From positions 62,001 through 126,000 of the forward strand of contig NZ_JAJCTH010000008.1 of the NCBI RefSeq assembly GCF_020594515.1: DNA of 64,000 nt, given 5' to 3'. Source of the stretch: Rhodoferax sp. U2-2l. Lineage in GTDB: Bacteria; Pseudomonadota; Gammaproteobacteria; Burkholderiales; Burkholderiaceae_C. This document shows, one piece after another, positions 1 through 64,000 of the stretch. A program made the position numbers and the translations under genes. The notes under the pieces are model-generated. The model made no database searches, was not told the origin of the DNA, and saw only the letters and a program-made list of their open reading frames with translations. The first letter of the stretch is position 1. The number at the start of each line of letters is the position of its first letter.

Positions 1-998
1 TCCTCGATCGTGGCGCGGTCGGCTGGGTCGGGCACCACCACGGTGTCTTCGCGCAGGTGTTCGGTGGTTTCACCGGCGTTGCTGAGGATGTCGTTCTTGA
101 GCGCCACCAGCTTCAGGCGGAAAAACGCCATTTGCGTATCGTTCATGTAGTCATCGTCCGACATGGCGATGACTTCCTCGTCGGTCAACTCGGCCACCGG
201 CTTTTTCTTCCAGTTGTTGGCCAGCTTGGGGTCTTTTTTGATGGCCGAGGCCAGCGGCGACACGATGGGTTGCACCGCCGTCATCTGGGTAAAACTGGCT
301 TTGGCCGCAGTGGAGGCCACCGACTGCGCCATGGAAGGCACAGTCAGCTGCGCCAGCCGTGAGGAAGGACGGCCCGAGCGCACCGGCACACCCAGCGGTG
401 TGAGTTGCGCCACAGCGGCTGGTTTGACCGCAGCCGCGGACTCTGTGGGTTTCGGGGCTCTGGTGAATTTGGGAGTGGAAGTCACGTTTTCAGTTTGATC
501 GAGAGTGGTCACGGATAGAGGCTTCTTTGGGGAACGGGATGGAATGGGTTGCGGCACCGCAGTTGCTTTGGCAGGCTCCGCCTTTTTGACCGCTTCCACT
601 TTTTTGGCAACCGCTGTTTTGGCAACGGCGGGTTTCGCCGCTGGCTTCACATGGGCAACAGGTTTATCTGCTGGTTTGGCAACCGGTTGGCCGACTGATT
701 TGACAGGGGTTGCTGGAGACGCGACCTCACCCTTTTTGATTGGAGCCGCTTGAATGGCTTTGGCAGCAGGTGCTGGCTTGGCGGCAATAACCGCTTTGGC
801 GGGTACAGCTTTCTGTTTCACGACTGGCGCTTTCACAGGTGGTCTCCTGGCGGGTTTTTTATGAGCTTTTGAAGAAGAAGTGGGCGCTGGCGCCGCTGCT
901 TGCAACCTGGTTGCGCCGGTTGGCGCTTTCTCATCGGCGCGCGAGTGTACTGGCGCAGCCTTCGAAAAACCCATCAGTTGCAAAAGCGAGACAAACAT
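1..998 (-). CDS. dksA: RNA polymerase-binding transcription factor DksA with long Ala/Lys/Pro-rich N-terminal tail (3' end off window)
   Basis: The last ~55 visible residues match DksA: YMNDTQMAFFRLKL, then the coiled-coil-tip motif VPDPADRATIEE with both Asp residues that act with ppGpp in the RNA polymerase secondary channel. The C-terminal zinc-finger part is beyond the edge. Upstream lie about 270 residues of low-complexity Ala/Lys/Pro sequence, against a usual total DksA length near 150. The ATG at 998 has AGGAAGAG just before it. A GTG at 836 preceded by AGGAGA is an equally good start and would remove 54 residues. It follows the COG0523 GTPase gene by 31 bp and is probably co-transcribed with it. 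The identity is firm; the start is not. Confidence 0.8.
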   Translation of the reverse strand, partial: MFVSLLQLMGFSKAAPVHSRADEKAPTGATRLQAAAPAPTSSSKAHKKPARRPPVKAPVVKQKAVPAKAVIAAKPAPAAKAIQAAPIKKGEVASPATPVKSVGQPVAKPADKPVAHVKPAAKPAVAKTAVAKKVEAVKKAEPAKATAVPQPIPSRSPKKPLSVTTLDQTENVTSTPKFTRAPKPTESAAAVKPAAVAQLTPLGVPVRSGRPSSRLAQLTVPSMAQSVASTAAKASFTQMTAVQPIVSPLASAIKKDPKLANNWKKKPVAELTDEEVIAMSDDDYMNDTQMAFFRLKLVALKNDILSNAGETTEHLREDTVVVPDPADRATIE

Positions 999-1029
999 CA
1001 CTCTTCCTGGGTGCGGTTAAAAGACAGGC

Positions 1030-2079
1030 TCACACAAGGCTTTGCTCCATACCTTGCAGAAAAATGTCTTGTGGCAGGTCGATACCGATAAACACCATTT
1101 TGCTACAACGTTTTTCGTCCGGACCCCAGGCCGGGCCCAGGTCGCTGCCCATCAACTGGTGGACACCTTGAAAAATCACCTTGCGGTCGGTGCCCTTCAT
1201 ATAAAGAACACCTTTGTAACGCAACATGCGCGGGCCGTAGATGTTGACCACCGCGCCCAGAAAGTCTTCGAGTTTGGCCGGGTCAAACGCACGGTCCGAG
1301 CGAAAGACAAAACTTTTCACATCGTCGTCATGCACGTGGTGATGGCCGTGCTGGTGCGACGGGTGGTTACAGGCCTCGCCCGGCGCATGGTCGTGACCGG
1401 CGTGGTCATGGCTGTGGTCGTCTTCTTTCAGGAAGTCCGGGTCGATGTCGAGCTTGGTATTGAGGTTGAAACCGCGCAGGTCAAACACCTCGCTCAAAGC
1501 CACCTCGCCAAAATGCACCGCCTTTTGTGGCGCGCGCGGGTTCATGTGGCTCAGCCGGTGCTGCAGTTCAGCCACGTCCTCGGCGGGCACCAGATCGGTC
1601 TTGCTGATGAAAATCTGGTCGGCAAAACCCACCTGGCGGCGCGCTTCCTGGCGGTCGTCCAGCTGCTGGTTGGCGTGTTTGGCGTCCACCAGCGTCAGGA
1701 TCGAGTCCAGCAAATAACTCTCGGCGATCTCGTCGTCCATAAAAAACGTCTGCGCCACCGGACCGGGGTCGGCCACGCCGGTGGTCTCAATCACCACCCG
1801 GTCAAAGTCAATCAGGCCCTGGCGCTTTTTGGCGGCCAGCAGTTGCAGCGCCTGGCGCAAGTCCTCGCGGATGGTGCAGCAGATGCAGCCGTTGCTCATC
1901 TGGATGATCTGCTCCTTGGCGTCGGTCACCAGGATGTCGTTGTCGATGTTTTCTTCACCAAACTCGTTTTCGATCACGGCAATTTTCTGGCCGTGGGCCT
2001 CGGCCAACACACGTTTCAAGAGCGTGGTTTTGCCGGAACCGAGAAAACCGGTGAGGATGGTGGCAGGAATCAGTGACAT
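1030..2079 (-). CDS. COG0523/CobW-family GTP-binding metallochaperone
   Basis: A G3E-family P-loop GTPase of 349 residues. The Walker A is GFLGSGKTT near the N terminus, the COG0523 metal motif CICC lies in NGCICCTIRE, and ISKTDLV is the guanine-specificity motif. A His/Asp-rich loop (HDHAGHDH, HQHGHHHVHDDD) precedes the CobW C-terminal domain and probably binds zinc. The start MSLIPATIL was chosen because the family begins there; 30 further codons are open upstream but would overlap rlmI. The gene sits 31 bp before dksA, an arrangement known for zinc-related COG0523 members. The metal is inferred. Confidence 0.9.
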   Translation of the reverse strand: MSLIPATILTGFLGSGKTTLLKRVLAEAHGQKIAVIENEFGEENIDNDILVTDAKEQIIQMSNGCICCTIREDLRQALQLLAAKKRQGLIDFDRVVIETTGVADPGPVAQTFFMDDEIAESYLLDSILTLVDAKHANQQLDDRQEARRQVGFADQIFISKTDLVPAEDVAELQHRLSHMNPRAPQKAVHFGEVALSEVFDLRGFNLNTKLDIDPDFLKEDDHSHDHAGHDHAPGEACNHPSHQHGHHHVHDDDVKSFVFRSDRAFDPAKLEDFLGAVVNIYGPRMLRYKGVLYMKGTDRKVIFQGVHQLMGSDLGPAWGPDEKRCSKMVFIGIDLPQDIFLQGMEQSLV

Positions 2080-2131
2080 GGTGCGCAGGCGGGTTGGAAG
2101 GCAGCGAGTGTAACGACCCAGCCCAGCGCGC

Positions 2132-3322
2132 CTACTTACGCATGACCACCAACCCTTTGAGGTACTCACCCTCGGGAAAATGGATCGTCATCGGGTGATC
2201 CGGCGCACCACCCATGCGCTCGTGGATGTAGCCATCGACCCCGGCATCACACCCTGCCGAGGCGACAATTTTGTGGAACAGATCCGCACTGATGCCGCCC
2301 GAACAACTGTAGGTGAACAACACGCCACCCGGCTCCAGCAGCTTGAAAGCCAGCCGGTTGATGTCTTTGTAAGCCCGCGCGGCGCGCTCGGCATGCGCTA
2401 CGGTGGGGGCAAACTTGGGCGGGTCGAGCACGATGGCGTCAAACGTGCGGCCCTGTTCGACGAATTGACGCAGCGAGGCATTCACATCGGCGTCCATGAA
2501 ACTGGCGCGCTCGGGCGCCAGGCCGTTGAGCGCCACATTGGCCGCTGCCTTGGCCAGCGCCGGGCCGCTGGAGTCGATCGAGGTGACATGGGCCGCGCCG
2601 CCTTGCAGAGCGGCCACGGTGAAACCGCCGGTGTAGCAATAACAGTTGAGAACGCGCTCAACTTTCAGCCGTTGGCAGTAGTTAAAAAAGCGTTTGCGGC
2701 TGTCGCGCTGGTCCAGGTAAAAGCCGGTCTTGTGGCCTTCAGCGATGTTCACCGCGAGCTGCCAGCTGTGTTCCTGCAGCAGCAGGTCAACCGGTCCGGT
2801 GCCGCGCAGCCAGCCCGTGGCTTCGGGCAGACCTTCCAGGGCACGGCTGCTGGCGTCGCTGCGCTCATACAGCTTGGTCAGGCCCGTGGTGGCCAGCAGC
2901 GCGTCCGCGATCACGTCTTTCCAGCGCTCGACCCCGGCGCTGGTGAACTGCGCCACCAGCGTGTCGCCGTAGCGGTCCACAATCAGCCCGGGCAGCCCAT
3001 CAGATTCACCGTGGATCAGGCGCACGCCGTTGCTTTGGATGTCAAACCGCGCTCTGGCCTGGACCGCCTTGGCACAAGCCGCTGCAAAAAACGAGGCATC
3101 GATACGTTGGGCCTCATCAAAACTCCAGATCCGGGCGCGAATCTTCGAGCTGGGGCTGAACGCTGCCCAGCCCAGAAACTGCCCCTCGGCAGATTCCACA
3201 CGCACGGTTTCGCCCGCATCCCCACCGCCTTTGGCGATGGCTGATTCAAATATCCAGGGGTGCCGACGCAGAAGCGAACGCTCCTTGCCAGCGCGCAAAC
3301 GGATCGATTTCAAGGTAGGCAA
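2132..3322 (-). CDS. rlmI: 23S rRNA (cytosine-1962-C5)-methyltransferase RlmI-like
   Basis: A protein of 396 residues with an N-terminal PUA-like domain (KERSLLRRHPWIF) and a C-terminal class I SAM-dependent methyltransferase domain. LNCYCYTGGFTVAAL is the SAM loop, DPPKFAP is the catalytic motif, and the C-terminal SCSGG supplies the second cysteine of the m5C family. The predicted role is modification of 23S rRNA in the cytoplasm. No ATG is available near the start; TTG at 3322 is used, with another TTG at 3313 giving MKSIRLRAG. A palindromic repeat abuts the start directly, so the native upstream region may have been altered. Confidence 0.9.
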   Translation of the reverse strand: MPTLKSIRLRAGKERSLLRRHPWIFESAIAKGGGDAGETVRVESAEGQFLGWAAFSPSSKIRARIWSFDEAQRIDASFFAAACAKAVQARARFDIQSNGVRLIHGESDGLPGLIVDRYGDTLVAQFTSAGVERWKDVIADALLATTGLTKLYERSDASSRALEGLPEATGWLRGTGPVDLLLQEHSWQLAVNIAEGHKTGFYLDQRDSRKRFFNYCQRLKVERVLNCYCYTGGFTVAALQGGAAHVTSIDSSGPALAKAAANVALNGLAPERASFMDADVNASLRQFVEQGRTFDAIVLDPPKFAPTVAHAERAARAYKDINRLAFKLLEPGGVLFTYSCSGGISADLFHKIVASAGCDAGVDGYIHERMGGAPDHPMTIHFPEGEYLKGLVVMRK

Positions 3323-3325
3323 TCA

Positions 3326-3432
3326 GTTGGGGACAGAGCAAAGTTCGCTTCGCGTAACGCTTGGTCGGTCCCGCATTTCGAAATCGGTTGGGGACAGAGC
3401 AAGCTCACTTCGTGTAGCCTTGGTCTGTCCCA
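3326..3432. repeat. Two tandem copies of a REP-like hairpin element
   Basis: Units at 3326-3372 and 3387-3432 both begin GTTGGGGACAGAGCAA and end in a near-complementary TGGTCGGTCCC or TGGTCTGTCCC, so each can fold into a hairpin. They fill the gap between the 103-residue gene and rlmI. The form resembles REP sequences mobilised by TnpA-REP (RAYT) transposases, but no such transposase lies in the window. Confidence 0.7.
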
Positions 3433-3439
3433 AAAAAAA

Positions 3440-3751
3440 TCAGTAGGTGATCGCCATGGACGGCACGTCCACGCGGATCATCGGTTTGCCCAAAGCGGCA
3501 CTGACCGCGGCCACATAACCGGCGACCCATTGGGCGTCATTGAACAGGGTGGTACCAGCGGCCTGCGTCACCACCAGCACCTTGTCGGCGGTGAGCACCT
3601 TGCCGCTGGCGCGCAGCGGCTCGCACTCCAGCTCGATGAATTGTTTGTCGAGCCAGGCCCGGGCGACATCGTGGGCCAGCGGCACGCCCTCGGGCACATG
3701 AAAGGCAAATTCGACCCCCTTGTCCAACACCACGCTGATTTGCTTTTGCAT
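3440..3751 (-). CDS. Conserved hypothetical protein, 103 aa
   Basis: I do not recognise a named family. The protein begins MQKQISVVLDKGVEFAFHVP and shows no signal peptide or membrane segment. The ATG at 3751 has AGGAA upstream and excludes a 28-codon in-frame extension that would overlap xerC. It lies 34 bp downstream of xerC on the same strand and is probably in its transcript. The ending LGKPMIRVDVPSMAITY gives no functional clue. Confidence 0.7.
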   Translation of the reverse strand: MQKQISVVLDKGVEFAFHVPEGVPLAHDVARAWLDKQFIELECEPLRASGKVLTADKVLVVTQAAGTTLFNDAQWVAGYVAAVSAALGKPMIRVDVPSMAITY

Positions 3752-3785
3752 AAGGTTCCTGTAGATGTAATTGACGAACAGACCG

Positions 3786-4763
3786 CTATTTTGAACCACC
3801 CGGCTTGAGGCGCGCGCGCGGGTGCGCGGCGTCATAGGCTTGGGTCAGGTGGCCAAAGTCCAGCCGGGTATATATCTGGGTGGTGCGAATGTTGGCGTGG
3901 CCGAGCAATTCCTGCACACCGCGCAGGTCACTGCTGGACTGCAGCACATGGCTGGCGAACGAGTGGCGCAGCATGTGCGGGTGCACCGGCGCCGCCAGCC
4001 CGGCTTGCAAACTGCGCGCACGCAAGCGTTTCCAGACCGACTGCGCCGACAAGCGCGTGCCGTTGCGACCGATAAACAGCGCCGGTTGCGGCGCCACTAC
4101 GGGCCCAGCAACGCTGTGGCCGGACGGGTTGGTCACCGTTGGCAGGCCCTGCCCACGCACCACCAGCCAGCGCTGCACCGCCAGCACCGCCTGCGTGCCC
4201 ACCGGCACGATGCGCCGCTTGTTGCCCTTGCCCAGCACGTGCGCCTCACCGGCCTGCAGGTCCAGCCAGCCACGCGCACTGGCGCTGGCCGCCACGTCCA
4301 GCCCGGTGACCTCGGCCAACCGCAGGCCGCCGCCGTACAGCAACTCGACCAGCGCCGCGTCACGCGCTTCCAGCCAGGGGTTGGCGCGCTCGTCCTCGAA
4401 ATTGGCGAATTGCACCGCCTGCGCCACCGCCAGCGCTTTGGGCAGCGGTTTCGATGCTTTGGGGGCCCGCACATCCAGCACCGGGTTGCTGGTAACCAAG
4501 CCCTCACGCCCCAGCCAGGTGTAAAAACCGCGCCAGCCCGACAGAATCAGCGCGATGCCCCGGCCACTGCGACCGCCACTGTGCATCTGCGCCACCCAAC
4601 GGCGGATGTGGCTACTCTGCACCTGCTGCAACGCCACCCCGGCCAACGCAGCGTTGTGGGCCAGCTTGTCGAGATCCAGCGTGTACAGCGCCACGGTGCG
4701 TTCGGCTAGCCGCTTCTCAAAGCGCACATGGTCCAGGTAACGCTGCACCAGCGGGTCGGTCAT
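3786..4763 (-). CDS. xerC: Tyrosine recombinase XerC
   Basis: XerC acts with XerD at dif to resolve chromosome dimers. The N-terminal SAM-like core-binding domain covers about residues 1-90. The catalytic domain holds the set Arg (GLRLAEV), Lys (LGKGNKRR), HPHMLRHSFASH, LGHANIRTTQ and the nucleophile Tyr in IYTRL. An insertion (about 205-225) between the Lys and His motifs makes it 325 residues, slightly longer than E. coli XerC. It lies 17 bp after a DUF484 gene and downstream of dapF, the same dapF-DUF484-xerC order as in gammaproteobacteria. Confidence 0.95.
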   Translation of the reverse strand: MTDPLVQRYLDHVRFEKRLAERTVALYTLDLDKLAHNAALAGVALQQVQSSHIRRWVAQMHSGGRSGRGIALILSGWRGFYTWLGREGLVTSNPVLDVRAPKASKPLPKALAVAQAVQFANFEDERANPWLEARDAALVELLYGGGLRLAEVTGLDVAASASARGWLDLQAGEAHVLGKGNKRRIVPVGTQAVLAVQRWLVVRGQGLPTVTNPSGHSVAGPVVAPQPALFIGRNGTRLSAQSVWKRLRARSLQAGLAAPVHPHMLRHSFASHVLQSSSDLRGVQELLGHANIRTTQIYTRLDFGHLTQAYDAAHPRARLKPGGSK

Positions 4764-4780
4764 GGGACGGCCAGACTTGT

Positions 4781-5500
4781 TTAGCGCAGGCGTGACAACG
4801 CGGCGCTGGCCAGTTCGGCAATCCGTGCCAGAAACTCGGTGCCCATGGTGCTGTTGAAGCGCTGCGCATCCGGCGAGGCCAGCACCAGCAGACCAAACGC
4901 CGGGGCCAGCCCGCCGTGTGCCCCGGTCGCTTCCGGCACACCACGCAGCGGCAAAATCGCCAGTGACACCGCTGCCTGCGGCTCGGGCAGCCAGTTGATG
5001 GCTTCCAGCCCGGTGTTGACGCCACAGAACGGCTCGGTCAGCGAGGTGGCAAACGATTTGGCGTCGTCACTCACGCCCCCAGCAAACGCGTAGCCCTGGT
5101 AAGGCGGCGCCACGCCCCAGACCTTGATACCGACTTGCGGCACCGAAAACTGGTCGGCCAACTCATCGGCGATCAGTTGCGGCAGCGCCTGCGGGTCGGT
5201 GTTGAGAAACAGCGTGCGCGCCCATTGCAGCAGCTTGTCGGACAACACCATGTTTTCATTGACGTTGCGGATCATGTCCATGATGCGCTGTTCCAGCATA
5301 CGAATTTTCTCGCGCAGCAGCGTGGCCTGGCGCTCCTGCAGGCTCACCGCGCGCTGGCTGTGCGGGCTGGACAGTTGCACCGCGGCCAGCAATTCGGCAT
5401 GGCGCTCAAAAAAGTCGGGCGTGTTGGCCAGGTAGTTGGCAATGTCGTCTTCGGTGATGGGGCTGCCGATGGCGCTGGGGAATTGGGTGAAAGTGGTCAT
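4781..5500 (-). CDS. DUF484 family protein
   Basis: A 239-residue DUF484 protein: an N-terminal region (ITEDDIANYLANTPDFFERH), a short coiled coil around LLREKIRMLEQRIMDMI, and a GAF-like C-terminal half. The biochemical role is unknown. The family is recognised largely by its position between dapF and xerC, which is met here with gaps of 8 and 17 bp. Co-transcription is very likely. Confidence 0.9.
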   Translation of the reverse strand: MTTFTQFPSAIGSPITEDDIANYLANTPDFFERHAELLAAVQLSSPHSQRAVSLQERQATLLREKIRMLEQRIMDMIRNVNENMVLSDKLLQWARTLFLNTDPQALPQLIADELADQFSVPQVGIKVWGVAPPYQGYAFAGGVSDDAKSFATSLTEPFCGVNTGLEAINWLPEPQAAVSLAILPLRGVPEATGAHGGLAPAFGLLVLASPDAQRFNSTMGTEFLARIAELASAALSRLR

Positions 5501-5508
5501 GCTTGTCT

Positions 5509-6378
5509 TCAGTTGGGGAGTTCAATATCGCCGTCAAACACCACGGTGGCCGGGCCGGTCAACATCACCGGGGCGTGGCCGCCCTGCCAGGAAATCGTCA
5601 AGGTGCCGCCGTGGGTGACCACATCCACCGTGGCATCGAGCAGCCCCAGGCGGATACCCGCCACCACCGCGGCGCAGGCGCCGGTGCCGCAAGCCAGGGT
5701 TTCACCCGCGCCGCGCTCGTAAACACGCAGGCGGATAAGGCTGCGGTCCAGCACCTGCATGAAGCCGACATTGACACTACGCGGGAACGCGGGCAGCTGC
5801 TGGATCAACGGGCCGTGGGTGAGCACCGGCGCGGTGTCCACATCGTCCACCAGCGTCACCGCGTGCGGGTTGCCCATGGACACCAGCGCCACTTTCACAA
5901 TAACAGCCTGCCCTTGCAAATCAACAGCCAACGGCCACTGAGACCAGGCGCCAGAGGGTTCTGCCTGCCAACCGCTGGCTTCAAACGGCAGGTGGGCCAG
6001 TTCAAAGTCCGGCGCTTCCATGTCGACCGTGACACGACCGTCAGGCTGCATCTGGAGTTGCAACACGCGGTTCATGGTCTGCACGGTGACCAGGTCTTGG
6101 GTGCTCAAGCCCTGGCGGCGCACAAAGGCCAGGAAACAACGGGCGCCGTTGCCGCAGTGCTCCACCTCGCCGCCGTCGGCGTTGTGGATGACGTAGGAAA
6201 AATCGATGCCCGGGGTGGTGGAAGCGCGCACGGTCAGGATCTGGTCGGCACCGACACCAAAGTGGCGGTCGGCCAGAAAACGGTAGTGTTCGGGCGTGAG
6301 GCCGTAGCGGGTTTGTGTTTCGTCCAGCACCACAAAATCGTTGCCGGCGCCTTGCATTTTGGTAAAGGGGATGCGCAT
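5509..6378 (-). CDS. dapF: Diaminopimelate epimerase
   Basis: DapF converts LL- to meso-diaminopimelate for lysine and peptidoglycan synthesis in the cytoplasm. The N terminus [17 protein letters not shown] is canonical. The two catalytic cysteines lie in EHCGNGARC and [11 protein letters not shown]. Length is 289 residues from the ATG at 6378; 13 upstream in-frame codons are rejected because family members start at this Met. First gene of the dapF-DUF484-xerC operon. Confidence 0.96.
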
Positions 6379-6717
6379 GGCGGCATTATCTATGGTGCGT
6401 TGGGGCTGGGTGGCCACTTGCGGGGGTGTCGTATCCAGCCGATCCGTTTGAAACGCACGCTTTTAACACCTGGCATTTCGGCTTTGACCCGGGACGCGGG
6501 CCGGGCAGATGCCGGGGGCTCATGACGCTTCGCTTTTTGAAATCGCCCCCGACCTCCGCCCAACCCACGTCCCTGGCGCTTCGGGTGTGCGGCTCGCCCA
6601 CGCCATGCCGTATTGCGTTTCTTCATGGATGGTTGCCACGCATTCCTGCAGGTCGACTGCGCCGCCACCTCAGTTCTTCGCTGTTGTCCCGTCACAGCGT
6701 CTCGCTATCATTTGCCC
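6379..6717. other. Divergent intergenic region, no gene seen
   Basis: This 339-bp stretch separates the divergent starts of dapF and the Nudix-lactamase gene and must hold both promoters. No ORF in it looks coding, and I see no repeat or strong hairpin. Open frames here are upstream extensions of neighbours or antisense shadows. Confidence 0.5.
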
Positions 6718-8412
6718 ATGCCCCGTCCCGCCCAACAACTTCACCCCGCCCGCGAGCCCGCCCCAGCGCGCCTGGCCGCCACTGTTTTGCTGTTGCGCGA
6801 CACACCCGATGGACTGGAGTTGCTGATGACGCGGCGCTCGGCCACGGCCAGTTTCGTGCCCGGTGCTTATGTGTTTCCTGGCGGCGGGGTGGACGCTGCC
6901 GATGCCCAGCACCATCACCTGGCCACGCGGCGCCCCGGCCAGAGCGACAGTCATCTGACCGAGGCCATCGCCGCCATCCGCGAAAGCCTCGAAGAGCTGG
7001 GTGTGCTGCTGGCGCGCCATACCGATGGCCGCTGGGTCGACCAGACCGACATTGACGCGATGGACCGCCAACGCGACTTTTTCACCCAATGCGCCACACG
7101 CGGCCTCAGCTTGGCGGCGGACGAGGTGTTTGTCTTGGCCCGCTGGATCACCGACCGCGACCTGGCCAAACGCTTTGATGTGCCGTTTCTGGTGGCGCGC
7201 ATGCCCGAGGGCCAACACCCGGTAGCCGATGAGTCCGAGCAGTTCGAGCCGGTCTGGCTGCGCCCGGCAGATGCCCTGGCGCGGCATGCGGCGGGCAATT
7301 TCTTCATGATTTTCCCGACCATCCGCACATTGGAGCGCCTGCTGGCCTTTGACAACGTGGCGGCTGTGTTGCAGGCCTGCGCCGAGAGTGAAGAGCCGCT
7401 ATGGACCAGTTGCCCGCGTGCCGGGCTGATGGGTGGACGCGAGGTGCGCTACATGGAACACGAGATGCCCTTTGGCGAACTGGCGCTGGTGTGCCCGCAC
7501 GGCCAGATCGTGCACCCGCTGGACTGGCAAAGTGAGCGCGCCGTGCCGCTATTGAAAAACGTGCAGCGCCTGACCGCACCCAACCCCGGCGCCATGACCG
7601 GCCCGGGCACCAACAGTTATCTGGTGGGCGACCCGGCCACTGGTTACATCGCGATTGACCCCGGCCCGGCCGATGCCGAGCACTTGGAGAAACTCTGGCG
7701 CGCAGCGGGTGGCGACATCCGCATGATCGTCTGCACCCACTCGCACCCGGACCACGCGCCCGGCGCACGGCCCTTGCAGGCGATGTGCCTGGTCAGCGCC
7801 CAGGCAGCGGGTCGCAGTGCACCCCCGATACTGGGGCTGGCCAGCGCCCCGACCGCACGCGCCGCCAGCGCCTTCACCCCGGACCGCGAACTGGCCCAGC
7901 ACGAAACCTTGCACCTGACAGCGCCCGGGCTGGACGACATGGACGCCGCGGCCACCGGGCACACGCTGCAAGTCATCCACACCCCGGGTCACGCCGCCAA
8001 CCACTTGTGTCTGGTGCTGCTGGAAGACGGTTTGCTGTTCAGCGGTGACCACATCCTCAACGGCAGCACCACGGTGGTCGACCCGCCCGATGGCGACATG
8101 AACGACTACCTGGACTCGCTGGATCTGCTGAGCCGCCATTGTGTCGAGCTCGGCGTGAAGTTCATCCTGCCCGCCCACGGCTATGTGATCGGCGGGCCGG
8201 ATGACGAAGCGCTGGCAGCCATCGCCCGCCTCAAAAGACACCGCCTGCAGCGCGAGGCCCAAGTGATGGCGGCCATGCAGGCGCTGCCCGATGGCACGCC
8301 CGACGACTGGCTGGCGCTCGCCTACGCCGATGTGCCCGAGCGCATGTGGCCGGTGGCCAAACGCTCGCTGCTGGCGCACTTGGCACGCATCGCCTCCCCG
8401 GCTCGCTACTGA
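6718..8412 (+). CDS. Nudix hydrolase-metallo-beta-lactamase fusion protein
   Basis: A 564-residue two-domain protein. Residues ~15-210 form a Nudix domain: FPGGGVD then AIRESLEELGV, which is the REXXEEXG core. Residues ~290-500 form a metallo-beta-lactamase fold with zinc motif THSHPDHAPG near residue 340, then GHAANH, FSGDH and LPAHG, and a C-terminal winged-helix-like region as in LACTB2. The Nudix half should cleave a nucleoside diphosphate derivative; the other half is a hydrolase, perhaps of RNA or a thioester. The ATG at 6718 is preferred to a 35-codon extension of atypical composition. The substrate is unknown. Confidence 0.85.
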   Translation: MPRPAQQLHPAREPAPARLAATVLLLRDTPDGLELLMTRRSATASFVPGAYVFPGGGVDAADAQHHHLATRRPGQSDSHLTEAIAAIRESLEELGVLLARHTDGRWVDQTDIDAMDRQRDFFTQCATRGLSLAADEVFVLARWITDRDLAKRFDVPFLVARMPEGQHPVADESEQFEPVWLRPADALARHAAGNFFMIFPTIRTLERLLAFDNVAAVLQACAESEEPLWTSCPRAGLMGGREVRYMEHEMPFGELALVCPHGQIVHPLDWQSERAVPLLKNVQRLTAPNPGAMTGPGTNSYLVGDPATGYIAIDPGPADAEHLEKLWRAAGGDIRMIVCTHSHPDHAPGARPLQAMCLVSAQAAGRSAPPILGLASAPTARAASAFTPDRELAQHETLHLTAPGLDDMDAAATGHTLQVIHTPGHAANHLCLVLLEDGLLFSGDHILNGSTTVVDPPDGDMNDYLDSLDLLSRHCVELGVKFILPAHGYVIGGPDDEALAAIARLKRHRLQREAQVMAAMQALPDGTPDDWLALAYADVPERMWPVAKRSLLAHLARIASPARY

Positions 8413-8458
8413 CCGCGGTCTGCCCGCACCGGCATGTCACGCGGGTTAACATGCCCGC

Positions 8459-9502
8459 ATGACCCAGCCCCGCCCTCCGCGCACCCCACCCGCAGCCCCC
8501 GCACGCCCGACACTGCGGGTCCCGACCCGCGCGCCTTCAAGCACCCAAGCGCCCCCAAACCAATCAGCCAACGCCCCCGCTCGCGCGTCGGCACCCACGC
8601 CCACGCGCAGCGAGCCACCCCGGCGTGGGCAACCGCCTGGCCCAAGCACCGCATCGGCACCGGCCCGCGCCACACCCAAAGTGCGGGCACGGCCCAGTCC
8701 CAATCAGCGGATGGGGCCGCGCCCTGTCGCGCCTGTCACGAAGCCCGTGCCGGTTGGCGAACGCCTGGCCAAACGGGTCGCCGCACTGGTCAACTGCTCG
8801 CGCCGCGAGGCCGAGCAAATCATCGAAGGCGGCTGGGTGCAGGTCAACGGCCAGGTGGTGGAAGAACCCATGGTGCGGGTGCTGGACCAAACCGTGCGGG
8901 TCGACCCGCAAGCCAACCCGATGGCGCTGGCTGAGGTCACCCTGCTGCTGCACAAACCACCCGGCTGGGAAGCGATGGCGCCACCGGGCGCCGCCAACCA
9001 ACGCGTCAAACCCGCGCAGACCTTGCTGCAAGCCGCGACCCACTGGGCGCAAGACGAGTCCGGTGAGCGGGTGCTCAAACGCCACTTTGCCAAACTGAGC
9101 GCGGGCGTGCCGCTGGAAACCGCCGCCAGCGGGCTGGTGGTGTTCACACAGGATTGGCGCGTGCTGCGCAAGCTGACCGAAGACGCTGCCGTCATCGAGC
9201 ACGAATTTATGGTGGAGGTGCAGGGCGAGGTGTCGGCTGAACAGTTGCACCGTCTGAACACGCCGGTAGCCAGCGCGCGGGACACGCTGCCGCCGGTCAA
9301 GATCAGCGTCAACAGCACCAGCGAGACATCGACCCGGCTGCGTTATGCGGTGAAAGGCGCGCACCCCGGGCTGGCGGCTTATGTGTGTGAACGCGCCGGG
9401 CTGCAGATTGTGAGCATGAAACGCCTGCGCATCGGCCGCGTCACGCTGGCGCATCTGCCGGAGGGGCAGTGGCGCTACCTGCAGACCCACGAGCGCTTTT
9501 AG
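8459..9502 (+). CDS. S4-domain pseudouridine synthase homologue (RluF/RsuA type) with altered catalytic motif
   Basis: A 347-residue protein. Residues 1-~95 are a Pro/Ala/Arg-rich disordered tail. ERLAKRVAALVNCSRREAEQ opens an S4 RNA-binding domain (~98-150), followed by an RsuA/RluB/RluF-like fold. The family active site reads GRLDxxTxGL with an essential Asp; here the corresponding stretch is GVPLETAASGL, with Glu at residue 220 and no Arg. The protein may therefore bind RNA without making pseudouridine, or use Glu. It is convergent with the ddpX gene, 3 bp away. Confidence 0.8.
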   Translation: MTQPRPPRTPPAAPARPTLRVPTRAPSSTQAPPNQSANAPARASAPTPTRSEPPRRGQPPGPSTASAPARATPKVRARPSPNQRMGPRPVAPVTKPVPVGERLAKRVAALVNCSRREAEQIIEGGWVQVNGQVVEEPMVRVLDQTVRVDPQANPMALAEVTLLLHKPPGWEAMAPPGAANQRVKPAQTLLQAATHWAQDESGERVLKRHFAKLSAGVPLETAASGLVVFTQDWRVLRKLTEDAAVIEHEFMVEVQGEVSAEQLHRLNTPVASARDTLPPVKISVNSTSETSTRLRYAVKGAHPGLAAYVCERAGLQIVSMKRLRIGRVTLAHLPEGQWRYLQTHERF

Positions 9503-9505
9503 CCG

Positions 9506-10054
9506 CTATTTGAGCAGCGCCTCACCCTCCACCTCGTCACTGAGCGGCGGAAAACGGCAGGGGTCGGGCAGGTTGTAGTGCCACCACTCATGCGGGTGGT
9601 GCACCCAGCCCGCAGCGGTCATCACGTCCAGCAGCAGGCGACGGTTGTGTTGCGCCAGCAAAGGGATGTCGGTGCAGCCGTGGCGGGATTGTTCGGTCAT
9701 CTCGTCAAACGCGGTGCCCATGTCCAGCGGCGTGCCGTCGGCGTGGTTCAGCGTCAGATCGACCGCCACGCCACGCGTGTGCATCGAACCGATGCGCGGG
9801 TCGGCCACAAACCTCGGGTTGGGCAGCGCCCCCCACAAGCGCCACTGCGCGGCCGACGGTCGGTAGGCATCCAACACCCGCAGCCGCAAGCCTTGCGCCA
9901 CCGCCAAGTCGGCGGCGCACACCAGCGCGGCCAGGGCGTCCTTGTGCAAAAAGGCGATGGCATGGTGGTAAATGACCTGCCCGGTAAGGTTGTCGGGCGT
10001 GGCATACCGCAGGTCGATATCGATCGCTGCGTGCTTTATTTTTTCTAGCGGCAT
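9506..10054 (-). CDS. ddpX: D-alanyl-D-alanine dipeptidase (VanX/DdpX family)
   Basis: A zinc peptidase of 182 residues that cleaves D-Ala-D-Ala. The M15D motif SMHTRGVAVD gives zinc ligands His and Asp, and EWWHY gives the catalytic Glu and third ligand. The conserved Arg is in LDAYRP. No signal peptide is seen, so a cytoplasmic location is likely, for peptidoglycan dipeptide recycling. The start MPLEKIKH at 10054 leaves 29 bp to the LysR-type gene and rejects an upstream extension of poor coding quality. Confidence 0.9.
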   Translation of the reverse strand: MPLEKIKHAAIDIDLRYATPDNLTGQVIYHHAIAFLHKDALAALVCAADLAVAQGLRLRVLDAYRPSAAQWRLWGALPNPRFVADPRIGSMHTRGVAVDLTLNHADGTPLDMGTAFDEMTEQSRHGCTDIPLLAQHNRRLLLDVMTAAGWVHHPHEWWHYNLPDPCRFPPLSDEVEGEALLK

Positions 10055-10083
10055 ACGTTTGCTCTGTATTTTCTGGGGGTCGA

Positions 10084-10980
10084 TTAAACACTGAAGAGTT
10101 GACCACGTGCCGCATCGGTGATGGCCAGCACACAGGGGTGGGTGATGCGGCGCTCCACCGACACCGCATAAAACTCCTCCACCAGCTCGTCGGTGCGCCC
10201 CATGCACACCACGCCAAATTGCGCACAGGTCTCGTCGTCCAACACGCTGGGCGTCATGAACACACCCTGGCCTTCACGGCCAAAAGCCTTCATCAGCGCC
10301 GCGTCGTCAAACTCGCCCACCACCACCGGCGCCAGTCGATGCCGCGCAAACCAGCCCTCCAATTGCCGCCGCACGGACGAGGATGCCCCAGGCACCAGCA
10401 TCGGCATGCCATCCAGACAGGCCGGAAAGTGGCCATGGATGCGCGACTTGAGGCCCGGCGCGCAGAAAAAACTCATCGCACTGCGACCCAACGAATGGTT
10501 GAACGCTTTGACACTGACCCGCCGCGGCATCGGTTCATCGGCAATCACCAGATCCAGCCGGTGCAGTGCCAGCGCAGCCAGCAACTCATCAAACGTGCCC
10601 TCGCTGGCCAGCAGCTTGATCGGCTGGCCAATGGCAAACGCGGGCTCCAGCAGCCGGTAAGCGATGGATTTGGACAACGAGTCGGCCACGCCCACCCGGA
10701 AGTCCAGCCGCTTCTGGGTGCTGCGTGTCTGGCGCAGCGCAGTCTCCAGGTCTTGCCCAAGACTGAAGATCTGGTCCGCATAGCCGAGCGCCAGGCGGCC
10801 ATGTTCGGTGAGCTCCAGCTGGCGCCCGTTTTTGCGAAACAGCGCCCGCCCCAGCCAGTCTTCCAGCAGCTTGATCTGGCCTGAGAGCGTCTGCGGCGTG
10901 GTGTGCAGCTGCTCGCCCGCGCGCATGATGCCACCGGCACGGGCTGTCACCCAGAAATAGTAAAGATGCTTGAAGTTCAT
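10084..10980 (-). CDS. nhaR: LysR-family transcriptional regulator, NhaR-like
   Basis: A 298-residue LysR-type regulator. The winged HTH starts MNFKHLYYFWVTARAGG and continues LHTTPQTLSGQIKLLEDWLG, which fits the NhaR subgroup rather than classical LysR. The effector domain covers about 90-298. NhaR activates the Na+/H+ antiporter gene in E. coli, but no antiporter lies nearby, so the target here is unknown. It is transcribed away from the IscR-like gene, with 138 bp between the starts, and 29 bp ahead of the dipeptidase gene. Confidence 0.85.
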   Translation of the reverse strand: MNFKHLYYFWVTARAGGIMRAGEQLHTTPQTLSGQIKLLEDWLGRALFRKNGRQLELTEHGRLALGYADQIFSLGQDLETALRQTRSTQKRLDFRVGVADSLSKSIAYRLLEPAFAIGQPIKLLASEGTFDELLAALALHRLDLVIADEPMPRRVSVKAFNHSLGRSAMSFFCAPGLKSRIHGHFPACLDGMPMLVPGASSSVRRQLEGWFARHRLAPVVVGEFDDAALMKAFGREGQGVFMTPSVLDDETCAQFGVVCMGRTDELVEEFYAVSVERRITHPCVLAITDAARGQLFSV

Positions 10981-11118
10981 GGAACAGACCTCATGTGCGA
11001 CGCTGATTGTTCGTATTAATCGAAGTTTAAATGTCTTAAATACGAATTTACGCGAAGTGAGTTGAACTTTATAGTTCGAACCGTGTCACTTTGACAGACA
11101 CTGACAGGAGTAATAAAG

Positions 11119-11640
11119 ATGCGTTTAAGTACCAAAGGTCGTTTTGCCGTCACCGCCATGATTGATGTCGCCCTGCGCGAAAAACTCGGGCCCGTGCCGT
11201 TGTCCGACATTTCGGCACGCCAGCAGATTTCTCTGTCTTACCTGGAACAAATGTTCAGCAAGCTGCGCCAGCAAGGTCTGGTGCACAGCACCCGCGGCCC
11301 CGGCGGTGGGTACACGCTGGGCCACCGCACCGACGCCATCACCGTGGCCGACATCATCAGTGCCGTGGAAGACCCGGCGCCCAAACTGCAGGGCGAGGAA
11401 GCTGCAGCCAAAGACATGGCGCAGGATTTGTGGGACTCGATGAACGCCAAGGTGGCCGAATTCATGCAGTCCGTCACGCTGCGCAGCCTGGTGCTGGAGC
11501 AATTGGCCAAAGGCGTGAAGATCGAGCAAAAGCCGGCGCCCAACCGCGGTGTGTTCAAAAAACCCAGCCTGCAAACCGTGCGCACCAACGCGCCGAACTC
11601 GGTGTTTGCACTGGGCCAGTCGCTGCTCGCACGCGGCTGA
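11119..11640 (+). CDS. Rrf2/IscR-family regulator lacking all cysteines
   Basis: The N terminus MRLSTKGRFAVTAMIDVAL, the recognition region SLSYLEQMFSKLRQQGLV and the wing GPGGGYTLG are those of IscR. The 173-residue protein has no cysteine at all: where IscR carries three Cys (about 92-106) this one reads DPAPKLQGEEAAAKDMAQ. It cannot hold the usual [2Fe-2S] cluster and should act as a cluster-independent DNA-binding protein or respond to something else. ACAGGAGTAATAAAG precedes the ATG. No isc genes are adjacent. Confidence 0.85.
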   Translation: MRLSTKGRFAVTAMIDVALREKLGPVPLSDISARQQISLSYLEQMFSKLRQQGLVHSTRGPGGGYTLGHRTDAITVADIISAVEDPAPKLQGEEAAAKDMAQDLWDSMNAKVAEFMQSVTLRSLVLEQLAKGVKIEQKPAPNRGVFKKPSLQTVRTNAPNSVFALGQSLLARG

Positions 11641-11657
11641 TCGGGCTACCGCCCCAT

Positions 11658-11676
11658 AGCGCCCGGGCCAGGCGCT
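11658..11676. terminator. Hairpin between convergent iscR-like gene and rnpB
   Basis: A 6-bp inverted repeat AGCGCC/GGCGCT with a 7-base loop, 18 bp after the iscR-like stop. On the minus strand the rnpB 3' end runs into a T-rich stretch (CTTTTATTTT) just before it, so it may serve both transcripts. Confidence 0.4.
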
Positions 11677-11689
11677 ACGAAAATAAAAG

Positions 11690-12033
11690 TGTGAAGCCCA
11701 CCGATAAGCCGGATTCTGTGCGTCCGGGTTGCCCCGGACGTGACTGCCATTAATCTGGGCCACTGATCACTCAGTGGCTCGGTGCTACCTACCCGCCAAC
11801 TCCGGGGGCCCCGTCAACGTTGGCCTACTTGGTATTGCTGCGCGTAGAGATTGCCCGTTTCACCCGCAACAGGTTGCCCCGTTGCGACTCGTCTCTGTTG
11901 CTCTGATCCTCACCTTATAACCTTGCGGTCTTTCAGTGGACAGCCGTTAGCTGCTACGCTGCCCTATGCAGTCCGGACGTTCCTCCAGTGCTCTGTTTCC
12001 AGAATTGCACCAGCGACAGTCTGGCGGGCTTCA
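11690..12033 (-). ncRNA. rnpB: RNase P RNA, bacterial type A
   Basis: Read on the minus strand, it opens with GAAGCCCGCCAGACTGTCGC, holds the conserved GAGGAACGTCCGGAC block and the GGTAAACGG-like core, and closes with ACAGAATCCGGCTTATCGG before GGGCTTCAC. These blocks occur in the order of the type A RNA, and the length (~344 nt) is close to the E. coli RNA (377 nt). It is the catalytic subunit that matures tRNA 5' ends. The ends are placed by comparison with E. coli and may be off by a few bases. Confidence 0.95.
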
Positions 12034-12040
12034 CGATGGG

Positions 12041-12046
12041 ATTATC
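12041..12046 (-). promoter_or_regulatory. Probable -10 box of rnpB
   Basis: GATAAT on the minus strand ends 8 bases before the inferred rnpB 5' end, the right distance for a sigma-70 -10 element. No convincing -35 was found. Confidence 0.4.
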
Positions 12047-12165
12047 GGGGCAATCGGGCCCAAGCCGTGTCCACCTGACGGCATAAGCATATAACCCGAT
12101 GGACAGAACAACTGGTTCAAAATAGCTGTATCCACCCCCACCGCGTGACTTTTCAAGGAGCCCTG

Positions 12166-13083
12166 ATGAAAACCGACAACGTCCTGCAAACCATTGGCAA
12201 CACGCCCCACATCCGCATCAACCGCCTGTTTGGCAACAGCCACAAGGTGTATGTGAAGTCCGAACGCGGCAACCCGGGGGGCTCCATCAAAGACCGGATC
12301 GCCCTGGCCATGGTGGAAGCGGCCGAGAAATCGGGTGACTTGAAACCTGGGGCCACCATCATCGAGCCTACGTCGGGCAACACCGGTGTCGGGCTGGCGC
12401 TGGTGGCGGCTGTCAAGGGCTACAAGCTGATTCTGGTGATGCCCGACAGCATGAGCATCGAGCGGCGCCGCCTGATGCTGGCTTATGGCGCCAGTTTCGA
12501 TCTGACCCCACGTGAAAAAGGCATGAAAGGCGCCATTGCCCGCGCCCAGGAGTTGGCCGCGGCCACCCCCAACAGCTGGATTCCGCAACAGTTTGAAAAC
12601 CCGGCCAACATCGAGGTGCACGCCCGCACCACAGCGCAGGAGATTCTGGCCGACTTCCCCGAAGGCATTGACGTGATCATCACCGGCGTGGGCACCGGCG
12701 GCCACATCAGCGGGGTGGCGCAAGTGCTCAAAGCGAAATGGCCACAACTCAAGGTGTACGCGGTAGAGCCCTCGGCCTCACCGGTCATCTCGGGCGGTGC
12801 GCCGTCGCCGCACCCGATCCAGGGCATCGGCGCTGGCTTCATCCCCAAAAACCTGAAAACCGAGCTGCTGGATGGCGTGATTCAGGTGGACGCCGAACCG
12901 GCGCGCGAATACGCCCGCCGCAGTGCGACTGAAGAAGGGCTGCTGGTCGGCATCTCCAGCGGCGCCACCTTGGCGGCCATTGCACAGAAACTGCCCGAGA
13001 TTGCCGCAGGCGCCACCGTTCTGGGGTTCAACTACGACACTGGCGAGCGCTACTTGTCCGTCGAGGGCTTTTTACCAGGCTGA
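12166..13083 (+). CDS. cysK: Cysteine synthase (O-acetylserine sulfhydrylase)
   Basis: A fold-type II PLP enzyme of 305 residues that makes cysteine from O-acetylserine and sulfide. Lys in GGSIKDRI is the Schiff-base residue, EPTSGNTG is the substrate loop, [10 protein letters not shown] holds the PLP phosphate, and GISSGA contacts the pyridine nitrogen. It looks more like CysK than CysM. AAGGAG lies 7 bases before the ATG at 12166, which decides against an ORF start 21 bp upstream. It is transcribed away from rnpB. Confidence 0.92.
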
Positions 13084-13103
13084 CCAACGCAGCACACTGA
13101 CAC

Positions 13104-13119
13104 GGGCGCCTTGGCGCCC
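13104..13119 (+). terminator. Hairpin downstream of cysK
   Basis: A 7-bp perfect stem GGGCGCC/GGCGCCC with loop TT, 21 bp after the cysK stop, followed by a T-rich tract (TTTGGTTCTTTCTTT). Probably a rho-independent terminator. Confidence 0.6.
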
Positions 13120-13219
13120 CACTTTGGTTCTTTCTTTGCGTCATTTTTTCGTCATGCACCGAGAAAGAATTTTTAAGCACCAAAAATAGTAACGCCTCGG
13201 TGTGAACAGTGGGGTTTTT

Positions 13220-13225
13220 TATAAT
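13220..13225 (+). promoter_or_regulatory. Probable -10 box of gdhA
   Basis: A perfect TATAAT lies 28 bp before the gdhA start in an otherwise AT-rich leader; no strong -35 is visible. GGAG follows 8 bases before the ATG as the ribosome site. Confidence 0.5.
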
Positions 13226-13252
13226 GACATGCACTTTTATGGAGCATGATTT

Positions 13253-14596
13253 ATGAAATACCCCTCATCACACGCCTTTTTGACACAGCTTGAACGGCGC
13301 AGCCCGGGCCAGCCCGAATTCTTGCAAGCGGTCACGGAAGTGATGGACAGTCTTTGGCCCTTTATCTCGACCCACCCGAAATATGCCGACCAAGGCCTGC
13401 TTGATCGTCTGGTCGAACCCGAGCGCACCATCATTTTCCGGGTGTCCTGGATCGACGACCATGGCACGGTGCAAGTCAACCGGGGTTACCGCATCCAGCA
13501 AAGCATGGCGATTGGTCCGTACAAAGGCGGCCTGCGTTTTCACCCCTCGGTGAACCTGTCGATCCTGAAGTTTCTGGCCTTCGAGCAAACCTTCAAGAAC
13601 GCGCTGACCACGCTGCCCATGGGTGGTGCCAAGGGCGGTGCCAACTTTGACCCCAAAGGCAAGAGCCCGACGGAAATCATGCGGTTCTGCCAAGCCTTTG
13701 CGACCGAGTTGTTCCGTCATGTCGGGTCTGACACCGACGTGCCGGCGGGTGACATTGGCGTGGGTGGGCGTGAAGTGGGCTTTATGGCCGGCATGGTCAA
13801 AAAACTCAGCAACCGTGCCGACTGTGTGTACACCGGCAAAGGTTTGTCGTTTGGCGGCTCACTGATCCGCCCGGAGGCCACGGGCTACGGCACGGTTTAC
13901 TTCGCCGAAGAAATGCTCAAGCTCAAAGGCATGAATTTTGACGGGCTGCGCGTCAGCGTGTCGGGCGCCGGTAACGTGGCCCAGTACGCCATTGAAAAAG
14001 CCATGTCCCTGGGCGCCAAGGTGGTCACGGTGTCGGACTCCAGTGGCACTGTCATTGATGAGGATGGCTTCACCCCGGCCAAGCTGGCTGAACTCATGGA
14101 AGTCAAAAACGAGCTGTATGGCCGGGTGTCAGACTACGCCGACCGCATCAAGGCCCGTTTCGAGCCGGGTCGTCGCCCCTGGGGCGTGCCGGTGGATGTG
14201 GCGCTGCCCTGCGCCACGCAAAACGAGATCAACGGTGACGACGCCCAGACGCTGGTGAAAAACGGTGTCAAGTGTGTGGCCGAAGGTGCCAACATGCCTT
14301 CCACGCTGGAAGCTGTCAAGGTGTTTGAAGCAGCCGGGGTGATGTACGCCCCCGGCAAGGCCAGCAACGCCGGCGGTGTCGCCACCTCGGGCCTGGAGAT
14401 GAGCCAGAACGCCATGCGCCTGAACTGGCCGCGTGAAGAAGTGGACGCCCGCCTGCACAGCATCATGAAAAACATCCACGAGGCCTGCCTGCAACACGGT
14501 CGCCGCGCGGACGGCAGCGTGAGTTATGTGGACGGCGCCAACATCGCCGGGTTCGTCAAGGTGGCCGACGCCATGCTGGCGCAAGGCGTGATCTAA
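13253..14596 (+). CDS. gdhA: NADP-specific glutamate dehydrogenase
   Basis: A 447-residue hexameric-type GDH that aminates 2-oxoglutarate. The substrate region holds QQSMAIGPYKGGLRFHPSVN and the catalytic Lys in LPMGGAKGGANFDPKGKS. The Rossmann part VSGAGNVAQYAIEKA binds the nucleotide. Its length and the GPYKGG form match the E. coli GdhA class. It is monocistronic by context: its own promoter lies upstream and a GC-rich hairpin follows. Confidence 0.96.
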   Translation: MKYPSSHAFLTQLERRSPGQPEFLQAVTEVMDSLWPFISTHPKYADQGLLDRLVEPERTIIFRVSWIDDHGTVQVNRGYRIQQSMAIGPYKGGLRFHPSVNLSILKFLAFEQTFKNALTTLPMGGAKGGANFDPKGKSPTEIMRFCQAFATELFRHVGSDTDVPAGDIGVGGREVGFMAGMVKKLSNRADCVYTGKGLSFGGSLIRPEATGYGTVYFAEEMLKLKGMNFDGLRVSVSGAGNVAQYAIEKAMSLGAKVVTVSDSSGTVIDEDGFTPAKLAELMEVKNELYGRVSDYADRIKARFEPGRRPWGVPVDVALPCATQNEINGDDAQTLVKNGVKCVAEGANMPSTLEAVKVFEAAGVMYAPGKASNAGGVATSGLEMSQNAMRLNWPREEVDARLHSIMKNIHEACLQHGRRADGSVSYVDGANIAGFVKVADAMLAQGVI

Positions 14597-14608
14597 GCAC
14601 CACCGTAT

Positions 14609-14630
14609 CGCCGCCGCTAGCGCGGCGGCG
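14609..14630 (+). terminator. GC-rich hairpin after gdhA
   Basis: A 9-bp perfect stem CGCCGCCGC/GCGGCGGCG with a 4-base loop, 12 bp after the stop, followed by CTTTATC. The T-run is weak, so termination is likely but not certain. Confidence 0.5.
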
Positions 14631-14670
14631 CTTTATCATCGGCGGCTTGCTTGATGAACACGAGCCCGCC

Positions 14671-16470
14671 ATGATCAGACTCTCCGAACTCAAACTCCCC
14701 CTGTCCGCCTTGCCGGTGGTGACCCGCCGCGCCGCCGATGCCCCGGCAGAAACCGACGCCGACCGCGCACCCATCATCCACCCGTTTGAGGCCCTGACGC
14801 GAATGAGCGCCCAGGCGCTGGGTGTGGACCAGGCCGCCATCACCCATTTACACGTCTTCAAACGCAGTTTTGATGCGCGCAAGGCCGAGCTGCTGGCGGT
14901 GTTCATCGTCGACGTCACACTGAACGATCCGGCGCTGGAGGCCCGGTTGCTGGCCCAGTTCCAGGGCAACTCACACATCCAACCCACACCCGACATGGCT
15001 TACAAGCTGGTGGCCACCGTGCCCGCCAATCTGCCGCTGCGCCCGGTGGTGGTGGGTTTTGGCCCGTGTGGCATGTTTGCCGCGTTGGTGCTGGCGCAGA
15101 TGGGCTTCAAACCGATCGTGCTGGAACGCGGCCGCAAGGTGCGTGAACGCACCAAGGACACCTGGGGCCTGTGGCGCAAACACGTGCTCAACCCCGAGAG
15201 CAATGTGCAGTTTGGTGAAGGCGGCGCTGGCACGTTTTCGGACGGCAAGTTGTGGAGCCAGATCAAGGACCCGCGCCACCTGGGCCGCCAGGTGATGACC
15301 GAGTTTGTCAACTTTGGCGCGCCGCCCGAGATTCTGGTGGAGGCGCACCCACACATCGGCACATTCAAACTGGTCAAGGTGGTGGAGAACCTGCGTGAAC
15401 GCATCATCACGCTCGGTGGCGAGATTCGTTTTGAGCAACGTGTCATGGATGTGGAAGTCGACACGTCCAACGGCCAGCGCCAACTGCGTGGACTCACCGT
15501 GCTGGACCAGCCCAGCGGCCAAACTTACGACTTGCGCGCCGACCAGGTGATCCTGGCGCTGGGCCACAGCGCACGCGACACCTTTGCCATGTTGCATGGG
15601 CGCGGTGTGGCCACCCAGGCCAAACCGTTTTCGGTCGGCTTTCGGATTGAACACCCCCAAAGCCTGATCGACCGCGCCCTGTGGGGCCGCCACGCGGGCA
15701 ACCCGGTGCTGGGCGCCGCCGCCTACAAGCTGGTGCACCACGCGCAAAATGGCCGCGCCGTCTATAGCTTTTGCATGTGCCCAGGCGGCACCGTGGTAGC
15801 AGCCACCAGCGAACCAGGCCGCGTGGTGACCAACGGCATGAGCCAATACTCACGCGCCGAGCGCAACGCCAACGCCGGGCTGGTGGTCGGCATCGAACCC
15901 GTCGACTACCCACAGGACAGTGCCGCGTTTATTGAGGCTTTTGGGCCTGTGACCGGCGGACAATATGCGCAGGAAGCTCTTGAATTGAGAGCATTTGATC
16001 CGAAAGCCGTGCACCCGCTGGCAGGCATCAACCTGCAGCGCCAGCTCGAAGCCAATGCCTATGTGCTGGGCGGCAGTAACTACGAAGCGCCCGGCCAGTT
16101 GGTGGGTGACTTCATCCGGGGTGAAACATCGAGCCAGTTTGGCAGCGTGTTGCCCTCGTACAAACCGGGCGTCAAGCTCGGTGATTTGCACCCCGCCCTG
16201 CCCGACTACGCGATTGCCGCGCTGCGTGAGGCGCTGCCAGTGTTTGGCAAAAAGATCAAGGGCTTTGACCTGCCCGACGCGGTATTGACCGGGGTTGAGA
16301 CCCGCACCTCGTCCCCCTTGCGCATGCCGCGTGGGGATGATTTCCAGAGCATCAACACCACCGGTCTGTATCCGGGTGGTGAGGGTGCCGGTTACGCCGG
16401 GGGCATCCTGTCGGCGGCGGTGGATGGCATCAAGCTGGCTGAGGCTTTGGCGCGGCGGGTGGTTGGGTAG
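14671..16470 (+). CDS. NAD(P)/FAD-dependent oxidoreductase (COG2509 family)
   Basis: A 599-residue flavoprotein. After an N-terminal region of ~105 residues comes the FAD-binding motif VVVGFGPCGMFAALVLA, then ERG, and later VILALGHSARDTF and a C-terminal EGAGYAGGI, which complete the FAD domain of the uncharacterised COG2509 dehydrogenases. The substrate is unknown. The ATG at 14671 (MIRLSELKLPL) matches homologues in memory; an earlier ATG at 14647 adds 8 residues. Neither has a clear ribosome site. Confidence 0.85.
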   Translation: MIRLSELKLPLSALPVVTRRAADAPAETDADRAPIIHPFEALTRMSAQALGVDQAAITHLHVFKRSFDARKAELLAVFIVDVTLNDPALEARLLAQFQGNSHIQPTPDMAYKLVATVPANLPLRPVVVGFGPCGMFAALVLAQMGFKPIVLERGRKVRERTKDTWGLWRKHVLNPESNVQFGEGGAGTFSDGKLWSQIKDPRHLGRQVMTEFVNFGAPPEILVEAHPHIGTFKLVKVVENLRERIITLGGEIRFEQRVMDVEVDTSNGQRQLRGLTVLDQPSGQTYDLRADQVILALGHSARDTFAMLHGRGVATQAKPFSVGFRIEHPQSLIDRALWGRHAGNPVLGAAAYKLVHHAQNGRAVYSFCMCPGGTVVAATSEPGRVVTNGMSQYSRAERNANAGLVVGIEPVDYPQDSAAFIEAFGPVTGGQYAQEALELRAFDPKAVHPLAGINLQRQLEANAYVLGGSNYEAPGQLVGDFIRGETSSQFGSVLPSYKPGVKLGDLHPALPDYAIAALREALPVFGKKIKGFDLPDAVLTGVETRTSSPLRMPRGDDFQSINTTGLYPGGEGAGYAGGILSAAVDGIKLAEALARRVVG

Positions 16471-16473
16471 TTA

Positions 16474-16722
16474 TTGGTCGAATTGGCCTGTAGCCCTTAT
16501 TCTTCGAGGGCTTGTAGCTATCGTTTTTTGGGATTGCTTGGTGCGCGTGGCGCCAGGCGAGCAGCGGGGTAACCGTTCTCCGGCCCCCTCGCGGGAGACG
16601 GCTTCAGTTAGCCACTGGCCTGGGTGTCACGTCTGATGGTGATGCACCAACAGTCTCATCACGCGAATGGGTTCTGCGCCCGGTTACCCCACCACTCGCC
16701 TTCAATGGTTTGGGATGCGCTG
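16474..16722 (+). repeat. Long direct repeat, copy 1, flanking hipBA
   Basis: It has two parts. 16474-16523 is a small palindrome (AGCCCT...AGGGCT, then T-rich) of a kind scattered in related genomes, which may terminate the flavoprotein gene. 16544-16722 is a ~179-bp block whose ends are inverted: AGGCGAG near the left end and CTCGCC near the right, each next to GGGGTAACCG or CGGTTACCCC. Copy 2 at 18636-18890 has the same parts in the same order. No protein-coding role is evident. Confidence 0.85.
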
Positions 16723-16781
16723 TTGGGGTCAGATATTTGGGCTCTCGGTTCGCGCTTTGACACAGCTTTTTTTGTGGAAAA

Positions 16782-16856
16782 AATCTATGCATTTGGCTAG
16801 ATTTTTTGCAAATTCAGCCGCATACATCAACAATCTATGCATTTGGATATATTTCT
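16782..16856 (+). promoter_or_regulatory. Repeated operator-like sites upstream of hipB
   Basis: The exact 15-mer AATCTATGCATTTGG occurs at 16782-16796 and 16832-16846, 50 bp apart. A partial third copy, GCATATATTTC, lies nearer the gene. HipB autorepresses through multiple operator repeats, so these are the likely sites. The surrounding DNA is clearly AT-richer than its neighbours. Confidence 0.6.
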
Positions 16857-16917
16857 CACTAACAACAGCGGGGCAACTTAGAATCTACTCGCTTGCATAT
16901 ATTTCAGGAGGGCCGCC

Positions 16918-17229
16918 ATGCTGTTACCCGTGACGACAGTTGCTGAGCTTGGCATGCTCTTGCGCGCCACGCGCAAGTCCCAGGGTGTGCGTCTGGACGA
17001 TGCGGCGGGCGCCGCTGGTGTTGGCCCGGTGTTTGCCGGTGAGTTCGAACGTGGCAAAGAAAGTGTGCAGTTCGATTTGGCGCTCAAACTTTTGCAGGAG
17101 CTGGGTTTGCGGCTCCAAGTGGATGTGCCGGACTCGGCCCTGCCCCTGTTCAAGCAGCTGCAGGAAACTGGCCTGAGGCCGCTGCCCAAAAGAACCTCCC
17201 GTAAACCAGCCAAGGATGCCGCATCATGA
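16918..17229 (+). CDS. hipB: HipB-type antitoxin and transcriptional repressor
   Basis: A 103-residue XRE-family HTH protein: LGMLLRATRKSQGVRLDDAA, then AGVGPVFAGEFERGKESVQF as the recognition region, then a basic tail (KRTSRKPAK). It should neutralise the HipA kinase and repress the operon. AGGAGG lies 7 bases before the ATG. It overlaps hipA by 4 bp (ATGA), so translation is coupled. Confidence 0.9.
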   Translation: MLLPVTTVAELGMLLRATRKSQGVRLDDAAGAAGVGPVFAGEFERGKESVQFDLALKLLQELGLRLQVDVPDSALPLFKQLQETGLRPLPKRTSRKPAKDAAS

Positions 17230-18554
17230 CCAGCACGGCAGCGCGGATGCTGAATGTCTTCGTGAATGAGCGCCTGGTCGGGCAGCTTCGCGCGGCAGAT
17301 GACATCTGGTCCTTTGAATACGCGACCAGCTGGCAACAAGACCCGGAGGCGTTCAGCCTGGCGCCCGGTTTGCCCAAGGAAACCACCCTGCACACCGACG
17401 GCTCATCGATGCGGCGCGTGCAATGGTATTTTGACAACCTGCTGCCGGAAGAACTCTTGCGAGATGTGCTGGCCAAGGAGGCCAACATCGACACCTCCGA
17501 CGCATTCGGCCTGCTCCAGCACTTTGGTGCAGAGTCTGCGGGCTCGCTGGTGCTGCTGGCGCCGGGGGCCGAGTCTACCGAAAAGGGTCGCAAGCCACTG
17601 ACCCGTGCCGAGCTACAAAAACGTATAGCCAACCTACCGCATGCCAGCTTAAGCAGCGATGCCCCCAAGCGCATGTCGCTGGCCGGTGCCCAGCACAAAA
17701 TGGTGGTGATCAAGGCGGGCAACGAGCTGTACGAGCCTTTGGCGGGCACGCCGTCCACCCACATCCTCAAGCCAAACGCGCTGTCGCCAGACTACCCCTC
17801 GTCGGTGATCAACGAGTTTTTTACCATGCGCTTGGCCCGTGCCGTGGGGCTGGAGGTACCTGATGTTGACCGCTTCTACACACCGGCGCCGGTGTACCTG
17901 GTGGCGCGGTTTGACCGCACAAGCAGCCCGAACGTGCAGCGGCTCCACATCATTGACAGCTGCCAGTTGCTCGACAAATCCCGCGCCTTCAAGTACCAGC
18001 AAGCCAACCTGCAAACCCTGGGTGAAACCATCCGGCAATGCCGCGCCAAGACCGTCGCCCGGGTGCAGCTGTATCGCTGGCTGCTGTTTAACGTGATCGT
18101 TGGCAACGGTGACAACCACCTCAAGAACATCTCGTTCAGAGTGAGCAGCGCAGGCAGCGAACTCGCCCCTTTTTACGACCTGCTCAGCACCGCAGTCTAC
18201 GCCACGCCAACCTATGCCCACCAAAACGCCACCTGGCCCCGGGTGGAGATGGCGGTGTCCATTGAAGGCGCTCACCATTTCAACGACATCACCCGCGACA
18301 AGTTGCTCCAGGCCGGAGAGGCTTTGGGACTGGCGCCAGCCACAGCCGCCCGCGAACTCAGCACCATGGAACGCGACCTGCCCAAAAAGGCTGACCTGCT
18401 TTTTGACGAGATCACCCAAACCTTTGAATCACTCATTCAAGAGAGCCCATCACCAGACGCCGTGCGGCAAGTTCAAGGTGGAGAGTTGATGCTGCTGCGG
18501 GCGATCCGAAAAATCGTCATGCATGACATGCTGGAGCGCATTCAAAAGCGTTGA
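17226..18554 (+). CDS. hipA: HipA-type serine/threonine kinase toxin
   Basis: A 442-residue HipA. The N-terminal subdomain begins LNVFVNERLVGQL. The Gly-rich loop KRMSLAGAQHK has Ser151, matching the autophosphorylated Ser150 of E. coli HipA. The catalytic Asp296 and Asn298 lie in VGNGDNHLKN and the metal Asp318 in FYDLLST, so all key residues are present and the enzyme should be active. E. coli HipA phosphorylates glutamyl-tRNA synthetase and induces persistence; the target here is inferred. The pair lies between two long direct repeats. Confidence 0.93.
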   Translation: MTSTAARMLNVFVNERLVGQLRAADDIWSFEYATSWQQDPEAFSLAPGLPKETTLHTDGSSMRRVQWYFDNLLPEELLRDVLAKEANIDTSDAFGLLQHFGAESAGSLVLLAPGAESTEKGRKPLTRAELQKRIANLPHASLSSDAPKRMSLAGAQHKMVVIKAGNELYEPLAGTPSTHILKPNALSPDYPSSVINEFFTMRLARAVGLEVPDVDRFYTPAPVYLVARFDRTSSPNVQRLHIIDSCQLLDKSRAFKYQQANLQTLGETIRQCRAKTVARVQLYRWLLFNVIVGNGDNHLKNISFRVSSAGSELAPFYDLLSTAVYATPTYAHQNATWPRVEMAVSIEGAHHFNDITRDKLLQAGEALGLAPATAARELSTMERDLPKKADLLFDEITQTFESLIQESPSPDAVRQVQGGELMLLRAIRKIVMHDMLERIQKR

Positions 18555-18635
18555 ACTCGCCAACCTTGCCTGACCAGTTGCTTCTTCACGATGAGAACTG
18601 GCGTGGCGCTGATATGGCAATTGGTCGGATGGTTT

Positions 18636-18890
18636 TTGGTCAAATTAGCCTGAAGCCCTTGTTTATCAAAGGCTTGTAGCTATCAACTATGTAGTTCTTG
18701 ATGGACTTGGTTCGCGTGGCGCCAGGCGAGCGGCGGGGTAACCGTTCTCCGGCCCCCTCGCGGGAAACGGCTTGGGCTAACCGCTTGCCTGGGTGTTGCG
18801 TCTGAAGGTGGTGCGCTACCTGTCTCATCACGCGAATGGGTTCTGCGCCCGGTTACCCCACCACTCGCCTTCAACGGTTTGGATACGCTG
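18636..18890 (+). repeat. Long direct repeat, copy 2, flanking hipBA
   Basis: The second copy of the repeat at 16474-16722. The first part (18636-18685) has an imperfect hairpin AAGCCCTT/AAAGGCTT and could terminate hipA; the palindromic block is 18713-18890. Same orientation and spacing of parts as copy 1. The 18555-18979 gap holds nothing else I can recognise. Confidence 0.85.
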
Positions 18891-18979
18891 TCAAGGAAAG
18901 CAGGTCCGATTGAACCCCAGAGCTGCCAGTCAAATCTCCTGGCAACCGGGATCCAATCTGCTGGATTTGGATATAACGG

Positions 18980-19396
18980 TTAGCCATGCCTTTTTACCTG
19001 CATGTAATGAGCGGCTGCGCGAACAGCCAAAAGTAAAAACGCCGGAGCAGTACAGTGAAACAGAACTATCCACCCATAACTGAATAGTGCATTGGCGAAC
19101 AGGTAGGGATTCTGGTGAATTGGGTTTAATGCGTATACGGCAATAGCGAACAGCGGAGCGATGAATACAGAAGCGGCGACGCTTTGAACCGTACGTTGGA
19201 CTGATGTTGAAGCCAAGGCTGCGGGAATCAGGCAAAGCAGCGTCAGATATGCGGGAACATTAATGGGGCTCGGTAGGAGATTCGCCCACTCCGGAAGACG
19301 AACGGTCTTAGAAAAATTGAAGATCTCAGCCCATATGACCATAACTGTCGACAGGAGAGCCAAACTTGTCAGCATGGATATGCGATCACGGTTCAC
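18980..19396 (-). CDS. Small membrane protein of unknown function, cassette-like context
   Basis: Not a family I recognise. About 138 residues with four predicted membrane helices: MLTSLALLSTVMVIWAEIF, VPAYLTLLCLIPAAL, SVFIAPLFAIAVYAL and YGWIVLFHCTAPAFLLLA. The start is unclear: GTG at 19396, ATG at 19375, or ATG at 19462. I prefer 19396 because an attC-like core (GTTAGCC, 19414-19420) lies just before it. It has lower GC than flanking housekeeping genes. It lies downstream of the toxin gene on the same strand. Confidence 0.55.
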   Translation of the reverse strand: MNRDRISMLTSLALLSTVMVIWAEIFNFSKTVRLPEWANLLPSPINVPAYLTLLCLIPAALASTSVQRTVQSVAASVFIAPLFAIAVYALNPIHQNPYLFANALFSYGWIVLFHCTAPAFLLLAVRAAAHYMQVKRHG

Positions 19397-19413
19397 GATG
19401 GGATAAATTGAAT

Positions 19414-19504
19414 GGCTAACGTTGGAGGCCACTGGCGCACAACACATGTCGAGAGGCGGCATCTTGATGTTGTGTGACCGCGTCCATCACTTCCGACGTT
19501 GCGT
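19414..19504 (-). other. attC-like recombination site (candidate)
   Basis: On the minus strand, ACGCAAC-GTCGGAAG at one end pairs imperfectly with CTCCAAC-GTTAGCC at the other, with an imperfect inner palindrome around ACACAAC/GTTGTG. This is the layout of an integron attC between two cassette genes. The right core deviates from GTTRRRY at one position. A candidate only; no integrase gene is in the window. Confidence 0.3.
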
Positions 19505-19534
19505 TGGTCTTGTTTGGTTCGCTGGGCAATGGTT

Positions 19535-20005
19535 TCATTGCTGATAGATTGAGCCTCTGGATGCGAACTCCAACAAAACTACTTGCTGATCTGCTAGAAC
19601 AGGTTCATACACAAGTCGGTATTCTCCGATGCGATATCGCCACAGGCCTTTGAATTCGCCCGTGAGTGGCTTCTTTGTGTCTCCTTGTGCAGTGAGAGGA
19701 TCCTGTGATAGGTTGGATATAACTTCCAGAATGCGTCCTTGAAGCTTCTTGTCGATGTCCGCAACAGACTTTCGAAAGTCTGAAGTGAAGGCGATCGACC
19801 ATGCCATAGGTCGAGGTCGTGCTCTAGAAAATCGAATTCCAGAATCAAACTCATCATCAGACTCCTCAAGCGTGCTTTCTGGCTGAGGTTCATGACGAGA
19901 CCATAGTTCACGCAACTCAGCAAGGTACTCGTACTCATATGCGAATACCTCAAGGGCAACTGTTTGGTCTCGAAATAGCCGCATGATTGTGCGTCCTATG
20001 CTCAT
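19535..20005 (-). CDS. RelE/ParE-superfamily toxin with acidic N-terminal extension
   Basis: Residues ~70-156 match RelE-type toxins: IAFTSDFRKSVADIDKKLQ, then LTGEFKGLWRYRIGEYRLVY and a final LEFASRGSIYQ. The first ~70 residues are an added segment with an acidic patch (STLEESDDEFDSG), and there is no separate antitoxin gene beside it. The protein should be an mRNA interferase or gyrase poison if active; the extension could be a fused inhibitor. The ATG at 20005 directly follows a GTTAGGC core (20014-20020), as in an integron cassette. Confidence 0.75.
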   Translation of the reverse strand: MSIGRTIMRLFRDQTVALEVFAYEYEYLAELRELWSRHEPQPESTLEESDDEFDSGIRFSRARPRPMAWSIAFTSDFRKSVADIDKKLQGRILEVISNLSQDPLTAQGDTKKPLTGEFKGLWRYRIGEYRLVYEPVLADQQVVLLEFASRGSIYQQ

Positions 20006-20327
20006 ATGAAATGGCCTAACGTTCCGCTGCCGAACTTCTATCTTGGTTGCCCCAAACCAAACGACGACATAAGTGGGAGCTGCTGGGGTCCAAGCACTAT
20101 AGCCAGCGCATCACCGGGACAGACCCGCGTCGGGCGAAGTTTTTCTTTCGGTGGCGCGGGCGCAACGGTTCTAAGTGGTGGAGTGATGCATCGGCGCGGG
20201 TCCATGCCCATCTCACCCCTCGACGCATTGACACAAAAATGCCTCTAGCCCTCATGAATCAAGGGGAAAAAGCTATCAATACCATATCAACCTAGTCACA
20301 CTTGCGGGATGGCGTGTTGGCTTTGGG
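20006..20327. other. Intergenic region with half attC-like core and a degenerate repeat
   Basis: It contains GTTAGGC (minus strand, 20014-20020) just before the toxin gene and, at ~20250-20285, a decayed form of the small palindrome also seen at 16474 and 18636. A plus-strand frame at 20047-20295 is rich in Arg/Trp but ends inside that palindrome, so I do not call it a gene. Confidence 0.4.
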
Positions 20328-20876
20328 TCAGGCCGTTTCCCCTGCCTCCAGCCACAGCAGCAACTCGTTCGCGTCCACAAACTGGTCCTCGCTAAAGACC
20401 CTGATACCAGCGCTTTCCAGCAAGGCTACCAACACACCTTGCTCGGCCACCCGCACGCCTGCGAACGTGCCGTCGTAGATGTAGCCCGAGCCGCAGGATG
20501 GGCTGCCTTCCTTGAGCACGGCCACGCGGATGTCTTGGCTTTGGGCTTGCAGCAGCACGTGCTGGGCGCCGGAGATGAACGCATCCGACACGTCCTGGCC
20601 CTGTCGGTCAAACACCCTGGCTTGCCCCAACAACACTCTGGCGCCACCGGCACCTGCAGTGATCTCTGCGGGTGGGCGTGGCACGGGCAGGCCGCCCGAA
20701 ACCTCGGGGCAGACTGGGATCACGCGGCCTTGCGCGAGCCATTGCGCCAGCACCTCACTCTCGCAGCGTTTGTGGATGGCGTTGTAACGCACGGGCTGGC
20801 CAAGCAGGCAGGCGCTGACCAGCACAAGCGGCATCGGTGCCGGCCAGACGCTGGGGTGCGAGGCGGCGCTGCTCAT
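20328..20876 (-). CDS. DUF523 domain-containing protein
   Basis: A 182-residue DUF523 protein, function unknown. Conserved cysteines fall in the family motifs SACLLGQPVRYN, PVCPEVSGGLPVPRPP and EGSPSCGSG. The start ATG overlaps the stop of the upstream methyltransferase by 4 bp (ATGA), which supports this Met over the one at MPLVLVSACLL and implies coupled translation. Confidence 0.9.
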   Translation of the reverse strand: MSSAASHPSVWPAPMPLVLVSACLLGQPVRYNAIHKRCESEVLAQWLAQGRVIPVCPEVSGGLPVPRPPAEITAGAGGARVLLGQARVFDRQGQDVSDAFISGAQHVLLQAQSQDIRVAVLKEGSPSCGSGYIYDGTFAGVRVAEQGVLVALLESAGIRVFSEDQFVDANELLLWLEAGETA

Positions 20877-21619
20877 CGCTGCATCAGTGCAAACACGCCC
20901 CAGCCCAGATAGTCACGTGTGTTGGTGGCGTAACGCGTGGGCTCGGCGTTCAGCTGGGCGCGCACCTCGGGCGCGAATTCGTCGCCCGGGTTGGCCTCCA
21001 GCCAGCGGCGCATGGTGAGCCATTTGGCGGCCTCGTAGCGGTCCCAGCCGTCCTGGTCGGCCAGCACCATTTCCACCACGTCGTAACCCAGCTGGCCAAA
21101 AGATGCCACCAGTGCTGGCAGCGTGAGGAAGTCGCTGATGGCGTGGGCCAGGCAGCCTTTGGCCACCTCTTCTGTCGGCGGCAACTGGCGCCAGAACGGC
21201 TCACCAATCAGGATGATCCCGCCGGGGCGCAGGCTCTGCGTCAGCAGCGCGATGGTGCCGGCAACGCCGCCAGCGATCCAGGTGGCACCCACACAGGCGG
21301 CCACATCCACCTTCTGCTCAGAGACAAAACCCGCTGCATCGCCGTGGATGAACTTGACCTGGTGGGCCACGCCGAGTTCTTCGGCGCGATGTTGGGCTTG
21401 CTCGGTGAACAGCTGGCTCATGTCGACGCCGGTGCCGGTGACACCGTGGTCGCGCGCCCAGGTGCACAACATCTCGCCCGAGCCGCTGCCCAGGTCCAGC
21501 ACACTGGCCCCGGGGGCCAGCCGCAATGCCGCGCCCAGGCTGGCAAGTTTGTCGGCGGTGATCGGGTTGTGGATGCGGTGTGCGCTCTCAGTGATGGTGA
21601 AGATCCGAGGGATGTCCAT
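20873..21619 (-). CDS. Class I SAM-dependent methyltransferase
   Basis: A 248-residue methyltransferase. VLDLGSGSGEMLCTWA is the SAM motif I, GTGVDMS is the acidic loop, and FIHGDAAGF is motif II. The substrate is not evident; the general form resembles small-molecule methyltransferases. It is first in a two-gene unit with DUF523. Confidence 0.85.
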   Translation of the reverse strand: MDIPRIFTITESAHRIHNPITADKLASLGAALRLAPGASVLDLGSGSGEMLCTWARDHGVTGTGVDMSQLFTEQAQHRAEELGVAHQVKFIHGDAAGFVSEQKVDVAACVGATWIAGGVAGTIALLTQSLRPGGIILIGEPFWRQLPPTEEVAKGCLAHAISDFLTLPALVASFGQLGYDVVEMVLADQDGWDRYEAAKWLTMRRWLEANPGDEFAPEVRAQLNAEPTRYATNTRDYLGWGVFALMQR

Positions 21620-21812
21620 GGTGGAGAGATTCCTGAGGGGTGTGAGGCGATGTGGCGACGGCCTGTGTGATGTTGCCGTTTACATAACGATGTACACCCT
21701 CGTTGCAGCCCACGCTCGATTGACTAAAACCTCTATAAGAAGCTCAATTATCGACCGGCGGCAACAGCCCCCACGGCAATGGCGCGCACGGCATCTCCGC
21801 CTGAACTGCAAA

Positions 21813-21847
21813 GTCCGAAGTCAGGCAGCGTTGCCAGCACTTCGGAC
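21813..21847. terminator. Compound hairpin downstream of the cytosine-deaminase-like gene
   Basis: An outer 9-bp perfect stem GTCCGAAGT/ACTTCGGAC encloses an inner GGCA/TGCC hairpin. It starts 28 bp after the stop of the minus-strand gene at 21875. There is no T-run, so it may be a transcript-stabilising end rather than a simple terminator. Confidence 0.45.
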
Positions 21848-21874
21848 CGCTCTCCAGTCACGCGATGGCGATGA

Positions 21875-23245
21875 TCAGATGTTCCAGACCGATGCTTTTC
21901 CGCGGCGCAATACCGCGTCCACCGGGTTGCGACGGGCGACCAACTCGGCTGAGCACGATGCTGCGACGAATGTCAGGTCAGCGTTATCGCCCACCTTTGG
22001 CCAGACCACTTTGCCCTGGTCGTCCAGCGGCGCCACGCCGCGTGTGATGTACTTCAGCGCGCGGTTCAGGCTGTACTCGTCGTCCCAGCCATTGATCTCG
22101 CCCAGGCGGCTGGCACGTTCGATCATGCTGCCGCTGCCGTAAGCCGACCAGTGGTCATTGATGCAATCGGTGGCCAGGTGCAGCATGATGCCCTTGCTGG
22201 CGAGTTCTTTGACGGGCGGGGCCGGCGTATCGATGGGCGCGGTCGAAATGACTTGCATTTTCACAGCCGCCATGCGACTGAGCACCTCATCGAGGATCGG
22301 GTTGCCCTTCAGTTGCCCCAGGCAATAGGCATGGCTGACGGTGACCCGACCTTGCCAGCCGGCGTCTTCGGTCAGTTTGGCCAGGCGCGAGATCACAGAG
22401 GCGCCTTGGGCACCCGGTTCATGCAGGTGCATGTCGATCGGGGCGTTGTGTTTGACCGCCAGTTCCATGGTCGTGTTCAGCGAGCGCTCGACATCGCCGT
22501 CGATGGAGGTGGGATCGAGGCCACCGACGATGTTGAAGCCATTGCGCATGGCCTCGTCCATCAATTTGACGTGCTTGAGCAATCCATGCTGCGGGAAAGC
22601 CACCATGTCAAAGTCAATCTTGTCTCGATACGCGGTCAGCGCCTCCAGGACCTTGTCCTTGTTGCGCAAACCCTGCACCGGGTCGACGTTGCACTGGACA
22701 CGCATGTGGGTGGTACCAAAACTGGTACTGAGGTCAATCAGCGCCTTGGCCTTCTTGGGGGTGTCGGCCAGAAATGGCACCAGAAAACCCTCCTCCTCCT
22801 TGATGCGTTGTGCGACGCTGACAAACGGCACGGCGGCCTTCCATGGCCCGCCGTAATGGCCTTTGTCCAGATGGATGTGCATGTCGGCAAATGAGGGAAG
22901 TGCCAGACTCTGCTTCATGTCGTACTGGGGCAAGCCGTCAGCGGGTCGTGATTCAGCGATGGACATGATCTTGCCGTTTTCAATCAGCAAATGGGCCTTT
23001 CGTGTCTTGGTTGACAACACCTGGTTCTCGGCGCCCCGCTCAAAGCCATCTTCCAGTGTCACGTTGGTCAGCCAGAAGCGCGCTTCCTTGGGCTTGGCGC
23101 TGCCGCTGGCAGGCTGACGGGCTGGGTTCTGGCCCGCCTGTGCAGTCGCCGAAGCGAGGGTTAGCGCGCCCACGGCGGCGCTTGCTCCGGCCTGCATGAT
23201 GCGGCGGCGGTTGACGTTCATTTCAATGCTGTTGAAGTGTTGCAT
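21875..23245 (-). CDS. Exported amidohydrolase, cytosine deaminase-like
   Basis: A 456-residue metal-dependent amidohydrolase. Metal ligands are seen in DMHIHLDKGH, IDMHLHEPG, VSHAYCLG and TDCINDHWSAYG, the CodA-type set. The N terminus NRRRIMQAG plus a hydrophobic stretch ending ATAQA looks like a Tat signal, so the enzyme is probably periplasmic, unlike cytoplasmic E. coli CodA. AAGGAAA precedes the ATG at 23245. It is downstream of a cytosine permease gene, and both share a homologous upstream leader. The exact substrate (cytosine or another base) is inferred. Confidence 0.85.
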   Translation of the reverse strand: MQHFNSIEMNVNRRRIMQAGASAAVGALTLASATAQAGQNPARQPASGSAKPKEARFWLTNVTLEDGFERGAENQVLSTKTRKAHLLIENGKIMSIAESRPADGLPQYDMKQSLALPSFADMHIHLDKGHYGGPWKAAVPFVSVAQRIKEEEGFLVPFLADTPKKAKALIDLSTSFGTTHMRVQCNVDPVQGLRNKDKVLEALTAYRDKIDFDMVAFPQHGLLKHVKLMDEAMRNGFNIVGGLDPTSIDGDVERSLNTTMELAVKHNAPIDMHLHEPGAQGASVISRLAKLTEDAGWQGRVTVSHAYCLGQLKGNPILDEVLSRMAAVKMQVISTAPIDTPAPPVKELASKGIMLHLATDCINDHWSAYGSGSMIERASRLGEINGWDDEYSLNRALKYITRGVAPLDDQGKVVWPKVGDNADLTFVAASCSAELVARRNPVDAVLRRGKASVWNI

Positions 23246-23312
23246 TTAGCGTTTCCTTTTGGTTTGAACCAGTGTGCTGTTCGAAAGACCCATGGATGCC
23301 ACAAACGTCGTC

Positions 23313-23480
23313 CCTGCCGTTTCGACACCATCAGCGGCCCGGCTAGTTGGGCACCGATCATGAAAAAACGTCATCGATTCCGTTTGTGCAGAAATTCTCC
23401 AACCGAGGTACCGAAAGAAACTGCGTCAAGATCAAGCCATCACACCTTCTCAACAATGCCGCTGTGATTGTTCGAATAGG
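23313..23480 (-). promoter_or_regulatory. Conserved leader upstream of the cytosine-deaminase-like gene (copy A)
   Basis: This ~168-bp segment is homologous to 25119-25285, which sits in the matching place before the permease gene. Shared blocks (plus strand) include CCTGCCGT, ATCAGCGG, GTGCAGAAATT, GCGTCAAG, CTTCTCA and TGATTGTT, in the same order with small gaps. It could be a duplicated promoter/operator region, a structured 5' leader, or the remnant of a short plus-strand ORF. Confidence 0.6.
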
Positions 23481-23528
23481 TGTCGCAATCCCGGGTTTTC
23501 CAAAGGCCACGCAGATCTTGTTGGCAAC

Positions 23529-23556
23529 AACGTCCGCCAAAGCGGACGTTTTAATT
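23529..23556 (+). terminator. Strong hairpin with T-run, plus orientation
   Basis: A 9-bp perfect stem AACGTCCGC/GCGGACGTT with loop CAAA, followed by TTAATT on the plus strand. It points against both flanking genes, so either it ends an unseen plus-strand transcript or works bidirectionally after codB. Confidence 0.6.
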
Positions 23557-23744
23557 CAGCACTTGGCGATTGAAAGAGGGTGACGTGAAGAAACCAAAAC
23601 CCCGTGGGCAGCGCGCGACGGGGTGGATACTGGATGGGTGGCGATGGACGACCCGGCGAGCTGACGAGCCTGAGGCGTGCAAGCGGCAGGGCCCATGCGT
23701 GCACGGCTGCGCCACGCCACGCCCGTCAAGGCGCTACCTGCCAG

Positions 23745-25064
23745 CTACTCACCTTGTCTAAGCATGGATGCCGTGGCGGTGACAGGCTTGACAAACAAAC
23801 TGCCCACAAAAAAGAAGATGGCGGAAGAAACAATGCCACAGGCAACAACTGAGAGTTCAGGGGCATAAAAATTGACCACCAGGGCAACGGTCGATGCCAA
23901 GCCCCAGGCACCAAAGGCCAGCGGCCGCCAGGTCACGGCACCCTGCGCATGGTTGGCTAACTTCTTGTGCAGAACCAGCCGATCCATGATGATGATGGTG
24001 GCTATGGGCGGAACAATCAAGCCCAGCAGATTGAGCCAGTCCTGAAAAGCGTTCCAAATGCCAGTCATGGCAACCAGGACACCAATAGAACCCAAAATCA
24101 GGGTGAGCGACCGCATTTTTCCACCCGTCATGTGGGACCAGCCCACTGCGCCGTTGTACAGGCAGTGGGTGCAGCCCACGCCCAGATTGATAAAAACAAA
24201 AATCACAGCCAGGATGGAAAGCAGCGTGCCTTGTCCCGACAGGATCGAAATGAAGTCACCACCATTGAGTTCAGGAGACAGCACAACGCCGGTTGCGACA
24301 ATCACGGCACCAATCATTTCCGCCATGAATTTGGCGAACGGAAAAGCGGTGAACGCTGCCAAAAAGCCTTCACGACCATTGCGCGCCCAGCGCGTAAAGT
24401 CTCCGGTCATCGTGCCAGAGTCGGAAAAGGTGGCAAACACCAAAGTCACCGCCGCGCCAAACGACATGGCCCCCGCCGTTGCAATAGGCTGGTAATTGAA
24501 GATGTCGGCATTGCCGGTCTTCAGTGCGATCACGACCGACACACCGCCCAAAATAACGTACAAAGGTGCGGCGATCCAGCCCAAAATAGCCAGTGCCTTG
24601 ATGCCGATGAAGGTGGCGCCGATGTAGAGGACGCCGCCCAGCAGCGTCATCAACAGCAGGTTGGCACCAAACGCACGAAACATCGTGTCGCCGGTGAGAC
24701 CCACCATGAGGGCAAACCAGCCGATGACCACCGTGGAAAGCAAGCCCGAAACAACGTAATAGCCAAATCGCCCAAAGGTCTTTTGGGCGGTAATGGCAAA
24801 GTTTTCTCCAGTCTTGCCCGCCAGGTAGCTCAAGGCGCCGACGATGACGCAAAGCATCATGTTGCCCGTCAGGATGGCTGCCGCGCCCACTTTGAATCCA
24901 AGCAAGGCGGTCACGATGCCGCCGATGACCGCGCTGGTCAGAACCATGGGAAAGCTGTACCAGACAGCCGCCACCGAAGCAAATGGTTTTCGATGCGCCA
25001 GTGGCACCGGGGTGTGCTCGAATTCCGGATCCAGCAACGAGCTCTCTACGTTTTGACCTGACAT
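23745..25064 (-). CDS. codB: Cytosine/purine permease, NCS1 family
   Basis: A 439-residue polytopic protein with about 12 hydrophobic segments, starting after a ~30-residue soluble N terminus. LTSAVIGGIVTALLGFKVG, VFATFSDSGTMTGDFTRWAR and HCLYNGAVGWSH fit the CodB branch of nucleobase:cation symporters. It imports cytosine or a similar base across the inner membrane. AAGGAAGG lies just before the ATG. The deaminase-like gene follows on the same strand. Confidence 0.88.
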   Translation of the reverse strand: MSGQNVESSLLDPEFEHTPVPLAHRKPFASVAAVWYSFPMVLTSAVIGGIVTALLGFKVGAAAILTGNMMLCVIVGALSYLAGKTGENFAITAQKTFGRFGYYVVSGLLSTVVIGWFALMVGLTGDTMFRAFGANLLLMTLLGGVLYIGATFIGIKALAILGWIAAPLYVILGGVSVVIALKTGNADIFNYQPIATAGAMSFGAAVTLVFATFSDSGTMTGDFTRWARNGREGFLAAFTAFPFAKFMAEMIGAVIVATGVVLSPELNGGDFISILSGQGTLLSILAVIFVFINLGVGCTHCLYNGAVGWSHMTGGKMRSLTLILGSIGVLVAMTGIWNAFQDWLNLLGLIVPPIATIIIMDRLVLHKKLANHAQGAVTWRPLAFGAWGLASTVALVVNFYAPELSVVACGIVSSAIFFFVGSLFVKPVTATASMLRQGE

Positions 25065-25118
25065 ATCTGACCTTCCTTTTAAAAAATGCTTGTTCCCATG
25101 ACCGCGCCTGTGGCCCTA

Positions 25119-25285
25119 CCTGCCGTCTCGAAAAAAATCAGCGGGCCGGCTGTTTGTGCGCTGAACATTCGAAATGTGTCGTCGCTTCAATTGGTGCAGA
25201 AATTGTCCAAGCGTGGTCAAAAAGGCAAGAGCGCAGGCGTCAAGCGCAAGTCACTTCTCATCAATGCGGTCTTGATTGTTGAAAA
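25119..25285 (-). promoter_or_regulatory. Conserved leader upstream of codB (copy B)
   Basis: Homologous to 23313-23480 over nearly its whole length and placed about the same distance (~55-70 bp) from the downstream start codon. On the minus strand both contain a conserved GTGCAGAAATT complement and a CTTGACGC block. Confidence 0.6.
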
Positions 25286-25529
25286 ATGCATCACCCACTC
25301 TGGCTGGCACCATGGCGCGAAACCATCAGAAAAAGCCAACCGTGGACGAGCCACTTCGTGGCCTGCAGATGCGATGGTCGGTGAAGAGATTTGCCCCGCT
25401 TTTGAGAGCGCAGCGCTGGGTGAGGAGACGGCGTTGACCCGATCGGCCACGCTGTAAACCATGAACTTTGGCGGCGCCAAAATCGTCGATCTGGCTGGCT
25501 TTGTGCGCGAACCGGCCGTCGTTTTGGGA

Positions 25530-25549
25530 TGAATCTGGGTCCAGATTCA
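25530..25549. promoter_or_regulatory. Tight palindrome upstream of the DMT exporter gene
   Basis: TGAATCTGG and its complement CCAGATTCA are separated by 2 bases. A 9-bp-arm palindrome with such a short gap is more like a protein-binding operator than a hairpin. It lies 145 bp before the exporter start; the binder is unknown. Confidence 0.35.
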
Positions 25550-25694
25550 CACCAGCATGTCGGGGACAATCGCGCCTCACGTCTTAAATGGCCCGCGCTA
25601 ACGTGCCTGAAGGGGTGAGCAGGACAACGCGCATACCGCCACAACATGCGCCCGCTCGATCTTCGTTCCCGTCCATTCTTTTGCCATTTCGCCG

Positions 25695-26582
25695 ATGCAA
25701 CTCAACCGAAAACAACTCGTACTCCTGGCTTTGCTGACCCTGGTTTGGGGATTCAACTGGCCAGTGATGAAGTTGGGCGTGACGGACTTCCCGCCACTGA
25801 CCTTTCGCAGTCTTTGTCTGTGGCTGGGGCTGCCGGTGGTGGTGGCGGTGATGGTGACGCGCAAGTTGCCATTCAAGGTGTCACGGCAAGACTACCGCGA
25901 GGTGTTCTGGCTCGCCATGACCAATCTGGTGATCTGGAACGTGCTCATTATTTTGGCTATCAAGTACCTCAGCAGCGGGCGCTCGGCCATTTTGGGGTAC
26001 ACCATGCCGATCTTCTCGGCGCTGCTGGGCGCCTGGTTTTTCGGCACACGGCTGCGGCTGCGCAATTGGATCGGCGTGGCGGCGGCAGCGCTGGGCGTCG
26101 GGCTGCTGCTGTGGAACGAAATGGCCAACCTGTCGGGCCAGCCGCTGGCGGTGTTGGGCGCGCTGGCGGCGGCGGCCACCTGGGCTTACGGCACGCAGCT
26201 CATGCGCAATACCCGATTGGTCGTGCCGACCCTCACGCTGGCGTTTTGGATGATGTTGATCACGGCGCTGACGATGACGGTGCTTTGTGTGGCGCTGGAA
26301 TATCCGCAGTGGCAGATGCCGTCGGGGCGGACTTGGTTTGCCATTGCTTACAACGCGGTGCTGGTGTTTGGCTTTGCGCAGGCGGTCTGGCTGACGCTGG
26401 CGCGCACGCTACCGCCGATTGCCTCGACGCTGAGTGTGATGATGATTCCCATCCTGGGTGTTTTCTCGGGCGCACTGGGGCTGGGCGAACAACTGCACTG
26501 GCAAGACTGGACGGCCGTCGGGTTGATGGTGGTGTCCATGGTCTCAGTGCTGGCGCCCAGCCGTGCGATGGCCAAAGCCTGA
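25695..26582 (+). CDS. EamA/DMT-family transporter
   Basis: A 295-residue inner-membrane protein with ten predicted helices in two EamA repeats, beginning LVLLALLTLVWGFNWPVMKLG (first repeat) and later AAAATWAYGTQLMRNT (second repeat). EamA exporters move amino acids or other small metabolites; the substrate cannot be read from sequence. It is divergent from codB. Confidence 0.87.
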   Translation: MQLNRKQLVLLALLTLVWGFNWPVMKLGVTDFPPLTFRSLCLWLGLPVVVAVMVTRKLPFKVSRQDYREVFWLAMTNLVIWNVLIILAIKYLSSGRSAILGYTMPIFSALLGAWFFGTRLRLRNWIGVAAAALGVGLLLWNEMANLSGQPLAVLGALAAAATWAYGTQLMRNTRLVVPTLTLAFWMMLITALTMTVLCVALEYPQWQMPSGRTWFAIAYNAVLVFGFAQAVWLTLARTLPPIASTLSVMMIPILGVFSGALGLGEQLHWQDWTAVGLMVVSMVSVLAPSRAMAKA

Positions 26583-26815
26583 TGGCATTTTGATGTCATG
26601 GCGAGCACGGCATGACGATCTAGCGACCCTGCCGTCGACAAGTGGCGTGCTTGAGCCTTGGTCAGCAGGGCATGGTGTGGTGTAGCCGGGGCGTTTTTAT
26701 GAGGGGCCACCAATCGCGCCACCGTCGAAGGCTAGCGGGAGCGGCTGGCGCAGTACCTGCCGTGTTGGTCCACAGCGAGGATACGACGCCAGGCCACCCA
26801 AGGCCGTGGCGACAC

Positions 26816-27835
26816 TTACTTGCCCGCGCGAATCTTCTTCAACTCAGCCTGGGTTTCGTTCCACAGGTCCATGCCGATGTCGGCGCCGATGCTGGCGTAC
26901 ACCTTGGTCAGCTTGTCGCGCATGCGGGCGGATTCGGCGGGAGACAGCTCATTGATCTCCATGCCCTTGGCTTTGAGGTCGCCCATGGCTTTGGCGGCTT
27001 CGGCGCGGGTGTCTTTGCGCTCAAAGTCGCGGCTGGTCGTGGCAGCGTCCATCAGCACCTTTTGCTCGTCTTTGGAGAGTTGGTCCCACCATTTTTTGCT
27101 GACCGTCACGATCCACGGGCTGTAGACGTGGTTGGTCACCGTCATGTACTTCTGCACTTCGTAGAACTTGCTCGACAGGATGGTGTTGAACGGATTTTCC
27201 TGGCCGTCCACGGTTTTGGTTTCCAGCGCGGTGAACAACTCTGAGAACGCCAGCGGGATCGCGTTGGCACCCAGCGTCTGGAAGCTGTTCAAAAACACGT
27301 TGTTCTGCATCACACGCAGCTTGATGCCCTGCATGTCTTCCATCTTGGTGATGGCGCGTTTGCTGTTGGTCAGGTTACGGAAGCCGTTTTCCCAATAGAC
27401 CAGACCCACCAGGCCTTTTTCCTGCAGTTTGTTGCGCACCTTGTCGCCAATCGGGCCGTCGAGCAGGGTGTCGGCTTCTTTCACGTTGCTGATCAAGAAC
27501 GGCGTGTCCCACAGCGCCATTTCCTTGGTGATGCCCACCAGGGTGGCAGTCGACCCGACCATCATCTCTTGCGCGCCACCAATCAGCGCCTGTTGCATCT
27601 GGTTGTCAGGCCCCAAGGCGGCGGCGCCAATGGCGCGCACCTTCATCTTGCCACCCGAGAGTTTGGCCACCTCGTCGGCAAACACCTTGGCGGCGCGGCC
27701 CTGGTTGCTTTGTTCGTTGAGGCCGTAACCAAAACGGATCAGGCGCGGTTTGATGTCTTGCGCTGCAGCCGCAAACGAGGCACTGAGCAAGGCCACGCTG
27801 GCGGCGGCGATGAGGGTTCTGCGAAGAAATGTCAT
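26816..27835 (-). CDS. dctP: TRAP transporter substrate-binding protein DctP
   Basis: A 339-residue periplasmic binding protein with a Sec signal (LIAAASVALLSASFAAAAQ). RFGYGLNEQSNQGRAAKVFA and the substrate-contact region FRNLTNSKRAI with Arg fit the DctP family of organic-acid binders. It is last in the gntK-dctQ-dctM-dctP operon, 42 bp after dctM. Context points to gluconate or a related sugar acid. Confidence 0.92.
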   Translation of the reverse strand: MTFLRRTLIAAASVALLSASFAAAAQDIKPRLIRFGYGLNEQSNQGRAAKVFADEVAKLSGGKMKVRAIGAAALGPDNQMQQALIGGAQEMMVGSTATLVGITKEMALWDTPFLISNVKEADTLLDGPIGDKVRNKLQEKGLVGLVYWENGFRNLTNSKRAITKMEDMQGIKLRVMQNNVFLNSFQTLGANAIPLAFSELFTALETKTVDGQENPFNTILSSKFYEVQKYMTVTNHVYSPWIVTVSKKWWDQLSKDEQKVLMDAATTSRDFERKDTRAEAAKAMGDLKAKGMEINELSPAESARMRDKLTKVYASIGADIGMDLWNETQAELKKIRAGK

Positions 27836-27877
27836 GAAAATCTCCTGGGGTTGTGGGAAGTTGACGGGCGAAAAAAC

Positions 27878-29173
27878 TCAGCGCATCCACGCCACGGGCG
27901 CGGTGACGATCTGCGGAAACAAGACAAAAGCGAAGAGGATCAGGGCGTAGGTGAGCAGGAACGGGTTCACCCCCTTGATCACCTGATGCATGGACAAGCG
28001 CCCGACACCGGCCACGACATTGAGCACGGTCCCAACCGGCGGGGTGATCAGGCCAATGGCCCCGTTGAGCACAAACATCAACCCGAAATAGACCGGGTCA
28101 ATGCCCGCCTTGACGGCAATCGGCAGCATCACCGGGGCAAAGATCAGGATGGTGGGCGTCAGGTCCAGGGCGGTGCCAATCAGCACCAGCACAATCATCA
28201 TCACAAACATCAGCGTTCGGGGGCTGTCCACCAGCGGCCCCAGCCAGCCGGTCAACACCGTGGGCAGGTCAGCCAGGGTGATCATGTAACTGGCCACCTG
28301 CGCGCCGGCGCACAAGAACATCACGATGGCGGTGGTTTTGGCGGCCCGCACCAACACACCATGCACCTGCCCAATTTTCATTTCCCGGTGGACGAACAGC
28401 GAGACCACCAGCGCGTAAAACGCCGCTACCACCGCCGCCTCGGTCGGTGTGAAGATGCCGGATTTCAGGCCGCCAATGATGATGATCGGCATCAACAGCG
28501 CCCAAAAAGCCTTGAACGTCGCCTTGATGCGCGCTGACATGGGCAGCGGCGTGCCTTGTGGCAAGTCCATATCACGCAGCACCAGCTTCCAGGCAATGAT
28601 CAAACCCGCGCCCATGATCAGGCCCGGCACGATGCCTGAGAGGAACAGCAGCGAAATCGAGGTGTTGGTGGTGACCCCGTAAATGATGAACGGCATGCTG
28701 GGCGGGATGATCGGGGCGATGATGCCGCCCGAGGCAATCAGGCCCGCCGAGGTCTGCATCGGGTAGCCCTGCTGGCGCATCATGGGCAACAAAATGGTGG
28801 CCAGCGCGGCGGTATCGGCCAGCGCCGAGCCACTCATGCTGGCCATCAACACGGCCGCACCAATCGCCACAAAACCGAGTCCGCCGCGGATGTGGCCAAC
28901 CCAGGCCTGGGCCATGATGATGATGCGCTGGCTGATGCCACCGGCATTCATCAACTCGCCCGCCAGAATGAAAAACGGCACCGCCAGCAGCGGAAAGCTG
29001 TCCACCCCGGCCACCAGGTTTTGCGCCAGCAGCTGCGTGTCCCAAAAATCCAGCACCCAGGCCATGCCGGCACCTGTGAGCACCAGCGCCAGCGCCATGT
29101 TCAAGCCGATGCCCATCAGGCCCAGCATGCCAAACACAAAAACCAGAAACGCCAAACCTTCGTTGCTCATCAT
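27878..29173 (-). CDS. dctM: TRAP transporter large permease DctM
   Basis: A 431-residue membrane protein with about 12 helices. MSGSALADTAALATILLPMM and SGGIIAPIIPPSMPFIIYG are typical DctM signatures. It forms the Na+-coupled channel with DctQ. The ATG at 29173 comes immediately after the dctQ stop, with GGAG upstream, and is preferred to an ATG 15 bp earlier inside dctQ. Confidence 0.93.
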   Translation of the reverse strand: MMSNEGLAFLVFVFGMLGLMGIGLNMALALVLTGAGMAWVLDFWDTQLLAQNLVAGVDSFPLLAVPFFILAGELMNAGGISQRIIIMAQAWVGHIRGGLGFVAIGAAVLMASMSGSALADTAALATILLPMMRQQGYPMQTSAGLIASGGIIAPIIPPSMPFIIYGVTTNTSISLLFLSGIVPGLIMGAGLIIAWKLVLRDMDLPQGTPLPMSARIKATFKAFWALLMPIIIIGGLKSGIFTPTEAAVVAAFYALVVSLFVHREMKIGQVHGVLVRAAKTTAIVMFLCAGAQVASYMITLADLPTVLTGWLGPLVDSPRTLMFVMMIVLVLIGTALDLTPTILIFAPVMLPIAVKAGIDPVYFGLMFVLNGAIGLITPPVGTVLNVVAGVGRLSMHQVIKGVNPFLLTYALILFAFVLFPQIVTAPVAWMR

Positions 29174-29174
29174 G

Positions 29175-29687
29175 TCACTCCACGTCAAAGCCGTGACCGA
29201 GGTCCAGCGGGCTGCGTTTGATCAATTCGACCAAGGCCATCCCCCCAATGGCCACGGCACACAGCAGGGCCGGCAAGGGCAACAGCGCCGTCGGGTAGTG
29301 CAGCACGACCGATTGGCTGTCCAGCCCCACCACCACCTGCTGCCAGGCACCTCGCCCCACCAGAACACAGGCCAGCAACACCAGCAGGCGCACCAGCACA
29401 GCGATGGCCGCCATGATCTTCGGGCGCTTCCTGTAGATGCCCACCAGACTGGTGAACGCCATGTGTTCGCCCGCCGGGTAGGCGGCCGTGGCACCAATGA
29501 ACACCATCCAGACAAACAACAGACGCGACAGTTCCTCGCTGGCGGCGATACCGCTGCCAAAGCCGTAGCGCAGGACGACGTTAATGAACACCGACACGGC
29601 CATCACCCCAAGGCAGATCGCCATCAGGGTGCTGCTCACCCGCCGAAAGAGGCTCTCTGGCCGGGCTTGGTTGGCATCGGCACTCAT
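29175..29687 (-). CDS. dctQ: TRAP transporter small permease DctQ
   Basis: A 170-residue protein with four membrane helices, including LMAICLGVMAVSVFINVVLRYGFG and the DctQ motif EELSRLLFVWMVFIGATAAY. It partners DctM. Its ATG overlaps the gntK stop by 4 bp and its stop touches the dctM start, so the operon is tightly coupled. Confidence 0.92.
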   Translation of the reverse strand: MSADANQARPESLFRRVSSTLMAICLGVMAVSVFINVVLRYGFGSGIAASEELSRLLFVWMVFIGATAAYPAGEHMAFTSLVGIYRKRPKIMAAIAVLVRLLVLLACVLVGRGAWQQVVVGLDSQSVVLHYPTALLPLPALLCAVAIGGMALVELIKRSPLDLGHGFDVE

Positions 29688-30187
29688 GTCAACGCCTTGT
29701 CCATCATCCAGGCGGCAACCTCGGCCTGGAGTTGTTGCAACGGTTGGGTGGCGTCCAGCGTCAACACGCCCGCCTCACCTCTGGGGTCCTGCAGGGTCGC
29801 GAACTGGCTGTCCACCAGGGTGGTCGAGAAAAAATGCGCATCGCGCGAACCCACACGTGCCTGAGCCTCGTCGCGGCTGATCTGCAAAAAGCCAAAACGC
29901 AGCCCCGGTGCGGCTTGACGCAGGCGATCCCGATAGGCTTTTTTCAGCGCCGAGCAGGTCAGCACCATGCCGCCTGGGTGCAGGCGCAACTGGTCGGACA
30001 AACGATCCAGCCAGCCTGCACGGTCATCGTCGGTCAAGGCGATGCCTTGGCTCATTTTTTGACGGCTCTCAGGGCTGTGAAAGTCATCCCCCTCCACCAG
30101 CGGCAGCTGCAACGCCTGGGCCACCGCTTGCCCCAGACTGGATTTGCCGCAACCGGCCACACCCATGATCACGATCGAGAGGTTCAT
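29684..30187 (-). CDS. gntK: Gluconokinase
   Basis: A 167-residue P-loop kinase, GVAGCGKSSLG, with the GntK signature EGDDFHSPESRQKMSQGIALTDDD (positions ~32-55) and LTCSALKKAYRDRLR. It makes 6-phosphogluconate from gluconate and ATP. It is the first gene of the TRAP operon, behind a palindromic operator, so import and phosphorylation are expressed together. Confidence 0.95.
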   Translation of the reverse strand: MNLSIVIMGVAGCGKSSLGQAVAQALQLPLVEGDDFHSPESRQKMSQGIALTDDDRAGWLDRLSDQLRLHPGGMVLTCSALKKAYRDRLRQAAPGLRFGFLQISRDEAQARVGSRDAHFFSTTLVDSQFATLQDPRGEAGVLTLDATQPLQQLQAEVAAWMMDKALT

Positions 30188-30195
30188 ATTGGTTT

Positions 30196-30209
30196 GGATA
30201 GCGCTATCC
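30196..30209. promoter_or_regulatory. Palindromic operator, gntK side
   Basis: The perfect 14-bp palindrome GGATAGCGCTATCC ends 9 bp upstream of the gntK ATG. An identical site lies 111 bp away by the regulator gene. The central CG and symmetric form fit a LacI-family operator. Confidence 0.85.
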
Positions 30210-30306
30210 CATTGACATCAATAAAAAGTCATGTCAAGCACCGCAGGCCATGGGAACCGCTACAGCAGCCGGTCACAATGACGGTTTGAACTTGACGATG
30301 ACACTT

Positions 30307-30320
30307 GGATAGCGCTATCC
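30307..30320. promoter_or_regulatory. Palindromic operator, regulator side
   Basis: The second identical GGATAGCGCTATCC. It overlaps a likely promoter of the regulator: TTGACG at 30293-30298, then 18 bp, then TATCCT whose first bases are the operator end. Repression would be by steric block, possibly with DNA looping between the two sites. Confidence 0.85.
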
Positions 30321-30358
30321 TACACCCATCAAACTGACCGCGTATAGGTACAAACCCT

Positions 30359-31390
30359 TTGTCTCAGCCCGCTAAATCATCCCGCTCACGCGCCACGGGG
30401 CGCGTCACTCTGGCCGATGTGGCGCGTGCCGCCGAGGTCAGCCCCATCACCGTGTCACGTGCACTGCGCGGTGAACGCGCGGTGGACGCACAGCTGGTCG
30501 AGCGTGTGCAGGCTGCGGCCAAAGCGCTGGGTTATGTGCCCGACCCGGCGGCCCGCGCCCTGGCCTCGCGCCACAGCGCGCAGGTGGTGGTGCTGGTGCC
30601 GCTGCTGTCCAACGCCTTGTTTGTGGATGTGCTGGAAGCCGTGCAGCGCACCCTGCGCCCGGCGGGCTACCAGATGCTGATGGGGGTGACCCATTACGAC
30701 CCCAACGAAGAGGAATATTTGCTGCGCGAGTTGCTGCAGCACCGCCCGGCGGGCCTGTTGGTCACCGGCTTTGAGCGCAACGACGCCACCCGCACCCTGA
30801 TGGCGCAAAGCGGTGTGCCCTGTGTGCACCTGATGGAAGCCTCTGCCGCCGAGGGCGTTTACAGCGTGGGGTTTTCGCAGACCGATGCAGGTGCCGACAT
30901 GACCCGGCACCTGCTGGCACGTGGCAAACGGCGCATTGCCTTTGCCGGTGCCCAACTCGACCCGCGCACCCTGCAGCGCCTGGCAGGCTGGCGCCAGACA
31001 CTCACCCAAGCCGGGCTGTATGACCCCAAGCTGGAATGGCTGAACCCCGCGCCATCGTCCATGGCGCTGGGTGGCGAGATGCTGGCGCAAATCCTGCAGG
31101 CGCAGCCCGAGGTGGACGCGGTTTTTTTCTGTAACGACGACTTGGCGCAGGGTGCCTTGCTGGCGGCGCTGCGTCTCGGGCTGACCGTGCCAGAGCGGGT
31201 GGCGATTGCCGGTTTCAACGACCTGACAGGCAGCGACCAGATGCTGCCCACACTCACCACCGTGCACACGCCGCGCAGCGAAATCGGCAGTGCGGCGGCC
31301 GCCATGCTGCTGGCACTGATGAACCGCGAGCCGGTGGCCTCCCCGTGTGTGGACCTGGGTTACCGGCTGGTGGTGCGGGACAGCACCTGA
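30359..31390 (+). CDS. gntR: LacI-family transcriptional regulator of gluconate utilisation (GntR-like)
   Basis: A 343-residue LacI-type repressor. The HTH VTLADVARAAEVSPITVSRA is followed by the hinge ALGYVPDPAARALAS and a periplasmic-binding-like effector domain. It starts at TTG (30359), as no ATG or GTG fits. Divergent from gntK, with two identical palindromes between. The effector is probably gluconate or 6-phosphogluconate, by analogy with E. coli GntR. Confidence 0.88.
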   Translation: MSQPAKSSRSRATGRVTLADVARAAEVSPITVSRALRGERAVDAQLVERVQAAAKALGYVPDPAARALASRHSAQVVVLVPLLSNALFVDVLEAVQRTLRPAGYQMLMGVTHYDPNEEEYLLRELLQHRPAGLLVTGFERNDATRTLMAQSGVPCVHLMEASAAEGVYSVGFSQTDAGADMTRHLLARGKRRIAFAGAQLDPRTLQRLAGWRQTLTQAGLYDPKLEWLNPAPSSMALGGEMLAQILQAQPEVDAVFFCNDDLAQGALLAALRLGLTVPERVAIAGFNDLTGSDQMLPTLTTVHTPRSEIGSAAAAMLLALMNREPVASPCVDLGYRLVVRDST

Positions 31391-31477
31391 GCCAGGCATT
31401 TAAATAAGCCGCTGAACGTGACAGACCACGGGCGAATCGCCATGTCAGCCACGGCAACCTGAAGGCGGACAACGCCC

Positions 31478-32107
31478 TTAGGCAGCGCGCTTGAACAGCG
31501 CCAGCAGCGACCCAGCCACCACAAACAAGCTGCCAAACACCCGGTTCATGGCGCGAATGTGCGACGGCTGCTTGAGCGCCCCAAGCACCCGCGAAGCGAG
31601 TGCGGTGTAGCCCGCCATCACCACCATGTCGGTGAACGCCAGCGTGGCACCAATGATCAGGTATTGCGGCAACAGCGGCTGTGCGGTGCTGATGAACTGC
31701 GGCACCACCGCCAGCAAAAACACCGTGCCTTTGGGGTTGACCACGTTGATCATCCAGGCTTTCAGGATCAGCGACCGCTGTGTCACCACCTCGCCGCTGT
31801 CAGACGCTGCCACCATCGGCCGCGCCGGTGCCCGCCATTGCTGGATGCCCAGCCACACCAGATAGCCCACGCCCAACCACTTGACCACCACAAACGCGGT
31901 GTTGGAGGTGGCCATCAGCGCCCCCAGCCCGACGCCGACGATGGCCAGCTGCGTCCAGATGCCCAGCACCAGGCCAAAGATGGTGACGTAACCGTATTTG
32001 AAACCGTGGTTGAGCCCCGCGCTCATCGACGCGATGGCGCCCGGGCCGGGTGAAATGCTGATGGCCCAGGAGGCCGCGAAGAAGGTGAGCCAGGTTGAAA
32101 GTTCCAT
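31478..32107 (-). CDS. LysE/RhtB-family amino-acid exporter
   Basis: A 209-residue inner-membrane protein with about six helices. The family signature ISPGPGAIASMSAGLNHG lies at ~18-35, and LILKAWMINVVNPKGTVFLLA follows. It exports an amino acid or homoserine lactone; the substrate is not determinable here. It appears monocistronic. Confidence 0.9.
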   Translation of the reverse strand: MELSTWLTFFAASWAISISPGPGAIASMSAGLNHGFKYGYVTIFGLVLGIWTQLAIVGVGLGALMATSNTAFVVVKWLGVGYLVWLGIQQWRAPARPMVAASDSGEVVTQRSLILKAWMINVVNPKGTVFLLAVVPQFISTAQPLLPQYLIIGATLAFTDMVVMAGYTALASRVLGALKQPSHIRAMNRVFGSLFVVAGSLLALFKRAA

Positions 32108-32161
32108 TGGGCAAGTCTAGCGGTTATGCGGGAACCAATCCCTTGCCATTGGGTACTCGCC

Positions 32162-32249
32162 GAGGACACTGGGGTAAATGGTTACGCGAATGTCCCCCGA
32201 CCTGCGGTCTCCTCCTTGATTTCGCTACACCATTCACCCCAGTGTCCTC
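32162..32249. repeat. Palindromic element P1
   Basis: A 21-bp inverted repeat (32162-32182 and 32229-32249, 20 of 21 matching) that opens GAGGACACTGGGGT. Its 46-base loop contains TGTCCCCCG and CTCCTCCTTGAT. The loop is homologous to the reverse complement of the loop of element P2. Confidence 0.8.
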
Positions 32250-32318
32250 GGTGGCCAACAGCGTGCGAATTGCGGATTGAAGACAGGGATCTCCACATCG
32301 AATGCCAACCACGGTGCG

Positions 32319-32416
32319 GACTCGGGACGGCGTGGTACTCAGCGCAGCGGCATCAAGGAGGAGGCCCGCAGGGCCGGGGGACAGCCGCGGAGCTGAGTGC
32401 CGCGTCGTCCCGAGTC
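32319..32416. repeat. Palindromic element P2, inverted relative to P1
   Basis: A 33-bp inverted repeat (32319-32351 and 32384-32416, 28 of 33 matching) opening GACTCGGGACGGCG. The 32-base loop carries ATCAAGGAGGAG and CGGGGGACA, the reverse complement of the P1 loop. The stem sequences of P1 and P2 are unrelated. Together they fill most of the 417-bp gap 32108-32524, which holds no gene. Confidence 0.8.
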
Positions 32417-32524
32417 TTGTGAGGACGTCACCAGATGCAGGAAGGCCAGCCCATAAAAAAACCCCAGCGTGGACCAACCACGTCTGGGGCTGAAATACCC
32501 GAGAAACTCAAAATACGGCGTGCT

Positions 32525-33400
32525 TTAACCCTGTGCGTTTTGCAAGGCGGCAATGCGCTCTTCCAACGGCGGGTGGGTCGAAAACAACTGACCGATGCCG
32601 CCAGCGATGCCAAACGCCGCCACGCTCTTGGGCAACTCACCTGGCTGCATGCCACCCAAGCGGGCCAAGGCATTGATCATCGGCTGCTTGCGCCCCATCA
32701 ACTGCGCGGCACCGGCATCGGCGCGGAACTCGCGGTGGCGGCTGAACCAGGCCACCACAATGGCCGCGGCAAAACCCAGCACGATGTCCAGCACGATGGT
32801 CGTCACCATGTACCCGATGCCCGGGCCGGTGTTTTCCTGGTCACCCTTGCGCAGAAAACTGTCCACTGCGTAACCGATGACGCGGCTCAGGAACACCACA
32901 AAGGTGTTCATCACGCCCTGGATCAACGTCATCGTGACCATGTCGCCATTGGCAATGTGCGCCACTTCGTGACCCAGCACCGCCTCGATTTCGTCGTGTT
33001 TCATGCCCTGCAGCAAACCAGTGCTCACCGCCACCAGCGCCGAATTCTTGAACGCACCGGTGGCAAACGCGTTGGGCGCGCCTTCAAAAATACCCACTTC
33101 AGGCATGCCGATACCGGCCTTCTCCGACAGCTTGCGCACGGTTTCGACAATCCATGCCTCGTCGGCGTTGGACGGCTGGTCGATCACCCGCACCCCTGAA
33201 CTCCACTTGGCCACCGGCTTACTGATCAGCAAGGAGATGATGGCGCCACCAAAACCCATCACCAGGGCAAAGCCCAGCAGGGCGCCCAGATTCAGGCCAT
33301 TGGCGGCCAGGTAACGGTTGACCCCCAGCAAACTGGCCACGATGCCCAGCACCACGACCACAAGGACATTGGTGAGAACAAAAAGAGCGATGCGTTTCAT
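32525..33400 (-). CDS. htpX: Membrane zinc metalloprotease HtpX
   Basis: A 291-residue M48B protease. Two N-terminal helices ([19 protein letters not shown] and [18 protein letters not shown]) precede the zinc motif [11 protein letters not shown]; the third ligand Glu is in [11 protein letters not shown]. Two further hydrophobic segments follow. It degrades misfolded inner-membrane proteins, with its catalytic domain in the cytoplasm. Confidence 0.95.
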
Positions 33401-33495
33401 GATTTCCCTCTAAAAAAGAGCGGCGCACCAACGGGTGGACCGCCACGAGCTGCGAATGGTAAGGGTGCGCATCGCAATTTCAAGCCAATTCGGTG

Positions 33496-34314
33496 TCAAT
33501 TCCCCACGCGGTCTGGCGATTTGGCAGCCGCCAACGCCGTCGTCCGAGCGGCCCTGAAAACAGTCGGATCGTCATAAAACCCCGGCACGTCGTTGTCTGG
33601 CCACCAGTGCGGCACGCCCAGCACCGGCAAATGGGCAAACGGTTTGGTCGCCAGCTTGTCCGCTGTCAGGTCGTTTGCCAGCCAGGTATCCAGGTCTGCC
33701 AGCGTGTCTGCCGCTGGAAACACCCGGTACACATGGGCGGTGATCGATTTTCTTGGGAACACCAATTTTTCCAGCAAGGCATGGCCAAACAGCACCAGGC
33801 TGGCCTGCTGCCACAACGGACGCAGTTCGCCAAACACCTGCTGCCAGTCTTTGGCTACCAACGCGTCCCACAAGGCGTCCGGGGCGCGCAACAGGGCGGC
33901 GTTTTCGTCAAACACGGTGAGGGCGTCACGCGCCGGGCCACGCACCGGGGCAATGCCGCTGTGCGCGATCTGGGCCATGTGCAAGTGGTTCAGGCGGCGC
34001 TTGGTCTGCGGAAACACCAGCCAGGCCAAGCCGTTGAAAAAGTCGTGCAAACCCTCACGCGTGGGGCACTGTTGGCCGTCAAAAATAAACTGCTCGTAAG
34101 CGGTGCCTGGCGGTAACTCGGACTGCGGCACAAAGCGCACCGGGGCGGGTTCGGCCACTGGCCAATGGATCAAGCAAGCGGCGTTCAGAGCTTGCGGCTG
34201 CGGTACACCCGCCAGCACCTGCCGGGCTGCGGGCTCGCCTGCCGCACACCACGGCGCCAACCAGGCTGCGCGCCAGTCGATGGCGCCCAGGTCAGCGGCG
34301 AGCTGCGGGCTCAC
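33496..34314 (-). CDS. DUF3025 domain-containing protein
   Basis: A 272-residue DUF3025 protein, function unknown. Recognisable parts are YEQFIFDGQQCPTREGLHDF, FNGLAWLVFPQTKRRLNHLH and a C-terminal PVLGVPHWWPDN. No signal peptide or membrane helix. It starts at GTG, overlapping the NYN gene stop (GTGA), so translation is coupled. Confidence 0.88.
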   Translation of the reverse strand: MSPQLAADLGAIDWRAAWLAPWCAAGEPAARQVLAGVPQPQALNAACLIHWPVAEPAPVRFVPQSELPPGTAYEQFIFDGQQCPTREGLHDFFNGLAWLVFPQTKRRLNHLHMAQIAHSGIAPVRGPARDALTVFDENAALLRAPDALWDALVAKDWQQVFGELRPLWQQASLVLFGHALLEKLVFPRKSITAHVYRVFPAADTLADLDTWLANDLTADKLATKPFAHLPVLGVPHWWPDNDVPGFYDDPTVFRAARTTALAAAKSPDRVGN

Positions 34315-35258
34315 GATGCGCCGGGCAAGCGGTAGCGCACCAGGTTCGGTTTGCCAGCGGGCAGCAGCTCAAAGGCGTCCGGAAATTTGCCCAGCAGCTT
34401 GGGCGAGGCGGCGTTCGGGCCGAGCATTTTTTGATCCCGCAAGGCTTTGGCCACCACATTGATGGGCAACTGCTGCCCGTTTTGCAAGGCTGGCACAGCC
34501 GCCAGAATGGCAGCCACGTCCAGCACGGGGGCGGGATTCACCCTCGCAGTGGTCGGCTTGGTGGCCTCGGTCACCTCGGGCGTGGTGGTGGTCGGCTTGG
34601 CTGGCGCCGGGGGACTGGCGTCTGCAGCTTGGTCGGCTGGCTGGCGGCTGGCACTGGCTTTGGGGCGCGGGGCCGTTTTTTTGGCTGCTTTTTTGGCCGG
34701 TGCCGCGACGGCAGGCGCGGCTTGCGGCGCCGGGTTGTCCACTGGCACCGCGCGGGTCGTGGCTTTTTTGGCGACGGTTTTACGTGCTGTCTTGCGCGCC
34801 GGGGCGGTGCGGCCATCTGGCGCTGCGCTGTCCTGCGGCACATGTTCTGGCCCGACCAGAATCACCCGATCGTAAGCAGGCACGGCTTCGCGGCCCATTT
34901 TGCTGCGCTCGGATACACACACCACGCGGATACCGCGCTCGCGCAGGCGCACCACCAGCGGGGTGAAATCGGCATCGCCCGATCCGATGATGATGCGTTG
35001 CGGCGCGGGCACCTGGCACGCCAGTTCCATCGCGTCCACGGCGAGCGCCATGTCAGTGGTGTTTTTGGTGAGCGCCAGATTCACAAATGGGCGCACCGCC
35101 CAGGCACGCAAGGTGTCGGCCAGGGCCTTGAGGTTCTCCGCGCTGCCGTAGGCACGGCGCACCGGCAAGGGGCCCTCCGTTTCCGCCAGCACCCGAAAGG
35201 CTTCATCCACCCAGGCGCCTGAATTCAGGTTGTCCGCGTCGATCAGAAAAATGTTCAT
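34311..35258 (-). CDS. NYN-domain protein with C-terminal LOTUS/OST-HTH domain
   Basis: A 315-residue protein. Residues 1-~140 form a NYN (PIN-like) nuclease domain: MNIFLIDADNLNSG and later IIIGSGDADFTPLVVRLRERG supply the acidic catalytic set (Asp7, Asp9 and the GSGDAD Asps). Residues ~150-245 are an Ala/Lys/Pro/Thr-rich linker. The end (INVVAKALRDQKMLG ... ELLPAGKPNLVRYRL) fits an OST-HTH RNA-binding domain. It is probably an RNase or RNA-binding regulator. Confidence 0.88.
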   Translation of the reverse strand: MNIFLIDADNLNSGAWVDEAFRVLAETEGPLPVRRAYGSAENLKALADTLRAWAVRPFVNLALTKNTTDMALAVDAMELACQVPAPQRIIIGSGDADFTPLVVRLRERGIRVVCVSERSKMGREAVPAYDRVILVGPEHVPQDSAAPDGRTAPARKTARKTVAKKATTRAVPVDNPAPQAAPAVAAPAKKAAKKTAPRPKASASRQPADQAADASPPAPAKPTTTTPEVTEATKPTTARVNPAPVLDVAAILAAVPALQNGQQLPINVVAKALRDQKMLGPNAASPKLLGKFPDAFELLPAGKPNLVRYRLPGAS

Positions 35259-35303
35259 GGGGTTTCCTTGTGTTGCACGCGGGCCTGACGTGAAGCGGCG
35301 AGA

Positions 35304-36359
35304 TCAGGCCACCAGCCGCCAGGCCAGGGCTTCACCGCCAGCGAGCGGTTTGAGTTCGGCCTGACCAAAGGGGTAACTGGCAGGCGGCGTCCAGCTGTCA
35401 CGCTGCAAGGTGATTTGGTCGATGTTGCGCGGTAGGCCGTAAAAGTCGGCACCAAAAAAGCTGGCAAAACCTTCCAGCTTGTCCAGCGCGTTCACCGAAT
35501 CAAAGGCCTGCGCATACAGCTCCATGGCCGCGTGGGCGGTGTAACAACCGGCGCAGCCTGTGGCGTGTTCCTTCAGGTGCACCGCGTGGGGTGCGCTGTC
35601 GGTGCCCAGGAAAAACTTGGGGTCGCCGCTGGTGGCGGCGGCCAGCAGCGCCAGGCGGTGGGTTTCACGTTTCAGGACCGGCAGGCAGTAGTAATGCGGG
35701 CGGATGCCACCCGTGAAGATGGCGTTGCGGTTGTAAAGCAGATGGTGCGCAGTGAGCGTGGCCGCCTGAAAGCGTGCGTCTGCCGCCTGCACGTACTGCA
35801 CCGCCTCGGCGGTGGTAATGTGCTCCATCACGATCTTCAACTCAGGGAAATCGCGGCGCAGCGGGATGAGTTGCGTGTCGATGAACACTGCCTCGCGGTC
35901 AAACAGGTCGATGTCGGGCGAGGTCACCTCGCCATGCACCAGCAGTGGCAGGCCCGCGCGCTGCATGGCTTCCAGGGTTTGGTAGGTTTTGCGGATGTCG
36001 GTCACGCCCGCGTCGCTGTTGGTGGTGGCACCGGCGGGGTAGAGTTTGAGCGCGACCACACCGGCGGCTTGGGCGCGGGCAATTTCATCAGCGGGCAGGT
36101 TGTCGGTGAGATACAGCGTCATCAGCGGCTCAAACGCCATGCCCTGCGGCACGGCCGCCAGGATGCGCGCACGGTAGGCCTGCGCCTGCGCGGCGGTGGT
36201 CACCGGCGGGCGCAGATTGGGCATGATGATGGCGCGGGCAAACTGGGCGGCGGTGTGCGGCACCACGGTGGCCAGCGCGTCGCCGTCGCGCACATGCAGG
36301 TGCCAGTCGTCCGGGCGGGTCAGGGTGAGGGTTTGCAGGGGGGTGGGCGTGGAGGTCAT
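35304..36359 (-). CDS. pyrC: Dihydroorotase
   Basis: A 351-residue class II dihydroorotase for the third step of pyrimidine synthesis. [12 protein letters not shown] gives the first zinc His pair, [11 protein letters not shown] the carboxylated Lys, LVHGE and EHITT further His ligands, and [10 protein letters not shown] the catalytic Asp. The ATG at 36359 matches the family N terminus; a long upstream extension is antisense to nothing useful and rejected. Confidence 0.95.
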
Positions 36360-36385
36360 GGCGCCTATTGTCCCCAAAAGGCGGG

Positions 36386-36631
36386 TCAAGCTGGCGGGGC
36401 CTGGCGCTGCAGCGCCACACGAATGCGGGCAATGGTGTCTTCCACCGGGGCTTTGGCGGCCACATCCAGGCCCAATCGGCGTGCAATCTCGTTCACCCGG
36501 GCCGCGTTGAGCGGGATGCCGCCGGCGTCGATGGCGGCAATCAGCGCCTGGGCGCGCTGGTAATCGGTGGGCGGCGTTTTGGCGCCCAGCAGCGCCGTCT
36601 TCAAGCGGCCCAACAGACCCGGCGCGGGCAT
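36386..36631 (-). CDS. Small conserved hypothetical protein, 81 aa
   Basis: Not recognised. A short soluble protein, [16 protein letters not shown] then [16 protein letters not shown], with the look of a helical bundle. Its ATG abuts the stop of the 201-residue gene (TGAATG), so the two are coupled, and pyrC follows 26 bp later. Confidence 0.7.
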
Positions 36632-37237
36632 TCAGACCCCGACCAGAGCGCCGTACGCCTTGCGCGTTTGCGGTGCCACCGAAGCCAGCACCTGGGCATA
36701 GGGGCTTTTGTGCCGCGCCATCAGCCGGGCCGAGGCCACCATCTTGGAGCGGCAAAACCAGTGGCAGGTGTGTTGCATCAAAAACAGCTCGGCCATCATG
36801 GTGAAGGCCTTCTGTTTGGGCGAGGTGGCCTCCCCCGCGCTGGCCGCCTGGGCAATGGCGTGGGCATGGATGCTGAGCGCCTTGCGTGCATCAAAGGTGT
36901 AGCCCGGCAGCCACTTGGCGGTGTGCGGCAGGGCAAACGGCAGCTTGCTGATGCGCGCCTGCGGCTCGGTCACTTTGGCAAACGCCAGCGCAAACGCGTT
37001 GAACTGCACCACCAGCTCGGTCTCGGCGGTTTTCAGCATGCTCCAGATGGCGTCCTGGCGCTCTTTGTCGGTTTCGCCCAAGGCGCGCAAATAACCCTGG
37101 ATCAGGTTTTCCATCAGCTTTTCGATCTGGTAGCGGGCCAGAAAGGTGCCCAGCAGGGCAATGCGCACCTGCTGATCGCGCTGGGTGAACGAGTGCAAAC
37201 CCCAGCCGATGATGAAAACCGAAATAAATATATCCAT
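36632..37237 (-). CDS. Conserved hypothetical protein, 201 aa
   Basis: Not recognised. It starts [17 protein letters not shown], possibly a short membrane-inserted helix, and continues as a mostly helical soluble protein ([38 protein letters not shown]). First gene of an apparent operon with the 81-residue gene and pyrC. Confidence 0.72.
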
Positions 37238-37337
37238 AGACGACTTCCAGCCCTTGTTCCGTATGTGCTTGTTGCTATTTAATCAATAGTTTCTGACAGG
37301 CCTTGTTCAGCCGCAGGGACGCATGCCAAAATAAACC

Positions 37338-38471
37338 ATGACCGAGCCCGCAGCCTCTGCTGACACCGCCGCCTCGCTGGACAGCTCGCCAGCGATGGCG
37401 ATGCCCACCTTGCATCGCGCGGTGATTGGCCCCATTGGTAATGATTATTATCTGCCCATCTTCCACCGGTTTGAAGCCGCCGGAGAAGCCACTTTGTCGT
37501 GGAACTGGTCGGCCTGCGTTTACAACCTCCACTGGATGATCTTTCGCGGCCTATGGGGCGCAGCGCTGGTGTTTGCGGGCAGCCTGCTCGGCCTCGCGCT
37601 GCTGCTGGTGGCGCTGGGTCAAGTGGTGTTTGACTGGCCCCCCGAGGGGGTGTACGGCCTGCTGGCCACAGGCTTGGCCCTGGGTTGTCTGGTGTCGGGG
37701 GCCTGGGGCAACGCCCTGTTCTTCAACCACAGCCGCCAGGCGATGATGGACGCCATCCAGGCCAACCCGACACTGGCGCTGGCCTGCGCCCAGCTGGAGC
37801 GACAAGCCAGCTCACGCCAACGTTTCATCACACTTTTGACGGTGAACGCGCTGCTGCTGGCGCTGAGCGCAAGTGCCTATCTGCTGTTGGCGGAGGCTGA
37901 CGCCGCGCCCGAGACACTGCCACCCATGTCGCCCCCCACTGCGGCGGCTGTGACGTCAGCACCCGAGCCTGCACTTGTCAGCGTGTCCAGCCCGGCCAGC
38001 GCCCCGGAGCCAATGGCCTTGACCGCTGACCCAGCCGCCTCAGCTGGGGAGCCTGCCGCCCAAGACCTGCCCGCAACGCCGGTGCAGGCCGGTGCGTCCG
38101 AGGTGTCCACGCCGCTGACCAGCGTTGCACAGCCAGTGGCCGCGCTGGCTTCAGCCTCTGCGCCCGTTTCTACCGCCTTGGCGACAACCCCGGCACCCGG
38201 TTCCGAGATGGCGCCAACCGCAGCGCCCGCACCAACGCAGGCTTACTACATCAACGCCGGGTTGTTTGCCAACCCGGACAACGCCAACAACACGCTGGCC
38301 AAATTGAAAGCCGCCGGTCTGCCCGCCTTCAGCCAGACGCTGGCCACCGCGCAGGGGCCGCGCACCCGGGTGCGGGTGGGCCCCTTGACCCGACGTGCAC
38401 AGGCCGAGGCCACCGTGCAAAAGATCAAAGCCCTCAAACTGGATGCCGCGCTTGCCAAAGCCGGTACTTGA
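37338..38471 (+). CDS. Membrane protein with C-terminal SPOR domain
   Basis: A 377-residue protein. Residues ~25-75 (LHRAVIGPIGNDYYLPIFHRF, then LSWNWSACVYNLHWMIFRG) resemble DUF2628-type small membrane proteins. Three hydrophobic helices follow, then a ~110-residue Ala/Pro/Ser-rich linker and a SPOR domain (AYYINAGLFANPDNANNTLA to the end) that in other proteins binds denuded septal peptidoglycan. A cell-envelope or division role is inferred. Confidence 0.8.
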   Translation: MTEPAASADTAASLDSSPAMAMPTLHRAVIGPIGNDYYLPIFHRFEAAGEATLSWNWSACVYNLHWMIFRGLWGAALVFAGSLLGLALLLVALGQVVFDWPPEGVYGLLATGLALGCLVSGAWGNALFFNHSRQAMMDAIQANPTLALACAQLERQASSRQRFITLLTVNALLLALSASAYLLLAEADAAPETLPPMSPPTAAAVTSAPEPALVSVSSPASAPEPMALTADPAASAGEPAAQDLPATPVQAGASEVSTPLTSVAQPVAALASASAPVSTALATTPAPGSEMAPTAAPAPTQAYYINAGLFANPDNANNTLAKLKAAGLPAFSQTLATAQGPRTRVRVGPLTRRAQAEATVQKIKALKLDAALAKAGT

Positions 38472-38514
38472 GGGTAGATTCAATCTCTGTCGCCCCTCTG
38501 CCAAGAAGCACCCC

Positions 38515-38814
38515 ATGGTTTCACTCTCCTCCATCGCCCTGTCGGGCATGCATGCCGCCCAGACCCAGTTGCGGGCGTCGGCCCACAACGTGGCCAACCT
38601 CAACACCGAAGGCTTCACGCGGCAGCAGGTGACCCTGCGGGCGCAAGCCGGGGGCGGTGTATCGGCTGGTTTGACCTCTGCCGTGCAGCCAGGCCCCGCG
38701 CTGGAAAGTGATGTGGTGGCTCAACTGCAGGCCAAAAACGCCTTTCTGGCCAACCTGGCGGTGTTCAAGACCCAGGACAAAATGGCAGGCGCCCTGCTGA
38801 ATCTGACCGCTTGA
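38515..38814 (+). CDS. Orphan flagellar basal-body rod-like small protein
   Basis: A 99-residue protein whose first 40 residues, SLSSIALSGMHAAQTQLRAS and HNVANLNTEGFTRQQ, are the N-terminal signature of FlgB/FlgC/FlgG rod proteins (ANxxTxGF). It lacks the rest of a rod protein and no other flagellar gene is nearby. It starts at ATG 38515, 43 bp after the SPOR gene. Confidence 0.75.
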   Translation: MVSLSSIALSGMHAAQTQLRASAHNVANLNTEGFTRQQVTLRAQAGGGVSAGLTSAVQPGPALESDVVAQLQAKNAFLANLAVFKTQDKMAGALLNLTA

Positions 38815-38881
38815 ACCCGGCGCACCCACCGCTTGGGCATCGCCTGAGCACAGCCCGCCCGACAGCAACTTGGCTGCCTTG

Positions 38882-39300
38882 ATGGACGCGGGCTTCAGCC
38901 AAGAAGAGTCCTGCGAAATCATCGCCGTGATTGATCTGGCGACCCTGTTCAAGGTCTACACCCGCGCCCTGCGGCTGGATCTGGCCGCCCAGTGCGGCGC
39001 CATCCTCTGACCCAAGCCGGTGCGGGCACGCCTGCCTGACACACCGCCATGCTGTCCGACACAGCTCGATGACACCACCACCCGGCAGCGGCTGCAACAG
39101 CAGGCCACGCATGACGCGCTGACGCCGTTGCTCAACCGTGACACCATCATCCAGGAACTGGCCACCCAACTGGCGCTGGCCAAACGCACCGGGCAACCGC
39201 TGGGCGTGTTTATGCTGGACCTGGATTTTTTCAAGCACATCAACGACCCATACGGACACCCGGCGGGCGACGCCGTGCTGGGTGAGGTGGCCGCCCGAAA
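38882..39300 (+). pseudogene. Broken diguanylate cyclase (GGDEF) gene
   Basis: One plus-strand frame encodes a helical segment (IIAVIDLATLFKVYTRALRL), an in-frame TGA at 39008, then GGDEF-domain sequence: THDALTPLLNRDTI and MLDLDFFKHINDPYGHPAGD. The frame then enters sequence antisense to the Atm1-type gene, and the GGDEF active-site motif itself is missing. So it has an internal stop and a lost 3' half. The 38815-39309 gap holds nothing else. Confidence 0.75.
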
Positions 39301-39309
39301 GGCTGGCAA

Positions 39310-41145
39310 CTACTCCGAACTCTGCTGCAGCGCCCACATCTGCGCATAACGCCCGTTGGCGGCCAGCAGCGCTGCGTGGGTGCCGCGCTCCAGGATGTGG
39401 CCAGCTTCCATCACCAGTATTTCATGGGCATCGACCACGGTGGACAGGCGGTGGGCAATGACCAGGGTGGTCTTGTTCTGCGCCACGCTTTGCAACTCGG
39501 CCTGGATGGCGCGTTCGTTGGCGCTATCGAGCGCGCTGGTGGCTTCGTCAAAGATCAGGATTGGCGGGTTTTTGAGCAGCGTGCGGGCAATCGCCACGCG
39601 CTGTTTTTCGCCGCCAGAGAGTTTGAGCCCACGCTCACCCACCATGGTCTCGTACCCCTTGGGTGTGGCGGCGATGAAGCTGTGGATGTGTGCGGCGCGG
39701 GCGGCAGCTTCCACCTCGGATCGGCTGGCGCCGGGGCGGCCGTAGGCGATGTTGTATTCCACCGTGTCGTTGAACAGCACCGTGTCTTGCGGCACGATGC
39801 CAATGGCCGCACGCACGCTGGCTTGGGTGACCTGTTTGATGTCTTGCCCGGCAATTTGAATCTGGCCTTGCTGCACGTCGTAAAAGCGGAACAGCAGTCG
39901 CGCCAGCGTGGATTTACCCGAACCCGACGGCCCGACCACCGCCACGGTTTTGCCCGCCGGTATGTCAAAGCTGATGTCGTGCAGGATCGGGCGCGCCGGG
40001 TCGTAGGCAAAACGCACGTTCTGGAAACGCACACTGGCATTGCTGGTGGTCAGCGCCAGCGGCGGTGCGCCCGGCACATCGGCAATCTCACGCTCGCGCT
40101 CCATCAGGCCGAACATTTTTTCCAGATCGGTCAGGCCCTGCTTGATCTCGCGGTACAACACGCCCAGAAACCCCAGCGGAATGTAGAGCTGGATCATGAA
40201 GGCGTTGACCATCACCAGGTCACCCAGCGTCATCCGGCCATCCACCACACCCTGCGTGGCCCGCCACAACATGGCCACCAACCCGGCGGCAATGATCAGT
40301 TGCTGGCCGGTGTTCAGAAAGCTCAGCGTGCTCTGGCTTTTGAGCGCGGCCTTGCGGTAGCGCTCCAGGTTGTCGTCGTAGCGTTTGGCTTCAAAGTCTT
40401 CGTTGTTGAAATACTTGACCGTCTCAAAATTCAGCAGCGAGTCGATGGCGCGACTGTGGGCGGTGGAATCCAGCTCGTTCATCTGTTTTCTGAACTGCGT
40501 GCGCCACTCGGTGACCACAATGGTGAAGGTGATGTAGAACACCAGCGCGATGATGGTGATGCCGGCAAACCAGACATCAAACTTGACCGCCAGGTAACCC
40601 AGCACCAAAGCCACTTCGATCAGCGTCGGGAAAATGCTATACAAAGAGTAGCTGATGAGCGAATGCACGGCGCGGGTGCCGCGCTCGATGTCACGCGTCA
40701 TGCCACCGGTCTGGCGCTCCAGGTGAAACCGCAGGCTTAACGCATGCAGGTGGCGAAACACCTGCAAACTGATGCTGCGCGAGGCGCCTTCGGTGGCTTT
40801 GGCAAAGATCAGCTCGCGCAACTCGGCAAACAGCGTGGTCGACAGCCGCAGCAACCCGTACGCCAGCAGCAGGCCAAGTGGCACCACCAAGAGCGCGCTG
40901 GCATCCATGCCGCCCTTGGTGTTGGGGTTCATGGTGTCGATCAATTCCTTGAGCAGCACCGGCACACCCACATTGGCCACCTTGGCCCCCACCATGAAGG
41001 CCAGCGCGGCGATCACCCGCCACTTGTATTGCCACAGGTAGGGAAACAGACGCTGCAGCGTCGACCAGTCAGACCGCGCGGCCTCTGGGTGGGTGGCATT
41101 CGGGGGCAGCGTGCCGCTGGACAGGGCAGAAGAGTGGCGGCGCAT
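39310..41145 (-). CDS. ABCB7/Atm1-type ABC exporter (fused permease-ATPase)
   Basis: A 611-residue half-transporter. Six helices cover ~40-320, with the Atm1-like NSLLNFETVKYFNNE-type segment (DSLLNFETVKYFNNE). The ATPase shows Walker A VVGPSGSGKSTL, signature LSGGEKQRVAIART and Walker B ILIFDEATSAL. Bacterial Atm1 homologues export glutathione-linked compounds or confer heavy-metal tolerance. The ATG at 41145 is chosen; an in-frame TTG at 41166 is possible. Divergent from the thioesterase gene with only ~55 bp between. Confidence 0.92.
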   Translation of the reverse strand: MRRHSSALSSGTLPPNATHPEAARSDWSTLQRLFPYLWQYKWRVIAALAFMVGAKVANVGVPVLLKELIDTMNPNTKGGMDASALLVVPLGLLLAYGLLRLSTTLFAELRELIFAKATEGASRSISLQVFRHLHALSLRFHLERQTGGMTRDIERGTRAVHSLISYSLYSIFPTLIEVALVLGYLAVKFDVWFAGITIIALVFYITFTIVVTEWRTQFRKQMNELDSTAHSRAIDSLLNFETVKYFNNEDFEAKRYDDNLERYRKAALKSQSTLSFLNTGQQLIIAAGLVAMLWRATQGVVDGRMTLGDLVMVNAFMIQLYIPLGFLGVLYREIKQGLTDLEKMFGLMEREREIADVPGAPPLALTTSNASVRFQNVRFAYDPARPILHDISFDIPAGKTVAVVGPSGSGKSTLARLLFRFYDVQQGQIQIAGQDIKQVTQASVRAAIGIVPQDTVLFNDTVEYNIAYGRPGASRSEVEAAARAAHIHSFIAATPKGYETMVGERGLKLSGGEKQRVAIARTLLKNPPILIFDEATSALDSANERAIQAELQSVAQNKTTLVIAHRLSTVVDAHEILVMEAGHILERGTHAALLAANGRYAQMWALQQSSE

Positions 41146-41199
41146 AAGGGAAATCTCGGGGGACAATCCGGGTCAATACATCAACCCAGGATTGTGCCC

Positions 41200-41655
41200 A
41201 TGTCTGACCACCCCAGCACCCACGCGCCCGCAAAACCACTGCCGGAAACAACGGCGCCCAAGGTGCAACTGCCCCTGGATGAAAAACTGGTGCTCAAAGT
41301 GATCCCGATGCCGCGCGACGTGAATGCCAATGGCGACATTTTTGGCGGCTGGGTCATGGCCCAGGTTGACCTGGCCGGTGCAGTGATTGCCGCCCCTTAT
41401 GCCAACGGGCGCATGGCCACGGTGGCGGTGAACGAGTTCATCTTCAAACAACCGGTGCGCGTGGGCGACATCCTGAGCTTTTACGGCAAGCTGGTGCGCA
41501 TTGGCCGCACCTCGATCACCGTCAAGGTCGAGGTCTATGCCGAGCACTTCCGCGCCCAGGGCAGCTACACCAAGGTGACCGAGGCCTCACTGACCTACGT
41601 GGCGCTGGACGAGCACGGCAAGCCGCGTGAAGTGCCCAAGCCAACGGCCAGTTAA
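41200..41655 (+). CDS. Acyl-CoA thioesterase, YciA type
   Basis: A 151-residue hotdog-fold thioesterase. MPRDVNANGDIFGGWVMAQV is the YciA/BFIT signature with the catalytic Asp, followed by FKQPVRVGDILSFYGKLVRI. It hydrolyses short to medium acyl-CoA. The ATG at 41200 is taken; an upstream extension would run antisense through the exporter start. Confidence 0.9.
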   Translation: MSDHPSTHAPAKPLPETTAPKVQLPLDEKLVLKVIPMPRDVNANGDIFGGWVMAQVDLAGAVIAAPYANGRMATVAVNEFIFKQPVRVGDILSFYGKLVRIGRTSITVKVEVYAEHFRAQGSYTKVTEASLTYVALDEHGKPREVPKPTAS

Positions 41656-41669
41656 AGCGACTTGTCTGG

Positions 41670-42758
41670 TCAAGCGCTGTGACGCCCCTCGGGCATGACC
41701 CAGGCGTCGCGCACCTGCAGGCGCAGCACATCACCCCGGCGGGGTTGGGCCTCCAACGGCAGCACCAGGCTCAAAGGCTCGGCCACCACGCCTTGCAGCA
41801 CGGCGTCAACCGCGTACGCGTTGCCCTGAAAAAACACATGCTCCACCCGCGCGGACAAACCAGGTAGACCCGGCTCAACCCGGGCCATGGCGGTGGGCGC
41901 CAGACACAGGCGTACCTGCGCCTGGCTGCCCAGGCTGGCATCGCGCGCTTCGAAGCTGTAGTCACCCACCGCCACCGGCGCCAGCCCATCACGCGCAGCC
42001 CCCACGCGCCGACCCGACAGCAGGTTGCCTGAGCCAACAAACCGGGCCACCCGCTCGGTCTGCGGTTCGCGGCACAAGCGCACCGGGGTGTCGATCTGTT
42101 CAATGTGGCCGTCAAATAACACCACCACCCGATCCGCCAGCGCCAGCGCTTCTTCCTGGTTGTGCGTGACATACATCATGCTGCTGTCTGGGCGGCGCAG
42201 CTGGTCGATGTGGCGCATCATGTCGCGGCGTAATTCCACGTCCAGGCTGGCCAACGGCTCGTCAAACAGGACCACCCGCGGGTTGGCCACCATAGCCCGG
42301 GCCAGCGCCACCCGCTGTTTTTGCCCGCCCGACAACTCGCCAGGGGTGCGCTGTGCCAGGTTTTGCAACTCCACCTGCGCCAGCGCTTCCATCACCCGCG
42401 GGCGCGCCTGCGCTTCGTTCAGGCCGGACTCGCGCAGCGGAAACAACACGTTCTCAAACACCGTCATGTGCGGCCACAGCGCGTGGCTCTGGAACACCAC
42501 CCCCACGTTGCGCCGCTCGGGCAACACATGGCGCCCGGGTGCGGCCACCAGATCGTCGCCAATCTGGATCTGGCCGCTGTTGATCGTCTCCAGCCCGGCC
42601 ACGGCGCGTAGCAGCGTGGTTTTGCCCGAGCCCGACGGCCCCAGCAGCGCCACAAACTCACCCGAGGGCATCTCCAGCGAAACACCGCGCAGGGCATGAA
42701 ATGCCGCTGCACCCTGACCGTAGTGCTTGTGAACATCTTGGAGTTTTATGCGCGCCAC
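41670..42758 (-). CDS. ABC transporter ATP-binding protein, ferric-iron (FbpC) type
   Basis: A 362-residue ATPase: Walker A LLGPSGSGKTTLL, signature LSGGQKQRVALARA, Walker B VVLFDEPLASLD, and a C-terminal TOBE-like domain (from ~240). It starts at GTG, overlapping the permease stop by 13 bp. The set of binding protein, two-fold permease and ATPase matches Fe3+ importers; 2-aminoethylphosphonate or polyamine systems are alternatives. Confidence 0.88.
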   Translation of the reverse strand: MARIKLQDVHKHYGQGAAAFHALRGVSLEMPSGEFVALLGPSGSGKTTLLRAVAGLETINSGQIQIGDDLVAAPGRHVLPERRNVGVVFQSHALWPHMTVFENVLFPLRESGLNEAQARPRVMEALAQVELQNLAQRTPGELSGGQKQRVALARAMVANPRVVLFDEPLASLDVELRRDMMRHIDQLRRPDSSMMYVTHNQEEALALADRVVVLFDGHIEQIDTPVRLCREPQTERVARFVGSGNLLSGRRVGAARDGLAPVAVGDYSFEARDASLGSQAQVRLCLAPTAMARVEPGLPGLSARVEHVFFQGNAYAVDAVLQGVVAEPLSLVLPLEAQPRRGDVLRLQVRDAWVMPEGRHSA

Positions 42759-44482
42759 GGCAACACACCTTCAGGTAAACGCCGCCCCAGCCGCGAGGCC
42801 AGCAGCATGCAAATCAAAGTCAGCAGGATTGAGATCACGCCCACCGCCGAAGCCGCAGCCGACTCGCCGCCCTGCTCCAGCCCGAACACCAGCACCCCCA
42901 GCGTCTCGGTGCCGCTGGCCCACAGCAGGGCCGACACGGTGAGTTCGTTGAGCGACAGCAGCATCACCAGCAAGGCCCCGGCGGTGACCGAGGGCAACAT
43001 CAACGGCACGATGATGCGCCGCATACGGCTCAGCAGCGAGCCGCCAAACACCTCGGCGGCTTCCAGCATGTCGCGCGGCATTTGCATGAAACCGCTGAGC
43101 ACCGGGCGCAGCTGGATCGTCAAAAACCGCGCCAGGTAGGCAAAAAAGATGATCCACAAGGTGTTGTAGAACGACCAGCCCAGGATCGGCAACGGCTTGA
43201 GGTATAGCAGGATCATGGCAATGGCCAGCACCACGCCCGGAATCACATACGGCACCTCGATCCACGGCAGCAGCCGACGCAGCAGCACACTGCGCCGGTA
43301 CTCCATCTGGTACGCCAGAAACAGGGACGCCCCTGCCAGCACCACGGCACTACCGACCGACAAGCTGACGCTGTTGACGAAGGCGCGCAGCGTGGCGTCG
43401 TTGTGCAGCAGCACATAGCTGTAGTGGTCAAGCGACAGGTTGCTCAGGGTGAGCGGAATGCCCAGCCCAGGCGACACCGACTTGGCCAGCAGCGCCAGCA
43501 AGGGTGCCAACAGCAGCAGACTGACCCACACCGTCAGCACCAGCGCCACCGGCTGTTGGGCATGGCCCAGATGAAACGGCGCCACTTTGAGCCGCGCAGC
43601 GATCACGTCAAAACGCCCGCGTTTTAAGAACACCCGCTGTAACACCATGCCCAGCGCCGCCAGCAGCGCCACCACGGCGGACAGCACCAGCGCATTGGGG
43701 ATGGCGGCCGGGCCGAACCCCGACAGCTCCCGGTAGATCAGCGTCGGCAACACCAGGTAGTCGCCCGGGATGCCCAGAAACGCGGGAATACCGAAATTGC
43801 CGATACACGACACAAACGCCAGCGCACCACCGGCCACGGTGGAGGGCAGCACCAGCGGCAAAATCACCCGCCGCAAAATGGTGCGCGGTGAGGCGCCGCA
43901 GACCCGCGCCGCCTCAATCACCTCGGGCGACAGGTTCAGCAGCCCGGCGCGCACGGTCAAAAAAACCAGCGGCGCGTAGTGGATGCCCAGCAGCAAGATG
44001 ATGCCTTCGCGCGACTGCAGCGGGTTGCTGATGGCCTGCCAGCTGTCCCAGCCCTGGGCAATCATCATGTTTTTGAGCGGCAGCCAGAGCTGCGTCCAGG
44101 CCAAGGCCACCACTTGCGGCGGCAGCAGCGCCTGAATCACAAACGCAAACACCAGCCACTGGCGCGGCCGCGCCGGGGTGAGCGTGACAAACAGCGCCAA
44201 CACCAGGCCGTACAGCAGCGCCAGCAGCGTGCCGCCCAGCCCGACTTCCAGCGTGTGGCGACTGGCACGCCAAGCGTCAGCGGAGGTCAGCGTGGCCCAC
44301 ACCGCCTCGCGCGTGGGCCCAAGCAGCGCCAGCCCGGTTTGCACCGCCAGGTACACCGCCGGCAACAACGTGAATAAGCCTAAAAACAGCAGCGCCAGCC
44401 CCAGCAGAGCGCGCTCCTGCGCGCCCGACCCCGACACCACTGACCTGCGACCCGCCAGAAGACTCAAACGATCAACCGCCAA
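42746..44482 (-). CDS. ABC transporter permease, FbpB type (double-length)
   Basis: A 578-residue permease with two BPD-type domains, about 12 helices. The coupling EAA loops are VIEAARVCGASPRTILRRVI and MLEAAEVFGGSLLSRMRRII. Such two-domain permeases are typical of Fe3+ uptake systems. The start is a TTG at 44482, overlapping the binding-protein stop; a TTG 15 bp later is possible. Confidence 0.88.
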   Translation of the reverse strand: MAVDRLSLLAGRRSVVSGSGAQERALLGLALLFLGLFTLLPAVYLAVQTGLALLGPTREAVWATLTSADAWRASRHTLEVGLGGTLLALLYGLVLALFVTLTPARPRQWLVFAFVIQALLPPQVVALAWTQLWLPLKNMMIAQGWDSWQAISNPLQSREGIILLLGIHYAPLVFLTVRAGLLNLSPEVIEAARVCGASPRTILRRVILPLVLPSTVAGGALAFVSCIGNFGIPAFLGIPGDYLVLPTLIYRELSGFGPAAIPNALVLSAVVALLAALGMVLQRVFLKRGRFDVIAARLKVAPFHLGHAQQPVALVLTVWVSLLLLAPLLALLAKSVSPGLGIPLTLSNLSLDHYSYVLLHNDATLRAFVNSVSLSVGSAVVLAGASLFLAYQMEYRRSVLLRRLLPWIEVPYVIPGVVLAIAMILLYLKPLPILGWSFYNTLWIIFFAYLARFLTIQLRPVLSGFMQMPRDMLEAAEVFGGSLLSRMRRIIVPLMLPSVTAGALLVMLLSLNELTVSALLWASGTETLGVLVFGLEQGGESAAASAVGVISILLTLICMLLASRLGRRLPEGVLPWRA

Positions 44483-45500
44483 AAATGTCCGAGAAACGTT
44501 TGCGATCGGCCTCGGCGCCCTTCAGCAAGGCGTCGGCATCAAACGGCAGGAAGCGCAGGCTTTCCACCTTGGGGTAACCCGCAGGCGCGGCGGTGTTGCC
44601 CTGCAGCGGGAAATAACCCAGCGTGGTGGAGAACTTCTGCCCCTCGGGCGACACCAAAAAGCTCACAAACGCCTGCGCTGCGGGCAAATTGCTGGCGGTG
44701 TTCAGAATGGCGGCGGGCTCCGTCACGTAGGTCAGCCCTTCTTTGGGCGTGATGAATTCGACCGGCGAGCCCTTGGCCTTGGCGTTCAACGCCATGAAAT
44801 CGACCAGCACACCGACCATCTTCTCGCCAGTGGCCACTTGCTGCAGCACCGCGCCATTGCCCTTGACGGCGATCATCTTGTTGGCTTTCAGGCCTTCAAT
44901 GAACGGCCAGCCCAGCTCGGGCGCGCGGCTCCAGGCACCGATGGTGAGCGCCGCCGCGCCCGAATACAGCGGGCTGGGCATGATCAACTGGCCCTTGAGC
45001 GCCGGGTTCAGCAGCTCTTTCCACGACTTGGGTTTGAACGCCGCCTTGCTGTTGACGACGATGCCGGTGCTGATCAGCTTGGTGCCGATGTAGGTGCGCT
45101 CGGCGTCAAAGTAGCGCGCGGGAATCTGCTGGGTGTTGAGGTGCGTCATGCGCAGCAGGCGGCCTTCGGCCTTGAGCGACTCCATCGAGATGGCGTCGGC
45201 AATCAACAACACGTCGGCCCGCGGGCTGCCCGCGGCAATCTCGGTGCGCAGGCGGTTCATCACCTCGGTGGTGCCGGAGCGAAACACGTTGACCTTGACG
45301 TTGGGGTACAACGTATTGAACGCTTCAATGGTGCCACGCGCATCCCGCTCGGGCTGCGAGGTGTAGAGCGACAGGTTGCCCGACACAGCGCCCTGCGCGT
45401 GCAACAGCCCCTGCGGCAGCAGGCTGCCACCGAGCGCCGTCAAACCCACAGCGGGGGCCATGCCAAGAACCCGGCGACGGGAGAGGTGAGGTAGAGACAT
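44472..45500 (-). CDS. ABC transporter substrate-binding protein, iron type
   Basis: A 342-residue periplasmic protein with a Tat-like signal LSRRRVLGMAPAVGLTALGG. YTSQPERDARGTIEAFNTLY and later LISTGIVVNSKAAFKPKSW place it with the Fe3+/FbpA-like family (SBP type 1). The usual paired Tyr iron ligands were not clearly located, so the ligand is uncertain. First gene of the importer operon. Confidence 0.86.
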   Translation of the reverse strand: MSLPHLSRRRVLGMAPAVGLTALGGSLLPQGLLHAQGAVSGNLSLYTSQPERDARGTIEAFNTLYPNVKVNVFRSGTTEVMNRLRTEIAAGSPRADVLLIADAISMESLKAEGRLLRMTHLNTQQIPARYFDAERTYIGTKLISTGIVVNSKAAFKPKSWKELLNPALKGQLIMPSPLYSGAAALTIGAWSRAPELGWPFIEGLKANKMIAVKGNGAVLQQVATGEKMVGVLVDFMALNAKAKGSPVEFITPKEGLTYVTEPAAILNTASNLPAAQAFVSFLVSPEGQKFSTTLGYFPLQGNTAAPAGYPKVESLRFLPFDADALLKGAEADRKRFSDIFGG

Positions 45501-45609
45501 GCAAAAACTCCAGACAGATGAAAAGCCAACGACCCGCCACTATGCACCGCTTGTCGTGTCATCTTGATGACATAAAGCAGACATCTTTCAGGATGCCGCA
45601 CCGGCCTTT

Positions 45610-46098
45610 TCAGGAGACGATATACGCCGCCGCTGCGGTGGACAGCAGCTTGCCGTCGCCGCCCAAAAATTCCATGCGGGTGGAGGCCACGCGCGAGCCC
45701 AGGCGCATCACCTCGGCGCGCAACTCAAACCACTCACCAATGCCCGGGCGCAAATAGTCCACACGCAGGTCAATGGTGCCCAATTTGGAGAAGCGCTGCA
45801 GCCGCTGCGGCACCGATTCATCCATGTGCCGCGCGCCAATGGCCACCATCACCGCCAGCCCGCCCATGGCGTCCAGCCCGGCGCTGATGACGCCGCCGTG
45901 GATGCGGTTGTAGGCGTAGTGGCCGATAAGCTCATTGCGCATGTCGATGCGGGCGGTGACGCGCTCGGGCAGCACGCTGGTGATCTTGAGACCCAGCAGC
46001 TGGTTGAAGACGATCATTTCTTCAAACACTTTTTTCACCCCGGTGATGAACTCTTCCTCGAAGACGATGGGGGCAACGGGTTTGATGGTGTGGGGCAT
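45610..46098 (-). CDS. PaaI-like thioesterase
   Basis: A 162-residue hotdog protein: YNRIHGGVISAGLDAMGGLA carries the active-site HGG helix, followed by LGTIDLRVDYLRPG. It probably hydrolyses an acyl-CoA. The ATG at 46098 is used; an upstream extension overlaps the TlpA-like gene. It lies 28 bp after that gene, at the far end of the fatty-acid cluster. Confidence 0.88.
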   Translation of the reverse strand: MPHTIKPVAPIVFEEEFITGVKKVFEEMIVFNQLLGLKITSVLPERVTARIDMRNELIGHYAYNRIHGGVISAGLDAMGGLAVMVAIGARHMDESVPQRLQRFSKLGTIDLRVDYLRPGIGEWFELRAEVMRLGSRVASTRMEFLGGDGKLLSTAAAAYIVS

Positions 46099-46126
46099 GA
46101 GTGTGACGGTGTGGGTACGGCCAGGT

Positions 46127-46678
46127 TCAGCGCTTGAGCAGCGACGACCTGGCCGGGGTGAGTCGGAAGGTTTTTGAAATGAGTTGGAGCGATGCCGGGC
46201 TGTCCCATTCGCGCGCGCCCACCACTTTGTGCAGCACGCGGCCCTGGGCATCCACCAGCACGGTAAGCGGCAGCCGGTCGGCGCCCAGCATGTTTTCCAG
46301 CACCAGGCGCTGGTCGATAAAGTGGTTCAGGGTGGCCTGGCTTTTGCGCAGGAAACCTTTGGCGGCCTCTGGGTAGTCGTCGGTGGAGATGCCAATCACC
46401 AAAAATTGCTGCCCGGCATCACTCCAGGCCAGGCGCTCCAGCGAACCCATCTCGGCAATACATGGCGGGCACCAGCTGGCCCAGACGTTGATGATGAGCG
46501 GCCTGCCGCGAAAGTCAGACAGCTTGCGGTCCGGCCCATTGAGCCCGCGCAGGGTGGCTTCACGCAGCACACTACCCACCGGCACCTCGCCGGGTGTGGC
46601 GGCGTGGACCGGCGTGGCGGCCAGGCTCACCCACGCCAAGAGGACCAGCAGAGCCAGCTTCAGTCGCGTCAAAAACAT
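46127..46678 (-). CDS. TlpA-like periplasmic thioredoxin-family protein
   Basis: A 183-residue protein with a signal peptide (MFLTRLKLALLVLLAWVSLA) and a thioredoxin fold containing NVWASWCPPC, the redox CxxC of the TlpA/ResA group. LPLTVLVDAQGRVL holds the cis-Pro region. It is likely a reductase for cytochrome maturation or envelope disulfides. The start at 46678 places the signal at the N terminus. Confidence 0.88.
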   Translation of the reverse strand: MFLTRLKLALLVLLAWVSLAATPVHAATPGEVPVGSVLREATLRGLNGPDRKLSDFRGRPLIINVWASWCPPCIAEMGSLERLAWSDAGQQFLVIGISTDDYPEAAKGFLRKSQATLNHFIDQRLVLENMLGADRLPLTVLVDAQGRVLHKVVGAREWDSPASLQLISKTFRLTPARSSLLKR

Positions 46679-46788
46679 ACCGGGACTTCTCACAAACACC
46701 ACCTTGATTCCCATGCTGGCCAAATCAGCCACGCATCGTGAAAGACAACTGTTTTGTTGCTCTCACTGCGGGCCCCATGGGCGTTGTG

Positions 46789-46814
46789 GATTCCGGGTCC
46801 AGCCCGGGATGACG
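46789..46814. repeat. REP-like hairpin (CCGGGTCCAGCCCGG type), copy 1
   Basis: The palindrome CCGGGTCCAGCCCGGGATGAC sits within outer arms GCCCCATGGGCG and CGCCCCATGGC, between the hydratase and TlpA-like genes. A second copy is at 55182-55208. Confidence 0.6.
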
Positions 46815-46850
46815 CCCCATGGCACAGGGGGACAGCCGAGACATGCCGCG

Positions 46851-47615
46851 TTACAGCTTGGAGAAATCCGGCTTGCGTTTGCCCAGAAAAGCGCTGAACG
46901 CTTCTTTGCTGGCGGGCTCACCCAGCATGCGGCCAAAAATCACGGCCTCTTCGGTCATGCGCTGCTCGACAGCGCTGGCCTGGCTGAGCTTCATCAGGCG
47001 CTTGGTTTCCAGCACCGCGGTGCGCGGCTTGGCCACCAGCCGCTGCGCCTGGCGCTGCGCCAGCGCGTTGGCTTCAGTAGGCGGCACGATGCGGCTGACC
47101 AGGCCCATCTCCAGCGCGGCCTCGGCGGTGAACGGGTCGCCCAGCAGCAGCGCCTCGGCCGCACGGCCATATCCCATGCGCTGCGGTGCCAGCAGGCTGG
47201 ACGCGGCCTCGGGGCACACACCCAGGTTGACAAACGGCATCGAAAACGCGGCGTTGTCGCCAGCGTAAACCAGGTCGCAATGGAACAGCAGCGTGGTGCC
47301 AATGCCCACCGCCGGGCCACAGACCGCCGCGATCACCGGCTTGGTGAAGGCACTGACGTTGCGCAGAAAGCGAAACACCGGCGCATCCAGCGCGGTGGGC
47401 GGCGCCTGCAAGAAGTCGGCAATATCGTTGCCGGCGCTGAACACGGTTTCATGGCCCTGGAACACCACCACGCGGATGTTGTCGTCCAACTGCGCATTGG
47501 CCAGCGCGTCGGCCATGTCAGCGTACATGGCCGTGGTGAACGAGTTTTTTTTGTCCACGCGGTTGAAGGTGATGGTCATCACCTGGTCAGTGGTGTCAAT
47601 CAAAAGGTCAGTCAT
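46851..47615 (-). CDS. Enoyl-CoA hydratase
   Basis: A 254-residue crotonase-fold protein. FSAGNDIADF and CGPAVGIGTTLLFHCDLVYA form the CoA-binding and oxyanion-hole regions, and NLGVCPEAASSL carries the catalytic-loop position. It hydrates 2-enoyl-CoA in beta-oxidation. It shares strand and neighbourhood with fadA and fadB. Confidence 0.9.
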   Translation of the reverse strand: MTDLLIDTTDQVMTITFNRVDKKNSFTTAMYADMADALANAQLDDNIRVVVFQGHETVFSAGNDIADFLQAPPTALDAPVFRFLRNVSAFTKPVIAAVCGPAVGIGTTLLFHCDLVYAGDNAAFSMPFVNLGVCPEAASSLLAPQRMGYGRAAEALLLGDPFTAEAALEMGLVSRIVPPTEANALAQRQAQRLVAKPRTAVLETKRLMKLSQASAVEQRMTEEAVIFGRMLGEPASKEAFSAFLGKRKPDFSKL

Positions 47616-47743
47616 GCGGTGTCCTGATTAAAGAGGTTGGGATTCTGGCATAGACGTCTTTGTCATAGCCATCGTACTTTTTGTTGCGGCCGCATCTTTT
47701 TGCGCGGCCGCTTGGGCGGGTTCTCTGGACTTGGTTCTTACCC

Positions 47744-47819
47744 GCAAGACAGGCCCTTGGGGCGACTTCCTCATACTGGGGTACCAGAAATCGTCAGCCA
47801 CCCCAAGGGCCTGTCTTGC
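47744..47819. repeat. Palindromic element Q1
   Basis: A 19-bp perfect inverted repeat GCAAGACAGGCCCTTGGGG (47744-47762, 47801-47819) with a 38-base loop containing CTCATACTG and GGTACCAGAAATCG. The loop and inner stem recur inverted in Q2. Confidence 0.8.
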
Positions 47820-47916
47820 TGGCGATGGTGACCAAGAAGACAAGGTGGCGGCGACAAGCAAGACCGCCTCCCCCGGTCTTCAAACCCCGCATCACCGTCC
47901 AGAACATCAGCGCGGT

Positions 47917-47978
47917 AGCCGCTTGGGGTGGCCCCCGATTTCTGGTACCGCAGTATGAGGGGGACGCCCCAACCGGCT
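47917..47978. repeat. Palindromic element Q2, inverted relative to Q1
   Basis: A 12-bp inverted repeat with one mismatch (47917-47928 and 47967-47978, AGCCGCTTGGGG) around CGATTTCTGGTACC-CAGTATGAGG, the reverse complement of the Q1 loop. With Q1 it occupies the 477-bp gap 47616-48092, where a GCGGCCG inverted repeat (47687-47711) also lies and no gene is seen. Confidence 0.75.
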
Positions 47979-48092
47979 GCCGCGCAGCGACGTGCCAACC
48001 ACATCGCGCCGATCACGCACACCCTGCGGGAAAGGCCACTGTGAGGCAACGCGCCAACGGCATCACACCGACCCCGTCAGCAGCAAGAAGCG

Positions 48093-49289
48093 TCAAACCC
48101 GCTCAAAAATTCCCGCCGCACCCTGCCCCATGCCGATGCACATGCTGACCATGCCGTACTTGAGCTGTTTGCGTTGCAAGGCATGGATCACCGTGGCGGC
48201 GCGGATGGCGCCGGTGGCACCCAGCGGGTGGCCCAGGGCGATGGCGCCGCCCATGGGGTTCACCTTGGCCGGGTCCAGCCCCAAGGTGTTGCTGACCGCC
48301 AGCGCCTGGGCGGCAAAGGCTTCGTTGAGTTCGATCCAGTCGATGTCCGAGAGCGTCAGCCCCGCGTTGCGCAAGGCCACCGGAATCGCCTCGATCGGGC
48401 CAATACCCATGAACTGCGGCGGCACACCCTTGGCGGCAAAGCTCACAAAACGCGCCAGCGGTGTCAGGCCGTATTGCTTGAGCGCCTTCTCGCTGACCAG
48501 AATCAGCGCGCCCGCGCCGTCTGAAGTCTGGGAACTGTTGCCCGCCGTGACCGAGCCACGCGCGGCAAACACCGTTTTGAGCTTCGCCAAGCCTTCCATG
48601 GACGTATCGGCACGTGCACCTTCGTCCAGGCTGACCACACGTTTTTTCTCGATGACTTCACCGGTGGCCAGATTGGGCGCGCGGTCAATCACCTCAATCG
48701 GTGTGATCTCAGCGGCGAAGTCACCTGCAGCTTGCGCGGCCAGGGCGCGGCGGTGTGACTCCACCGCAAACGCGTCTTGTGCCTCGCGGCTGACCTTCCA
48801 CTGGTTCGCCACCTTCTCGGCAGTCAGGCCCATGCCGTAGGCGATGCCAATGTTCTCGTCGTTGCCAAACATGGCCGGTGACATGGACGGGGCGTTACCC
48901 ATCATCGGCACCATGCTCATGCTTTCGACCCCGGCGGCGATCATCACATCGGCCTCACCCACACGAATGCGGTCGGCTGCCATCTGGATCGCACTCAGGC
49001 CCGAGGCACAAAAGCGGTTGACGGTGACCCCGCCCACGGTGACCGGCAGCCCGGCCAGCACCGCGCCGATACGCGCGATGTTCAAGCCCTGCTGACCTTC
49101 GGGAATGGCACAGCCGCAGACCACGTCCTCAATGGCCTTGGGGTCCAGCCCCGGCACTTGGGTCAGGGCCGACTGCAGCACCTTGACCAGCAGGTCATCG
49201 GGCCGCGTGTTGCGGAAAAACCCGCGATGCGACTTGCCAATGGGCGAGCGCGTGGCGGCAACGATGTAGGCTTCTTGAACTTGTTTCAT
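48093..49289 (-). CDS. fadA: Acetyl-CoA acyltransferase (3-ketoacyl-CoA thiolase)
   Basis: A 398-residue thiolase: nucleophile Cys in VNRFCASGLSAIQMA, His in ALGHPLGATGA and second Cys in SMCIGMGQGAA. It performs the last step of beta-oxidation. AGGA lies 6 bases before the ATG at 49289, which is preferred to an ATG 12 bp upstream. It follows fadB, 222 bp away. Confidence 0.94.
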   Translation of the reverse strand: MKQVQEAYIVAATRSPIGKSHRGFFRNTRPDDLLVKVLQSALTQVPGLDPKAIEDVVCGCAIPEGQQGLNIARIGAVLAGLPVTVGGVTVNRFCASGLSAIQMAADRIRVGEADVMIAAGVESMSMVPMMGNAPSMSPAMFGNDENIGIAYGMGLTAEKVANQWKVSREAQDAFAVESHRRALAAQAAGDFAAEITPIEVIDRAPNLATGEVIEKKRVVSLDEGARADTSMEGLAKLKTVFAARGSVTAGNSSQTSDGAGALILVSEKALKQYGLTPLARFVSFAAKGVPPQFMGIGPIEAIPVALRNAGLTLSDIDWIELNEAFAAQALAVSNTLGLDPAKVNPMGGAIALGHPLGATGAIRAATVIHALQRKQLKYGMVSMCIGMGQGAAGIFERV

Positions 49290-49511
49290 GTTGATCCTCA
49301 AATGATCAGAAAAATAGGTTGCTCGTGCTGAGGCAGTTGTGCGCGGTTGATGCAGTCGAGCATCTGTTCGTGGTTGAGCAAGCGTAGCGAGGAGTCGTCA
49401 GGCTAGGCGCGGGTGCCCGAAAACAACCGGAACGTACTTCCTGTACGTGAGGATTGTTTTGGGGCTGCAACGACGCATGGCGGCTCCGCAGTAGCTTGAT
49501 CAATCACGAAC

Positions 49512-51935
49512 TCAATTACGAACCGGCTTGCCGGTTGACATCATGCCCATCACCCGCTCCTGGGTCTTGGGATGGTTCAGCAGCGAGCAGAAGGCTTGCC
49601 GCTCCAGCATCATCAAATACTCTTCGGTCACCAGGCTGCCTGCGTCGACATCACCGCCGCAGACCACGTTGGCGATCAGGCTGGCGATGTGGAAGTCGTG
49701 CTGGCTGATGAATCCGCCGTCGCGCATGTTGACCAGCGAGCCCTTGATGGTGGCCACACCACTGCGACCCAGCACCGCAAACGTGCGTTTGTGGGGCGGG
49801 CGGTAACCGGCATTGGCCATGGCCTTGGCCTCGCTCAACGCCACGTAGAGCAGCTCGTCCTTGTGCGGCACGATCACGTCGCCATCCAGCAAATAGCCGA
49901 GTTTGCGCGACTCGATGGCGCTGGTGCCGACCTTGGCCATGGCGGCGGCTGTGAAGCCTTCGGTCAGGAATGGCAGCAGATCCTTGCCAGTGGAAGTTGC
50001 TGCGTTTTCTGCAGCGCGCCGGGCAATGTAGGTGAGGCCCCCAGCGCCGGGCACCAGGCCCACGCCAACTTCCACCAGGCCGATGTAACTCTCCATCGCG
50101 GCGACGCGTTTGGCACTGTAGACGGCCAGTTCACAGCCACCACCCAGCGCCAGGCCACGCACGGCGGACACCACCGGCACGCTGGCGTAACGGATCTTGA
50201 GCATGGCGCGCTGCATTTCGGCCTCGGCGCCGTCAATGGCTTTGGCGCCGCCCATCATGAACGCTGGCAGCATGGCCTGCAGGTCAGCCCCGGCGGAGAA
50301 CATCTCGTCGTTGGACCAGATCACCACTCCCTTGTAGCTGGCTTCGGCCAGGTCCACGGCTTGCACCAGACCTTCGACCACATCGGGGCTGATGGCGTGC
50401 ATCTTGGTCTTGATGCTGGCAATGACAATTTCGTCGTCCAGCGTCCACAGGCGGATCGCATCGTCTTCGAACAGCGTCTTGCCAGCGGTGGCGGCGGACG
50501 GTGCCTGGGCGCCCAGCACACTCTCGGGGAAGTGTTGACGTGCATACACCGGCAGCGAGCGCACTGGCACAAACTGGCCAGTGGTGGGATTCCAGGAGCC
50601 TTGGGGGGTGTGCACACCACCCGCCTCGGCCACCGGGCCGCTGAACACCCAGTCGGGCAGCGGTGCGTTGCACAGGGCTTTGCCCGCGTCAATGTCTTCC
50701 TTGACCATGTTGGCCACGGTGAGCCAACCGGCTTCCTGCCAGAGCTCAAACGGGCCTTGTTTCATGCCAAAGCCCCAGCGCATGCAAAAGTCCACATCAC
50801 GCGCGTTGTCGGCCACCTCGGCCAGATGCACTGCGGCGTAGTGGAAGGCGTTGCGCAAAATGGCCCACAGGAACTGGCCCTGCGCACCTTCGCTGTTGCG
50901 CAGCAGCTGCAGGCGCTCGGCGGCGGGTTTCTTGAGCATGCGGGCGTAGACCTCGTCGGCCTTCTCGCCACCTGGCACATAGGTTTTGCTGGCCAGATCA
51001 AACCGCAGGATGTCTCGCCCGACCTTCTTGAAAAAACCGGCCTTGGTCTTCTGGCCCAGGTTGCCCATCTCGAGCAGGGTTTTGAGCACCTCGGGGGTGG
51101 CAAAGCTGGCGTAGAACGGGTCAAACTTGCCAGGCCCTGCGGCAGCGTCCCCGCTCAGCGTATCCTGCAGCGTCTTGATGACGTGGGTCATGGTGTCCAG
51201 ACCAACCACGTCAGCGGTGCGGAAGGTGCCGGAGCTGGCGCGGCCGAGCTTCTTGCCGGTCAGGTCGTCCACCACGTCGTAAGAGAGGCCAAAGTTCTCG
51301 ACCTCTTTCATGGTGGCCAGCATGCCGGCCACACCGACGCGGTTGGCGATGAAGTTGGGGGTGTCTTTGGCACGCACCACACCCTTGCCGAGGTTGCTGG
51401 TGACAAAGGCTTCGAGGTCGTCGAGGATTTGCGGCTGGGTGGTGGGTGTGTTGATCAATTCCACCAGCAGCATGTAGCGCGGCGGGTTGAAGAAGTGGAT
51501 GCCACAAAAGCGCGGCTTGATTTCTTCGGGCAGCACTTCGCTCAGTTGGGTGATCGACAGGCCCGAGGTGTTGGAGGCGACGATGGCGTGTGGCGCAATG
51601 AACGGGGCGATCTTTTTGTACAGATCGAGCTTCCAGTCCATGCGCTCGGCAATCGCCTCGATGATCAGGTCGCAGTCACGCAGCTGCTCCAGGTGCTCTT
51701 CGTAATTGGCCTGGCCAATCAGCGCGGCATCTTCGGCCACGCCCAAGGGCGACGGTTTGAGTTTTTTGAGGCCATCGACCGCGCGGCTGACGATGCCGTT
51801 TTTGGACGGGGATTTGTTATCGGGCAGGTCAAACAGGATGACCGGCACCTTGACATTGACCAGATGCGCAGCAATCTGCGCACCCATGACCCCTGCGCCG
51901 AGTACGGCGACTTTTTTCACATTGAATCTTGACAT
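49512..51935 (-). CDS. fadB: 3-hydroxyacyl-CoA dehydrogenase/enoyl-CoA hydratase FadB-type fusion
   Basis: A 807-residue bifunctional enzyme. The NAD-binding domain comes first, VAVLGAGVMGAQIAAHL, with FCGIHFFNPP, and the hydratase domain follows at ~510-700 (FSAGADLQAM, LALGGGCELAVY). This HAD-ECH order is opposite to E. coli FadB and like Bacillus FadN. It catalyses two consecutive beta-oxidation steps; fadA downstream supplies the thiolase. Confidence 0.94.
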   Translation of the reverse strand: MSRFNVKKVAVLGAGVMGAQIAAHLVNVKVPVILFDLPDNKSPSKNGIVSRAVDGLKKLKPSPLGVAEDAALIGQANYEEHLEQLRDCDLIIEAIAERMDWKLDLYKKIAPFIAPHAIVASNTSGLSITQLSEVLPEEIKPRFCGIHFFNPPRYMLLVELINTPTTQPQILDDLEAFVTSNLGKGVVRAKDTPNFIANRVGVAGMLATMKEVENFGLSYDVVDDLTGKKLGRASSGTFRTADVVGLDTMTHVIKTLQDTLSGDAAAGPGKFDPFYASFATPEVLKTLLEMGNLGQKTKAGFFKKVGRDILRFDLASKTYVPGGEKADEVYARMLKKPAAERLQLLRNSEGAQGQFLWAILRNAFHYAAVHLAEVADNARDVDFCMRWGFGMKQGPFELWQEAGWLTVANMVKEDIDAGKALCNAPLPDWVFSGPVAEAGGVHTPQGSWNPTTGQFVPVRSLPVYARQHFPESVLGAQAPSAATAGKTLFEDDAIRLWTLDDEIVIASIKTKMHAISPDVVEGLVQAVDLAEASYKGVVIWSNDEMFSAGADLQAMLPAFMMGGAKAIDGAEAEMQRAMLKIRYASVPVVSAVRGLALGGGCELAVYSAKRVAAMESYIGLVEVGVGLVPGAGGLTYIARRAAENAATSTGKDLLPFLTEGFTAAAMAKVGTSAIESRKLGYLLDGDVIVPHKDELLYVALSEAKAMANAGYRPPHKRTFAVLGRSGVATIKGSLVNMRDGGFISQHDFHIASLIANVVCGGDVDAGSLVTEEYLMMLERQAFCSLLNHPKTQERVMGMMSTGKPVRN

Positions 51936-51950
51936 GTTGTTTCCCTGAAA

Positions 51951-52403
51951 TTACTGAACACGTTGCCAGGTCTGGGTGCGACCAATGAACAACACCGAAC
52001 CGCGCACTTCGAGCTTTTTACCCTCTTCAATGGGCGTGAGCTTGAGCGTGTACTCCTTGCCGTTTTCGGGGTCAAGGATCTTGCCGCCTTCCCACACGTC
52101 TTTGCCCTCGACCTTTTTGGCCCCGCGGATGATTTCCATGCCCAGCACGGGTTTGTCTTTGCGGTCGTCGGTGCATTCGGTGCAGAGTTTTTTGGGGTCG
52201 GCATTTTTGCGCAGCAGTTGTTCGATACGACCGCTCAATGCGCCGCCACTCTCCGTGATGACGATCAAACTTTTGAGTTCGCCCGTTTTTTCATCAAAGC
52301 TGTGCCAACTGCCTACAGGGCTCATCTGGGCGTGGGCCAGACTGGCGCCCAGCAAAATCGCCGCGCCCAGCAATTGACGGGCGAATGTTCTGATATGTGC
52401 CAT
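51951..52403 (-). CDS. DUF2147 domain protein, exported
   Basis: A 150-residue protein with a signal peptide (RQLLGAAILLGASLAHAQ) and a DUF2147 domain: GSWHSFDEKTGELKSLIVI, a CTEC pair and KLEVRGSVLFIGRTQTW. A periplasmic calycin-like fold of unknown ligand. It lies between acyl-CoA dehydrogenase and fadB genes. GGAGACAACAG precedes the ATG at 52403. Confidence 0.88.
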   Translation of the reverse strand: MAHIRTFARQLLGAAILLGASLAHAQMSPVGSWHSFDEKTGELKSLIVITESGGALSGRIEQLLRKNADPKKLCTECTDDRKDKPVLGMEIIRGAKKVEGKDVWEGGKILDPENGKEYTLKLTPIEEGKKLEVRGSVLFIGRTQTWQRVQ

Positions 52404-52500
52404 CTGTTGTCTCCTCATCAGTTGATGTTGTTGTGAAAAATCAAGGCATAACGCCATGGTTCAGGGTGCGGGGTGGCTGGGCCATGACCGCTGGGCACTT

Positions 52501-54297
52501 TCACGCCAACGCCGCATCGGTATCCATCAGCACCTTGCTACCAGTGCGCGCAGTGCGCATCAATGTCGCGGTTTCGGGGAACAGTTTGGCGAAGTAAAAC
52601 CGTGCTGTTTGCAACTTGGCTGTGTAAAACGGGTCGGTGCTACCAGCGGCAATTTGCCTCAACGCCACTTGCGCCATGCGCGCCCAGAAGTAGCCAAACA
52701 CCAGGTGCCCGGCCACACGCAGGTAGTCCACCGCGGCAGCGCCCACTTCGTCGGGGTTCTGGAAACCCTTGAAACCGATCTCGGTGGTGAACTTGGTCAT
52801 CTGATCACCCAGGATGGCGATGGGCGTGATGAATTCGGCCATCTTTTCGTTGACACCTTCTTCAGCCACCAGCGCGCCGATAAGTTTGCCGAACTTCTTC
52901 AGCGTGGCGCCCTGGTTGCCCAGCACCTTGCGGCCCAGCAGGTCCAGGCTCTGGATGGTGTTGGTGCCCTCATAGATCATGTTGATGCGGTTGTCGCGCA
53001 CAAACTGCTCCATGCCGTTGTCGCGAATAAAACCGTGCCCGCCAAACACCTGCATGCAGGCGTTGGTGGCGATGTGGCCGTTGTCGGTGATAAAGGCTTT
53101 GACGATGGGGGTGAGCAGCGCCAGCAATTCGCCAGACTCCTTGCGGACCTTTTCATCGGGGTGGTTATGCTCTTTTTCAAGGAGCATGGAGCTGAAGCAC
53201 ATCAAGGCACGTCCACCTTCGGCATAGGCTCGTGCCGTGAGCAGCATCTTGCGCACATCGGGGTGCACGATGATCGGGTCGGCGGCCTGGTCTTTGGCTT
53301 TGACGCCGCTCAGGCTGCGCATCTGGATGCGCTCCTTGGCGTAGATGAGCGCATTCTGGAAGGCCACCTCGGTCAGGCCCAGGCTCTGGTTACCCACCCC
53401 CAGGCGGGCGGCGTTCATCATCACAAACATGGCTTGCATGCCCTTGTTGGGCTGGCCAACCAGGGTGCCCACGGCGCCTTCCAACTCGATCTGCGCGGTG
53501 GCGCTGGCCTTGATGCCCATCTTGTGCTCCAGCCGGGAAGCAAAAACGCTGTTGCGCGCGCCCAGGCTGCCGTCTGCGTTCACCAGGAATTTGGGCACGA
53601 TGAACAAGCTCACGCCTTTGATGCCGGGGGGCGCATCGGGCAGGCGCGCCAGCACCAGGTGGACGATGTTGTCGCTCAGGTCGTGTTCGCCGGCGCTGAT
53701 GAAAATTTTGGTGCCGGTGATCTTGTAGCTGCCATCGGCCTGCGGCTCGGCCTTGCTGCGCATCAGGCCCAAGTCGGTGCCGCAATGGGGTTCGGTCAGG
53801 CACATGGTGCCGGTCCACTCGCCGCTGGTCATTTTGGGCAAATACGTGGCTTGCTGCTCGGGCGTGCCGTGGGCGTGTAACGCGGCGTAGGCACCATGCG
53901 TCAGGCCGGGGTACATGGCCCAAGCCTGGTTGGTGGAGTTCATCATCTCGTAGAAGCACTGGTTGACGATCAACGGCAGGCCCTGGCCGCCAAACTCGGC
54001 GTCACAGGCCAGCGCGGCCCAGCCAGCGGCCACATACTGCTGGTAAGCGGCCTTGAAACCAGTGGGGGTGGTGACCTCATGGGTGCTGGTGTTGAGCACG
54101 CAGTGCTCCTCATCGCCGCTGCGGTTGATGGGTAGCAGCACCTCAGCGGCGAACTTGCCACCTTCTTCCAGCACGGCGTTGATGGTGTCAGCGTCCATGT
54201 CGGCGTGTTTCGGGATCTGCTGCAGATCGGCGGTGACGTTGAGCACTTCGTGCATGACAAACTGCATGTCACGCAGGGGTGGGGTGTAGATGGTCAT
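52501..54297 (-). CDS. Acyl-CoA dehydrogenase (long, with C-terminal extra domain)
   Basis: A 598-residue flavin enzyme. Core motifs are MCLTEPHCGTDLGLMRSKA, FVPK-type FIVPKFLVN, and CMQVFGGHGFIRDNGMEQF; the extra C-terminal domain is that of DmdC-like dehydrogenases. The catalytic Glu is likely in MIYEGTNTIQSLDL. It begins beta-oxidation of an acyl-CoA, exact chain unknown. The ATG at 54297 follows GGAG; an upstream extension is antisense-like and rejected. Confidence 0.92.
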   Translation of the reverse strand: MTIYTPPLRDMQFVMHEVLNVTADLQQIPKHADMDADTINAVLEEGGKFAAEVLLPINRSGDEEHCVLNTSTHEVTTPTGFKAAYQQYVAAGWAALACDAEFGGQGLPLIVNQCFYEMMNSTNQAWAMYPGLTHGAYAALHAHGTPEQQATYLPKMTSGEWTGTMCLTEPHCGTDLGLMRSKAEPQADGSYKITGTKIFISAGEHDLSDNIVHLVLARLPDAPPGIKGVSLFIVPKFLVNADGSLGARNSVFASRLEHKMGIKASATAQIELEGAVGTLVGQPNKGMQAMFVMMNAARLGVGNQSLGLTEVAFQNALIYAKERIQMRSLSGVKAKDQAADPIIVHPDVRKMLLTARAYAEGGRALMCFSSMLLEKEHNHPDEKVRKESGELLALLTPIVKAFITDNGHIATNACMQVFGGHGFIRDNGMEQFVRDNRINMIYEGTNTIQSLDLLGRKVLGNQGATLKKFGKLIGALVAEEGVNEKMAEFITPIAILGDQMTKFTTEIGFKGFQNPDEVGAAAVDYLRVAGHLVFGYFWARMAQVALRQIAAGSTDPFYTAKLQTARFYFAKLFPETATLMRTARTGSKVLMDTDAALA

Positions 54298-54316
54298 GAG
54301 GGGTCTCCTGGAAAAA

Positions 54317-54991
54317 TTAGCGTGATGGGGTGGCCGACTGGCCGTAGCGCAACAAAATGTTCTCGAACCCGGTATGGGCGCGCTCGATGGCACCAGGGTT
54401 TTTCAAAAAACGGGCTTCGTAGTGCAACGACAGGATCAGGCCGTGGATTTCAAAGCACATCTGCGCCGCATCGGCATCAGCGGCCAGGTGGCCGCCATCA
54501 CGCGCCTGCAGCACAGCGCGTTGCAGCGCGTTGAGCCAGGTTTGCACCGAGTTGGCCAGCGCATCACGCACCGGGCCGGGGCGGTCATCAAAAGCCACCG
54601 CGCCGCTGATGAAGATGCAGCCCGACTGCAGCTCGATGGCCACGCGCTGCATCCAGTTATCAAACAAGGCCCGCAGGCGCGGCAGGCCGCGCGGCGCGTT
54701 CATGGCCGGGGAAAACACTTCATCTGTAAAGCGGCGGTGGTATTCGCGCACCACCGAGATCTGCAGCTCCTCGCGCGAGCCAAAGTGGGCAAACACGCCC
54801 GACTTGCTCATGCGGGTGATCTCGGCCAGCACGCCAATGCTCAAGCCTTCTAACCCGATCTGCTGCGCCAGCCCGAGCGCGGCGTCGATGATCAGTTGCT
54901 TGGTCTGCTGCCCCTTCTGCAGGGCACGCTCACCCCGCGTTTTGCCTGCGGCGGCTACCGACAAGGGTTTGACAGGGGAAAGTGAAGGCAT
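54317..54991 (-). CDS. TetR-family transcriptional regulator
   Basis: A 224-residue regulator. The HTH is IGVLAEITRMSKSGVFAHFG (about 50-70) and the C-terminal ligand-binding domain fits TetR_C types seen with fatty-acid genes. A symmetric site lies upstream of its own start. It is first of the fatty-acid operon and probably represses it until an acyl-CoA binds. The ATG at 54991 is used. Confidence 0.9.
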   Translation of the reverse strand: MPSLSPVKPLSVAAAGKTRGERALQKGQQTKQLIIDAALGLAQQIGLEGLSIGVLAEITRMSKSGVFAHFGSREELQISVVREYHRRFTDEVFSPAMNAPRGLPRLRALFDNWMQRVAIELQSGCIFISGAVAFDDRPGPVRDALANSVQTWLNALQRAVLQARDGGHLAADADAAQMCFEIHGLILSLHYEARFLKNPGAIERAHTGFENILLRYGQSATPSR

Positions 54992-55005
54992 GGTGCTGCG
55001 TAAAA

Positions 55006-55019
55006 AGAACGATCGTTCT
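55006..55019. promoter_or_regulatory. Palindromic operator of the TetR regulator
   Basis: The perfect 14-bp palindrome AGAACGATCGTTCT, 14 bp upstream of the regulator ATG. The AACGnnCGTT form is usual for TetR-family sites; autoregulation is inferred. Confidence 0.7.
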
Positions 55020-55132
55020 ATTTTGCAGCATTTCGATGAACCGTGTGCCAAGCCCTTGGCGCCAGAGACTTTTCTAGGGGCTAGTTTCTAAGTTACGCGC
55101 GGGTTAACCCGATGCGGATGGGGCGGTATTAC

Positions 55133-55155
55133 CCCCTCTCCCTCAGGGAGAGGGG
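55133..55155. terminator. Hairpin beyond argB
   Basis: A 10-bp stem CCCCTCTCCC/GGGAGAGGGG with loop TCA in the gap downstream of minus-strand argB. No T-run; acts as a possible 3' stabiliser. Confidence 0.4.
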
Positions 55156-55181
55156 ATAAGTCCATGCCTCCCCGAATTCAT

Positions 55182-55208
55182 GAATCCCGGGTCAAGCCCG
55201 GGATGACA
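55182..55208. repeat. REP-like hairpin (CCGGGTCAAGCCCGG type), copy 2
   Basis: ATCCCGGGTCAAGCCCGGGAT followed by GAC, 9 bp after the argB stop on the minus strand. Nearly identical core to 46789-46814. Such 26-bp palindromes recur in many proteobacterial genomes at gene ends. Confidence 0.6.
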
Positions 55209-55217
55209 GGCACCTTC

Positions 55218-56108
55218 TCAGTGCGATCGGATCATGGTCCCAAAAGCCTGATCCGTGAGGATTTCGAGCAGCAGCACATGCGGCACCCGGCCGTCCACGA
55301 TGTGCACCGCGTTGACACCGCTCTTGGCAGCATCCAGCGCGCCCGCAATCTTGGGCAACATGCCGCCGGAAATGGTGCCGTCGGCAAATAACTCGTCGAT
55401 GCGCCGCATGGTCAGGTCGGTGAGCAAGGTACCGGCCTTGTCGAGCACGCCGCTGATGTTGGTGAGCATCAGCAGCTTTTCAGCTTTCAGCACCGTGGCC
55501 AGCTTGGCAGCGACCACGTCGGCGTTGATGTTGTAGCTCTCGTTGGCTTCGCCAAAACCGATCGGGCTGATGACCGGGATGAACGCGTCGTCTTGCAGCG
55601 CCTTGACCACGCTGGGGTCGATGCTGACGATGTCGCCCACCTGGCCCACGTCGTGCTCCTTGCTGGGGTCGGCGTTGTCGAGCATCTTGAGCTTTTGCGC
55701 GCGGATCATGGCGCCGTCGCGCCCGGTCAGGCCCACGGCCTTGCCACCGGCCTGGTTGATCAGGCCGACGATGTCCTGCTGCACCTCCCCCCCCAGCACC
55801 CACTCGACCACTTCCATGGTCTCAGCATCCGTCACGCGCATACCCTGGATGAATTCGCCTTTTTTACCCAGACGCTTGAGCAGGCCTTCAATCTGCGGGC
55901 CGCCGCCGTGCACCACCACCGGGTTGATGCCCACCAGCTTCAACAGCACCACGTCTTCGGCAAAGGCTTTTTGCAAAGCCGGGTCGGTCATGGCGTTGCC
56001 ACCATATTTGATGACCATGGTTTTGCCGTGGTACTTGCGGATGTAAGGTAGGGCCTGCGCCAGGATCTGCGCCTGCGCGGGAGGGGTGACGGGTGAGGTT
56101 TCGGTCAT
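55218..56108 (-). CDS. argB: Acetylglutamate kinase
   Basis: A 296-residue amino-acid kinase for the second step of arginine synthesis. [20 protein letters not shown] has the catalytic Lys and glycine loop, [10 protein letters not shown] the substrate loop, and [19 protein letters not shown] the C-terminal ATP region. An N-terminal helix before the fold suggests the arginine-inhibited class. The ATG at 56108 is preferred to one 54 bp upstream. Confidence 0.95.
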
Positions 56109-56174
56109 GGATGGCTCGGTAGGAAGAAGTTGGAGAGCGTTGACCAACAAATTGTGCCGCATGTCGGCATAGGT

Positions 56175-58049
56175 TCAGTGCGTCACCCCTGATGGTGTGG
56201 TGTAGCCATGCACGCAGGTCTGAAGCACCGCCTTGATGGCAGGCACATCACCCGCTTCGGCGGCCTGTTGCAAGGTTTGCAGGTACGGCGCCAGCGTGGG
56301 CCAATCCAGGTAGTCTTCATGCGCTTTCATGATGCGCGGGTGGTCGGTGGGGGCGGGGTTGTCGCCAATCAACAATTCTTCATAGAGCTTTTCACCCGGG
56401 CGCAGGCCGGTGATGACGATCTCGATGTCCCCATCGGGATGCGTGGCATCACGCACGCGCAGGCCGGAGAGCTCCACCATGCGCCGCGCCAGGTCCACAA
56501 TTTTGACCGGCTGACCCATGTCCAGCAAAAACACGTCGCCGCCCTGCCCCATGGCCCCGGCTTGCAACACCAACTGCGCCGCCTCGGGGATGGTCATGAA
56601 ATAACGGGTGACCTCGGCGTGGGTGACCGTCAGCGGGCCACCAGCGGCCAACTGCCGGCGAAACAGCGGCACCACGCTGCCGCTGGAGCCCAGCACGTTG
56701 CCAAAACGCACCATGCAAAAGGTGGTGGCCGGGTTTTGCGCGGCCAGTGCCTGCAACACCAGTTCGGCCATGCGTTTGGTGGCGCCCATGATGTTGGTGG
56801 GGCGCACCGCCTTGTCGGTGCTGATCAACACAAAACGCCGTGCACCACTGCTAGCGGCAGCCTGCGCTGCGGTGAGCGTGCCCAGCACGTTGTTGCGCAC
56901 GCCCTCGCCCGGGTTGTCTTCCACCATCGGCACATGTTTGTAGGCGGCCGCGTGGTACACCGTGGCGGGGCGATAGCTCTCACACACCGCCTGCAGGCGC
57001 TGCGCGTTGGTCACACTGCCCAGCAGCGGCACCAGCTCCACCGGCAGGCTGGCGGCGCAGCAAATGGCTTGCAGCTCCTGGTGGATGGTGTACAGGCCAA
57101 ACTCGTTGTGGTCCAGCAGCAGCAGCTGGCGCGGGCGCTGTAAAACAATTTGCCGCGTCAACTCGCTGCCAATGCTGCCGCCCGCGCCTGTCACCAGCAC
57201 CACCTGGCCTGCCAGGTCACGCGCCAACAAATTTTGGTCGGGGGGTACAGGCTCGCGGCCAAGTAGGTCTTCAATGTCGAGCTCGCGAAAGTCTTGCACG
57301 CTGATGCGGCCACTGGCTAGGTCAGACAAGCCGGGTAGCGTGCGCACATGCACCGGTAGATTGCGCAGGCTTTCCAGAATGCCGTTACGCCGGTCGCGGG
57401 AAACACTGGGGAGGGCCAGCAGAATGTCAGTGACACCGCGCGCCGAGACCACTTGCGGCACCTCGGCCGAGGCGTAAACGGGTATGCCATTGATACTACG
57501 GCCAGCTTTGGCAGCGTCATCGTCCACAAACCCGATCAACGCGTATTGTTGTGACAGCCGCAAAGCCTCTGCCGTCTGCACCCCAGACGTACCTGCTCCA
57601 TAAATCAACAAATGGCCTTCTATCCTGGCTTGGGCGCTGCGCAAATCAGCCAGCCAAAACCGCGCCACAGCACGGCTTGACCCCACAAGAAAGAGAAACA
57701 CCAAGGGCTGCAAAACACCCATGCTGCGCGGCACGCCAGGCCAGCGCATCCAAAGCAAAATGGCGGTCAAAAGGCAAGCGTAAATCAAAACGGCCATGCC
57801 TGTAGCGTGCAAGGCCGCCTGCCCGGAATACCTGAAAATAGCCCGGTACAACCCAAACCTGATGAAGATGGGAACAGCCAGCACGGGCGCCAAAATGAAC
57901 ACCGTCCACTGTGCCCCTACAGGCCAATAGAAGCTATCCAACCGCAAGGCAAACGCCGCCCAGGTGGCCAGCAGCGCTAGCACAACATCCAGCGCCACCA
58001 CCACCAGCCGCTTCACGGCCAGCGGCCACCCCAAAACCCGGCTTTGCAT
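56175..58049 (-). CDS. Nucleoside-diphosphate-sugar dehydratase/epimerase, CapD/WbpM type
   Basis: A 624-residue membrane enzyme. Four N-terminal helices (~10-120), a CoA-binding-like region (LLIYGAGTSGVQTAEALRL) and a Rossmann dehydratase domain with VLVTGAGGSIGSELTRQI, then STDKAVRPTNIMGATKRMAE with the catalytic Lys. It makes 4-keto-6-deoxy UDP-HexNAc for surface glycans. The ATG at 58049 has AAGGGGGTG upstream; a GTG one codon earlier is the alternative. Confidence 0.92.
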   Translation of the reverse strand: MQSRVLGWPLAVKRLVVVALDVVLALLATWAAFALRLDSFYWPVGAQWTVFILAPVLAVPIFIRFGLYRAIFRYSGQAALHATGMAVLIYACLLTAILLWMRWPGVPRSMGVLQPLVFLFLVGSSRAVARFWLADLRSAQARIEGHLLIYGAGTSGVQTAEALRLSQQYALIGFVDDDAAKAGRSINGIPVYASAEVPQVVSARGVTDILLALPSVSRDRRNGILESLRNLPVHVRTLPGLSDLASGRISVQDFRELDIEDLLGREPVPPDQNLLARDLAGQVVLVTGAGGSIGSELTRQIVLQRPRQLLLLDHNEFGLYTIHQELQAICCAASLPVELVPLLGSVTNAQRLQAVCESYRPATVYHAAAYKHVPMVEDNPGEGVRNNVLGTLTAAQAAASSGARRFVLISTDKAVRPTNIMGATKRMAELVLQALAAQNPATTFCMVRFGNVLGSSGSVVPLFRRQLAAGGPLTVTHAEVTRYFMTIPEAAQLVLQAGAMGQGGDVFLLDMGQPVKIVDLARRMVELSGLRVRDATHPDGDIEIVITGLRPGEKLYEELLIGDNPAPTDHPRIMKAHEDYLDWPTLAPYLQTLQQAAEAGDVPAIKAVLQTCVHGYTTPSGVTH

Positions 58050-58100
58050 CACACCCCCTTATTCCACTTGGCGTGTTGAACAGCGCGGTTTTGAGCTGGT

Positions 58101-58415
58101 TTAAACAGCAAACGACTCCTTTGCCTGGCCCTCCGCCACCTTGGCGGCGAGCCAACGCGGCATCAGGCCACGGCCCGTCCAGGTTTCGCCATTGGGGCCA
58201 CGGTATTTGATGGGCGCCGGGTTGCCTGATTTGGCAGCTGCAGCAGGCTTGCGAGAACGACCCTTGGCACGGTCCAGGTCATCTACTGTGATACCAAAGG
58301 CTTCCATCTTGGCCAGAATATCGGCAATGGTGGCAGCCAATTCGGCAGATTTGATTTCTTCAGCCTGCTTTTGCAGCAGGGCAATCTGGTTCTGGATTTC
58401 AATCAATGAAGACAT
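58101..58415 (-). CDS. H-NS-family DNA-binding protein
   Basis: A 104-residue H-NS/StpA-like protein: an N-terminal coiled coil (EIQNQIALLQKQAEEIKSAE) for oligomerisation and the C-terminal KYRGPNGETWTGRGLMPRWL, whose Gly-Arg-Gly loop inserts in the minor groove. It should silence AT-rich DNA. It sits in the polysaccharide cluster, next to AT-rich genes. The ATG at 58415 follows AGGTG and is preferred to a GTG 9 bp upstream. Confidence 0.93.
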   Translation of the reverse strand: MSSLIEIQNQIALLQKQAEEIKSAELAATIADILAKMEAFGITVDDLDRAKGRSRKPAAAAKSGNPAPIKYRGPNGETWTGRGLMPRWLAAKVAEGQAKESFAV

Positions 58416-58471
58416 GGTAAACACCTATTAAATAAAAAATTGACACCCCTGAACACACGTTGACCGTGTTT

Positions 58472-59032
58472 TTAGTGGGTGACATTATCCCTTGCCAACA
58501 CCTTCCACGCTGTCAGGAAAATAATTTTTATATCAAAAATAAGCGATTGGCGGTGCATGTATTCAATATCCAGCGCCACTTTTTGGGGAATGGGCAACTC
58601 ATCACGCCCATTGATCTGTGCCCAACCCGTCAGGCCTGGTGTCAAGCGGTGTACCCCCGCGCGTGTGCGCAAGTCCATCAAGTCATTCTGGTTGAACAAA
58701 GCTGGCCGCGGGCCGACAAAACTCATATCGCCTTTGAGAATGCTCCATAACTGGGGCAATTCATCCAGGCTGGACTTGCGCAGAAAGCTACCCACCGGCG
58801 TCAACCAGGCATCCGGGTTGCTGAGCAAATGCGTGGCCACGGCCGGTGTGCCCACCTGCATACTGCGAAACTTGGGCATCTTGAATATCTGGTTATTGCG
58901 GCCCACACGGTCTGACCAATACAGGATGGGACCTTTGGAAGTGAAGCGAACCAACGCAGCAGTCAGCATGACTGGAATCAACAATATAACGGCAGCTAAA
59001 ACCGCCACCACCAAATCAAATATCCGCTTCAT
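58472..59032 (-). CDS. Sugar transferase (polyprenyl-phosphate phosphoglycosyl transferase)
   Basis: A 186-residue small-form phosphoglycosyl transferase, PglC-like. One reentrant helix (LVVAVLAAVILLIPVMLTAALV) is followed by SKGPILYWSDRVGRNNQIF, KFRSMQVG, SLDELPQLWSILKGDMSFVGPRP (DE catalytic dyad) and LTPGLTGWAQINGRDEL. It adds the first sugar phosphate to undecaprenyl phosphate at the inner membrane. Overlaps the epimerase gene by 4 bp. Confidence 0.94.
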   Translation of the reverse strand: MKRIFDLVVAVLAAVILLIPVMLTAALVRFTSKGPILYWSDRVGRNNQIFKMPKFRSMQVGTPAVATHLLSNPDAWLTPVGSFLRKSSLDELPQLWSILKGDMSFVGPRPALFNQNDLMDLRTRAGVHRLTPGLTGWAQINGRDELPIPQKVALDIEYMHRQSLIFDIKIIFLTAWKVLARDNVTH

Positions 59033-59985
59033 GGTTGAGCACTCCCCAGCATGACCCGCCGCAACCCCTCTTGTACAGATACTTTAGGCTCCCAGCCAAG
59101 AAGATCCCTGGCCTTGCTGCTATCAATCTGCAGGTTTCCACACAAACGCTGAATGGCGTCTCCCTTGCCCACCAATCGTCCTGCCCATTCCAACACCCAC
59201 ACGGGTACTGGCAGCAATCGCGCAGGCACCTCGGCTGCTTGCGCCATACGACGCACCAACTCAGTGGTGGACAGGTCTTGCCCGTCGCTGATCAGAAAGG
59301 TCTGATTGGCTGCTTTAGGGTGGGTGACGCAGGTGATGATGAAATCGACCAGGTTGTCTAAAGCGATTAGGCTGCGCTGGTTGTGAATAGCACCAAGAGG
59401 CAAAGGCCAGCCGCGCTGCACCGCGCGCATGAGTGCGGCAAAGTTGGCCTTGACGCCCGGGCCATAGACCAAGGGCGGGCGGATGATGACCACCTCCATG
59501 CCGGTTTGCGCGGCCAACTCGCGCAGGCCCTGCTCAGCCTCCATCTTGGACACGCCGTAGGCATCCATCGGTGCCGGGGCATCGTCTGGCTTGAAAGCGG
59601 TGCCCGGTTGCGTTGCTTCGCCGTTGACTTTGACAGAGCTGATGAATACAAAGCGACGCACGCCGGAAGCAGCGGCCTGCCGCGCCAAGTTCAGGGTGCC
59701 TTGGACATTGACTCGGCGAAAATCGGTCAGCGGGTCGGCAGTGGTTTCTTGCATCACATGTACGCGAGCGGCGAGGTGGACAACCACGCTACAGCCAGTC
59801 AGTGCAGTGCACCAATCTGTCCTGCCGTCAATGCTGGAAACGACAACGCCCTCAACTCCTTTTGGCAGATCACAGGGTGTGCGGGTAGCACCTTGAACAG
59901 CAAATCTGGGCAAGATAGCTTCGACACTCAAAGCGCGTCCGACAAAACCATTGGCACCGGTCACCAGCATTTGAAGCTGCCTCAT
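59029..59985 (-). CDS. NAD-dependent sugar epimerase/dehydratase
   Basis: A 318-residue extended SDR: MLVTGANGFVGRALS, VVHLAARVHVM and the catalytic YGVSK, with RPPLVYGPGVKANF. It resembles UDP-HexNAc 4-epimerases or 4-reductases that pair with WbpL/PglC-type transferases. The ATG at 59985 overlaps the preceding stop (ATGA), so it is preferred to a GTG at 60000. Confidence 0.9.
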   Translation of the reverse strand: MRQLQMLVTGANGFVGRALSVEAILPRFAVQGATRTPCDLPKGVEGVVVSSIDGRTDWCTALTGCSVVVHLAARVHVMQETTADPLTDFRRVNVQGTLNLARQAAASGVRRFVFISSVKVNGEATQPGTAFKPDDAPAPMDAYGVSKMEAEQGLRELAAQTGMEVVIIRPPLVYGPGVKANFAALMRAVQRGWPLPLGAIHNQRSLIALDNLVDFIITCVTHPKAANQTFLISDGQDLSTTELVRRMAQAAEVPARLLPVPVWVLEWAGRLVGKGDAIQRLCGNLQIDSSKARDLLGWEPKVSVQEGLRRVMLGSAQP

Positions 59986-60914
59986 CGACGACTGCGCCAC
60001 GTCACACTCAACACCAAAGACGACAAACCGAAGATAAATTTGTCTCTACTACGTCGTCGGCATTGCCCGGCTTGCAGGGCCAGATACAGCAGTCCCAACC
60101 GCCTACCGCCAGCCCAACGCGATACAAAGGGATCGTCGTTTAACCCCACTAAGCGCGCAATCAATGCCGACTGCGCCAACCCCCACCCGCTCAAAACCTT
60201 ATCGGCCCGATGCATAAAAGCACGCCACCCAGCATTTACACCCACCTGGTTGCTTTCATGTTGGCGATACAGCATGCTAGAAACATCATCAATAAACCAT
60301 TTGCAACCATTGGCACGGGCGAATGCATAAATAAACCAGTCATGCAAGCCAACATCTTGCATCTCATCCCAACGACTTCTCACTACATCCTGAACAGCAC
60401 AAGCTAACTCCTTGCGCATCACATAGGTGCAACCAGGCCCGGCAGCTTCAAACAAGAAATCCCATTGAACTTGCTGATGAGACTTTTCAATTAGCGCCAT
60501 ACGCCCATCCAGCCAAAAGGCTGTGACGTTACTTGAATAGGCATCTGCACCGGTGCTTGACAACATCTCATGCGCTCGCAATAACTTGTGTGGCAACCAA
60601 ATATCGTCTTGGTCCGCAAAGCTAACGTAATCATATTCAGAGAAATCTACTTCTCGCACAATTCGAAAGAAATTTCGAGAGGCTCCGCCGAACCGTTCTC
60701 CGTGTGGAAGCAAGACAATACGACTATCGGAATGGGCACGCTTGTCACACCACAGTTCTGTTCCATCAGTTGAACGATCAACGCTAACAAACACGGTAAC
60801 GTTCACTCCCATTTGCTTCAAAATAGAATTCATTTGCTCCGGCAACCAGACAACACCGTTGTAAGCTGCGAGACAAATAGCTATGTTGGGTTGCCTTTGC
60901 AATTCATGATTCAT
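59982..60914 (-). CDS. Glycosyltransferase family 2
   Basis: A 310-residue GT2: IAICLAAYNGVVWLPEQMNS opens the fold, VSVDRSTDG and ADQDDIWLPHKL hold the Asp triad (DQD for DXD). It transfers a sugar during repeat-unit assembly. The ATG at 60914 has AGGA upstream; a TTG at 60929 overlaps the previous stop. The GC content is lower than in the next genes. Confidence 0.9.
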   Translation of the reverse strand: MNHELQRQPNIAICLAAYNGVVWLPEQMNSILKQMGVNVTVFVSVDRSTDGTELWCDKRAHSDSRIVLLPHGERFGGASRNFFRIVREVDFSEYDYVSFADQDDIWLPHKLLRAHEMLSSTGADAYSSNVTAFWLDGRMALIEKSHQQVQWDFLFEAAGPGCTYVMRKELACAVQDVVRSRWDEMQDVGLHDWFIYAFARANGCKWFIDDVSSMLYRQHESNQVGVNAGWRAFMHRADKVLSGWGLAQSALIARLVGLNDDPFVSRWAGGRRLGLLYLALQAGQCRRRSRDKFIFGLSSLVLSVTWRSRR

Positions 60915-60918
60915 TAAA

Positions 60919-61920
60919 CTATCCTGCAACGACTGACTGTGCTTGCAAGTAGACGACAGTTTCGCGATAAGCGGTCACCATCGAAACTGGCGGAGTATAT
61001 GTAACGGCTTCTACTTTTCCAGCCGTCTGAATTTCTACCATTTTTTTGATCAAGGTGTTGACATCCGGGAAAAACTGGGCTGCCCCCTCAAAGAACTCAC
61101 GAAAGACAGGCCGCTCTATCAGGAGGCACGGCACTCCCGCAGAGAGGGCTGCCGCAATCGGTCTACCAAATCCTTCGTGGTCAGCAACCGAAGCTATTAA
61201 ATCGATTTGACTGAAAAAAGTATCCAGGGAACAGTGGTCGCTCTCAACTAATCGTTCATTAATATCTGGAAACTGGTGAACTAGGTCATGGTAGTACTGA
61301 GTATGGTGACCGTACAAAAGAAAGTCGATAGAACCATTATTATTCGTCGCTAGCGTCGCGGCAAAAAGCGTGGGGTAGTTCTTCTTTATAGAATCAGTAC
61401 CCATCAAACCGACCGTTATACGGGACATTTGATCAAGCCTATTTTCAGGAATGGACCGGTGGGCTACTGGGAATTTGTTTGGGGCAAATATCTGTCGGGA
61501 TGCTGTTACACCCAGACTTTGGATAAAAGGTTGCGCGTCGCATTTATTAATATAACCGACCTTGCATTGTGACGTAAAGAGGGACATGCGCAATAAAAAC
61601 CTTTTCAATCGTCCAAGACGGCCAAGAAACGGAAAAACATCGTGAACGACCACCATCTGTTTTGACAGGAAAGGCATTGGATGTGAGGAAGGCGCATACA
61701 CGAAATCGTCCTGCAATGCAGCCTGCACCACCTCAAGGGCAAGACGCCACGGGTTACATACCACCACCTCTACAGCAGGGAAAAGCTGTTCCACAGCGGT
61801 CCTCAAACTCGAACGCACAAGTACTTTACGAATATTCTTTTGGCTATCAATAAGATAATCAACTCCGTAATAGAAAAGACCATTTGTATTTTTCAAATGA
61901 TAAAAGTTGGCAACAATCAT
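60919..61920 (-). CDS. Glycosyltransferase, GT4-like
   Basis: A 333-residue probable GT-B glycosyltransferase. The C-terminal half carries ITVGLMGTDSIKKNYPTLFA and SVADHEGFGRPIAAALSAGVP, the GT4 nucleotide-sugar site with its Glu. The donor and acceptor are unknown. It lies 9 bp after the polymerase gene. Confidence 0.85.
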   Translation of the reverse strand: MIVANFYHLKNTNGLFYYGVDYLIDSQKNIRKVLVRSSLRTAVEQLFPAVEVVVCNPWRLALEVVQAALQDDFVYAPSSHPMPFLSKQMVVVHDVFPFLGRLGRLKRFLLRMSLFTSQCKVGYINKCDAQPFIQSLGVTASRQIFAPNKFPVAHRSIPENRLDQMSRITVGLMGTDSIKKNYPTLFAATLATNNNGSIDFLLYGHHTQYYHDLVHQFPDINERLVESDHCSLDTFFSQIDLIASVADHEGFGRPIAAALSAGVPCLLIERPVFREFFEGAAQFFPDVNTLIKKMVEIQTAGKVEAVTYTPPVSMVTAYRETVVYLQAQSVVAG

Positions 61921-61929
61921 TTTCGACTC

Positions 61930-63234
61930 TCAAGTTGAACGCGACCACACCGGCTTCGACACAGTCCATCGGATCCGTGACATGTTCCTTGCAAGTGTAT
62001 GAAATAAATAAAAAATAATTAATGAATGAATGAATAACACAAATGAACCCAGCCAACCAGGCACAAGATAAAGTAAACAGGCAAACCAAAGCATATCAAA
62101 GGCACAAACGCCTCCTCCCATGCGTTTGACAAGCCAAATTACAACAAAAATTTGTACAAATGTATACGCCAAATAAATTGGCGAGAGTAACGGTTGTAAA
62201 AAAAACCAGCTAGCATACCCAGGGTTTGCGTTCCAATTCACATCGCTTTGAAACGGGTCAATAAGGTTCGCCAAGCTAACCCCAATATTTTGCATAGGCT
62301 GCAACTGAAAAATTCTCTCATACGCAATACCATGAATCCCCTCCATCCAAAAGGGAGTAATCACATCCGCAGATAAACCTGCAGCAAGTTCAGTAGAATT
62401 TTGGTAAACAACGATTTGACTAGATACGAGTTGCAAACGCTCAAATATTTGCAAGAAAGAAATCCATAGTAAATCCAGATAGCCCCGATATCCAAAATCA
62501 GAAATATTGAAAAATATTAGATCAAAAAAAACGGGCTCCGCACCAGAACCAGAGAATGAACTCCGCACTTGCAACTTAATGATATAAATTAATGGGTACA
62601 AAATAACAATAAAAAATAAACCTATCCCGATTTTCAAAAAAGATATCCGTTTGGCACGAACCAACCGAGCAGACTCCATCAATATTATTAACATAAAAAT
62701 TCCAGACCATCCTCTCAACATATTCGAAACAATTGCGACCCCAAGATTAATGAGAAAAAATCTGCTTTCACGAAAAAACCCATAATAGATAAAGAATAAT
62801 GTATCAACATTAATCAAAACCCAGAAGATCGACCAAATGCTTTCTGAGCGCGAAAGTGAACCAGCAACAAATAACCCCGTAGATGTGAAAAAATAGATGA
62901 AAACTAGTTGGAGAAACAGCAAGGCTAGCCCAAAATTATCATGACCGATCCGAATAAGCAATGGCACAGGCCGCACCTTAATCCGACAAAACAAGGGGAA
63001 GACAAATCCCAGAATCATAATATAAGATGAGATGACGACGATCGTCATCGGAACAACCATATCGAACGCTTCCAATGCAACACCAGCGGTGTCACCTAAG
63101 AGTCGCCTATCGACTAATATAACAATCATACAGATCAGATTGATCAGTATAAAAATTGATGCCCAGACGATTCGCGGATTGAAAGATTTTTTGGATACTT
63201 GCACGTGATCCATAGTTCTCGCTCGGTTACCCAT
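61930..63234 (-). CDS. Wzy-like O-antigen/capsule polymerase
   Basis: A 434-residue protein with about ten to twelve membrane helices, e.g. IVWASIFILINLICMIVILV and GLALLFLQLVFIYFFTSTG, and a larger external loop around 270-350. This topology and its place among glycosyltransferases point to a Wzy-type polymerase, a family with little sequence conservation. The ATG at 63234 overlaps the preceding gene's stop (ATGGGTAA). The DNA is very AT-rich. Confidence 0.75.
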   Translation of the reverse strand: MGNRARTMDHVQVSKKSFNPRIVWASIFILINLICMIVILVDRRLLGDTAGVALEAFDMVVPMTIVVISSYIMILGFVFPLFCRIKVRPVPLLIRIGHDNFGLALLFLQLVFIYFFTSTGLFVAGSLSRSESIWSIFWVLINVDTLFFIYYGFFRESRFFLINLGVAIVSNMLRGWSGIFMLIILMESARLVRAKRISFLKIGIGLFFIVILYPLIYIIKLQVRSSFSGSGAEPVFFDLIFFNISDFGYRGYLDLLWISFLQIFERLQLVSSQIVVYQNSTELAAGLSADVITPFWMEGIHGIAYERIFQLQPMQNIGVSLANLIDPFQSDVNWNANPGYASWFFLQPLLSPIYLAYTFVQIFVVIWLVKRMGGGVCAFDMLWFACLLYLVPGWLGSFVLFIHSLIIFYLFHTLARNMSRIRWTVSKPVWSRST

Positions 63235-64000
63235 GTATTCTGTAAACCAAAGCCTCGATAGAACTAAAACGTGATGCTTGTGTTGATTTGTCAGAGCAGA
63301 AAGACGGACAATGACCACGCGTCAATTTAAGTGTTTTCAGGATTTCCTGCAGACCGTTGACAGAATCAAATCTTTGTTGTCGATGTGTGACACCCCGCAC
63401 ACCAATAATATCGCGCGCAATAACCCTTATTCCGCGTAGATTTGATTCTCTTATTACGAGTGGTTCACCTTCCAAAAGACTATTCAAGATAAGCACATCG
63501 TTCCCATCAATGACGCGATCTTGCTCTTTCGCAGCCAACCATCCCAAGAAAGTCACTTTTACATGCTTCATAGTTGCGGCCACTTCCTCAATAATCGCCC
63601 GTTGTGGCCCGTCACCAATGACGATAATTTCTTTAAAGGGGTTGCTGGGGAAATCTATCCATCGCAACAGCTCATCGACCCGTTTTTGGCTATCCAGTCT
63701 GCCAATAAAAAGTAATTTCCCGTTACGCAGAACTGGTGCAACTGGCACAGGTCGTATGACATTTGGAATAATGACAGTCTTAACTCCTGTCATATTCTTT
63801 ATTACCTTCGCCTGTATTCTATTAATCGTGATTATCTGATCGTACAGTCGGCAGAAACGTGCAAGAACCGCATTATATAAGTGGCCAACTTTTCCCCAGA
63901 TTAGAATACGGTCGAAGAAAAATGGCAAGTACATACTGAGATGAGCTGTACCACGAAGTGCTATAGACACAGCAATCCCGGCCTCAACAGCGCCGGCACA
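63227..64000 (-). CDS. Glycosyltransferase family 4 (5' end off window)
   Basis: The frame is open to the right edge, so at least 257 residues are visible and the N-terminal lobe is partly missing. LLFIGRLDSQKRVDELLRWI, IVIGDGPQRAIIEEVA, VTFLGWLAA and LILNSLLEGEPLVIRESNLR (GT4 EX7E motif) define the family. It transfers a sugar in glycan assembly. AT-rich, like the adjacent polymerase. Confidence 0.88.
   Translation of the reverse strand, partial: CAGAVEAGIAVSIALRGTAHLSMYLPFFFDRILIWGKVGHLYNAVLARFCRLYDQIITINRIQAKVIKNMTGVKTVIIPNVIRPVPVAPVLRNGKLLFIGRLDSQKRVDELLRWIDFPSNPFKEIIVIGDGPQRAIIEEVAATMKHVKVTFLGWLAAKEQDRVIDGNDVLILNSLLEGEPLVIRESNLRGIRVIARDIIGVRGVTHRQQRFDSVNGLQEILKTLKLTRGHCPSFCSDKSTQASRFSSIEALVYRIHG

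Follow-up and report, generated by a model that had tools for sequence, protein, structure and literature searches.

Duplicated promoter or regulatory regions occur upstream of functionally linked bacterial genes, and direct repeats bracket some horizontally inserted genes. Here we describe a pair of homologous segments in Rhodoferax sp. U2-2l that recalls both of these classes. The segments lie within the 64,000-nucleotide stretch of DNA analyzed here (the window), each upstream of a minus-strand gene, and we found no account of this arrangement in the literature. The principal features are as follows.

21679..26800 (boundaries approximate), no strand assigned: strain-specific segment of ~5.1 kb carrying the amidohydrolase gene, segment A, the permease gene, segment B, and a gene for an EamA-type exporter
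21875..23245, minus strand: amidohydrolase of the NF005312 subfamily, AtzC/cytosine-deaminase-like (PF07969; PDB 6nbo, E 9e-52)
23313..23480, minus strand: segment A, upstream of the amidohydrolase gene and homologous to segment B
23745..25064, minus strand: NCS1-type nucleobase permease, cytosine-permease-like (PF02133; PDB 7qoa, E 4e-31)
25119..25285, minus strand: segment B, upstream of the permease gene and homologous to segment A

Segments A and B are homologous and confined to one locus pair

When segment B was searched against the whole genome (4.23 Mb in 51 contigs), it matched segment A at ~71% identity over 160-164 bp with an E value of 1.6e-9, and every match other than B itself and A had an E value above 0.1. 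The local alignment of A with B scored 84, compared with 19.8 +/- 2.3 (maximum 31) for 500 dinucleotide-preserving shuffles. An earlier note on this DNA had proposed homology between these two intervals, and both values place it far beyond chance; the blocks named there, GTGCAGAAATT, GCGTCAAG, CTTCTCA, and TGATTGTT, stand in identical order in the two copies. A genome-wide search for a pattern of the best conserved distal block, allowing up to 3 mismatches, returned A and B as its sole two matches. Taken together, the shuffle test, the genome search, and the pattern search show that the similarity is real and local, confined in this genome to one pair of loci. A 30-bp match on contig C22 (E 0.125) was dismissed as chance.

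When the 64-kb window was compared with itself, the A/B pair was one of just two repeats of at least 60 bp with an E value below 1e-6. The other is a direct repeat of 83% identity (16460-16723 and 18622-18891) that brackets a HipA-like open reading frame (17226-18554, named by eye). Three relatives (G004, G074, and G055) match the flanks and are without most of the HipA stretch between, and a fourth (G045) matches most of it. Near the HipA-like frame is a minus-strand open reading frame (19535-20005) whose C-terminal half resembles, by eye, a RelE/ParE-type toxin.

The permease and amidohydrolase genes

The two genes had been described as encoding a cytosine permease and a cytosine-deaminase-like enzyme, and both names proved too narrow. 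PF02133 places the permease among NCS1 transporters, but its score against PRK11017, 176 bits, falls under the curated cytosine-permease cut-off of 326. Similarly, the likeness of the amidohydrolase to cytosine deaminase holds only at the superfamily level. At closer range, it passes only the cut-off for NF005312, a generic amidohydrolase subfamily (464 bits, cut-off 447), and among solved proteins the nearest to it is N-isopropylammelide isopropylaminohydrolase, with cytosine deaminase ranking behind. Judged by eye, its N terminus, NRRRIMQAGASAAVGALTLASATAQA, is of the twin-arginine (Tat) type, suggesting that the enzyme is probably exported. We infer that the permease and the amidohydrolase may act on one compound.

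Position and orientation of the segments

Segment A ends 67 bp before the amidohydrolase start codon (23313 to 23245), and segment B ends 54 bp before the permease start codon (25119 to 25064), both on the minus strand, in agreement with the similar spacing reported earlier. Each gene is thus preceded by a segment in matching orientation and at nearly the same distance, as would be the case for a shared promoter or operator. The ribosome-binding sequence AAAAGGAA precedes both genes. The intervals between segment and start codon are weakly similar to each other (P 0.15), and further upstream, beyond the segments, leftover similarity is at shuffle level (score 21). The segments had been called leaders. 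Given the minus-strand orientation of the two genes, any RNA leader would carry the sequence complementary to the strand then quoted.

The gap between the permease and amidohydrolase genes measures 499 bp and contains the following feature.

23529..23550, no strand assigned: inverted repeat with a 9-bp stem and a 4-base loop, in the interval between the permease stop codon and segment A; forms a hairpin in the predicted fold of 23313-23560

This repeat has a short T run on its plus side only and was not listed by a terminator scan; it is a plausible candidate for a transcription boundary. The 499-bp gap and the strong inverted repeat suggest that the two genes form separate transcription units, each needing its own promoter. 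On the far side of segment B, the ~400 bp leading to the EamA gene (25286-25694) may be decayed DNA; six-frame protein family scans of this interval and of both spacers gave zero matches.

The locus lies in a strain-specific island

In three close relatives (loci L049 in G004, L050 in G074, and L051 in G045), the sequences that flank the locus, up to 21678 and from 26793-26820, lie ~280-470 bp apart, which identifies 21679-26800 as strain specific. A fourth relative (L052 in G055) carries ~10.6 kb of unrelated DNA at the same site, indicating that the site is variable. The ~5.1-kb segment appears to have been acquired laterally. No regulator gene was seen within it.

In BLAST-based DNA searches, which copies below roughly 65-70% identity would escape, no segment copy appeared in 147 relatives or among 388 genomes sampled across the order (one genome per species), and plasmids, phages, and E. 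coli genomes searched in this way gave no relevant match. A sequence-only profile of both copies, which reaches somewhat further than BLAST but was run with strict filters, yielded some weak matches when run over 129 relatives (E 0.006-0.1), most of them within open reading frames of at least 120 codons. These were not accepted as homologues: in a set of that many genomes, chance alone would produce scores of this order.

The genes themselves are similarly restricted. A close counterpart of the permease is absent from the genomes of 298 relatives, and the amidohydrolase found only its own genome, both in the 298 relatives (E<=1e-80) and in a set of 400 genomes from the family (E<=1e-75). Viral contigs held no relatives of either protein. 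A scan of 84,980 species genomes, which detects close relatives only, placed the nearest permeases (57-76% identical) in Bacillus ndiopicus, Providencia, Vibrio, and a Firmicutes MAG. The segment is missing beside the six nearest permease relatives, all in other genera and within this range of identity. The expectation that the segment would be conserved upstream of orthologous genes was therefore not borne out: these six lack it, and the relatives of the strain hold no close orthologue of either gene.

Tests for a structured leader RNA

The earlier note had suggested that the segments might form a structured leader RNA. As a riboswitch or attenuator present in both transcripts and sensing a nucleobase-like ligand, such an RNA would act in cis, so no regulator gene would be needed in the island. 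Two predicted hairpins in matching positions speak for it.

23442..23483, minus strand: inverted repeat forming an imperfect hairpin, distal end of segment A, core CAAT-N9-ATTG; predicted, z -1.78 on the minus strand and -2.75 on the plus strand
25252..25288, minus strand: counterpart of this imperfect hairpin, distal end of segment B, with the same CAAT-N9-ATTG core; predicted, z -1.18 on the minus strand

Each is modestly stable in its predicted fold, and the outer stem has changed in sequence with its pairing retained. As a conserved element, however, the CAAT-N9-ATTG hairpin is no better than chance (P 0.49), and a T-run terminator common to A and B is absent. Folding of the full upstream regions as single sequences on the minus strand was shuffle-like (z -0.60 and -0.83). 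RNAalifold consensus energies were obtained for three ranges (whole upstream region, segment alone, and distal half) and set against column shuffles in which gap and match classes were preserved; on either strand they were no better than those of the shuffles (z -0.23 to +1.85), in a comparison of two sequences that is low in power and fails to support a structure. An Rfam search of 21000-27000 with cmscan at E<=5 returned three implausible matches, all outside the segments. On this evidence, a ligand-sensing leader is very unlikely.

Tests for a small gene

The other proposal, that the segments are two copies of the remnants of a small protein-coding gene on the plus or the minus strand, draws on the open plus-strand frame of 123 codons in segment B and on the plus frame that can be aligned around SS..VQK.S.RG. 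This frame is not favored over the others, as the translated A/B alignments in the three plus frames score alike (62, 65, and 64). Its pN of 0.33 is near its pS of 0.40 (pN/pS ~0.8), its mismatches fall 10/9/16 by codon position, and in copy A it is broken by one stop and by a change of frame. Among the minus frames, the best one (score 73, pN 0.25, pS 0.50) is interrupted twice by stops in copy B. Compared with column shuffles, the highest translated score was unexceptional (P=0.87), the frames of A and B matched no Pfam or other protein family, and in a protein search of 148 relatives the plus-strand frame found only itself. A decayed small gene is accordingly improbable. With no support from either the fold or the coding tests and the segment missing beside the relatives' permease genes, the two proposals have been largely answered in the negative.

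Promoter and operator signals

Since neither frame nor fold is favored, function at the DNA level remains. Scans for simple sigma-70 consensus sequences, which miss many real promoters, gave no convincing promoter pair at aligned positions of A and B. A shared operator had also been suggested, and the position, orientation, and spacing of the segments are compatible with one; the signals expected of it are not evident, as the one inverted repeat that A and B share has arms of 4 bp (P=0.49), no operator-like or inverted repeat is conserved between them beyond chance, and the island holds no regulator. A sigma-54 pattern in TTGGACAATTTCTGC was rejected by eye, its GG-to-GC spacing being one base too short. 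Elsewhere in the window (30194-30332), the palindromic sequence TTGGATAGCGCTATCC occurs in two copies 111 bp apart and resembles paired operator sites.

Matching positions in the A/B alignment are clustered by a runs test (58 runs against 73.6 expected, P 0.004), but when neutral divergence was simulated and the copies realigned, P ranged from 0.02 to 0.11 according to the indel rate. Clustering of conserved blocks is therefore weak. The segments had been described as old and maintained. They are old in the sense of diverged and no more, as differences between the copies may predate their arrival side by side; maintenance does not follow from weak clustering, and with two copies selective conservation is inseparable from slow decay.

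A passive repeat or a duplicated promoter region

The main and close rival of a shared promoter is that the segments are a passive relic, either a direct repeat left by insertion of the permease gene beside the amidohydrolase gene or an old segmental duplication, decaying without function, with the similar distances to the start codons incidental. The repeat brackets exactly the permease gene, itself without a close counterpart in relatives, and the window's second strong repeat also encloses inserted DNA, the stretch with the HipA-like gene, which gives this explanation added weight. Furthermore, the longest run of matches between A and B, 11 positions, is expected by chance (P 0.49), and signals of fold, frame, and operator are all absent. 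A relic accounts less readily for two copies placed at nearly equal distances, in the same orientation, from unrelated genes, or for clustering slightly in excess of the neutral simulations, and neither a transposase remnant nor terminal inverted repeats were seen. We consider it a substantial possibility, though not the probable one.

As no other genome searched carries the segments and neither an RNA nor a small gene is apparent, we regard an ordinary duplicated promoter region as the likeliest explanation. Specifically, the two genes of an uptake/hydrolysis pair, probably gained by lateral transfer, would form separate transcription units, each served by a copy of a duplicated promoter and 5' region. 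We give this reading roughly even prospects. One ancestral upstream region, comprising a promoter and untranslated leader and possibly a transcription factor site, would have given rise to the diverged copies A and B. These would drive two minus-strand units, one for the NCS1 nucleobase-type permease and the other for the probably exported amidohydrolase, so that the duplication would have placed an uptake gene and a hydrolysis gene under shared control. The duplication may have arrived with the ~5-kb segment, itself apparently acquired laterally, or happened inside it.

In favor of a duplicated promoter region are the common strand, the near-equal distances to the start codons, the presence of AAAAGGAA at both genes, the restriction of the segments to these two genes alone in the genome, and clustering somewhat above neutral simulation. 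Against it are the lack of an aligned sigma-70 promoter, of an operator-like repeat, and of an island regulator, the permease relatives in other genera that are without the segment, and a total of two copies. What is observed is that A and B are homologous, occur nowhere else in the genome, agree in orientation and spacing, and lie in an island that close relatives are without; lateral acquisition, promoter function, and coregulation are inferred. An undescribed cis-acting control element, whether an operator array or a leader RNA, that travels with the transporter/amidohydrolase pair and places it under one signal in a new host has a slighter chance still than the leader RNA or the small gene.

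If the segments are functional, the acquired genes would have gained common control through a copied upstream region instead of an operon; if they are not, they would be the footprint of a permease insertion. Either way, this is a local case of two copies in one genome.

Comparison with known systems

Like the nucleobase-responsive riboswitches (purine, xanthine, and others in Rfam), segment B lies upstream of a nucleobase-type transporter gene, but unlike them A and B have neither an Rfam match nor conserved-fold support. The resemblance to direct repeats that bracket inserted genes is closer, given that the permease gene is bracketed and that a second bracketing repeat (16460-16723 and 18622-18891) lies in the same window. 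In contrast to such repeats, A and B, at 71% identity, have diverged well beyond what a fresh insertion duplication would show, and the two are found inside the segment that relatives are without. Compared with described duplicated promoter regions, the present case comes from one genome, in which the scans recognized no common promoter or operator and no regulator was seen; as in those systems, two nonhomologous genes have homologous DNA upstream, alike in orientation and in spacing.
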